A program made the position numbers and the translations under genes. Of a DNA stretch of 28,797 nt, positions 1 through 28,797 are shown one piece after another; position 1 is the stretch's first letter, and each line of letters opens with the position of its first letter. The notes below the pieces were generated by a model. It saw nothing but the letters and a program-made list of their open reading frames with translations, was not told where the DNA came from and did no database searches. Origin of the DNA: a virus; the IMG/VR virus record IMGVR_UViG_3300020121_000304, positions 1 through 28,797 of that record. The stretch is one strand, 5' to 3'.

Positions 1-314
1 CCACAGCCACGCCCCCGCCCGCCCCGGCACCCGGCGTCCTCAACATCCAGCAGCCCGCGGTCACGCTCCAGCAGACCACCCCAGGCCAGTACGCCGGCCA
101 GCTGACCCTGTACGCCACGGGCGGCCCGGTCCGGTGGCGGATCGACTGGCTCGGCACGTCCTCGGCGCTGCAGTTCTCCCAGCCGTTCGGGGTCATCCCG
201 GACGGCCAGCCGGCCACCGTCACCGTCACCGTCGACGCGGCCGCGGCCCAGTCGGGGCCGTGGACGATCACCATGAACGACGGCCAGCAGATCACCGTCA
301 CGGCAGCAGGCTAG
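1..314 (+). CDS. C-terminal part of an Ig-like/beta-sandwich protein (5' partial)
   Basis: The reading frame is open from position 3 (in phase with the TAG at 312-314) and encodes about 103 residues with no start inside the window. The visible part opens with a Pro/Ala-rich linker (PPPAPAPG) and continues with alternating beta-strand-like segments rich in Thr, Val and Gln, ending with a typical last strand (WTITMNDGQQITVTAAG). This pattern is usual for Ig-like or BACON-like domains on secreted or phage-tail-associated proteins; the exact family is not clear. It resembles in style, though not closely in sequence, the Ig-like proteins at 19604 and 19927. Its 3' end overlaps the convergent gene at 298-588 by 17 bases. 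Confidence 0.7.
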   Translation, partial: TATPPPAPAPGVLNIQQPAVTLQQTTPGQYAGQLTLYATGGPVRWRIDWLGTSSALQFSQPFGVIPDGQPATVTVTVDAAAAQSGPWTITMNDGQQITVTAAG

Positions 315-588
315 GCCCGCCCCCCGCGTCCTCACCGTCGCCGTACGGGACCGCGCGGCCCCTGATCCTCACGGGCCGTGGCGCCGCCGCGGCGTCGGCG
401 GCCTGCACCGCCAGGCCGGGGGCAGCGCGCAGCCGCGCCCTCGTGGCGAGCAGCTCGCGGCGTACCCACGCGGCGAAGACCAGCAGGGCGCAGACGGCAG
501 CCCCGGCCGCCGCCGCCCGGTCCCCCTGCCGGCCCAGCACCGCCGCGGACCCGAGGGCGGCGAACCCGGCCCAGCCGCGCCAGGTCAC
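298..588 (-). CDS. small single-pass membrane protein
   Basis: A 96-residue protein starting at GTG 588, which overlaps the TGA of the upstream methyltransferase (GTGA), suggesting translational coupling. Residues about 5-40 contain an Ala/Gly/Leu/Val-rich hydrophobic stretch (AAAAGAAVCALLVFAAWV), a likely membrane helix, followed by a basic segment (RRELLATRARLR) and a Pro/Gly-rich tail. Upstream in-frame codons reach 1149 but would overlap the methyltransferase in another frame, so the short start is preferred. No known family is recognised. The 3' end runs into the convergent Ig-like gene. Confidence 0.55.
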   Translation of the reverse strand: MTWRGWAGFAALGSAAVLGRQGDRAAAAGAAVCALLVFAAWVRRELLATRARLRAAPGLAVQAADAAAAPRPVRIRGRAVPYGDGEDAGGGPSLLP

Positions 589-1382
589 GGCTTCCGCCCG
601 ATCCCCGCGACGACATGCGCGCCGCCCGGCGCCGCCTGGGGCATCTCCCGCCACCCCGGCTGCAGCCAGACCGCCGGCCCGACCCCCGGCGGGACGATCT
701 CCAGGCCGGCGAGCAGCCCCGCCATCTCGGCCTGGGTGAATTCGCGCGGGACCGCCGGCGCGTACGCCTCCTGCACCCCGGCCAGCTCCTGCGCACTGGC
801 GAACCGGGGAACGCTCACCGCCACGAACGACCCCGGGGCGGCCCGCCGCGCGTACCCGGCGACGATCCGGCGGGCCTGCCGGGCGGACTGGAAATGCAGC
901 ACGAGACACGCGAGCACGCACACCGGCCTGGCCGGGTCGATGACCTTCAGCAGGCCCGGGTCGGACAGCACCGCCCCCGGCCGCCGCAGATCCGCCTCGA
1001 CCAGCGCGACACGGTCCCGGTCCGCGTCGCCGATCACCGCGTCGAACTCGCCGAGCGTCAGCTTGTCCAGGTCGACGTACGCGGTCGCGGCGCCGGGCAG
1101 CATCGACCGGGCCATCTCGTGGACCTGCGGCCCCGGCGGCAGCCCGCACCCCAGGTCCACGAACTGGGCGACCCCCTGCCCGGCGGCGTACCCGACTGCA
1201 CGGGAGATGAACATCCGGTCGACCGCGGCGATCTGCCGCACCGTGGGGCAGATCGCCTCGAGCTGGCGGGCGGCGGCCTCGTCGGCCTGGCCGTAGTTCC
1301 GGCCGTCGAGCAGGTAGTTGTGGATCCGGCTGCTGGACGCGGCTTCCGCGTCGAATCGGGGTACCCCGCCAGGGACGGGCAC
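585..1382 (-). CDS. SAM-dependent methyltransferase, DUF574/Methyltransf_19 type
   Basis: A 265-residue protein, the usual length of this actinobacterial family. The start is placed at GTG 1382, preceded by an AAAGGGG-like ribosome site; the frame is open further upstream to 1889 but that part is low-complexity. Family hallmarks visible: SRIHNYLLDG near residue 20, the AdoMet-binding loop FVDLGCGLPPGPQVHE, the acidic strand end AYVDLD, a VEADLR segment and the VLACLVLHF strand followed by APGSFVAVS. These enzymes are predicted to methylate a small molecule or protein in the cytoplasm; the substrate is unknown. The family is common in multi-copy form in Streptosporangiales-type chromosomes, so here it may be cargo. 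Confidence 0.88.
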   Translation of the reverse strand: MPVPGGVPRFDAEAASSSRIHNYLLDGRNYGQADEAAARQLEAICPTVRQIAAVDRMFISRAVGYAAGQGVAQFVDLGCGLPPGPQVHEMARSMLPGAATAYVDLDKLTLGEFDAVIGDADRDRVALVEADLRRPGAVLSDPGLLKVIDPARPVCVLACLVLHFQSARQARRIVAGYARRAAPGSFVAVSVPRFASAQELAGVQEAYAPAVPREFTQAEMAGLLAGLEIVPPGVGPAVWLQPGWREMPQAAPGGAHVVAGIGRKP

Positions 1383-1606
1383 TGAAGGTTTCCCGCCCCT
1401 TTCTGTCTCGGCTGGTCTTGGCGTCCGCGCCGGAACCCGGTCCGGGGGCCGGGCCCGAAATACGTTGCTGTGATCCCTTGTCCCGGGTGTCCCTCGCCTG
1501 GGGTCCGGCGCGGAGTTCTGGGTGGAACCGTGCCGGCGGCTAAACGGTGCGTTGCGCCGCCGGCACGGCTCCCGCGCGGCATGGGGGGGATGGTGCCGCG
1601 CAGGCT
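1383..1606. other. intergenic stretch between two leftward genes
   Basis: About 220 bases between the methyltransferase start and the end of the next leftward gene. It contains the 13-bp inverted repeat described separately (1528-1568), a run of seven G at about 1583-1589 and no convincing coding frame. No clear -35/-10 pair for the methyltransferase was found. Confidence 0.5.
1528..1568 (-). terminator. perfect 13-bp inverted repeat, probable terminator
   Basis: CCGTGCCGGCGGC (1528-1540) is exactly complementary to GCCGCCGGCACGG (1556-1568), with a 15-base loop. It sits 39 bases past the stop of the leftward gene 1607-1903. There is no T tract, as is usual for actinobacterial stem-loop terminators. 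A protein-binding palindrome is the alternative. Confidence 0.6.
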
Positions 1607-1903
1607 TCAGGGGGCTAATCGCACGGCGCGGATAACCTCGGTGAGCCCGCCGAGCAGTTCCCGCCACGTGCGGCGGGTGATGGTCTGAGACCCGCCGCCA
1701 GGCAGCCAGATGTGCGCCTGGGGCATCACGCCGACGGTGTAGGCGGTCACGTCCGAGAAGGTTTCCGCGAGGTCGGCCACCGCCTGCCGGGCGGCGGACT
1801 CGTCCTCGTCGAGAAGGCCGCACGACGACGGCCGCAGCGGGAGGCTTCCCCAGCTGCGCGACCCGTCCGGGTCGGTCGGGTCGTACCATCCTCCAGGCCC
1901 CAC
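1607..1903 (-). CDS. hypothetical protein
   Basis: A 98-residue protein from GTG 1903 with an AGGGGA ribosome site six bases upstream. The middle (residues about 35-70) is acidic and helical (LDEDESAARQAVADLAETFSD), then a stretch of hydrophobic and aromatic residues (TAYTVGVMPQAHIWLPGG) and a basic C-terminal helix (RRTWRELLGGLTEVIRAVR). No signal peptide, membrane helix or known motif is seen. It lies downstream of a 390-base region full of hairpins and is followed by a stem-loop terminator, so it may be a single-gene unit. Function unknown. Confidence 0.6.
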   Translation of the reverse strand: MGPGGWYDPTDPDGSRSWGSLPLRPSSCGLLDEDESAARQAVADLAETFSDVTAYTVGVMPQAHIWLPGGGSQTITRRTWRELLGGLTEVIRAVRLAP

Positions 1904-1930
1904 AGCGCTTCCCCTCGCTGTCGCTTGCGG

Positions 1931-1975
1931 GCAGTTTCCTCTAAATCCCCGGAAACCGGGGTTAGCGGAAACTGC
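1931..1975. repeat. 45-base nested hairpin
   Basis: GCAGTTTCC (1931-1939) pairs perfectly with GGAAACTGC (1967-1975). Inside, CTAA (1941-1944) pairs with TTAG (1962-1965) and CCCCGG (1947-1952) with CCGGGG (1956-1961) across an AAA loop. In all 19 pairs are possible with one mismatch and a two-base bulge. It lies 28 bases upstream of the leftward start codon at 1903. Confidence 0.75.
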
Positions 1976-2018
1976 TGTCTCTAACGGACGGTACCTGCCG
2001 TTCCGGTATCACGCAATG

Positions 2019-2046
2019 AGATCAGCCGGGCCGCGCCCGGTGATCT
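2019..2046. repeat. 12-bp hairpin with one bulged base
   Basis: AGATCA (2019-2024) pairs with TGATCT (2041-2046) and CCGGGC (2026-2031) with GCCCGG (2035-2040); G2025 is bulged and the loop is CGC. No T-rich tail follows on either strand. Confidence 0.65.
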
Positions 2047-2060
2047 TGAAGGGCGAGCCG

Positions 2061-2081
2061 GCGGATTCACAGCGGATTCAC
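2061..2081 (+). repeat. two direct GCGGATTCAC repeats with an 11-base period
   Basis: GCGGATTCAC occurs at 2061-2070 and again at 2072-2081. One helical turn of spacing means a bound protein would see both copies on the same face, as in iterons or operators. Confidence 0.6.
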
Positions 2082-2182
2082 GGCAAACTCCAGGTAGACA
2101 ACCGTGTCCGCGTGCACGTGCATGCGCATTAGCGGCGACGTGAGGTTAGGGAACCGTTACCCGCAGGAAACCGCCGCGTAGC

Positions 2183-2200
2183 CGGATTTAGTGAAATCCG
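2183..2200. repeat. 7-bp perfect hairpin
   Basis: CGGATTT (2183-2189) pairs with AAATCCG (2194-2200) around an AGTG loop, about 90 bases past the stop of the leftward gene ending at 2293. It could be a terminator for that gene or part of the structured region. Confidence 0.5.
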
Positions 2201-2292
2201 TGACCTCGGGCGCGTGCCCGCCGGCTGCCGGGGGCGGGGATATCACATCGGAAGCGAGTTCGTTTCGTGATGCCGGCGGCCGGCGGGCAGGT

Positions 2293-2565
2293 TCAAGGGG
2301 GGGCCGCCCAGGGCGCGGGCGGCGGGGCGAGCTCGTCGACCGCCGTGGCGATGGCGGACAGCTTGACGTGGTTCTGCAGGTCGGGGTGGACCAGGATCCG
2401 GCGGATGTCGAGGATCAGCTGGCACAGGACCGCGGCCAGGTCGAGGTCCGGGTCGCGGAGCGGCCGGAGGGATTCGTTCACGTGCGTCAGGAGGCCGGTC
2501 CCGGCTCCGGCCCCGGCTCCGGCTCCGGGACGCGGTCGTCCCGGCATGTCGCCGCTGCGGCGCAC
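2293..2565 (-). CDS. small hypothetical helical protein
   Basis: A 90-residue reading frame. The first 24 residues are a Gly/Ala repeat (GAGAGAGAGTG) that comes from a GC-rich simple repeat shared with the upstream gene, so the true start may be GTG 2481, giving 62 residues and no overlap. The remainder is a convincing soluble helical protein (LDLAAVLCQLILDIRRILVHPD, then LSAIATAVDEL) with a Pro-rich tail. No family is recognised. It is the last gene of a three-gene leftward set that begins with the secreted peptide at 2830. Confidence 0.55.
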   Translation of the reverse strand: MRRSGDMPGRPRPGAGAGAGAGTGLLTHVNESLRPLRDPDLDLAAVLCQLILDIRRILVHPDLQNHVKLSAIATAVDELAPPPAPWAAPP

Positions 2566-2690
2566 ACCCGGACGGCGAGGTCGGGCGGGCGCTCCGCCGC
2601 GTCGTTATACATGCGGACGGCCCACGCCTCGGTGTCGCCCTCGTGCCGGACGGGCCATTTCAGGTCTGCGGGCGCTGGCCGGTAGAGCAC
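2487..2690 (-). CDS. small hypothetical protein
   Basis: A 67-residue protein from GTG 2690, beginning two bases after the stop of the secreted peptide gene, so probably translated by coupling. It opens with LYRPAPADLKWP, echoing the LYRG motifs at the end of the preceding peptide, and continues with a charged helical part (DTEAWAVRMYNDAAERPPDLAVRVCAAAATC) and a tail of Pro-Glu/Pro-Gly repeats. Two Cys residues are present but no zinc motif. Function unknown. Confidence 0.5.
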   Translation of the reverse strand: MLYRPAPADLKWPVRHEGDTEAWAVRMYNDAAERPPDLAVRVCAAAATCRDDRVPEPEPGPEPGPAS

Positions 2691-2692
2691 GG

Positions 2693-2830
2693 TCAGCCCC
2701 GGTAGAGGGTTGTCGGGGCGGAGTCGCCGCGGTAGAGGGTCTGCGGCGTGGACGCCTGGGCGGCGCCCGCCCCGGCGGCGGCGAGGCCGAGGGCGATGAG
2801 GACGGCGGCGAGGATGCGCTTGGCGGTCAT
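2693..2830 (-). CDS. tiny secreted peptide with repeated TLYRG motif
   Basis: A 45-residue peptide from ATG 2830 with a GGGAGCC ribosome site. It has a textbook signal peptide: MTAKR, a hydrophobic core of about 17 residues (ILAAVLIALGLAAAGAG) and a probable signal-peptidase site after AAQA. The predicted mature part is only about 19 residues and contains TLYRG twice, separated by DSAPT; the DNA shows the matching near-repeat GGTAGAGGGT at both places. It leads a leftward set with the genes at 2690 and 2565. It could be a signalling peptide, a surface peptide or a remnant; nothing in the sequence decides this. Confidence 0.6.
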   Translation of the reverse strand: MTAKRILAAVLIALGLAAAGAGAAQASTPQTLYRGDSAPTTLYRG

Positions 2831-2994
2831 GAGAGGCTCCCTTTTCCTGCGGGGCGGGCGCTCACCGTGACGTTAACATGACGCTAAGCATGATCGCAAT
2901 AGGCGACGCGACGACCCCGGTAAGCGACGGTTCCGCCGCGCCGCCAACCACCCGCACCCCCAGCGCGTCACACCAGCAACGAAAGAGGCCAGGA

Positions 2995-3180
2995 ATGCCA
3001 GTCACAGTCGCGGTCTACCTCATCACCTGGGTCCTGCTCGGCTTCGCTGCGAGGCCGCTAGCCCGCCGGCTCGGCAACCCCGGCTCCTGGCCCGTCGTGC
3101 TGCTGCTCGGCGCGCTCGGCGCGGTCGTCCTCATCGCCGCCTCCTGGCCGTGGCCGTCGCAGGGGCACGGCCACAGCTAA
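2995..3180 (+). CDS. two-helix membrane peptide
   Basis: A 61-residue protein starting at ATG 2995, chosen over the in-frame start at 2878 because of the AGG-CCAGGA ribosome-binding sequence just upstream and the membrane helix that begins at once. Helix one is TVAVYLITWVLLGFAA, followed by the positive loop RPLARRLG, and helix two is WPVVLLLGALGAVVLIAASW. It ends with a His-rich tail (QGHGHS). It is the only rightward gene in this arm and converges on the gene at 3184. Function unknown; similar peptides occur in the rightward membrane cassette (for example 6776-7003). Confidence 0.6.
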   Translation: MPVTVAVYLITWVLLGFAARPLARRLGNPGSWPVVLLLGALGAVVLIAASWPWPSQGHGHS

Positions 3181-3183
3181 GAG

Positions 3184-3522
3184 CTACCGCCACGTCCGCT
3201 CCTGCCGGTTCCTCGCGATCGTCCTGGTGCGCCGCGCGTGCTCGGCCTTGACGTGCGGCAGGCCCACCGCACGCGCCCCGTGGCGCACCTGGATGCCGCC
3301 GACGCACCCCCGGCACCGCCTGGTCCCCCACACGTAGAACGGGCTCCGGTGATACCCCGTACCCCTGCAGGCCCGGTGAATCGTCCGCGGGTGGAACACG
3401 CAGCCGAGCAGGTATCCGCCGCCCAGGACGAGACCGGACAGGATGAACCCGGTCACGCCAGCCCCGGCCGTGGCGATCAGCAGGACGACGGCGGACACGG
3501 CCAGCCACGGGATTTTCTTCAC
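3184..3522 (-). CDS. two-helix membrane protein with Cys-rich cytoplasmic part
   Basis: A 112-residue protein from GTG 3522. Residues about 4-45 form two hydrophobic helices (WLAVSAVVLLIATAGAGVTG and a Gly-rich second helix, LSGLVLGGGYLLGCVF). The rest is soluble and has Cys/His residues spaced like a zinc site: CRGTGYH and CRGC (residues about 52-73), followed by a strongly basic tail (HARRTRTIARNRQERTWR) suited to nucleic acid or membrane-phosphate contact. CRGTG followed by TRRCRGCVGG is found in several small actinobacterial membrane proteins. It ends the leftward series 4508, 4131, 3852, 3522. Confidence 0.65.
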   Translation of the reverse strand: MKKIPWLAVSAVVLLIATAGAGVTGFILSGLVLGGGYLLGCVFHPRTIHRACRGTGYHRSPFYVWGTRRCRGCVGGIQVRHGARAVGLPHVKAEHARRTRTIARNRQERTWR

Positions 3523-3576
3523 GCCATGAGTGTGAGGCCGGGAGACGACGCGGGCTATAGGCCGGCGGCCGGCACA

Positions 3577-3852
3577 TCAGTCCGGCAGGTCTGCCGCCGC
3601 GAGGCCTTCAGCCGGGGCGTGCTTGTCCTCCCAGTGCGCGCGGGCGTCGGTGACGAACTCCCACAGTTCCATCTCGCCGACGAACAGGCCCCAGTCGCAG
3701 CCCTGGTAGCGGCAGGACAGGACGACCGTCGCGCGCCCGAACGCCCCGGAAGCGGCGGCGTCCTTCGCGGTCAGGTAGAACTCGGTGTCCTCGCCGCCGA
3801 GCGCGTCAAGCGCGGCGTCGATGTAGCCGTCCCTCGGGGTGGTCTCGGTCAT
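3577..3852 (-). CDS. hypothetical protein with possible C2H2-like zinc site
   Basis: A 91-residue acidic protein from ATG 3852 (GAGAGG upstream). A CRYQGC pair followed about 25 residues later by HWEDKH gives a C-X4-C...H-X4-H arrangement like a C2H2 zinc finger, with the aromatic segment WGLFVGEMELWEFV in between. The N-terminal 30 residues are acidic and rich in Ala/Asp. It is in the leftward series starting at 4508. The zinc site is an inference from spacing; function unknown. Confidence 0.6.
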   Translation of the reverse strand: MTETTPRDGYIDAALDALGGEDTEFYLTAKDAAASGAFGRATVVLSCRYQGCDWGLFVGEMELWEFVTDARAHWEDKHAPAEGLAAADLPD

Positions 3853-3864
3853 GGTGTCAGCCTC

Positions 3865-4131
3865 TCACCCGGCATCTGGCCGGTTCCACCACTGGCCCAG
3901 CGTCCCCGAGCCGCCGACTTCCCCGGCCTCGGCGTGCAACTGGTCTACTGTCCCGCGCTCCAGCGGGACACCCGCCTTGTGCGCGATCCGGCCGAGCATC
4001 ACCGCGCGCCACGGCGGCAGCTTCCCGAGCTTGGCGGCAGGGACGGGGTTGCCGTCCTCGATCGCGAGCAGGCAGTCGTCCTGGTTGGCCATCAGTTCGG
4101 CCCGGCTGTCGAGTTCTGTGCGACTTGTCAT
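3865..4131 (-). CDS. hypothetical protein
   Basis: An 88-residue protein from ATG 4131 with GAGGG six bases upstream. It is soluble and has mixed charge; readable segments are ELMANQDDCLLAIEDG, LPPWRAVMLGRIAHKAGVPLERG and a C-terminal GQWWNRPDAG. No motif that I recognise. It lies between two other small leftward genes with short gaps (20 and 12 bases), consistent with one transcript. Confidence 0.6.
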   Translation of the reverse strand: MTSRTELDSRAELMANQDDCLLAIEDGNPVPAAKLGKLPPWRAVMLGRIAHKAGVPLERGTVDQLHAEAGEVGGSGTLGQWWNRPDAG

Positions 4132-4151
4132 GGCCCTCAGTCTCTCGCGCG

Positions 4152-4508
4152 TTACGTCCGTAAGCGTTTTTCCCCTGGAGCTCGGGGCGCGTCGTCACCA
4201 TAGACGAGCCGTTTCCGCCACCCGGCCGGAGGCGGCCACGGGACACCCCACCCGGCGAGCGTGGCCTTTGTCCAGCCGCCGCGAGGAGAACGAGCGGCGT
4301 CGATCTCCTCGGCCGTGACCCTAGCCGCGGGACGCCGCTCTCCCGGCCTCTCAGGCTGCCGCTCGTACGCGCTGACGCGGCCGCATCCGAGGCAGATGCC
4401 CTTGGCTGCGGCGAAGACCTTCGCGCGGCGCGTCTTCCAGGCAGCTGATCGCAGGTATGCCTGGTAGTCGGGGACCTGGGTCCGGGTGGCGACCGTACTT
4501 CGGGTCAT
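4152..4508 (-). CDS. small protein with an HNH-like N-terminus lacking the HNH residues
   Basis: A 118-residue protein from ATG 4508. Residues 15-45 (YQAYLRSAAWKTRRAKV and CLGCG) match the opening of many HNH endonucleases, namely an aromatic/basic helix and the first zinc-binding Cys pair. The second Cys pair and the catalytic His-Asn-His do not follow. The second half has a basic Pro/Trp-rich signature instead (GGWTKATLAGWGVPWPPPAGW). It could be a degenerate nuclease or a distinct DNA-binding family. It appears to be the first gene of the leftward set running to 3184, and its upstream region carries the large hairpin at 4603-4676. Confidence 0.6.
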   Translation of the reverse strand: MTRSTVATRTQVPDYQAYLRSAAWKTRRAKVFAAAKGICLGCGRVSAYERQPERPGERRPAARVTAEEIDAARSPRGGWTKATLAGWGVPWPPPAGWRKRLVYGDDAPRAPGEKRLRT

Positions 4509-4602
4509 GGTTTTCTCTCTAGGTCCGTGGCTGGGTTCTGTTTAGGGCCCGTAGGTTCTTGGTCTGGGGTTTGCGGACCCTCGGCTGGTGGGGTGGTGGG
4601 AT

Positions 4603-4676
4603 AGGACTGGCCTAGAGCCGGGACGCTTCTTGCAGGTCACAAGCCTGCCTCAGTCCCGACGCTAAGGACCAGTCCT
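4603..4676. ncRNA. 74-base nested hairpin, RNA-like (partly tRNA-like) fold
   Basis: Three stems nest symmetrically: AGGACTGG (4603-4610) with CCAGTCCT (4669-4676), CGGGAC (4619-4624) with GTCCCG (4653-4658), and GCAGG (4632-4636) with CCTGC (4644-4648) around a seven-base loop. On the minus strand an alternative cloverleaf-like fold exists: a 7-bp acceptor-like stem, a D-stem-like hairpin and an anticodon-like arm with loop CTTGTGA; but there is no T-arm with TTCGA, so it is not called a tRNA. It lies about 95 bases upstream of the leftward gene at 4508 and may be in its leader. Confidence 0.45.
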
Positions 4677-4936
4677 GGGTGCGTTCCCTCGGCCGGAGCC
4701 GGTGTATGGGTCCCATTCGACTGCCGCGTGCACTACTACGCGGACGGGCGCCATGTGCATGCGTCTCGCGGGTGGTTCACCGTGAGGCCCCCCCGCGTTT
4801 TTGCGAGGCCAGGGTTGGTTACCTGAGGTGTGTTCACGGCCGGGCGCATGCTCTTGTCCTCTTCCCGGCTCCGGGTCCTGGCCGCGGTGTCTTAGGGGCT
4901 GGTCTGCCCGACCGCTGAACTCGTCGCTGGGGCCGA

Positions 4937-4948
4937 TCCTGATCAGGA
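4937..4948. repeat. 12-base perfect palindrome
   Basis: TCCTGATCAGGA reads the same on both strands. It could be an operator for a dimeric regulator; no gene start is close by. Confidence 0.35.
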
Positions 4949-5173
4949 CCGGGTTACGGCGGGCCGCGGCCGGGGGTGGGGTGCGCAGGCGACACGCCGC
5001 ATGGGCGTGCTGTACCTACGGCACGGGTCCGTGTTATCGTGAACTCCGTTCCGGTGCATGTTCCGGGCATGACAAAGGCGCCGCGCTCGCGGGTCGATGT
5101 CAGAGGCGGTAGAGCGGGTCGGCTACAGGTTGGTCGCCATAGGGGCCGATCGCTCGGGATCTGAAGTTGTGTC

Positions 5174-5213
5174 AGGCGCTATCCCCCGGGTGGGGACGGC
5201 GCCTTAGTTGTTT
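5174..5213 (+). terminator. stem-loop followed by a T-rich tail
   Basis: AGGCGC (5174-5179) pairs with GCGCCT (5199-5204), and CCCC (5183-5186) with GGGG (5192-5195) inside. On the plus strand it is followed by TAGTTGTTT, so it would end a rightward transcript from the gene-free region, for which no gene is seen. It may instead protect the 3' end of the leftward gene at 5309. Confidence 0.4.
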
Positions 5214-5308
5214 AAGGTCACAACGAGCCTCCTGTTAAAAGTCCCGGCCATCATTCCACGTTCCGTGACCAGGCGTAAGCCGGCGCGCCGGCTCGGTTAC
5301 CCCCGTGA

Positions 5309-5869
5309 TCACCCGGCTAGCCGCTCGCTGAACATCTGGGCCAGCGCGGGGCGGAGCGGGGCCAGATGCCGCCGCCAGTTCTCGTCCAGCGCCGCCGCCG
5401 TCTCCGCATCCCCCTCGTCGGTCGCCAGCCACCTCAGGTGGCGGATTCCGTGCAGGAGCACGTCGGCCACCCGCGGGACCGGCACCTCGGCCGCGCCGTG
5501 GGGCGGAGCCTTCCCGATCGCCGCGGGCAGCGCAGCGGTAACGGGCGCTGCAGCGGGCCACCTTTCCCGCACGTACCCGCCGGCGTTCACCACGCCCATG
5601 TACGTCAGCACGATCGTCGGGCCGTCCGGCCGCCACGACGTGGAGTGGAGCACATCCGTCCGGGGCGTGTCCGCAGGCAGCTGGATGAAAACCGCGTCAC
5701 CGGGGTCGATGCCATGCTGGAACAGCATCAGCTCGGCCTCGTAATGCACGTCGCTGGCCGCCTCAACCGGGCCGAACCTCCACGCGTCCCCGTCGCTCAG
5801 CAGCCAGATCCCGAGCTCGTCGGCGGCCAGCGGCCACACCTCGACGGTCACGGTCATCAGCTCAGGCAT
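5309..5869 (-). CDS. hypothetical protein
   Basis: A 186-residue soluble protein from ATG 5869, with GGAG seven bases upstream inside the end of the preceding gene (overlap of 8 bases). The first half is beta-rich (VTVEVWPLAADELGIWLLSDGDAWRFGPV, FIQLPADTPRTDVL, TIVLTYMGVVNAGG); the C-terminal 60 residues are helical (RVADVLLHGIRHLRWLATDEGDAETAAALDENWRRHLAPL). Such two-part proteins of unknown function are met on actinobacterial plasmids and integrative elements. It is co-transcribed with the HTH protein upstream. Confidence 0.7.
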   Translation of the reverse strand: MPELMTVTVEVWPLAADELGIWLLSDGDAWRFGPVEAASDVHYEAELMLFQHGIDPGDAVFIQLPADTPRTDVLHSTSWRPDGPTIVLTYMGVVNAGGYVRERWPAAAPVTAALPAAIGKAPPHGAAEVPVPRVADVLLHGIRHLRWLATDEGDAETAAALDENWRRHLAPLRPALAQMFSERLAG

Positions 5870-6158
5870 TGTCGGTCTCCTTCTGCCGCTCCGCCCTGAC
5901 GATCTGATCGGCGCGGGCCTTGCTGATTCCTACCCGGTTCGCGAGCTGGGCAAGAGACAGGCTTTCCGCCTCGTAGATCCGCAAGGCCTCGGCGTGCCGA
6001 ATGCGGGCCGCCTCGTCGGAACGCGACCGCAGGGCCTCAAGCAGCCGGCCGGCCGCCTCGAGCTTCGCCTGCGGATCGGTGGCGCGGCGGATGGCAGCGA
6101 GAGCAGCGTCCGCCGCGACAATCGCCGCGTCCACCTCTTCGGCGGGCGTATCACCCAT
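5862..6158 (-). CDS. helix-turn-helix protein of sigma/ParB-linker type
   Basis: A 98-residue protein from ATG 6158. The N-terminal two thirds are helical and acidic (VDAAIVAADAALAAIRRATDPQAKLEAAGRLLEALR). Near the C-terminus SLAQLANRVGISKARADQIVRAER is a clear helix-turn-helix of the sigma-70 region 4 kind, a common layout of small plasmid-borne proteins in Streptomyces. It probably binds DNA and may regulate the divergent control region directly upstream. It leads a two-gene leftward unit with 5309-5869. Confidence 0.75.
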   Translation of the reverse strand: MGDTPAEEVDAAIVAADAALAAIRRATDPQAKLEAAGRLLEALRSRSDEAARIRHAEALRIYEAESLSLAQLANRVGISKARADQIVRAERQKETDNA

Positions 6159-6167
6159 GCGGCCAAG

Positions 6168-6224
6168 CGTACAGGTTCTAGCCGTACATATCCCTTGACG
6201 GCACGACGGGGAGGCGGTTACCGT
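6168..6224. promoter_or_regulatory. divergent control region: CGTACA repeats and a rightward promoter
   Basis: CGTACA occurs at 6168-6173 and 6183-6188 (15-base period), a possible operator. On the plus strand TTGACG (6195-6200) and TACCGT (6219-6224), 18 bases apart, form a good -35/-10 pair for the regulator gene at 6246. The leftward start at 6158 must be served from the same 87-base gap. Confidence 0.5.
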
Positions 6225-6245
6225 GTAGGGAGCTAAACGGCAAAA

Positions 6246-6494
6246 ATGCCAAGGATCACCAAACGCGAGCGAGGTGTACGGGAGACCGTGAACAGCACCC
6301 CAGAGCGAGACGAAGCCGACACGCTGCTGCCGCCCCGCAAGCTGGTAGCCCTGTTCGGCGTCTCATCGCAGAGCCTTCGCAACTGGCACGCGGCGGGCCT
6401 GCTCGCCGCCCAGCGCACCGCAGGCGGTCACCGCCGCTACCGCGAATCCGAAGTCCGCGCGCTCGTCGCCGAGCTTTCAGAGGTGGCGGCGTGA
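6246..6494 (+). CDS. MerR-family/excisionase-like transcription regulator
   Basis: An 82-residue protein. Residues about 28-75 are a MerR-type winged helix: LLPPRKLVALFGVSSQSLRNWHAAGLL, then the wing TAGGHRRYRESEV, as in BldC-like and excisionase-like proteins. It lacks the effector-binding and dimer coiled-coil of full MerR proteins. The start is taken at ATG 6246; GTG 6288, with GGGAG just upstream, would remove 14 residues before the domain. It stands at the head of the rightward cassette and opposite the HTH gene at 6158, so it probably acts as the switch regulator or directionality factor. Confidence 0.8.
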   Translation: MPRITKRERGVRETVNSTPERDEADTLLPPRKLVALFGVSSQSLRNWHAAGLLAAQRTAGGHRRYRESEVRALVAELSEVAA

Positions 6495-6584
6495 AGACTT
6501 CCCCCGACATGATGAACGGCCCCGCGCTGTCACGCGGAGCCGTTCCAAGCCATGCCCTAGCCGTCCAAGCAAGGAGCATCACCG

Positions 6585-6779
6585 ATGAACACCACGGTAA
6601 CACGCGCGTCCGCCCCGGCGCGGAAGCCGAACCGCCGGCGGGGTGCGGTCCCGTCCCGCCCGGACACGGTCATCCAACTCGCCCCGTACGCCGCCCGCAA
6701 GCGCGGGGTGCAGTGGGGTGCCGCCTACCGGCGGGAGACCGCGCGCACCGGCCGCTGGCCGGCCAGGGCAGCGACATGA
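6585..6779 (+). CDS. small basic hypothetical protein
   Basis: A 64-residue protein from ATG 6585 with a strong AAGGAG eight bases upstream. It is very basic (ARKPNRRRGAVPSR, AARKRGVQWGAAYRRETARTGRW) with no membrane helix, so a nucleic-acid or membrane-surface role is possible. Its stop overlaps the next start (ATGA at 6776), the first link in a chain of coupled small genes. No family recognised. Confidence 0.6.
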   Translation: MNTTVTRASAPARKPNRRRGAVPSRPDTVIQLAPYAARKRGVQWGAAYRRETARTGRWPARAAT

Positions 6780-7003
6780 GACGCGGGATCACCATCACCC
6801 GCCGCGGCGCCGCGTGGACCGCCCTGGGGGTCCTCCTGGCCGGCCTCGGCGCCCTGGCCGGGTACTGCTGGGACACCAGCCGCGTCTCAGGCCCTGAAGG
6901 GGTCGGCGCGGTCGTCCTCATCGCCGCTGCTGCTGTTGTTACGGCGTGGCTGCGGCGGGACAAGCTCCACCACCCGGGAAAGCACAGGCAGGTGCGGCAG
7001 TGA
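6776..7003 (+). CDS. two-helix membrane peptide
   Basis: A 75-residue protein from ATG 6776, overlapping the previous stop by four bases. After the basic start MRRGITITRRG come helix one (AAWTALGVLLAGLGALAGYCW) and helix two (GVGAVVLIAAAAVVTAWL), ending with a basic tail (RRDKLHHPGKHRQ). The frame is open upstream to 6491, but that part overlaps the 6585 gene in another frame and looks non-natural. Function unknown; it is one of several small membrane proteins of this cassette. Confidence 0.7.
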   Translation: MRRGITITRRGAAWTALGVLLAGLGALAGYCWDTSRVSGPEGVGAVVLIAAAAVVTAWLRRDKLHHPGKHRQVRQ

Positions 7004-7179
7004 CCCGCGTCATCGCCGCGGCCGCCGGACTGGCCGCCGCCGCCATCCTGGCCGCCGTCGTGGTCCTTCACGTCCTCACGGTCATGTCCGGGGCGGCGGC
7101 GCGTACCGCGGTGAACGGCTACGCCTCCTACTGGCAGTCGGTAGGCCAGCAGGTCCAGCAGGCGAAGGAGCAGCCATGA
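7000..7179 (+). CDS. single-pass membrane peptide
   Basis: A 59-residue protein from GTG 7000 (GTGA overlap with the previous stop). Residues 5-27 form one long hydrophobic helix (VIAAAAGLAAAAILAAVVVLHVL), followed by a short external or periplasm-like segment with aromatic residues (VNGYASYWQSVGQQVQQAKEQP). The topology is that of a signal anchor. Its end overlaps the WhiB start. Function unknown. Confidence 0.65.
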   Translation: MTRVIAAAAGLAAAAILAAVVVLHVLTVMSGAAARTAVNGYASYWQSVGQQVQQAKEQP

Positions 7180-7490
7180 ACCCGGCCGGCCCGGTCCTCC
7201 TGCAGGTCGTCATGACCGCCGGGGAAGCCGCAGAACTGGCATGGCAGGACGAAGCCCTGTGCGCTCAGACAGACCCCGAGGCGTTCTTTCCCGAGAAAGG
7301 CGGCTCAACCCGCCTGGCCAAGCAGGTCTGCCTCAACTGCGACGTCCGGGCCGAATGCCTGCGGTTCGCCCTCGATCACGATGAGCGGTTCGGTATCTGG
7401 GGCGGGATGTCCGAGCGCGAGCGCCGCCGCCTCAAGCACGTACGTACGTCTGCGCCACCCATCCCGCAACCAGTGAAAGCAGTCGCCTAG
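7176..7490 (+). CDS. WhiB-like iron-sulphur transcription factor
   Basis: A 104-residue protein from ATG 7176 (ATGA overlap). The four cluster-binding cysteines are at residues 29, 52, 55 and 61 in the canonical C-X22-C-X2-C-X5-C spacing, followed by the GIWGG turn at 73-77 and a basic segment (SERERRRLKHVR) for DNA contact. WhiB-like proteins carry a [4Fe-4S] cluster, bind the principal sigma factor and are confined to actinobacteria and their phages and plasmids. Here it sits within the membrane-protein cassette and probably adjusts host or element transcription, perhaps in response to redox or NO; the targets are unknown. Confidence 0.95.
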   Translation: MNPAGPVLLQVVMTAGEAAELAWQDEALCAQTDPEAFFPEKGGSTRLAKQVCLNCDVRAECLRFALDHDERFGIWGGMSERERRRLKHVRTSAPPIPQPVKAVA

Positions 7491-7492
7491 CC

Positions 7493-7741
7493 ATGCGCAC
7501 TCTCGCCCGCCTCGTCGTCAATCTCGCCCTGCTGATCGGCACTGTCGCCGCTATCGGCTGGGTGACCACCCTGAAGGCCTACCACGACGCGTCCCCGCAC
7601 ATGCGGACGGGGATCGTGATCGGCATCGCCGCGGGCGCCTTCATCGTCGCCTGGATCGTGCTCAGCAGGGTCATCCCGGCGAAGAAGAAGACCGCGCAGC
7701 GCACGTCGTACCCGTACGCCGCTACCGCGAAGCGCAGGTAG
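7493..7741 (+). CDS. two-helix membrane peptide
   Basis: An 82-residue protein from ATG 7493, two bases after the WhiB stop. Helix one is VVNLALLIGTVAAIGWVTTL, helix two is IVIGIAAGAFIVAWIVLSRV; between them lies a short His/Asp segment (KAYHDASPHMRTG). The C-terminal tail is basic (IPAKKKTAQRTSYPYAATAKRR) and probably cytoplasmic. No family recognised; same type as the other small membrane proteins here. Confidence 0.7.
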   Translation: MRTLARLVVNLALLIGTVAAIGWVTTLKAYHDASPHMRTGIVIGIAAGAFIVAWIVLSRVIPAKKKTAQRTSYPYAATAKRR

Positions 7742-7750
7742 GAGCCGGCC

Positions 7751-7867
7751 ATGTCCCGCGTCATCGCCGCTGTCACGCGCAAGCCGAGGGCCCGGTGCCG
7801 GTGCTCAGGCTGGCCGCACGCGCCATGGTGCCCGCGGTCCCGCAGGACGAGGAGGGGCCAGCCATGA
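7751..7867 (+). CDS. 38-residue basic Cys-rich peptide
   Basis: Starts at ATG 7751 with AGGAG eight bases upstream and overlaps the next start by ATGA at 7864. The sequence is strongly basic and has CRCSGWPHAPWC in the middle, three Cys and a His that could bind a metal ion. Very similar tiny RCRC...C peptides occur among small genes of actinobacterial integrative elements (from memory). The good ribosome site and coupling make it a likely gene in spite of its length. Confidence 0.55.
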   Translation: MSRVIAAVTRKPRARCRCSGWPHAPWCPRSRRTRRGQP

Positions 7868-8589
7868 TCACCGCTGCTGTCCTCGCCGCCGCGCTGCTGG
7901 CCCCCGCCGGGGTCACGGCGTCCATCCAGGGCGATCCCGTGTGCCTGCCGGTGACCGCGCAGCCGGGGCACTCCTACCCGCTGTCCGTCTCCGTCTCCGG
8001 GGCCGGGTCGCTGGCGCTCTCGGTCGTCCCCGACACGGGCGGGCTGCACGCCAGCCTGCGGCAGGTGCCCGCGTCGTGGGTGGCCTTCGCCGCCGCCGGT
8101 CCCGGCTCCGTCGCGCTCACCCTGGCCGTCCCCGCAGACGCCGCGCCGGGCGCGTACTGGAGCGACATCGAGGCCGCGACGGGCGGCCAGCCGCAGTCCG
8201 GCGCCGGGGTCGCGGTGACGAACCGCGCCGCCGCGACGACGGGCCTCGTCTTCACGGTCGGCCCGTCCCCCGTCCCGCCGCCGCCATGCGACGCCCTGGA
8301 CCTGGCCCAGTCGACCGGGAAGTACCCGCCGTGGCCGTCTCCCGCGTTCAAGACCAGCTCGTGGAAGCAGGTGTACGCCCGGCTCAAGGGCGGCCCGGTC
8401 ACCCCGGACGGCGGCCCGACCGCGGGCACCGGGACGTCTCCCGTGCCGGGCGGACCCGTTCCCCCGGCCAGTCCCGTCTCGTACTCGACACCTCCGGGAG
8501 TCTCGAAGGACTGGCCCGGCTGGCTGATCCTCGGCGCGTTCGGCGCCTTCGTGCTGTACAAGCTGCTCAAGCTGCTGAGGATTCTCTGA
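7864..8589 (+). CDS. secreted, C-terminally membrane-anchored beta-sandwich protein
   Basis: A 241-residue protein from ATG 7864 with GAGGAGGGG upstream. Residues 1-20 are a signal peptide (MITAAVLAAALLAPAGVTA). Residues about 25-145 are beta-rich (HSYPLSVSVSGAGSLALSVVP, GSVALTLAVPADAAPGAYWSDIEA), like the NEW3/COG1361-type Ig-like fold of surface proteins. A Pro/Gly-rich stretch (about 170-210) leads to one C-terminal helix (WPGWLILGAFGAFVLYKLLKLL). It would therefore be anchored in the membrane and face outward. In this cassette it could help cell-cell contact or envelope remodelling; that is inference. Confidence 0.75.
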   Translation: MITAAVLAAALLAPAGVTASIQGDPVCLPVTAQPGHSYPLSVSVSGAGSLALSVVPDTGGLHASLRQVPASWVAFAAAGPGSVALTLAVPADAAPGAYWSDIEAATGGQPQSGAGVAVTNRAAATTGLVFTVGPSPVPPPPCDALDLAQSTGKYPPWPSPAFKTSSWKQVYARLKGGPVTPDGGPTAGTGTSPVPGGPVPPASPVSYSTPPGVSKDWPGWLILGAFGAFVLYKLLKLLRIL

Positions 8590-8762
8590 TGGCCAGGCCG
8601 ACGCTGTTCGGTGACCCGTTCAGGCCGGGAAACGCCGCCTGCGGCGCGGTGCTGGTGTTCATCGCCGCCGGACTGTACTTCCGCAGCGTTAAAGCGGGGC
8701 TCGTCTTCGCCGCCTTCCCGCTGTTCTTCGCGTTCCTCGGGTTCCTGGAAGGACGGCGATGA
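8589..8762 (+). CDS. two-helix membrane peptide
   Basis: A 57-residue protein from ATG 8589; the start shares bases with the previous stop (TGATG), implying coupled translation. After a polar start (MARPTLFGDPFRPGN) come helix one (ACGAVLVFIAAGLYF) and helix two (GLVFAAFPLFFAFLGFL), ending in EGRR. No recognisable family. Confidence 0.65.
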   Translation: MARPTLFGDPFRPGNAACGAVLVFIAAGLYFRSVKAGLVFAAFPLFFAFLGFLEGRR

Positions 8763-8765
8763 GCA

Positions 8766-9344
8766 ATGGCTGGCTACACGTACCGCCTGCCCCGGAAGTA
8801 CCGGTACCGGGGCCACGGCAAGGCAAGCACCCAGCAGAAGGCCGCCATAGCGGTCGTGGTCGTGGTGCTCGCCGCCGGAGTCGCCGGCGGGAAAGGCGCG
8901 AAGGCATCCGGTCACGCTCCCGCACGGGCCTCCGCCGGGCTCCCGGCGATCCCCGGCGGCACCAGCCTGGACACCCACGCCGGGTGGGCCCGCGGCCTGC
9001 TCGCCGCGGACCGCCTGCCGCAGACCTCCTGCAACCTGTCCGCGGTCCTGGAGTGGGAAGCCCGCGAAGGCGGCGGGTTCGGCAACCAAGCCAGCTACAA
9101 CCCGCTCAACGTCAACCCCGGCCCTGGCGCCGGCTGGCCTGGACACCCGGCGATCGGCGCGTGGGCGTTCCCCGACGCCGCGACCGGCCTGGCGTACACC
9201 GTCAAGACCATCAACAACGGCTACTACGGCGGCATCCTCGCCGCCCTGCGCGCGGGCAACTCCGCGCAGGGCGTGTGCGACGTGATCATGGCCAGCCCGT
9301 GGGCGGCCAGCCGCTACGGCGGCACCCTGACGGCAACCTGCTAG
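8766..9344 (+). CDS. membrane-anchored lysozyme-like peptidoglycan hydrolase
   Basis: A 192-residue protein from ATG 8766. A basic N-terminus (YRLPRKYRYRGHGK) precedes one membrane helix (KAAIAVVVVVLAAGVAG, residues about 25-41), so the rest faces outside. The outer domain (from about residue 65) has the lysozyme-like signature LSAVLEWEAREGG followed by NPLNVNPG, an AFPDAATGLAYTVKTI segment and a repeated small-residue helix, as in phage and plasmid muralytic enzymes; the Glu in WEAREGG is the likely acid. Cys residues in the outer domain could form disulphides. Role: local opening of peptidoglycan, during DNA transfer or lysis. Which of the two is not decided by sequence; there is no holin-like gene with certainty, though small membrane proteins surround it. 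Confidence 0.7.
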   Translation: MAGYTYRLPRKYRYRGHGKASTQQKAAIAVVVVVLAAGVAGGKGAKASGHAPARASAGLPAIPGGTSLDTHAGWARGLLAADRLPQTSCNLSAVLEWEAREGGGFGNQASYNPLNVNPGPGAGWPGHPAIGAWAFPDAATGLAYTVKTINNGYYGGILAALRAGNSAQGVCDVIMASPWAASRYGGTLTATC

Positions 9345-9355
9345 GAGGCAGACCG

Positions 9356-9538
9356 ATGTCACTAACCACCCTCTGCAAAGTCCTTGGCCTCTGCGCCGTG
9401 GCCGTCGTGCTCATCCTGGCGAGCACCACGGAGGATCTCAGCACGGGCGCCCAGATCGTGTTCGGCGCCCTGTCCGGGGTCTTCGCGGGATGGCTTGCCG
9501 TCGATGCAGGGCGCAAGAGCGCGGGGAGGCACCGATGA
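9356..9538 (+). CDS. two-helix membrane peptide
   Basis: A 60-residue protein from ATG 9356 with a perfect AGGAGG eight bases upstream. Helix one is KVLGLCAVAVVLILAST, then the acidic turn TEDLSTG, and helix two is AQIVFGALSGVFAGWLAV, ending in a basic tail (DAGRKSAGRHR). The hairpin topology is holin-like, but no family match is claimed. Its stop overlaps the SpdB-like gene start (ATGA). Confidence 0.65.
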   Translation: MSLTTLCKVLGLCAVAVVLILASTTEDLSTGAQIVFGALSGVFAGWLAVDAGRKSAGRHR

Positions 9539-10329
9539 TTCTCACCGCCCTCGGATGGCTGGCCGCACTGGCGTGCACCGCCGCGACCGGCGAGCGCGCC
9601 TGGTCCATGCGGAGCGGCGTCCGTGACGCCGGGAACTGGGTAGTGCTGCTCGCGTGGTCCGCCCTCACGGTCGTCATGTTCACGCTCCTCGGGGCGATCG
9701 GGCCGCTCACCGGAGGCCTGTACGCCGCGCTGGCCGTCGTGGTCATCCTGGCGGTCGGCCGGGTGTGGACACCGGAAGGCCGGCGAGCGCTGGCCGGCGA
9801 CCTGCGCTACGGCTTCGCTGAGCCGTTCGCGGCCCTCAGGCGCCGGGTGCGCCGGGTGCCCGGCGCGGAGGAGCCCGGCGAGACGGAAGCCGTCGTCGGC
9901 GGGTACGTGGCGTCCCGCCAGATCCCGCCGGTCCGCGAGGACCCGGCGCTCGGCCTGCCGCCCGAGCCCGCGGTGATGGCCTCTGTCCCGGCCCCGGCCC
10001 CGTACGCCGCGCTCGCCCAGTTCATCGGCGGGTTCGAGCCGGAGGACGACCAGGCGCTGACGATGTTCATGCAGGGCCACGCGGCGGGCGGCCTGGTCAT
10101 CGCCGAGGCGTGGCGCCACTTCGCCGACACCTGCCTGCACGGCACCGGCCTGGACCCGGCCTACGTCGCGGGGATCCTGGAGGTCGGCGACACCGAGGGC
10201 GAGTCGGCCGCGCACAAGGCGCAGGTCCACAAGCGGTTCGGCGTGATCTACCAGCAGGTGCAGGAGTGGATCTCGGCGGGCCGGATGCTGCCGCACAAGG
10301 CCCGCGAGTTCCTGACCGGAGAGATGTAG
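9535..10329 (+). CDS. SpdB-like membrane protein of the plasmid spread/transfer type
   Basis: A 264-residue protein from ATG 9535 (ATGA overlap). Residues 1-85 hold three hydrophobic segments (TALGWLAALACTAATG, VVLLAWSALTVVMFTLLGAIG, LYAALAVVVILAVG) with ERAW between the first two. The C-terminal 180 residues are soluble and helical (FIGGFEPEDDQALTMFMQGHAAGGLVIAEAWRHF). In Streptomyces conjugative plasmids, membrane proteins of this layout just upstream of traB are Spd proteins that help spread plasmid DNA through the mycelium. Assignment rests on topology and the position 450 bases upstream of traB, not on a sequence match. Confidence 0.6.
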   Translation: MILTALGWLAALACTAATGERAWSMRSGVRDAGNWVVLLAWSALTVVMFTLLGAIGPLTGGLYAALAVVVILAVGRVWTPEGRRALAGDLRYGFAEPFAALRRRVRRVPGAEEPGETEAVVGGYVASRQIPPVREDPALGLPPEPAVMASVPAPAPYAALAQFIGGFEPEDDQALTMFMQGHAAGGLVIAEAWRHFADTCLHGTGLDPAYVAGILEVGDTEGESAAHKAQVHKRFGVIYQQVQEWISAGRMLPHKAREFLTGEM

Positions 10330-10353
10330 CCACCCGACCAGAAGGAGTCAGTC

Positions 10354-10767
10354 GTGACCATGACCACCGAGACTACGCCCGCCCCGGCTCAGGCCGTTGA
10401 CGGCGACGACCGCGCCGACATCCTCCGCTACGCCAGCATCATGCTCGCCCCGTCTGACCGCTACCACGCGGATCGGGTCGCGGAAATGGCGGCGCCTCTG
10501 CTGGAGTGGGCTGAGCAGGCCCGCGATAAGACCGACCTGCGGCGCCGGATGCGGGCGATGAACAGGCAGCACCTCAACACGCCTATGGCGTACAGCCGCG
10601 CCCCGGCCGTCACCATCCAGCACCGCCGGTTCTCCTGGCTAGGGAAAGCCGTCAGCCTCAGCAGCGTCCCCGAGGTCTGGGTCACGCAGTCCGTCATCAC
10701 CACGCCCGGCCGGTTCCTCGCCGAGACCGCCGCCCTCTACGCCTTCATCGCTGCCGGAGAGAGGTAG
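10354..10767 (+). CDS. hypothetical protein upstream of traB
   Basis: A 137-residue protein from GTG 10354 with AAGGAG upstream. Soluble, helical and positively charged in the middle (EQARDKTDLRRRMRAMNRQHLNTPMAY); an acidic segment near the start (VDGDDRADILRYASIML) and a last helix FLAETAALYAFIAAGER. No family recognised. It lies between the SpdB-like gene and traB, ten bases before the traB start, so it is likely part of the transfer operon. Confidence 0.65.
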   Translation: MTMTTETTPAPAQAVDGDDRADILRYASIMLAPSDRYHADRVAEMAAPLLEWAEQARDKTDLRRRMRAMNRQHLNTPMAYSRAPAVTIQHRRFSWLGKAVSLSSVPEVWVTQSVITTPGRFLAETAALYAFIAAGER

Positions 10768-10777
10768 GCGCTTTCCC

Positions 10778-12970
10778 GTGACCGCCACCGACGAGACAGA
10801 GGCCGTCCGGGCACCGGAGATCCGCCGCGACGCCCCGGAACGGGCCGTGCGCGCGTTCCTGCCCGCCTGCGCCGGCGTCTGGACCGCCGCGGAGATCATG
10901 CACGCGGCCGGGGTCTCCGGCGTGGACATCGCGCTGTCGTCGCTGGCCGTCGCCGGGTTCGCCGGGCTGCGCGCCAGCCACAACACGAAGGACCGGAAGA
11001 AGGCCCGCAGGCACGCCCGGCATGTCGCGGCCGGGTTCGCGGCTGCGGGCGGCTGGCTGGCCCTCGCAGCCCGGCTCGGGCCGCTCGCCGGCCCGTACTG
11101 CACGCTGACCCTCACATGGGCCGGGGCGTCGCTCGCCGGCTGGCTGTGGCTGCGCCGCCACGAGGTCGTCGTCGCGGCCCGCGACTGGCGCAACGCCCGG
11201 ACGGACTGGCTGGCGAACTGCCGCAGATGGGGCCTCGGCGGCTCCCACCTGCTGCACCACGAGCAGACCCGGCTCGGCGAGATGATGATCGTCGACGTCA
11301 AGGGCACCGGCAAGCGGGCGTCGGCGTTCGCGCACGGCGACCTGGCCGAGCGGATCGCGGAGGAACGCGACCTGCCGCCGGGCCGGGTGCTGGTGAAGCC
11401 GCACCGCCTCGCCGGCCGGGTCGAGATCTCCATCCGTGAGCTCGACCCATGGGCGAACCCGGTTACTCACCCGGTCCTGTGCGAGGACCCGGAGGTCACG
11501 CTGCCCGTGCCGTGCTCGGTGAAGAAGCCGGTAACGGTCGGCCAGGACCCGGAGACCGGCCGCTTGCTGCCGCTGCCCTTGTGGGATGAGCGGGGCGGCA
11601 AGAACATCTCCATCGTCGGGCTGAAAGGCGCGGGCAAGACCGTGCTGCTGAATGACATCAGCGAGCGTGTCACCGCGGCGTCCGACGCCTTGATGATCCG
11701 GGTCAACCTGTCCATCAAGGGGGGCGCTGAGGCCCGGCGGTGGGGGCCGGCGTGCCACCTGACCGCGTTCGGCCGCCACCAGCAGGCCCGCGCGGTGAGG
11801 GTCCTCCGCACCGTCAACAAGATCATCGAGTGGCGGTCGCAGCAGGAGTACGAGACGGACGTGTTCGTACCCTCCCCCGGGGACCCGCTCATCGTGCTGA
11901 TCGTGGACGAGATCGACGCTGCGGCGCAGATCCCGGCGATCAAGCGGGAACTGGAGGACATCGCGAGCAAAGGCCGCGAGTACGGCGTGACGGGGGCCCG
12001 CGCCGGGCAGCGCGGCACCGCCGAGTGGACGGGCGGCGGGAATACCCGCGCCAACGATGACGTGTTCTGCATCGGCATGGTGAACCGCCGCGGCGAGGCG
12101 ATGCACGCCGCCGGCGACCTCGGCCTGTCGATGCCGGACATGGCCACCTACGGCGAGGGTCACGGCGGCGTGTGGGTGGTCGCCGAGCTGGGCGGCGAGC
12201 AGCATATCGGCCGGACGTTCATGCTGAAGAATCCGCCCGACATCGCGCGGATCGTCGCCGATCGGGCCCATCACCAGCCTGACCTTAAACCTGAACTTAA
12301 AGCTTTCCTCGGAGATTCCTATGAGAATCTTCTGAGCACCGACGTGTACGCCAGATGGGCGCGCGACCAGCAGGAACCGGCCCCCGCCGTCGCCCACCCG
12401 CGCCCCGATGCGGCGCCTGAGGCGTTCCCGGACGGTCTCGACCCGTCCAACCCGCTCCACGCCCTCGCCGTGGCAGTCCGCGACGGAACCGTCAAAGCCG
12501 ACGACGAGACCGCCGCCGCACTGGGGAAGGCCCTGGACATCCACGAGGCCGAGCAAGCTGCCATTGCCGCTTACGACCGGGAAGCGGAGGACTTCTTGGA
12601 CGACGACATGCGCACCCGCCTCCGCAAGATGGGGGAGCGCAACGCCGAGACCCGCCGCATCATCGAGGAGACCGCGGCGGCATCCCTGCCGGATATCTCG
12701 CATGACGATCAGGTCGCCCACGCCGCCGCCCGGTGGCGCCAGGTCGGGGAGGGCACCGCGATCCCGGACGACGCGCGGGAACGACTGCTGGAACTGCTCG
12801 CCGCGGGGACGACCGCGCGGCAGGCAGGGGAGCAGCTCAGCGTCACGCCCTGGGTCGCCCGGACCTACCTCGAGCGGCTGCGTCTTGAGCGGCTGGCGCA
12901 CACCGAGGGAAAGGGCCGCGCGTCCCGCTGGGTCGCCGGACCCGAACCCGGAAGCGGTGACGGATCGTGA
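10778..12970 (+). CDS. traB: FtsK/SpoIIIE-type DNA translocase (TraB-like)
   Basis: A 730-residue protein from GTG 10778. Two hydrophobic segments near residues 45-65 and 90-125 anchor it in the membrane. The motor has Walker A GLKGAGKT (residues 281-288), Walker B LIVLIVDEIDA with Asp377 and Glu378, and GQRGTAEW further on, all as in the FtsK family. The last 60 residues form a winged helix (ERLLELLAAGTTARQAGEQLSVTPWVARTYLERLRLERL), comparable to FtsK-gamma. In Streptomyces plasmids TraB alone moves double-stranded DNA between hyphae after binding 8-bp repeats in the clt locus; a repeat cluster is found directly downstream here. Upstream lie an SpdB-like gene and membrane peptides. A short stretch at 12280-12335 is unusually AT-rich. 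A phage-borne segregation or packaging-related translocase is the alternative. Confidence 0.85.
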   Translation: MTATDETEAVRAPEIRRDAPERAVRAFLPACAGVWTAAEIMHAAGVSGVDIALSSLAVAGFAGLRASHNTKDRKKARRHARHVAAGFAAAGGWLALAARLGPLAGPYCTLTLTWAGASLAGWLWLRRHEVVVAARDWRNARTDWLANCRRWGLGGSHLLHHEQTRLGEMMIVDVKGTGKRASAFAHGDLAERIAEERDLPPGRVLVKPHRLAGRVEISIRELDPWANPVTHPVLCEDPEVTLPVPCSVKKPVTVGQDPETGRLLPLPLWDERGGKNISIVGLKGAGKTVLLNDISERVTAASDALMIRVNLSIKGGAEARRWGPACHLTAFGRHQQARAVRVLRTVNKIIEWRSQQEYETDVFVPSPGDPLIVLIVDEIDAAAQIPAIKRELEDIASKGREYGVTGARAGQRGTAEWTGGGNTRANDDVFCIGMVNRRGEAMHAAGDLGLSMPDMATYGEGHGGVWVVAELGGEQHIGRTFMLKNPPDIARIVADRAHHQPDLKPELKAFLGDSYENLLSTDVYARWARDQQEPAPAVAHPRPDAAPEAFPDGLDPSNPLHALAVAVRDGTVKADDETAAALGKALDIHEAEQAAIAAYDREAEDFLDDDMRTRLRKMGERNAETRRIIEETAAASLPDISHDDQVAHAAARWRQVGEGTAIPDDARERLLELLAAGTTARQAGEQLSVTPWVARTYLERLRLERLAHTEGKGRASRWVAGPEPGSGDGS

Positions 12971-13002
12971 CCGCCGCCTCGTCCCGCATCGAGAGGCCGG
13001 GG

Positions 13003-13090
13003 AATGCGTGCAATGAGTGCACGCCACCCCCTATAACGCGCTGGCCGCACTCATTCCGGGAATGCGTGCACCGCAATGCGTGCACTCGTT
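13003..13090. repeat. clt: six-copy AATG(C/A)GTGC repeat cluster, candidate clt (TraB target)
   Basis: Copies on the plus strand: AATGCGTGCA at 13003-13012, AATGAGTGCA at 13012-13021, AATGCGTGCA at 13061-13070 and 13075-13084. Copies on the minus strand: AATGAGTGC at 13047-13055 and AACGAGTGCA at 13081-13090. The third and fourth copies face each other and form an almost perfect 11-bp inverted repeat. The cluster occupies a 154-base gap immediately after traB, the position of clt in known Streptomyces plasmids (for example pSVH1), although the repeat unit differs from theirs. Confidence 0.65.
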
Positions 13091-13124
13091 CCGCGGTCAC
13101 TCTCCGCCGGCAACGGAGGCCCTC

Positions 13125-13730
13125 GTGATCACCTGGACGGGGCAGGCTCAGCTGCTCGCCGATGACATCCGCGAGCCCGGTTTCGCCGCGGCCGGCCTCA
13201 ACGCCTCCGCGTGGTGCGCCCGCGTGGACCCGGAGGCCACTCACGGCCTGGTCGGCGCCGCGCTGGCCCTGACCAGCGGCGATGCCGGGAAGACGCTGTG
13301 GTCTGCCGCGGACCCGTGCCCCGACGACGCGACCCTGCTCACGGCGGCAGCCGAACTGGAGGGCGCCGCCGCCGAACTGCTGGAACACGCCCGCAGGATG
13401 ACCGCCGCCTGCCGCGCCGATTACGAGACTGCCCTGGCCGCCGCCGCGGCGGCCAGGGCAGCCATCGATTCCGCGAAAACCCCGCAGGCCAGGGCCGACG
13501 CGGAGGATACGCTCCGCGCGGCCCGGTCCGTCATCGCCGACTGCGAGGCCGCCCTGGAGATCCTGGACGAGACAGGCACCCGCCTCGCCCACGCCGGGAA
13601 CTGCCTGCGCCGCGTCCCGGACGACCTGGCCGGCACCTATGAGGTCCCGTACGCCTTCGTGCAGGACGGCGGGAAACTGCCCTACGACGGGGAGTTCCTG
13701 ACTTCCGGGATCAGCTACGAGGCGGCGTGA
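13125..13730 (+). CDS. hypothetical helical protein downstream of traB
   Basis: A 201-residue protein. GTG 13125 is chosen because GGAGG lies six bases upstream and because the longer frame to 13017 would run through the repeat cluster. Residues about 65-160 are an Ala-rich, heptad-like helical region (LLTAAAELEGAAAELLEHARRM, AAAAARAAIDSAKTPQARADAEDTLRAARSVIADCEAALEIL, probably antiparallel coiled coils). The last 35 residues are not helical (YEVPYAFVQDGGKLPYDGEF). Unknown family; may partner the membrane coiled-coil protein that starts 2 bases after it. Confidence 0.65.
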   Translation: MITWTGQAQLLADDIREPGFAAAGLNASAWCARVDPEATHGLVGAALALTSGDAGKTLWSAADPCPDDATLLTAAAELEGAAAELLEHARRMTAACRADYETALAAAAAARAAIDSAKTPQARADAEDTLRAARSVIADCEAALEILDETGTRLAHAGNCLRRVPDDLAGTYEVPYAFVQDGGKLPYDGEFLTSGISYEAA

Positions 13731-13731
13731 C

Positions 13732-14634
13732 ATGTCAGTAACGGCCGGCGCGGGATACCCGGAACGGACGGAGGACAGGATGACGATAGACGGCATGACA
13801 CCAGCGCACGCGAAGCCTTCCCGCCGGGACCACCTGTGGGTCCTGGTCATCATCGCCGGGTTCGCCATGTACGACGTGTGGGGAGCCTGGGCGCAAATCG
13901 GGAACAAGTCCGGGTTCGCCCACGGCACCGGCTGGACCCTGACCGTGATCGCCGAGGCCTACTGGGGGTACGCCCTGTTCGCCTGGTTCCGCGCCCCGGG
14001 CCCCCGGTCGCGCAGGTTCGCGATGTGGTCCGCCGCCGCCGTGTTCATCATGAGCGCCGTCAGCCAGGCCGCGTCGCACCTCGCCGCCGACAAGATGCCG
14101 CCGGCCGCGGTAGTGGTGTTCGTCAGCATCCTCCCGGTGACCGTGCTCGCCCTCATCGCAGTCCTGATCCACCTCCGGCAGAAGGACCGGGAGGAGTCCG
14201 CGGAAGCCGACGAGCGGGCCGGCGTGCAAGCAGAGACAGACACGCTGCGGGCCGAACTGCAGGCCGCGCGGGAGGCTCTTGCGGGTGCCGCAGCCGAACG
14301 CGAAACGGCGCTGCGGGAGGCCGCAGAGGCAGCCGCAAAGATCGAGACCCTGACCCGCAAACTGGCCGCCGCAGCGACCCGCAAGCGCACCCCGCAGCGG
14401 CCCGCAAAGAAGCCCGCAAGCGCACCCCGCAGCAACCCCGCAGAGAACCCCGCAACCGAGGTGCCGAACGACGTAGATGCGCAGGCCGAGGCGCTGTCCA
14501 TCCTTGCTGCGGAGCCGGACATCAGCGGGGCGAAACTCGCTGAGCGGGTAGGCAAGAGCGAGCGCTGGGGGCAGACCTTCAAGAAGAACCTTGCGGGCTC
14601 GGCTGCTGGTCCCGAGGGGCGGCCGGATGAGTGA
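13732..14634 (+). CDS. DUF2637-like four-helix membrane protein with coiled coil and HTH
   Basis: A 300-residue protein from ATG 13732. Four membrane helices are visible at about 36-54, 68-84, 95-115 and 125-146. They are followed by a charged coiled coil (about 150-220; ETDTLRAELQAAREALAGAAAE), a Lys/Pro/Ala-rich linker (RPAKKPASAPRSNPAENPA) and a C-terminal winged-helix-like segment (ALSILAAEPDISGAKLAERVGKSERW). This combination is found on Streptomyces plasmids and integrative elements next to transfer genes (DUF2637). It may link DNA to the membrane at the transfer site; that is inference. The 3' end overlaps the convergent gene 14579-14839 by 56 bases. Confidence 0.7.
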   Translation: MSVTAGAGYPERTEDRMTIDGMTPAHAKPSRRDHLWVLVIIAGFAMYDVWGAWAQIGNKSGFAHGTGWTLTVIAEAYWGYALFAWFRAPGPRSRRFAMWSAAAVFIMSAVSQAASHLAADKMPPAAVVVFVSILPVTVLALIAVLIHLRQKDREESAEADERAGVQAETDTLRAELQAAREALAGAAAERETALREAAEAAAKIETLTRKLAAAATRKRTPQRPAKKPASAPRSNPAENPATEVPNDVDAQAEALSILAAEPDISGAKLAERVGKSERWGQTFKKNLAGSAAGPEGRPDE

Positions 14635-14839
14635 GCCGGTGCTCCACCTCATCCAGCGTCAGCCCCCAGCCCATGGTGGAGGCGAACTGCGTTGCCTCCA
14701 CGCCGTCCGCAGTCTCAACCCGGTACTTCCCGAAGTCGACCGCGAGCGTGTCGCGCCGACGCGATTTCACGAGCCGGAAGCCTTGCCGTTCGGCCATCCG
14801 GCGGAGCCGGTTCTCGCGCACTTTGGTGCTTGTGTCCAT
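14579..14839 (-). CDS. small conserved actinobacterial hypothetical protein
   Basis: An 86-residue protein from ATG 14839. The core KVRENRLRRMAERQGFRLVKSRRRDTLAVDFGKYRV, then TLDEVEHRLT, matches a very common small actinobacterial family: a basic N-terminal helix followed by beta strands. The family has no assigned function that I know of; the basic first half suggests nucleic-acid contact. It is the only leftward gene in this stretch, convergent with the DUF2637-like gene and divergent from the GIY-YIG gene. Confidence 0.75.
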   Translation of the reverse strand: MDTSTKVRENRLRRMAERQGFRLVKSRRRDTLAVDFGKYRVETADGVEATQFASTMGWGLTLDEVEHRLTHPAAPRDQQPSPQGSS

Positions 14840-14872
14840 ACCGGAAAGCGTACCAGTCGTGATGCTGGACGG

Positions 14873-14878
14873 TATGCT
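14873..14878 (+). promoter_or_regulatory. -10 element of a probable leaderless promoter
   Basis: TATGCT lies six bases before ATG 14885 and no ribosome-binding sequence precedes that ATG. Transcription would begin at or next to the start codon. No clear -35. Confidence 0.45.
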
Positions 14879-14884
14879 AGATGT

Positions 14885-15376
14885 ATGACCGATGGCAATC
14901 TAGCGCTCCCGATCGAACTCCTGGGCAGCATCGAAAGGTATGCCGTCTATCGCTGCTATAGCGACAGTGGCCAGCTGCTCTACGTCGGCGAAACGGGAGA
15001 CCTTGGAACGCGGCTCGCCGATCATGTGAAGAAGCTCTGGTTCATTCAGGTTCGCGGGATCACCCTTGAGTGGTACGCCGACGAATTGGACGCCCTGAAG
15101 GCCGAACGCCGCGCGATCCACGTCGAGCACCCGAAGTACAACAAGGCGCATCGCAATACAGTTCGCCTAGCCCCACCTGCGCCGCGCAGACCGACTGGAC
15201 GCGGGGACAAACTGACGACGGAGGAGCGTGCGGCGAATCTTATGAACGCAGACCCCGCACTCCGAAAGCCCCGCATGGGCGGTGAACTGGCCCGCAGGCT
15301 CGGCGTTAGCCCGGCGACGGGCCGCAGGCTTCACGCCAAGCTAACGGCTCCTGAGCGATCCGGTGAGCGCTCATGA
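14885..15376 (+). CDS. GIY-YIG nuclease with C-terminal helix-turn-helix
   Basis: A 163-residue protein from ATG 14885. GIY-YIG features: AVYRCYS (residues 20-26, the GIY strand), LLYVGET (31-37, the YIG strand), catalytic-type Arg43 in DLGTRLADH with His47, a conserved-position Glu in ELDALKAERRAI and PKYNKAH. Residues about 135-158 form an HTH (MGGELARRLGVSPATGRRLHAKL). GIY-YIG enzymes cut DNA with one metal ion; small ones occur in homing, restriction and element-encoded repair. The HTH may give target specificity. It overlaps the next gene by ATGA. The longer frame upstream to 14591 has no support. Confidence 0.85.
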   Translation: MTDGNLALPIELLGSIERYAVYRCYSDSGQLLYVGETGDLGTRLADHVKKLWFIQVRGITLEWYADELDALKAERRAIHVEHPKYNKAHRNTVRLAPPAPRRPTGRGDKLTTEERAANLMNADPALRKPRMGGELARRLGVSPATGRRLHAKLTAPERSGERS

Positions 15377-15669
15377 CGACCCCGGCCCCTTTCCCTCCGT
15401 ACACCGCTGCTGCCATCGACGCCATCGCCGAGGCCGTCACAGCCGAACACGACTTCGGCGGCTGGCTGTCGATGGTCCTGGCCTACGCCGCCGCCCGCCA
15501 CGGCTCCCTGGACGCGCTGACCGCGGGGCGGCCGGGGTCGTGGGAAGCTGCCGACGTGGACCACCTCGTGCGCGGGCTCGTCTTCGACGATGAGGGGCTG
15601 AGGCGGTACGCGGACGACGACTGGAAGCGGCGCGAGACCGGGACGCGGGAGGACGGCGACCATGACTGA
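15373..15669 (+). CDS. hypothetical acidic protein
   Basis: A 98-residue protein from ATG 15373 (ATGA overlap with the GIY-YIG gene). It is acidic and helical: YTAAAIDAIAEAVTAEHDFGGWLSMVLAYAAARHGSLDAL, then SWEAADVDHLVRGLVFDDEGL. No membrane helix. The last eight bases overlap the next gene, so all four genes from 14885 to 16539 are likely one operon. Family not recognised. Confidence 0.7.
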   Translation: MTTPAPFPPYTAAAIDAIAEAVTAEHDFGGWLSMVLAYAAARHGSLDALTAGRPGSWEAADVDHLVRGLVFDDEGLRRYADDDWKRRETGTREDGDHD

Positions 15670-16021
15670 CCGGCTTCCGCGCGGGATCGTCCCGCCCGGC
15701 ACCTACGCCAAAGGCGGCCGTTCCCCGATCGTCTACGTCCGCCTGTGCCCGCCGTGCGCCGGGTACGCCCCGACCACCGGCGAGGACTACGATGGCGCGC
15801 TGTCCGGCCGCTGCCAGGGCTGCGGCGCGGACTCCCGCGAGCTCCACCGGTTCCAGGCGCTCATCTTGTCCGCGGCCAACGGCGGCTGCTTCTGCGAGGG
15901 ACACCGGCAGGTGACGGGAGACCTGCCGACCATGGCGTCCGCAGATGCGGTGCTGACGGAGGTTCTGACACGGCCTGCGCAGTACCTCGCCGCCGAAGAC
16001 CGCGAAGTGAGGCGGCGATGA
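15662..16021 (+). CDS. zinc-ribbon protein of unknown function
   Basis: A 119-residue protein from ATG 15662. Two Cys pairs, CPPC (residues about 29-32) and CQGC (about 51-54), are spaced as in a zinc ribbon, and a further GGCFCEGH follows. The strand VYVRLCPPCAGYAP and the helix SRELHRFQALIL support a small zinc-stabilised fold. The C-terminal 35 residues are helical (ADAVLTEVLTRPAQYLAAEDREV). Start and end overlap both neighbours, so it is co-expressed with the GIY-YIG and SLOG genes. Confidence 0.7.
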   Translation: MTDRLPRGIVPPGTYAKGGRSPIVYVRLCPPCAGYAPTTGEDYDGALSGRCQGCGADSRELHRFQALILSAANGGCFCEGHRQVTGDLPTMASADAVLTEVLTRPAQYLAAEDREVRRR

Positions 16022-16539
16022 GCGACCTCACTCCGCTGCGAATCGGCGTTACCGGCTCACGCCGCTACGGCAGCCCCGCCGTGATCCGCGCCGCTCTCCT
16101 CGCCGCCCACGGCCGCGGCCGCCCGCACGACGGCCACGTCCTCGTCCACGGCCAGTGCGACCCGTGGCACCCGGACACAGGCCGGCCGGTCCCGTGGCGC
16201 CGGGCCAAGACCCTTTCCGTAGAGGTACAAGGACGGCTGCTCGGCGGTGACTGGCTAGCCGAGTGGGTAGCCCTCGGGATGGCCACGTGGGACGGCATCA
16301 CATGGGAGATCGAGCGTGTCCCCGCGGACTGGCACCCGGCCGGCCGGTTCGACCGGGCAGCCGGGTTCAGCCGCAACGCGGACATGGTGAGACGCGGGGC
16401 GGACGAGTGGCTGGCGTTCGCGCTGCCCTGCTCCGACCACCGCTGCTACAGGACGGACCCGCACCCTTCCCATGGCACGGCGCACTGCGCAGACCAGGCC
16501 GGCAAGGCAGGCGTCCCCGTGCATCGCTTCACGGCGTGA
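16018..16539 (+). CDS. SLOG-family protein, YspA/DUF2493-like
   Basis: A 173-residue protein from ATG 16018 (ATGA overlap). It has the Rossmann-like SLOG pattern: strand and glycine loop RIGVTGSR (residues 8-15), second strand VLVHGQCD, and GRFDRAAGFSRNADMVRRGADEWLAFALP, the usual arrangement of the YspA family, ending HGTAHCADQAGKAGVPVHR. SLOG proteins bind nucleotides or ADP-ribose-like ligands, and some act as sensors in conflict systems. The ligand here is unknown. Last gene of the 14885-16539 operon. Confidence 0.85.
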   Translation: MSDLTPLRIGVTGSRRYGSPAVIRAALLAAHGRGRPHDGHVLVHGQCDPWHPDTGRPVPWRRAKTLSVEVQGRLLGGDWLAEWVALGMATWDGITWEIERVPADWHPAGRFDRAAGFSRNADMVRRGADEWLAFALPCSDHRCYRTDPHPSHGTAHCADQAGKAGVPVHRFTA

Positions 16540-16544
16540 GGCAC

Positions 16545-16594
16545 TAGACTAGGGCATGGCCGTTCGGCCCCTTGACCTGCCCGTTTCCTGCTGA
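16545..16594 (+). promoter_or_regulatory. leaderless promoter with a 12-codon leader ORF
   Basis: TAGACT (16545-16550), a typical actinobacterial -10, is followed five bases later by ATG 16556, which opens a 12-codon frame (MAVRPLDLPVSC) ending at 16594. The next gene starts at 16610 in the same frame. A leader peptide or a lost N-terminus of that gene are both possible. Confidence 0.45.
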
Positions 16595-16609
16595 TCGGCT
16601 CCCGTTCGC

Positions 16610-16777
16610 ATGCCTCACGTGCTCCTCATTGCCGCGATTTTCGTCCCGTACATGGCCTTCATGGTGGGGATCGGCGCGTACATCGCCGGCCAGGTCCGGC
16701 AGGACGATGACCCTCCTGATACTGACCGGGACCGGAAGCGCGACCGTGACCGGGCCGAGATGAGCCTGGCAGCCTGA
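16610..16777 (+). CDS. small single-pass membrane protein
   Basis: A 55-residue protein from ATG 16610. Residues 3-27 are hydrophobic (HVLLIAAIFVPYMAFMVGIGAYIAG) and the rest is highly charged (QDDDPPDTDRDRKRDRDRAEM), a tail-in-cytoplasm topology. No strong ribosome site is seen; translation may depend on the short leader ORF that ends 15 bases upstream. Family not recognised. Confidence 0.5.
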   Translation: MPHVLLIAAIFVPYMAFMVGIGAYIAGQVRQDDDPPDTDRDRKRDRDRAEMSLAA

Positions 16778-16803
16778 GTCCTCAAAAACTTTGCGGACAC
16801 GTA

Positions 16804-16832
16804 TTGACTTACCGGGATGACGAGAGTAACGT
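16804..16832 (+). promoter_or_regulatory. strong promoter upstream of the structured RNA
   Basis: TTGACT (16804-16809) and TAACGT (16827-16832) are 17 bases apart, close to the ideal for a vegetative sigma factor. A 5-bp hairpin (GTCCT 16834-16838, AGGAC 16846-16850) lies across the expected start of transcription near 16839. Confidence 0.65.
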
Positions 16833-16851
16833 AGTCCTTGTAAGCAGGACA

Positions 16852-17128
16852 ACAGCAGAGCGGGTACGGAGCAAATAGGACCGATGCAGGGCAACCCCGT
16901 CAGATCGCAGATCCCAAGGGGCCACCACCTGAAGGTGCCACTCCTCAGGCCCGCTCTGCTGTCGCGGATCGGCCCCGGCCCGGCGCAGAACCACCCAGCC
17001 GGCCAGGGCAAGAACTCAAGTTAGCGGCTCGCCCCGGCAGGGGCGCATAGAGCCCGCCGGCTTACCCCGCCTGCACCAGAAGGCGCGGGGAGCCAGGGCG
17101 CCGTCTCCCCTAACAGGGGCCGATCCGC
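16852..17128 (+). ncRNA. two-domain structured RNA or long structured 5' leader
   Basis: Domain 1 is closed by ACAGCAGAGCGGG (16852-16864) and CCCGCTCTGCTGT (16950-16962), 13 perfect pairs. Inside are AGGGG/CTCCT with CACC-TGAA-GGTG (16926-16937) and smaller hairpins. Domain 2 starts one base later and is closed by GCGGATCGGCCCC (16964-16976) and GGGGCCGATCCGC (17116-17128), again 13 perfect pairs. Its inner helices are 16981-16986/17098-17103, 16997-17009/17052-17062 (11 pairs, two-base bulge), 17030-17035/17040-17045 and 17065-17072/17081-17090. It follows a good promoter by about 20 bases and ends 22 bases before the GGAGG of the next gene. No match to tmRNA, RNase P, SRP or riboswitch motifs that I can recall. 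No coding frame fits. Confidence 0.75.
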
Positions 17129-17160
17129 CCGCCCCGCCCGGCACCTACGAGGAGGCCCCG

Positions 17161-17547
17161 ATGACCAGCCCGGCCGCAGAACCCAAGGCCAAGACCTCGA
17201 TCGTCATGTGGACCAACGGCGGCTGGCAGCGCTGCCTGATCCACTTCAACGACGCCGACGACGTGATCGCCTGGTACACCCGCAAGCGTGAGGGGTTCAT
17301 GGACGAGAACCCCGGCGCGCTGTACTTCGACGCCGGCCTGGAGGAACTGGTCTACGACCCGCGCGCCAACTGGCCCGAAGACGTCGTGCTCACCACGTTC
17401 CCCGAGGTCGGCCCGCTCACCCCGAGCCAGCTCCGCCTGATGGAGCACCTGTACCCGACCTGCGAGCACGGCATGTCCGCCGACCTGTGCATGGGCCCGG
17501 ACCACTTCATGAGCCGCGATCAGGAGACCGCCCGCTTCGGCTACTGA
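17161..17547 (+). CDS. hypothetical protein downstream of the structured RNA
   Basis: A 128-residue protein from ATG 17161 with GGAGG five bases upstream. The first half has strand-helix character (SIVMWTNGGWQRCLIHFNDADDVIAWYTRKREGF), then ALYFDAGLEELVYDPRANW. Near the C-terminus is LYPTCEHGMSADLCMGPDHF, a Cys/His signature (C-X-HG-X5-C-X-GP-X-H) that recurs in small proteins of actinobacterial elements. Function unknown. If the preceding structured RNA is a leader rather than a free RNA, this is the gene it controls. Confidence 0.75.
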   Translation: MTSPAAEPKAKTSIVMWTNGGWQRCLIHFNDADDVIAWYTRKREGFMDENPGALYFDAGLEELVYDPRANWPEDVVLTTFPEVGPLTPSQLRLMEHLYPTCEHGMSADLCMGPDHFMSRDQETARFGY

Positions 17548-17583
17548 GCCGGATCGGCCACTACACCGAGGGGACGACACGCT

Positions 17584-17976
17584 GTGATCGCTGTCATCGG
17601 CTGCGGGAAGGCCAAGCTCGGCCATGCGGCACCGGCCCGCGAGCTGTACACCGGGTCGTACTTCCAGGCGTGCGCGCGGGCCGCCGAGGCGATCGCGCCG
17701 GGCCGGTGGTTCATCCTGTCCGCACAGTACGGGCTGCTTGCCCCGTCCGACTGGATCGAGCCGTACGACCTGGTACTCGGCGCTCCCGGCTCAGTGGCCG
17801 CTCCTCTGGTCCTGCTCCAGGCCGTGAGCCGCGATATCACCGACGAGGCGGTGACCGCGCTATGCGGCTCCCGGTACGCGGACCTGGCCGGCCAGGTGTG
17901 GGCCGAAATCGACACCCCGCTGGCCGGGATGGGGATCGGCCGCCAGCTTCAGGCTCTTGCCCGCATCGCCCGCTGA
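17584..17976 (+). CDS. DUF6884-like protein
   Basis: A 130-residue protein from GTG 17584. Visible pattern: IAVIGCGKAKL at the start, ARELYTGSYFQACARAAEAI, RWFILSAQYGLLAPSDWIEPYDLVLG. This combination (GCGKxK, LYTG, LSAxYGLL, PYD) is what I know as the DUF6884 family, found in phages and in islands that modify DNA or nucleotides; the biochemical activity is not established to my knowledge. The C-terminal helix contains PLAGMGIGRQLQALARIAR. Its end overlaps the convergent gene 17949-18164 by 28 bases. Confidence 0.75.
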   Translation: MIAVIGCGKAKLGHAAPARELYTGSYFQACARAAEAIAPGRWFILSAQYGLLAPSDWIEPYDLVLGAPGSVAAPLVLLQAVSRDITDEAVTALCGSRYADLAGQVWAEIDTPLAGMGIGRQLQALARIAR

Positions 17977-18164
17977 CGAGTCGCCGGCCTCGAACTGGCG
18001 GCTAGGACCGCCTGCTCGGCGGCCCGGCACGGTTCGTGGTAGTACCCGTTCCAGCCGGGCTGCGTCGTCACCAGGAACGTCCGCCCGCTCGCGGCCAGGT
18101 CGCTGCTGTTGTCGCACCATTCGCAGGCCCGGAGCGCCCGGCCGCAGCCGCAGAGGTGATCCAC
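17949..18164 (-). CDS. small zinc-ribbon-like protein
   Basis: A 71-residue protein from GTG 18164, whose first residues already belong to the metal-binding part: LCGCGRALRACEWC, then HEPCRAAEQAV. The Cys spacing (CGC, C-X2-C, later C) suits a zinc site. In-frame starts at 18212 or 18236 would add a poor N-terminus. CACAAT lies seven bases before GTG 18164 on the minus strand and may be the -10 of a leaderless transcript. Convergent with the DUF6884-like gene and divergent from the gene at 18221. Confidence 0.55.
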   Translation of the reverse strand: MDHLCGCGRALRACEWCDNSSDLAASGRTFLVTTQPGWNGYYHEPCRAAEQAVLAASSRPATRQRAMRARA

Positions 18165-18220
18165 GCGGGTTATTGTGCCCCAGCCTGCCCGCTTGCCGCG
18201 AGTTGACGGCATGGCCCACG

Positions 18221-19195
18221 ATGGCGCCCATGCCACGCGGACGGTCCTACCAGCAGCAGTACGACCAGGACGGCGAGGGGACCCGGCCGTGTTCCCGGCA
18301 GCCCCCCGAACTGTGCGAGTCCGCCCGCACGATCACCCTCGACGACGGCACCACCAGACGCGAACCCGGCCTGACCCCCCGCGCGTTCTGCGACCCGTGC
18401 CAGGACCGGATCATCAACTGCCTCGAACAGCTCCCCGTCATGTACCAGGGCCTCGCCGCCCGGATCGGCGACCCCGCCCGCACCGGAACCGCTGTCCGCG
18501 TCCCGCCCGGCTCCCGGGTGCTGCTGAACCCGGAGATCGACGCGCTCCTCCGCCTGGCCGCGGCGATCCTCGGCGGCTGGGCGGCCCGCGTCCGCTCCGT
18601 CCCCGGCCTGCAACTGTCCGACCCCCGGCACCCCCACGACACCCCCGCCGGGGTCGAGGAATCATGCGACACGCTAGCCCGCCACGCGACGCCGCTGCTC
18701 GACCTGCAACCCGGCTGGACGACCCGCACCTACTCGCGCCCCCTGACCCCGGAGCTCGAGGAAGCCCTAGCCGATGAGGAGGTCGTCCGCGCCGGCGAGC
18801 ACCACATCACCGTCATGCACCAGCTCGGCGGCGCCGACGCGGGCAACGAGATCCTCGGCTTGCACTGGCGGGCCCGGAAACTCCTCGGCTGGACCCGCCC
18901 CGCCCCCGAGAGCTTTGACGGGGTGCCGTGCCAGGCCTGCGACGAGATGGCCCTGGAACGCGCCGAACCCCCGTCCGACCCAGATATCCCCGCCGACCAC
19001 TCGAAATGCGCGCTGTGCAAGCACACCATGTCGCGGGAGGTGTTCGACCAGTGGGTTGACCGGTACGCCACCTGGGCGCGCGGGGCCGGGGTGCAGGAGT
19101 GCCGCCGCTGCGGCCAGGGCAGCCACCTGGAATGCTCCTGGCAGGCGTGCTCGTGCACCGTGGGGGAGCATCCGCGCCGGCGCGCCGCAGCGTGA
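18221..19195 (+). CDS. multi-zinc-site protein of unknown function
   Basis: A 324-residue protein from ATG 18221; ATG 18230 is equally possible. Four Cys clusters are visible: CDPCQD (residue about 55), CQACDE (about 232), CALCKH (about 262) and CRRCGQGSHLECSWQACSC near the C-terminus. The middle is helical (EIDALLRLAAAILGGWAARVRSVPG, then EVVRAGEHHITVMHQLGGADAGNEILGLHWRARKLLGWTRP shows a helix-rich body). Proteins of this kind are repeatedly found in Streptomyces integrative elements and prophages with no known role. It is the longest protein between the transfer and packaging modules. Confidence 0.75.
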   Translation: MAPMPRGRSYQQQYDQDGEGTRPCSRQPPELCESARTITLDDGTTRREPGLTPRAFCDPCQDRIINCLEQLPVMYQGLAARIGDPARTGTAVRVPPGSRVLLNPEIDALLRLAAAILGGWAARVRSVPGLQLSDPRHPHDTPAGVEESCDTLARHATPLLDLQPGWTTRTYSRPLTPELEEALADEEVVRAGEHHITVMHQLGGADAGNEILGLHWRARKLLGWTRPAPESFDGVPCQACDEMALERAEPPSDPDIPADHSKCALCKHTMSREVFDQWVDRYATWARGAGVQECRRCGQGSHLECSWQACSCTVGEHPRRRAAA

Positions 19196-19211
19196 CTCCA
19201 GGGCAGCGTGT

Positions 19212-19240
19212 TTGACATGAGCCGGGGGTGAAAGGATTAT
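19212..19240 (+). promoter_or_regulatory. promoter of the 19309 operon
   Basis: TTGACA (19212-19217), a perfect -35, and GATTAT (19235-19240) are 17 bases apart. Transcription would start near 19247. Confidence 0.55.
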
Positions 19241-19259
19241 TGGCGCATAGGACAACTGT

Positions 19260-19293
19260 CTCCGGACCGCGCCGCGCGGCCGGGGCTTTCTTT
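19260..19293 (+). terminator. intrinsic terminator directly behind the promoter (attenuator)
   Basis: CTCCGG (19260-19265) with CCGGGG (19280-19285) and CCGCG (19267-19271) with CGCGG (19275-19279) form an 11-bp stem with a bulged A and a CCG loop, followed by CTTTCTTT (19286-19293). It lies between the promoter at 19212 and the first gene, so most transcripts would stop after about 45 bases unless antiterminated. Confidence 0.6.
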
Positions 19294-19308
19294 ATGCGCG
19301 GGGCGGTG

Positions 19309-19569
19309 ATGATGTCCCCCCGACGAGCAGACGGCTACCTGACCACCGCCGAAGCCGCAGCGCTGGCCGGCGTCAGCGTGAACACGATCTACACCTGGCG
19401 TAACCGCGGCCACCTCGTAGCCCAGGGCCTCGACGAGCGCGGCCGCCCGCTGCACACCCGCGAGGCCGTCCGCGCGGCTGAGCAGCGGGTCCGGCAGAAC
19501 GGCCTCGCCGCGTCGGGGATCGACCCGCGCCAGCTCCGCCGCCCGGCCCCGCTTCCCCTCGCCGCCTGA
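19309..19569 (+). CDS. helix-turn-helix (AlpA/excisionase-like) protein
   Basis: An 86-residue protein if started at ATG 19309 (GGGGCGG upstream); ATG 19294 and GTG 19228 are in frame. Residues about 10-50 are a classical HTH_17-type domain: GYLTTAEAAALAGVSVNTIYTWRNRGHL, followed by the wing GLDERGRPLHTREAV. The rest is a helix (RAAEQRVRQNG) and a Pro/Arg tail. Such proteins bind short operators; here it may control the packaging genes downstream or its own attenuated promoter. Confidence 0.75.
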   Translation: MMSPRRADGYLTTAEAAALAGVSVNTIYTWRNRGHLVAQGLDERGRPLHTREAVRAAEQRVRQNGLAASGIDPRQLRRPAPLPLAA

Positions 19570-19603
19570 GCAACCGCACCCTTCTTCCCCCTGGAGACCC
19601 GCC

Positions 19604-19924
19604 ATGACCACGCCCGCCCCGGTCACCCCGACCCTGTCGATCGCCGCCGACAAGACCGTCTACAACGTCGGCGACCTGCTCACGCTGACCGCGCACTACT
19701 CCGATGCCAGCGTGAACCCGCTGACGCTGACGATCACCGCGTCCGCGACCGACGCGGCCGGGGTCACGGTCACCGCGACGACCACCGCGACCGTGAACAC
19801 CCAGACCCAGCAGCCCATGACGATCGGCGTGTCCGACTCGGCGAACGACTCCTACGTCCTCGTCAGCAACGAGGCGGGTGTCGCGGTGCTCACCACCACG
19901 GTCCAGGCACCGCCCGCGGCCTAG
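19604..19924 (+). CDS. Ig-like single-domain protein
   Basis: A 106-residue protein from ATG 19604 with GGAG upstream. It is rich in Thr and Val with alternating strands (LSIAADKTVYNVGDLLTLTAHYSD, LTLTITASATDAAGVTVTATTTATV, SYVLVSNEAGVAVLTTTV), the pattern of a bacterial Ig-like domain. No signal peptide is present, so an intracellular origin such as a virion decoration protein is likely. It is comparable in style with the partial protein at 1-314. Confidence 0.75.
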   Translation: MTTPAPVTPTLSIAADKTVYNVGDLLTLTAHYSDASVNPLTLTITASATDAAGVTVTATTTATVNTQTQQPMTIGVSDSANDSYVLVSNEAGVAVLTTTVQAPPAA

Positions 19925-19926
19925 TC

Positions 19927-20040
19927 GTGGCTGTCCTGGTGATCACGGCGACCGTGACCGACGCGGAAGGCCGGACGGCTACCGCGCAGGTCACGGTCGA
20001 CGTGCTCGACCCCGCGGCCGCCGAGCCCGCCCAGATGTGA
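19927..20040 (+). CDS. short Ig-like fragment
   Basis: A 37-residue frame from GTG 19927, two bases after the stop of the previous gene and in another frame. Its sequence, VLVITATVTDAEGRTATAQV followed by TVDVLDP, is exactly the last strands of an Ig-like domain. It may be a coupled mini-protein, a remnant, or the end of a frameshifted longer form of the preceding protein. No ribosome site of its own is seen. Confidence 0.4.
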   Translation: MAVLVITATVTDAEGRTATAQVTVDVLDPAAAEPAQM

Positions 20041-20052
20041 GGGGGGGGGCGG

Positions 20053-20181
20053 GTGGGTAAGCACTGCCCGGTGACTGGCCGGCCGCTGCTCGGCCGGAAT
20101 GCCTGCGACTGCGGCGCCTGCGACGACCTGACCGAAGGGTTCGGCGGCGACGAGGACAACGGCCGGGACAACGACGGCTAG
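20053..20181 (+). CDS. small Cys-containing acidic protein
   Basis: A 42-residue frame from GTG 20053, preceded by a run of nine G (20041-20049) that could serve as ribosome site. It has HCPVTG and CDCGACDD, a C...C-X-C-X2-C pattern able to bind zinc, and an acidic tail (GGDEDNGRDNDG). Its stop overlaps the convergent gene end by four bases. Modest support because of its size. Confidence 0.45.
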   Translation: MGKHCPVTGRPLLGRNACDCGACDDLTEGFGGDEDNGRDNDG

Positions 20182-20555
20182 CGGTCAGCGAACCTCGTGT
20201 TCGCCCAGAACGCGGCCTCCAGCGCCCCCCTCGCGTCGCGCCCGAGATGAGCGAAAGTGACCGAGGTCGCGCTGAGCGCCGTAACGACGGTGTAAGCGCA
20301 GTCGGCGAGGGACTCGTCCGGGCTGTCGGCCCACTCGATGACCGTGCCGGGCTTGAGGTCCGGCGGCAGCATGACCTGGAACGTCACCGGGCCGTGGCGG
20401 ATCGTCAGGTCCCGGGTGATGCGCGGGACGTTGGCCTCGACCACGCGGACGGCCTTCAGGTAGCCGGGGCGGTGCGGCAGGTCGAGCTGGTCCAGCTCGC
20501 CGTTCTTGACGGCGTGCGTGGTGTGCTTCGCGCGGCTGCGCGGCTTGTAGTCCAT
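20178..20555 (-). CDS. nested or separate gene for the C-terminal domain
   Basis: ATG 20555 has GGGAGGG six bases upstream and opens a 125-residue protein (MDYKPRSRAKHTTHAVKNG...) in the same frame as the larger gene. A basic N-terminus, a helix-strand body and a C-terminal AAFWANTRF are visible. The strong start site and the non-conserved look of the preceding linker suggest that this domain is also, or mainly, made alone. Family unknown. Confidence 0.5.
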   Translation of the reverse strand: MDYKPRSRAKHTTHAVKNGELDQLDLPHRPGYLKAVRVVEANVPRITRDLTIRHGPVTFQVMLPPDLKPGTVIEWADSPDESLADCAYTVVTALSATSVTFAHLGRDARGALEAAFWANTRFADR

Positions 20556-21314
20556 CAGATCCCTCCCGGTTGTTCGTTGCCTGTCGTCTAAGTGGCTAGC
20601 TCCGCCTGCGTCGCTGCTGCTGGCCGCCGAGCGGCCCGGACACCGTCGTGTACGCCCGGCGCCCGGTCCTGGCCCCGGCCGACCGCCACCCGCACCCTGA
20701 CCGGGCAGCGACGCATACCACGCATCCCACTCACCCAGCCGGTCCCGCGACCACCCGGCCTGCGGATGCGCCACACCTACCACCGCGTCCGGCTGCGGGC
20801 AGTTCGGCGCCTTCGCCGTCTCCTCCACCGACCGGCCCGGCCGGTACCGCGCACGCCACGAATGCACTGTATTCGCAGCCACCCCGAAATGCCCCGCCAG
20901 ATCCGCCACCGCCAGATACACCGCGGCACCCTCCGGGACCGGGGCGAGCGACGACCCGTGATGCCCCCGCCCGTGCCCCTCGGCCTGATGCACCACGATC
21001 GTGCGTAGCTTCCACCCCTTAGACCGGCCGAACGCCACGTCCGGCGCGGGCCAGTCCGGCGTCCCGTCCGCCCGCGCCCGGTACTGCCGCCGCTTCACGC
21101 TGTCGGCGCTCGGTGCACCCAGGAACACGGCAGCCCCGGCCAGGTCGACCACCTCGTCGATCTCCGGGGCGAACAGGTCCAGGGCCTTCCGCGCGGCCTG
21201 ACGCCGCTTCTCGGCCGCCACCGCGGGGTCGCGGGGGACAGGCTGCAGGTCACGCATGGCCGTGCGGGCGACCTCTACCAGGTACGCCACGTCGGGTAGT
21301 TTCGTATCCATCAT
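20178..21314 (-). CDS. HTH regulator fused in frame to a C-terminal domain
   Basis: A 378-residue frame from ATG 21314. The first 205 residues hold two DNA-binding segments: AGAAVFLGAPSADSVKRRQYR with GRSKGWKLRTI, and YLAVADLAGHFGVAANTVHS followed by WSRDRLGEWDAWY, as in AlpA/MerR-like regulators of actinophages. Residues about 206-252 are low-complexity (Gly/Pro/Arg/Ser). The last 125 residues start at an internal Met with its own strong ribosome site (see 20178-20555) and form a beta-rich domain (GPVTFQVMLPPDLKPGTVIEWADSPDESLADCAYTVV). It is either one fusion protein or two genes joined by loss of a stop codon. It has a near-perfect leaderless promoter. Confidence 0.65.
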   Translation of the reverse strand: MMDTKLPDVAYLVEVARTAMRDLQPVPRDPAVAAEKRRQAARKALDLFAPEIDEVVDLAGAAVFLGAPSADSVKRRQYRARADGTPDWPAPDVAFGRSKGWKLRTIVVHQAEGHGRGHHGSSLAPVPEGAAVYLAVADLAGHFGVAANTVHSWRARYRPGRSVEETAKAPNCPQPDAVVGVAHPQAGWSRDRLGEWDAWYASLPGQGAGGGRPGPGPGAGRTRRCPGRSAASSSDAGGASHLDDRQRTTGRDLMDYKPRSRAKHTTHAVKNGELDQLDLPHRPGYLKAVRVVEANVPRITRDLTIRHGPVTFQVMLPPDLKPGTVIEWADSPDESLADCAYTVVTALSATSVTFAHLGRDARGALEAAFWANTRFADR

Positions 21315-21320
21315 AGGACA

Positions 21321-21348
21321 AACATACTCGACCCGGCCGCCATGTCAA
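21321..21348 (-). promoter_or_regulatory. strong leftward promoter, probably leaderless
   Basis: On the minus strand TTGACA (21348-21343) and TATGTT (21326-21321) are 16 bases apart. The expected transcription start, about seven bases past the -10, falls on the start codon at 21314. No ribosome-binding sequence precedes that ATG. Confidence 0.65.
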
Positions 21349-21408
21349 CACGTAGACGCAAAGTTGACGGCGTTCACTGAACCCATCACACCCTGTACCG
21401 GAGGAACC

Positions 21409-21921
21409 ATGCCAGCCCGCCGCTCCCTCGAAACGATGGAGAAAGACGCGCAGGCAGCCGACCTGTTCCGCCGCGGCCTCACCTACCGGCAGATCGCCGC
21501 CCAGCTCGGATGGCGTTCCCCCAACGCCGCGTTCCAGGCCGTCCGCCGCGCCGCGAAAGACGCCGCCACGGACTCCCTGGCCGCTGCTGAGGCGCTGCAG
21601 CTGATGCTGGCCCGCCAGCAGGACTACCGGCGTCTCGTGTGGCGCGTGGCGATGGCCAAGCACTACGTCACGACCCAGACGGGCGTGCTCGCGCTCGGGC
21701 CGGACGGTCAGCCGCTGCTCGATGACGCCCCGGTGCTGAATGCGGTGGACCGGCTGGTGAAGATCGACGCGGAAGAGGCGAAGCTGCTCGGCCTGTACGC
21801 GGCGACCAAGAGTCGCGTCGAGGTGATCACCGAGGATGCGGTAGACGCGGAGATCGCCCGCCTGGCCGGGGAGATCGCCGAGGCCGACCGGCGGGAGCCG
21901 GCCGCCCTCGATGCCGAGTAG
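21409..21921 (+). CDS. terS: terminase small subunit-like protein
   Basis: A 170-residue protein from ATG 21409, with GGAGG eight bases upstream. The N-terminal 50 residues have an HTH (DLFRRGLTYRQIAAQLGWRSPNAAFQAVRRA), as in DNA-recognising small terminases. The central part is a long helical region (LAAAEALQLMLARQQDYRRLVWRVAMAKHY) and the C-terminus is acidic and helical (VDAEIARLAGEIAEADRREP). Its position 84 bases before the large terminase and its layout support the call; sequence identity of this family is always low. It would bind the packaging site and load TerL. Confidence 0.75.
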   Translation: MPARRSLETMEKDAQAADLFRRGLTYRQIAAQLGWRSPNAAFQAVRRAAKDAATDSLAAAEALQLMLARQQDYRRLVWRVAMAKHYVTTQTGVLALGPDGQPLLDDAPVLNAVDRLVKIDAEEAKLLGLYAATKSRVEVITEDAVDAEIARLAGEIAEADRREPAALDAE

Positions 21922-22005
21922 GTGCCGGGAATCGCGGGGTTTATGTGTGCGCCGGGTAATCAGCCCAGGTGGCGTGGTAACGGTGAGTGAAACAGGGGTG
22001 CGGGC

Positions 22006-23595
22006 GTGGTCGCGCCGGTAGTTGAAGCGCCGCCGGAGAAGCTCGCCGAGCTGGCCAGGCTCCGCGCGATCCGCCGCCGCCAGGAAGCCGACCGGCTCCG
22101 CACCGTGGACGTGTTCGGCCTGCTCGGCTACACGCCCACGCCGAAACAGCAGGTGTTTCACGACGCCACCGAGCACGCCGTCCTGTTCGGCGGCTCCACG
22201 GGCGGCGGCAAGTCGCGGGCGCTGACGGCGGAGGCGATCCGGGCGTGCGTCCGGTGGCCCGGCCTGCGGGTCGGCGCGTTCCGCCGCTCCTACCCCGAAC
22301 TCCGCGAGTCGCTGCTAGCCGAGCTGGCGAAACTGGAATACGCCGGGCCGATCGGCGCCCGGTGGAACGGCTCCGAGCACGAGCTCCGGTTCCCGAACGG
22401 GTCGCTGATCATGTTCCGGTACGCGGAGACGCTGCCCGACGCGACCCGCCGGCAAGGCGGCGAGTACCAGCTCCTCGTCCTCGACGAGCTGACCCTGTTC
22501 CAGCCCGACATCGTGACGTTCCTCGAATCCCGCGTCCGCTCCGGGCGCGCCGACATCCCCGTCCTCGGCATCCGCGCCTCAGCCAACCCGGGCGGCCCGG
22601 GCCACGGCGCAGTGAAAGACCGGTACATCGAGCCGACCCGGTACGGCGCCCAGGTCGTGACCGACGACCGCGGCCGCACAGTCCGGTTCGTCCCCAGCCA
22701 GCTTGAAGACAACCCGCACATGAACCCGGAGCACGCCGCCGACCTGATGGCGCTGACCGGGCAGATGCGCGCGGCGTTCCTCGAAGGCAACTGGGACGTG
22801 TTCGCCGGGCAGATGTACCCGGAACTGAAACGCGACCGGCACGTCCTCGACCCGTTCCCCCTCCCGCCCGAGTGGGCCCGGTATAACGGCGTGGACTGGG
22901 GCTACTACCCCGGCTACTGGGCCGTCGTCTGGGCCGCCGTCGATGAGGACGGCCGGGTGTGGGTGTACCGGGAAGCGTACGAGCAGCTCGTCGGCGAAGC
23001 CGACCAGGCGAAGCGGATCCTCGCCGCCGAAGCCCCCGGCGAGCACGTCGCGGTCCGTTACGCCGACGACGCCATGTTCGCCGCCCGGGGGGACGCGAAG
23101 CCGATCAGCGACGTGTACGCGGAGAACGGCGTCCCGCTGACCCCGGCCAGCAAGGGAACCCGGGTGCCGGGCTGGCAGCGGGTCCGGTCCTACCTCGCGG
23201 AGCTGCCCGCCTGCCCGCATCACCTGGCGCTCGGGTGGGTGACGTGCCCGGGGCTGCATATCTTCGCCGGGTGCGAGAACCTGTTCCGCCACCTGGCCGA
23301 CCTGACGCACGCGACGAAGGGCGACCCGGAAGACGCGGGCGCGAACCCGCACGACCACCTGCCGGACGCGCTCCGGTACCTGCTGATCAACGTGGGCGGC
23401 GGCCCCGAGTTCACCATCTTCCCCGGCCAGAAGGCCAGCCCGGCAGCGGAGGCGGTCGCCGAGGCGGCCGGGGCGCCGCTCACGCCGATCGGCTCCTTCG
23501 CGTACCGGCCGCTGCCCGACGAGCCGGACTGGGCTGCTGAGGATTACGAGGATCAGGCCCGGCGCGTCGTCCGCACCGTGGTTACCGCGGACTGA
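22006..23595 (+). CDS. terL: phage terminase large subunit
   Basis: A 529-residue protein from GTG 22006. ATPase: Walker A GGSTGGGKS (residues 62-70), an adenine-side FRRSYPELRES, Walker B LLVLDE with Asp160-Glu161, coupling motif SANPGG. Nuclease: RNase H-like first strand GVDWGYYPG with Asp297, a second acidic site in VRYADDAMF, and the third in HDHLPDALRYLL (about 449-460). This is the motor that cuts concatemeric DNA and pumps it through the portal. All catalytic residues are present, so it looks functional. Followed after 11 bases by the portal gene. Confidence 0.95.
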   Translation: MVAPVVEAPPEKLAELARLRAIRRRQEADRLRTVDVFGLLGYTPTPKQQVFHDATEHAVLFGGSTGGGKSRALTAEAIRACVRWPGLRVGAFRRSYPELRESLLAELAKLEYAGPIGARWNGSEHELRFPNGSLIMFRYAETLPDATRRQGGEYQLLVLDELTLFQPDIVTFLESRVRSGRADIPVLGIRASANPGGPGHGAVKDRYIEPTRYGAQVVTDDRGRTVRFVPSQLEDNPHMNPEHAADLMALTGQMRAAFLEGNWDVFAGQMYPELKRDRHVLDPFPLPPEWARYNGVDWGYYPGYWAVVWAAVDEDGRVWVYREAYEQLVGEADQAKRILAAEAPGEHVAVRYADDAMFAARGDAKPISDVYAENGVPLTPASKGTRVPGWQRVRSYLAELPACPHHLALGWVTCPGLHIFAGCENLFRHLADLTHATKGDPEDAGANPHDHLPDALRYLLINVGGGPEFTIFPGQKASPAAEAVAEAAGAPLTPIGSFAYRPLPDEPDWAAEDYEDQARRVVRTVVTAD

Positions 23596-23606
23596 GGAGG
23601 TCTGGT

Positions 23607-25568
23607 GTGGCCTTCTTCCAGAACTGGCGCCGCCGTGACCGCAGCCACGAGTTCACCGAAGCCACCCGCGCGCTGACCCCGGCCCAGCTCCCCGAGCGCA
23701 CCGGCTACGTCTACGGCATCCCCCGCGGCGGCCTCAACGAGTACAACGCCGGGATCGGCGCGTCGACGCAGACCGACCGCCGGTCCATGCTCCAGCAGCT
23801 CTACGAGGCCTTCCTAAGTTGCCCCTGGTCGTGGGCGTGCGTCAACGCCATCGCGAGGACCATCACCGCCGGCGGCCTCGTCATGGACTGGGACACCGAC
23901 ACCGGCGAAGGCGACCAGGACGAGCCCGACAAGCCGGAGAACGTCAAGGCCGCCGAGCGGCTGTTCGACTTCACGAACGACCGGCAGAACATCCGCCAGC
24001 TGCTCCGCAACGTCATCATCGACCTGCTCGTCTTCGGCGACGCCCTCATCGAGATCTCCTGGTGGGGTAACACCCCGGTCGCGCTGTACAACCTGGATGT
24101 CCCGACGACCGTGCCGACTGCGGACGAGCACGGCAAGATCACCGGCTGGACCCAGACCACGGACACCGGGCAGATCGCCCACTTCGAGCCCCGCGACGTG
24201 ATCCACATCAGCCTGGACGCGCCCCGCTCCGGCGTGTTCGGGGTTTCCCCGACGCAGGCCGCTTTGCTGCCGATCACGGCCTGGCTGTTCGCCGCCGCGA
24301 CGCTCAAGGAAATGTTCAGGAAGGGCTTGCCCCCCGTCGTCCACGCGGACTTCCCGGCCGGCGTGTCGAAGACGGACCAGGAGCTGTGGGTCGCGCAGGC
24401 GATGGCCCGGAACGTCGGCCCGCGGAATATCGGCCGGCCGTGGGTGACCAAGGGCGGCGGTGTCCTCAAGGAGCTGCAGGCGGGGAAGGTCGCGGACGCG
24501 CTGGCCGCGCTGACGCAGAAACGCGACGAGATCCTCGCGTCCTACGGCGTCCCCCCGGCGCTGGCCACGGTCATCGAGTCGGGGAACCTCGGCGGTGGCA
24601 CGGGCGAGGAGCAGCGGCGGACGTACGAGGTGGATACGTGCGCGCCGATCGGCGAGCTCGTCCTGGAGGCGCTGAACTACGCGGTCATCCAGCAGGGGTT
24701 CGGCATTCAGGAGTGGCACGCGAAGTTCGGCGAGGTCGACTACCGGGCGTCCCAGACGGTCGAGGCGATCCGGGACATGCGGCTCCGCAACGGCAGTTAC
24801 ACGCTGAATAAGTACCGGACGGAGATCGGCGAACCCAGCGTGGACGGCGGCGACGAGGCGGTCCTGGTGGACAGGCAGAACCTCGTGCTGTGGAAGGACA
24901 TGGCCCGCATGTCCGAGGCGATGGTCGACTCCAAGGGCGCGGGCGGGGCGCTCGCCGCAGCGGCCGGGATGCAGATGCAGGACCAGCCGGCCGGCCAGGA
25001 GCCGCCCGCCCAGGCGGCGCCGCAGGTCGCCAAGGACGACGGAGAGCCGCAGGAATCCGGCGTGCCGGTGCTGGCCCTGGCCCGCTACCGCCGCCGGCTC
25101 GCCGAGGCGCTCGCGTCGATGCCGGTCACCGAAGCGGGCGGCGGCGGCACGACGGCCAGCCGGGTCTACAACATGCTCGCCGGCGACTTCCCGGCCGAGT
25201 CCATCGCCTGGATTAAGGACGACGCCACCGACTGGTCCGGCCCCAGGATGGTGCCCCTGGACCAGATCGACATCCACGACTCCCGGGAATGGGACGCTAC
25301 CCGCCCCGCCGACGCGGCCCGGATCGCCCGGCAGCGCCGTAAGCTTCGCGCTAAGCTCGCCGCCGGCAAGAAGCCGAAGCCGGCCATTCTGATCAAGTGG
25401 CCCGGCTCTAAGCGGTGGATAATCTCGGACGGGCATCACCGGTTCGTCGCCGCCCAGCGCGAGGGCCAAGAGTCGATTTGGGCATACACGGGCCGGGTGC
25501 CCCAGGAGAAGGGACACTGGCTGTCCATGGCGACGCACGAGCGCCGGGATAAGGGCAAGGCAGCCTAG
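23607..25568 (+). CDS. phage portal protein fused to a ParB-like domain
   Basis: A 653-residue protein from GTG 23607 with AGGAGG six bases upstream. Residues 1-460 are a portal: SCPWSWACVNAIARTITAGG, ERLFDFTNDRQNIRQLLRNV, FGDALIEISWWGNTPVALYNLD, a wing-like part, and ALTQKRDEILASYGVPPALATVIESG. After a Gln/Pro-rich linker (about 450-480), residues about 500-650 contain a ParB/sulfiredoxin-like fold: MVPLDQIDIHDSREWD, KPAILIKWPGSKRWIISDGHHRF (DGHHRF at 608-613) and VAAQREGQESIWAYTG. ParB-like domains bind CTP or cut DNA; on a portal this domain is unusual. Portals of ordinary length are about 450-500 residues, so the extra domain is a true extension. Confidence 0.9.
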   Translation: MAFFQNWRRRDRSHEFTEATRALTPAQLPERTGYVYGIPRGGLNEYNAGIGASTQTDRRSMLQQLYEAFLSCPWSWACVNAIARTITAGGLVMDWDTDTGEGDQDEPDKPENVKAAERLFDFTNDRQNIRQLLRNVIIDLLVFGDALIEISWWGNTPVALYNLDVPTTVPTADEHGKITGWTQTTDTGQIAHFEPRDVIHISLDAPRSGVFGVSPTQAALLPITAWLFAAATLKEMFRKGLPPVVHADFPAGVSKTDQELWVAQAMARNVGPRNIGRPWVTKGGGVLKELQAGKVADALAALTQKRDEILASYGVPPALATVIESGNLGGGTGEEQRRTYEVDTCAPIGELVLEALNYAVIQQGFGIQEWHAKFGEVDYRASQTVEAIRDMRLRNGSYTLNKYRTEIGEPSVDGGDEAVLVDRQNLVLWKDMARMSEAMVDSKGAGGALAAAAGMQMQDQPAGQEPPAQAAPQVAKDDGEPQESGVPVLALARYRRRLAEALASMPVTEAGGGGTTASRVYNMLAGDFPAESIAWIKDDATDWSGPRMVPLDQIDIHDSREWDATRPADAARIARQRRKLRAKLAAGKKPKPAILIKWPGSKRWIISDGHHRFVAAQREGQESIWAYTGRVPQEKGHWLSMATHERRDKGKAA

Positions 25569-25572
25569 CTGG

Positions 25573-25578
25573 TAGAAT
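25573..25578 (+). promoter_or_regulatory. extended -10 promoter before the HNH leader
   Basis: TAGAAT preceded by TGG, just after the portal stop codon. No -35 is recognisable. Transcription would start near 25585, just before the structured leader at 25594. Confidence 0.4.
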
Positions 25579-25593
25579 AGGCGTACGAAAGGA

Positions 25594-25637
25594 CCCCCGC
25601 GACCGGGAGTGTTAGCGCACTCCAGACGGCCCGGGGG
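25594..25637 (+). ncRNA. structured leader of the HNH endonuclease gene
   Basis: CCCCCG (25594-25599) pairs with CGGGGG (25632-25637); inside, GGAGTG (25606-25611) pairs perfectly with CACTCC (25618-25623) around the loop TTAGCG. The element lies 28 bases before the HNH start. Similar GAGTGTTA-containing hairpins in front of HNH genes of actinophages come to mind, but I cannot confirm this here. Confidence 0.5.
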
Positions 25638-25665
25638 CTGGCCGGACCTGAGGAAGCAGGCCGAC

Positions 25666-26364
25666 ATGAGCAAGGTTAACGGGGAGAAGTATCGTGCCGC
25701 CCCGCAGGGGCTCGTAGAACGCATCCTCGCGCGCCCCTATGACACGAACGCGGACGGCTGCCGCCTATGGAAGGGCCGTCTCGGCAAAGACGGTTACGGG
25801 ATCGCCAAGTATCGTGCAGGCGACGGACGGGAACTCGTCGTTGCCGTGCACCGTCTCGTGTACGTGCGACTGATAGACGACCCGGGCGATGACGCCGAGA
25901 TCGACCATGCGTGCCACGATCCCCTGGTATGCGCGGTGCCGCCGCTGGAGTGCCCGCATCGACGCTGCTATGAGCTGAGCCACCTTAAAGCAGTCACACC
26001 CAAGGTGAACAAGCTGCGCAGCGGTTCTCTCTTCGCCGTCAACGCGGCCAAGGCCCGCTGCGATAACGGCCACGAATTCGCCGGAGATAATCTGATCATC
26101 TTCGCCGATGGCAAGCGGGGATGCCGGGAATGCCAGCGCAAGCTCGGCCGGGAGGCCCGTGAGCGTCGCCGCGGCAAAGCCAACGCAACGAAGAGGGCGA
26201 AGCTCGCCGCTGTGCACCTCGCCCGGGAGCATCACTGCAAAGTCTGCGGGGCGGACATCCACCACCGGCCGCCTAACTCCAAGTTCTGCGAACTGTGCAC
26301 GACCGACAAGCCGGTGCGGCGTGCAGCACAGCTGCGGCTAGCGGCCGAGGCGCGTCTCTTCTGA
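25666..26364 (+). CDS. HNH (homing-type) endonuclease with extra zinc ribbons
   Basis: A 232-residue protein from ATG 25666. The HNH core is clear: CRLWKGRLGKDGYGIAKY, then VHRLVYVRLIDDP, IDHACHDPLVC (His of the motif), and LSHLKAVTPKVN (His-Asn part). It continues with CDNGHEFAGDN...CRECQRK, the zinc ribbon frequently attached to phage HNH enzymes, and a final C-terminal pair CKVCGADIHHRPPNSKFCELC. The basic helix between them (REARERRRGKANATKRAKL) probably contacts DNA. Its place between portal and the next structural genes is typical of free-standing homing endonucleases; an accessory packaging role is an alternative. Confidence 0.88.
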   Translation: MSKVNGEKYRAAPQGLVERILARPYDTNADGCRLWKGRLGKDGYGIAKYRAGDGRELVVAVHRLVYVRLIDDPGDDAEIDHACHDPLVCAVPPLECPHRRCYELSHLKAVTPKVNKLRSGSLFAVNAAKARCDNGHEFAGDNLIIFADGKRGCRECQRKLGREARERRRGKANATKRAKLAAVHLAREHHCKVCGADIHHRPPNSKFCELCTTDKPVRRAAQLRLAAEARLF

Positions 26365-26374
26365 CGGAGGTGTC

Positions 26375-26614
26375 GTGGGATCGCAGACCGATCCGGCCCG
26401 GCTGCTCGGCGAGGTGGCTGACGCGCTGAACGCCTGCGAACGGGCCGGGATCATGGTCCGGCTGGCGCACGGGACGGTGGTCACCGGCCACGGGTACGTC
26501 CTCGCGGTCGGCGACCCCAGGCTCGGCGCCCGGTGGCAGGCCCGGACCCGCCTCCCGCCACCCGGCAGCGACAACGGGGAGGAGGCGGCTGGTGGTGATC
26601 ACGTGGCGGGCTGA
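26375..26614 (+). CDS. small phage-type hypothetical protein
   Basis: A 79-residue protein from GTG 26375 with GGAGG upstream. Helical start (PARLLGEVADALNACERAGIMVRL), then strands (AHGTVVTGHGYVLAVGDPRLGARWQARTRL). Similar short proteins between packaging and head genes of actinophages have no known function. It overlaps the next gene by 23 bases, so both are likely translated together. Confidence 0.65.
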   Translation: MGSQTDPARLLGEVADALNACERAGIMVRLAHGTVVTGHGYVLAVGDPRLGARWQARTRLPPPGSDNGEEAAGGDHVAG

Positions 26615-26780
26615 CCGGCCCCCCGTATGCGGCGTCCACGGCCCCCTCACCGACGCCCCGCTGCCCGGCGCGGGCGCGGCGGTGGTCATGCTGGAGCACC
26701 TGCGGGACGCCCACGGCAAGACCGTGGACGGGGCGCTGGCCAAGCTGACCGGACGGCCAGCCGAGGGAGCCCACCCGTGA
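26592..26780 (+). CDS. small phage-type hypothetical protein
   Basis: A 62-residue protein from GTG 26592 with GGAGGAGG nearby. It contains CGVHGPLTDAPLPGAGAAVVMLEHLRDAHGK, in which one Cys and three His could bind zinc (a C-X2-H...H-X4-H pattern). The end overlaps the next start by GTGA. Function unknown. Confidence 0.6.
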   Translation: MVITWRADRPPVCGVHGPLTDAPLPGAGAAVVMLEHLRDAHGKTVDGALAKLTGRPAEGAHP

Positions 26781-27172
26781 GCGGCCCGCCCGGCTGCCGC
26801 TACTGCGAGCAGCCCCACGACCGGGACCTCCTGTGCGACCCGGCCCGCCGCGTCCTCGACGCCCTGTACGCGCAGGGCCAGCGGTTCGACATGCCGACCG
26901 TCGAGTTCCCTGATCCGGTCACCCACGCCGGCGCCTTCGGCTCGGGCACCGTGCTCGTCGCTCAGGTCGTCGTCAAGGCCGCCGTTACCGAGGTTGCGGG
27001 AGTCCCGCGGCCCGTGCTGATCTTCACCGGTCAGGACAGCGACGGCCGGCTTCTGCCGCAATGGCTGTACTGCGGTGCGGCATCCGAGGTGCGCAAGGTT
27101 GTCAAGCTCGTTGCCGACATGGGTGAGATGGCCATCCGCCGGGCACGGCAGCAAGGGGGGCGAGCGGTATGA
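26777..27172 (+). CDS. small phage-type hypothetical protein with Cys motif
   Basis: A 131-residue protein from GTG 26777 (GTGA overlap). It opens with CRYCEQPHDRDLLC, a C-X2-C-X8-C site, followed by a helix (PARRVLDALYAQGQRF) and a beta-rich part (GTVLVAQVVVKAAVTEVAGV, PVLIFTGQDSDGRLLPQWLYCG). Helical C-terminus (EVRKVVKLVADMGEMAIRRARQQ). No family recognised. Part of the coupled chain 26375-27868. Confidence 0.7.
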   Translation: MSGPPGCRYCEQPHDRDLLCDPARRVLDALYAQGQRFDMPTVEFPDPVTHAGAFGSGTVLVAQVVVKAAVTEVAGVPRPVLIFTGQDSDGRLLPQWLYCGAASEVRKVVKLVADMGEMAIRRARQQGGRAV

Positions 27173-27504
27173 GCCTGACGACCGACCCGCACGACCCGCG
27201 CCTCGGCCACGGTGCCGACACCTCGCCGCGCCCGCAGAACGAGACCTACCTCGTCCTTTCCGAGAAAGAACGCAAGCAGGGTTTCGTCCGGCCGCTGTAC
27301 CGCGCCTACATCCACCACGACCCGGAGTGCGGCGTGGTGACCAGGATGGGCCTGGCGCTGTGCGAGACCTACGCCCGGAACCCGTCGTTCTACGGGGCCA
27401 CTTACTGCTGCGGGTGCCGGATGCACCGCCCGGTCGGAGCCGCTGGCGAGTTCACGTGGCTGGACGAGGGCGGCAACGACACGCACGTCCTAGTGGGAAC
27501 GTGA
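27169..27504 (+). CDS. conserved phage protein with VGT C-terminus
   Basis: A 111-residue protein from ATG 27169 (ATGA overlap). The block FVRPLYRAYIHHDPECG, then LCETYARNPSFYGATYCCGCRMHRPVG, FTWLDEGGNDTHVLVGT is a widely seen pattern in phage genomes, with two Cys and His residues arranged as a zinc site. It is usually near packaging or early genes; function is not established to my knowledge. Confidence 0.8.
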   Translation: MSLTTDPHDPRLGHGADTSPRPQNETYLVLSEKERKQGFVRPLYRAYIHHDPECGVVTRMGLALCETYARNPSFYGATYCCGCRMHRPVGAAGEFTWLDEGGNDTHVLVGT

Positions 27505-27614
27505 GCGACCCGCCGCCCGACCTGCCGCCGGTCGCGCTGGAACCCGATACGCTGCCTGAGCACCCGCTGCGCGCCCAGGACGTGGCCGCGCTCTGCCCCA
27601 AGGAGATCGGTTGA
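27501..27614 (+). CDS. 37-residue Pro-rich peptide
   Basis: A short frame from GTG 27501 that overlaps the previous stop (GTGA) and whose TGA overlaps the next TTG start. It is Pro-rich and acidic (PPPDLPPVALEPDTLPEHPL). Both overlaps argue for a real, coupled gene in spite of its size. Function unknown. Confidence 0.5.
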   Translation: MSDPPPDLPPVALEPDTLPEHPLRAQDVAALCPKEIG

Positions 27615-27868
27615 AGCCGAGCACCGGCCGCGTAGTCCACTACGTCTCGTACGGCACCCCAGGCGGCGAGTACACCAGCGAATGCCGCGCCGCCATCGTC
27701 ACCGAGGTAGGCGAGGTGTTCGTCCCGGACGGCCAGCCGGTCCCGGAGGGGACGCCGGTCGGCCTGGCAGTCCTGAACCCGACCGGGATGTTCTTCAGGC
27801 AGGGCGTCATGCAAGACGAGACAGTCCACGCGGGCGGGACCTGGCACTGGCCCGAGCGCGTCGAGTAG
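27611..27868 (+). CDS. small conserved phage protein
   Basis: An 85-residue protein starting at TTG 27611, with AAGGAG six bases upstream deciding the start. Pattern: VVHYVSYGTPGGEYTSECRAAIVTEV, then VGLAVLNPTGMFFRQGV and GGTWHWPERVE, which I have met repeatedly in actinophage head regions without assigned function. Beta-rich and probably soluble. Confidence 0.75.
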   Translation: MKPSTGRVVHYVSYGTPGGEYTSECRAAIVTEVGEVFVPDGQPVPEGTPVGLAVLNPTGMFFRQGVMQDETVHAGGTWHWPERVE

Positions 27869-27874
27869 CACCGC

Positions 27875-27880
27875 TAGGCT
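27875..27880 (+). promoter_or_regulatory. -10 element of a probable leaderless promoter
   Basis: TAGGCT ends seven bases before ATG 27888, and no ribosome-binding sequence is seen before that ATG. No clear -35. Confidence 0.4.
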
Positions 27881-27887
27881 GCCTGCC

Positions 27888-28229
27888 ATGGGCTACGCGC
27901 ACCAGATCGTCGCGGACTACTTCCGCCGCCGCAACGTCCCCCCGGACAGCCACCTGGACGGCCTCTACCAGTACGAGATGATCGTCCTGCGGGACATGCT
28001 GGACCGGCTGGAAACCATCCTCGACGACGAAGGCGTCCCCCGCGAGGTGGCGGTACGGGTGATCCGGTGCATGCTGTACGGCTCCCCGTCACCCGCCGCC
28101 GCTGAGGAGCGGATGCGGCGTGACGCCGAGATGGTAAAGCTGCTGAGCGAGCGGCCACCGGTCCCGCTGCACTTCCCGGACCCGGACGGTTCGCTCGCTA
28201 AGCGACTAGGGATGCCGCCCCGGTCCTGA
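27888..28229 (+). CDS. hypothetical protein
   Basis: A 113-residue helical protein from ATG 27888: HQIVADYFRRRNVPPDSHLDGLYQYEMIVLRDMLDRLETILDDEGVPREVAVRVIRCMLYGSPSP, then a charged helix (EERMRRDAEMVKLLSERPP) and a short tail. No membrane helix and no motif that I recognise. The start has a TAGGCT -10 element seven bases upstream rather than a ribosome site. Confidence 0.7.
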   Translation: MGYAHQIVADYFRRRNVPPDSHLDGLYQYEMIVLRDMLDRLETILDDEGVPREVAVRVIRCMLYGSPSPAAAEERMRRDAEMVKLLSERPPVPLHFPDPDGSLAKRLGMPPRS

Positions 28230-28254
28230 CGGCGCCGAGGGGGCGGGTGACCCG

Positions 28255-28797
28255 GTGGCCAAGCCCGCCCTGTTCCTCGACATCGACGGCGTTCTCGCCT
28301 TCCAGCCCGAAGGACTCATCCTCGCCGTCAACGCCCGGTTCGGCGAGTCGTACCTGCTCGCCGATTCAGCCGGGACGTACCCGTTCTACGCCACGCTCCC
28401 CGCGGACCAGCAGCAGTGGGCCAGCGCGAACCGGGCTGTGATCGCGGCGAACCTGGCTCCGGACACCCGCGCGATCCGCGTAGCCCAGAAAGCCGCCAAG
28501 GCCGGGCTGGACGTGACGGTCTGCACCGAACGGCCCCCGGCCCTGGCCGGGGTAACCCGGGCGTGGCTGGCTTACTGGGGCGTCCCCGGCGCCGAGACCG
28601 CCCAGGTGACCGGGCCGGGCGGGAAAGAACCCCTGCTGGCCTCCTACGGCGAGGACAACCCCGCCCTGCTGGTGGACGACGCGCCGAAGAACGAGGCGCT
28701 GGCCCGGCCCGGCGTCGAGGTGTGGGCCCCGCCCCGGCCGTGGACGCCGCAGAGTGACCCGCCGGACGGGGTGACCCGGTTCGGCGACTGGCGGGAC
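28255..28797 (+). CDS. HAD-superfamily phosphatase-like protein (3' partial)
   Basis: At least 181 residues from GTG 28255; the frame is open to the end of the window. Motif I FLDIDGVL has the nucleophile Asp9 and Asp11; a motif II-like TVCTERPP follows strand VTV; motif IV-like ALLVDDAPKNEAL has the metal-binding Asp pair. The region between (FGESYLLADSAGTYPFYATLPADQQQW) is the cap. HAD proteins of phages may be nucleotidases or end-processing phosphatases; the substrate is not apparent. Confidence 0.85.
   Translation, partial: MAKPALFLDIDGVLAFQPEGLILAVNARFGESYLLADSAGTYPFYATLPADQQQWASANRAVIAANLAPDTRAIRVAQKAAKAGLDVTVCTERPPALAGVTRAWLAYWGVPGAETAQVTGPGGKEPLLASYGEDNPALLVDDAPKNEALARPGVEVWAPPRPWTPQSDPPDGVTRFGDWRD

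What the first reader, a model, noticed from the sequence alone, without database searches (positions are those of the whole stretch)
16804..17128. Large two-domain structured RNA behind a strong promoter
The sequence shows two adjacent closing stems of 13 perfect base pairs each (16852-16864/16950-16962 and 16964-16976/17116-17128) separated by a single base, with at least four further nested helices inside the second and a TGAA-capped hairpin inside the first. A TTGACT-17-TAACGT promoter sits just upstream, and no reading frame fits. Such an arrangement is that of a folded RNA, not of an operator. It matches no RNA family that I can recall, so it could be a new element-encoded RNA or a complex 5' regulator of the gene at 17161. 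Whether it is free or a leader is inference.
Basis: partly seen in the sequence, partly recalled or inferred. Interest (0 to 1): 0.9.

Follow-up and report, generated by a model that had tools for sequence, protein, structure and literature searches.

The report
Orphan structured RNA leader in actinophage
A virus of soil actinobacteria carries, right behind a promoter and in front of a small gene, a 277-base stretch that almost certainly folds into two large hairpin domains; it matches no known RNA family and no relative could be found, so it is probably the folded start of a messenger RNA, but what it does is unproven.

Summary
Two perfect 13-bp inverted repeats lie at the stated places, separated by one base; the 277-nt stretch is the strongest folding outlier of the window (z about -5, window mean -0.35), and the promoter TTGACT-17-TAACGT is real (0.05 such sites expected by chance in both strands). 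No Rfam family fits. No relative was found by sequence or covariance search in about 1.3 Mb of related phage and prophage DNA, in phage and plasmid records, or in samples of 395 and 294 actinobacterial genomes; so there is no covariation test, and the fold rests on one sequence. The element lies between promoter and ribosome-binding site of gene 17161, without a visible terminator, and is missing from the nearest relative, which has an endonuclease gene there. One phage with a partly related gene has a similar arrangement (promoter, folded 148-nt leader, gene), with weak sequence likeness. Best reading: a structured 5' leader acting in cis (0.5). Rivals: a free RNA, for example an RNA-based prophage origin as in cluster A mycobacteriophages (0.22); a DNA-level element (0.12); a small gene (0.07). 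An unassigned candidate RNA, not a demonstrated new class.

The parts
16804..16832 (+). promoter TTGACT - 17 nt - TAACGT (actinobacterial TTGACN/TANNNT type); start expected near 16839
   Evidence: read directly; only such site with 17-nt spacing in the window, 0.05 expected by chance in both strands; no transcript data
16852..16962 (+). domain 1: 13-bp perfect closing stem (14 bp in the fold) and an unbranched rod of short helices with internal loops
   Evidence: z -4.7; stem P about 0.99
16964..17128 (+). domain 2: 13-bp perfect closing stem enclosing a branched set of helices, inner pairing partly uncertain
   Evidence: (z -4.0)
16884..17024 (+). 46-codon ATG frame inside the RNA; probably not a gene
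   Evidence: codon score -0.04 bits per codon (middle half of gene pieces here 0.33-0.56); no homologue; no clear ribosome-binding site
17149..17155 (+). ribosome-binding site GAGGAGG of gene 17161, outside the folded domains
   Evidence: predicted to pair with the gene's own 5' codons, not with the leader
17161..17547 (+). 128-aa protein, no Pfam or PHROG family; only its C-terminal YPTCEHGM...C.GPDHF motif is shared with other actinophage proteins
17584..17976 (+). DUF6884 protein, next gene in the same direction
   Evidence: E 2e-28
16610..16777 (+). small gene upstream of the promoter, kept in the nearest relative L015; left border of the variable segment

Best explanation
A long structured 5' leader of the rightward phage transcript that begins near 16839. 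It folds as it is made into two adjacent hairpin domains (16852-16962 and 16964-17128) and acts in cis on the transcript of gene 17161 and the genes behind it. Shown: the stems, the exceptional predicted folding, the promoter sequence, and the order promoter, RNA, ribosome-binding site, gene. Inferred: that it is transcribed, that it folds so in the cell, and that it regulates. Neither a terminator nor sequestration of the ribosome-binding site by the leader is visible, so a classical switch is not the first choice; an RNA that binds a factor or the RNA polymerase itself (put-like), or that protects the 5' end of the message, fits better. This last step is a guess (about 0.2 for a polymerase-modifying leader).
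For: Exceptional fold, the lowest of 207 windows. Promoter exactly upstream. The structured part ends 32 nt before the ATG, with a good ribosome-binding site between and no terminator-like site on the + strand in 14000-20000. In L007 a gene with the same C-terminal motif stands behind a TTGACA-17-TAAAGT promoter and a folded 148-nt leader (core z -4.1), while most of the other same-type promoters of that phage class for which a leader could be delimited have short ones. The two leaders share ACAACAGCARAGCGG at the same place and GCAACCCCG about 42 nt on; alignment of the first 75 nt has p about 0.002-0.005 against shuffles and background.
Against: No homologue of the RNA, hence no covariation. 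The L007 model does not find the window RNA, the free local alignment is not significant (24 of 500 shuffles as good), and the two proteins share only a C-terminal motif. Other carriers of that motif (L004, L005, L008, L009 and annotated phages) have no such leader. The opposite strand folds as well.
Confidence: 0.5

Rival explanations
1. A free-standing phage noncoding RNA acting in trans or in replication, for example an RNA-based prophage replication origin as in cluster A mycobacteriophages without RepA.
For: Actinophages without integrase and RepA use a noncoding RNA region as prophage origin (PMC7157519); the Alma origin RNA is an equally strong folding outlier (z -5.2) and is likewise in no Rfam family. 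No large frame in this 28.8-kb fragment was identified as an integrase or replication protein (not every frame was scanned).
Against: No parA/parB recognised next to the RNA; no sequence or model likeness to the Alma RNA; no terminator before the gene 32 nt on; the fragment is incomplete, so an integrase could lie outside.
Confidence: 0.22
2. A DNA-level element (cruciform, single-strand or double-strand replication origin, or protein-binding site) rather than an RNA.
For: Both strands fold equally well in the model (z -5.06 and -5.08); closing stems are perfect Watson-Crick inverted repeats.
Against: An exact promoter and a ribosome-binding site frame it in one direction; no iterons or direct-repeat arrays.
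Confidence: 0.12
3. A small protein gene (46 codons, 16884-17024), with the fold a by-product of GC-rich sequence, or an upstream frame coupled to 17161.
For: GC by codon position 69/53/84 resembles genes here (70/49/93), and a 33-codon frame exists at the like place in L007.
Against: Codon score well below most genes, no homologue, the two peptides are not alike (shuffle p 0.64), no clear ribosome-binding site; two adjacent 13-bp perfect stems would be unexplained.
Confidence: 0.07
4. No function: a chance or relic fold in a variable segment of the phage genome.
For: Absent from the nearest relative, which carries an HNH/AP2 endonuclease gene in its place; no conservation found.
Against: z about -5, two adjacent perfect stems and an exact promoter together are improbable by chance.
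Confidence: 0.09

Closest known systems
HK022 put RNA (putL, putR) of lambdoid phages
   Same: structured RNA of two hairpins behind a phage promoter (putL directly behind it), at the head of a gene block
   Different: put is about 70 nt with two stem-loops (PMC9378689); this is 277 nt; no likeness shown, no antitermination data, different host phylum
RNA-based prophage replication origins of cluster A mycobacteriophages (Alma, LadyBird, RedRock)
   Same: long RNA in an actinophage, highly folded in Alma, in no Rfam family
   Different: those lie beside parABS and are transcribed away from parA; no par genes recognised here; no sequence or model match to Alma
Riboswitches and other structured 5' leaders in Rfam
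   Same: position between promoter and ribosome-binding site
   Different: no family at the gathering score; in a loose search only weak matches well below it; no terminator or hidden ribosome-binding site seen
L007 leader (uncultivated actinophage, IMGVR_UViG_3300019889_000017)
   Same: promoter, folded leader, gene with the YPTCEHG motif; shared 15-nt word at the start of the closing stem
   Different: one domain, three-way junction in the model; its covariance model does not match the window RNA

Membership tests
any Rfam 15 family | score at or above the family's gathering score | tested here: not met
   best is PyrR205 at 22.9 bits against a threshold of 35.6
HK022-type put RNA | two stem-loops of about 70 nt in all behind an early promoter | tested here: not met
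   277 nt, two large domains; only the position agrees; size from PMC9378689
HK022-type put RNA | antitermination through the RNA polymerase beta' zinc-binding domain | not testable with these tools
   needs an in vivo or in vitro terminator read-through assay
RNA-based actinophage prophage origin | adjacent parABS, absence of repA and integrase | tested here: inconclusive
   no parA/parB, integrase or repA recognised among the frames examined, but not all frames were scanned and the record is a fragment
RNA-based actinophage prophage origin | sequence relation to known origins (41-71% among themselves) | tested here: not met
   no blastn match above chance and no model match with the Alma region; the other origins were not compared
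riboswitch or attenuator leader | alternative terminator or sequestration of the ribosome-binding site | tested here: not met
   no terminator-like site; the site pairs with the coding region, not with the leader
structured RNA (any) | compensatory base changes among homologues | not testable with these tools
   no homologue found

The most novel reading that the evidence does not exclude
A new class of large structured actinophage RNA, such as a polymerase-modifying leader at the head of a phage gene block or an RNA-primed replication origin unrelated to those of mycobacteriophages.
Probability: 0.2. Interest if true: 0.75.

Novelty: new member of a known kind. Interest (0 to 1): 0.45.

Why it matters
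Actinophage noncoding RNAs are little catalogued; even the experimentally supported prophage-origin RNA of phage Alma matches no Rfam family. A 277-nt, two-domain leader would be large for a phage regulatory RNA. If it modifies the polymerase or primes replication it would add a mechanism that I know only from lambdoid phages or mycobacteriophages. With one sequence and no homologue it remains a candidate.

Tried and rejected
Short BLAST matches in Streptomyces plasmids (L002, L003) and in genomes (L025-L038) were judged chance GC-rich matches: those read in full lack the fold. The domain-2 model hit in the record of L007 (L132, 25 bits) lies antisense inside a terminase-like gene and was rejected. 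Loop-word scans of viral contigs gave only unrelated sequence of lower GC. Adjacent stem pairs elsewhere (L007, L084) were not followed up; long hairpins (L006, L075, L089, L097, L107) fold differently. A shared promoter of L005 and L007 at first looked gene-specific, but it is a promoter class repeated about 12 times in the L007 phage and about 16 times in phiAsp2, so it does not by itself link the leaders. The 46-codon frame and its L007 counterpart are not alike. The DUF6884 protein gave no viral relatives. Caution: 'nothing found' in the genome searches comes from samples and from single-sequence models with strict filters.

Full report
WHERE IT IS. The window is a whole IMG/VR record of 28,797 bases, a virus record without named host. 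It holds a terminase (22006), a portal protein (23607), a WhiB regulator (7173-7487) and a P-loop ATPase gene (10778; weak AAA_22 match). Related terminases occur in Streptomyces, Peterkaempfera and Streptantibioticus genomes, so this is a phage of actinobacteria, Streptomycetaceae or near.

THE OBSERVATION. Both 13-bp perfect stems are present with one base between them. Folding is far stronger than in shuffled sequence: z -4.7 for domain 1, -4.0 for domain 2, -5.1 for both. Of 207 windows of the same length, this one is the extreme (-5.5; mean -0.35). Closing stems have probabilities near 0.99 and stay formed to 65 C in the model. Domain 1 is a rod of short helices; domain 2 is branched, and its inner pairs are less certain. 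The opposite strand folds equally well, so the energy does not by itself say that the RNA rather than the DNA is the functional form.

THE PROMOTER. TTGACT-17-TAACGT is exact. It fits the actinobacterial form, with 0.05 sites of that spacing expected in both strands of the window. It is not strong by the E. coli consensus and was not listed by the simple scan. No transcript data exist here.

KNOWN FAMILIES AND RELATIVES. Rfam gives nothing. No relative appeared by blastn in phages and plasmids, by nhmmer and by two single-sequence covariance models over about 1.3 Mb of related phage and prophage DNA, by whole-record searches of 48 viral records, by blastn and the domain-1 model in 395 actinobacterial genomes, by the domain-2 model in 294 genomes, or by loop-word scans of viral contigs. 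Positive controls worked: the models find the window itself. These are samples and single-sequence models, so absence is not proof, but close relatives are clearly not common.

THE VARIABLE SEGMENT. The nearest relative, L015 (88% identity in the ATPase protein), keeps the small gene upstream (80% DNA identity over 16514-16684) but then has an HNH/AP2 endonuclease gene on the opposite strand where the window has the RNA, gene 17161 and the DUF6884 gene. The RNA thus belongs to a variable block, not to the phage core.

LEADER OR FREE. The order is promoter, RNA, ribosome-binding site, gene 17161, all on one strand. The folded part ends 32 nt before the ATG. No terminator-like site was found on that strand nearby, and the ribosome-binding site pairs with the gene's own codons, not with the leader. 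Proteins that share the C-terminal YPTCEHG motif of 17161 occur in other actinophages. Most have short leaders. One, L007, has a TTGACA-17-TAAAGT promoter, then a folded 148-nt leader (core z -4.1), then the gene. Its leader begins with CACAACAGCAAAGCGG, the window's with GACAACAGCAGAGCGG, at the start of the closing stem in both; GCAACCCCG follows about 42 nt later in both. [quoted passage not shown] This is a hint, not homology. The promoter of L007 belongs to a class repeated in that phage and in Actinoplanes phage phiAsp2; most of the leaders that could be delimited there are short, so the folded leader of L007 is unusual.

OTHER READINGS. A 46-codon frame inside the RNA has gene-like GC by codon position but a poor codon score and no relatives. 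Noncoding RNA regions serve as prophage replication origins in cluster A mycobacteriophages (PMC7157519). The Alma origin RNA is as strongly folded (z -5.2) and is in no Rfam family, but shares neither sequence nor model with the window RNA, and no par genes were recognised here. HK022 put RNA (PMC9378689) is the nearest functional analogue for a leader without terminator or hidden ribosome-binding site; it is about four times smaller.

VERDICT. Observation confirmed; interpretation partly supported. Most likely a structured cis-acting 5' leader of a variable phage gene block (0.5). Its mode of action is unproven; a factor- or polymerase-binding leader is my choice, inferred from what is absent. 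Covariation could not be tested, and that is the missing proof.

Noticed in passing
L007:4641-4817: Promoter TTGACA-17-TAAAGT followed by a folded 148-nt leader with a 10-bp closing stem before a gene with the YPTCEHG motif; a possible distant counterpart of the window RNA.
   Followed up: partly
L135 and L158-L170 (phiAsp2; record of L007): A promoter class like TTGACACTTCACAGTCAAGCCTGTAATGT repeated about 16 times in phiAsp2 and about 12 times in the L007 phage, absent from the window with up to 2 mismatches.
   Followed up: partly
L171:664-1160, reverse strand (phage Alma 26463-26959): The experimentally supported RNA-based prophage origin of Alma is a strong folding outlier (z -5.2 over its best 277 nt) and matches no Rfam family; relatives in about 150 phage records would allow a covariation model.
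   Followed up: partly
L015:5651-6346: HNH/AP2 endonuclease gene on the opposite strand exactly where the window carries the RNA and two genes: a variable slot in this phage group.
   Followed up: partly
L006:4550-4651: A 16-bp perfect closing stem over 102 nt in the gap before another gene with the YPTCEHG motif; not similar to the window RNA.
   Followed up: no
window 16514-16609: DNA ahead of the small gene 16610 is about 80% identical to L015, perhaps a conserved regulatory region.
   Followed up: no
window 13429-13461: A 15-bp perfect inverted repeat with a 3-base spacer inside the gene at 13017.
   Followed up: no
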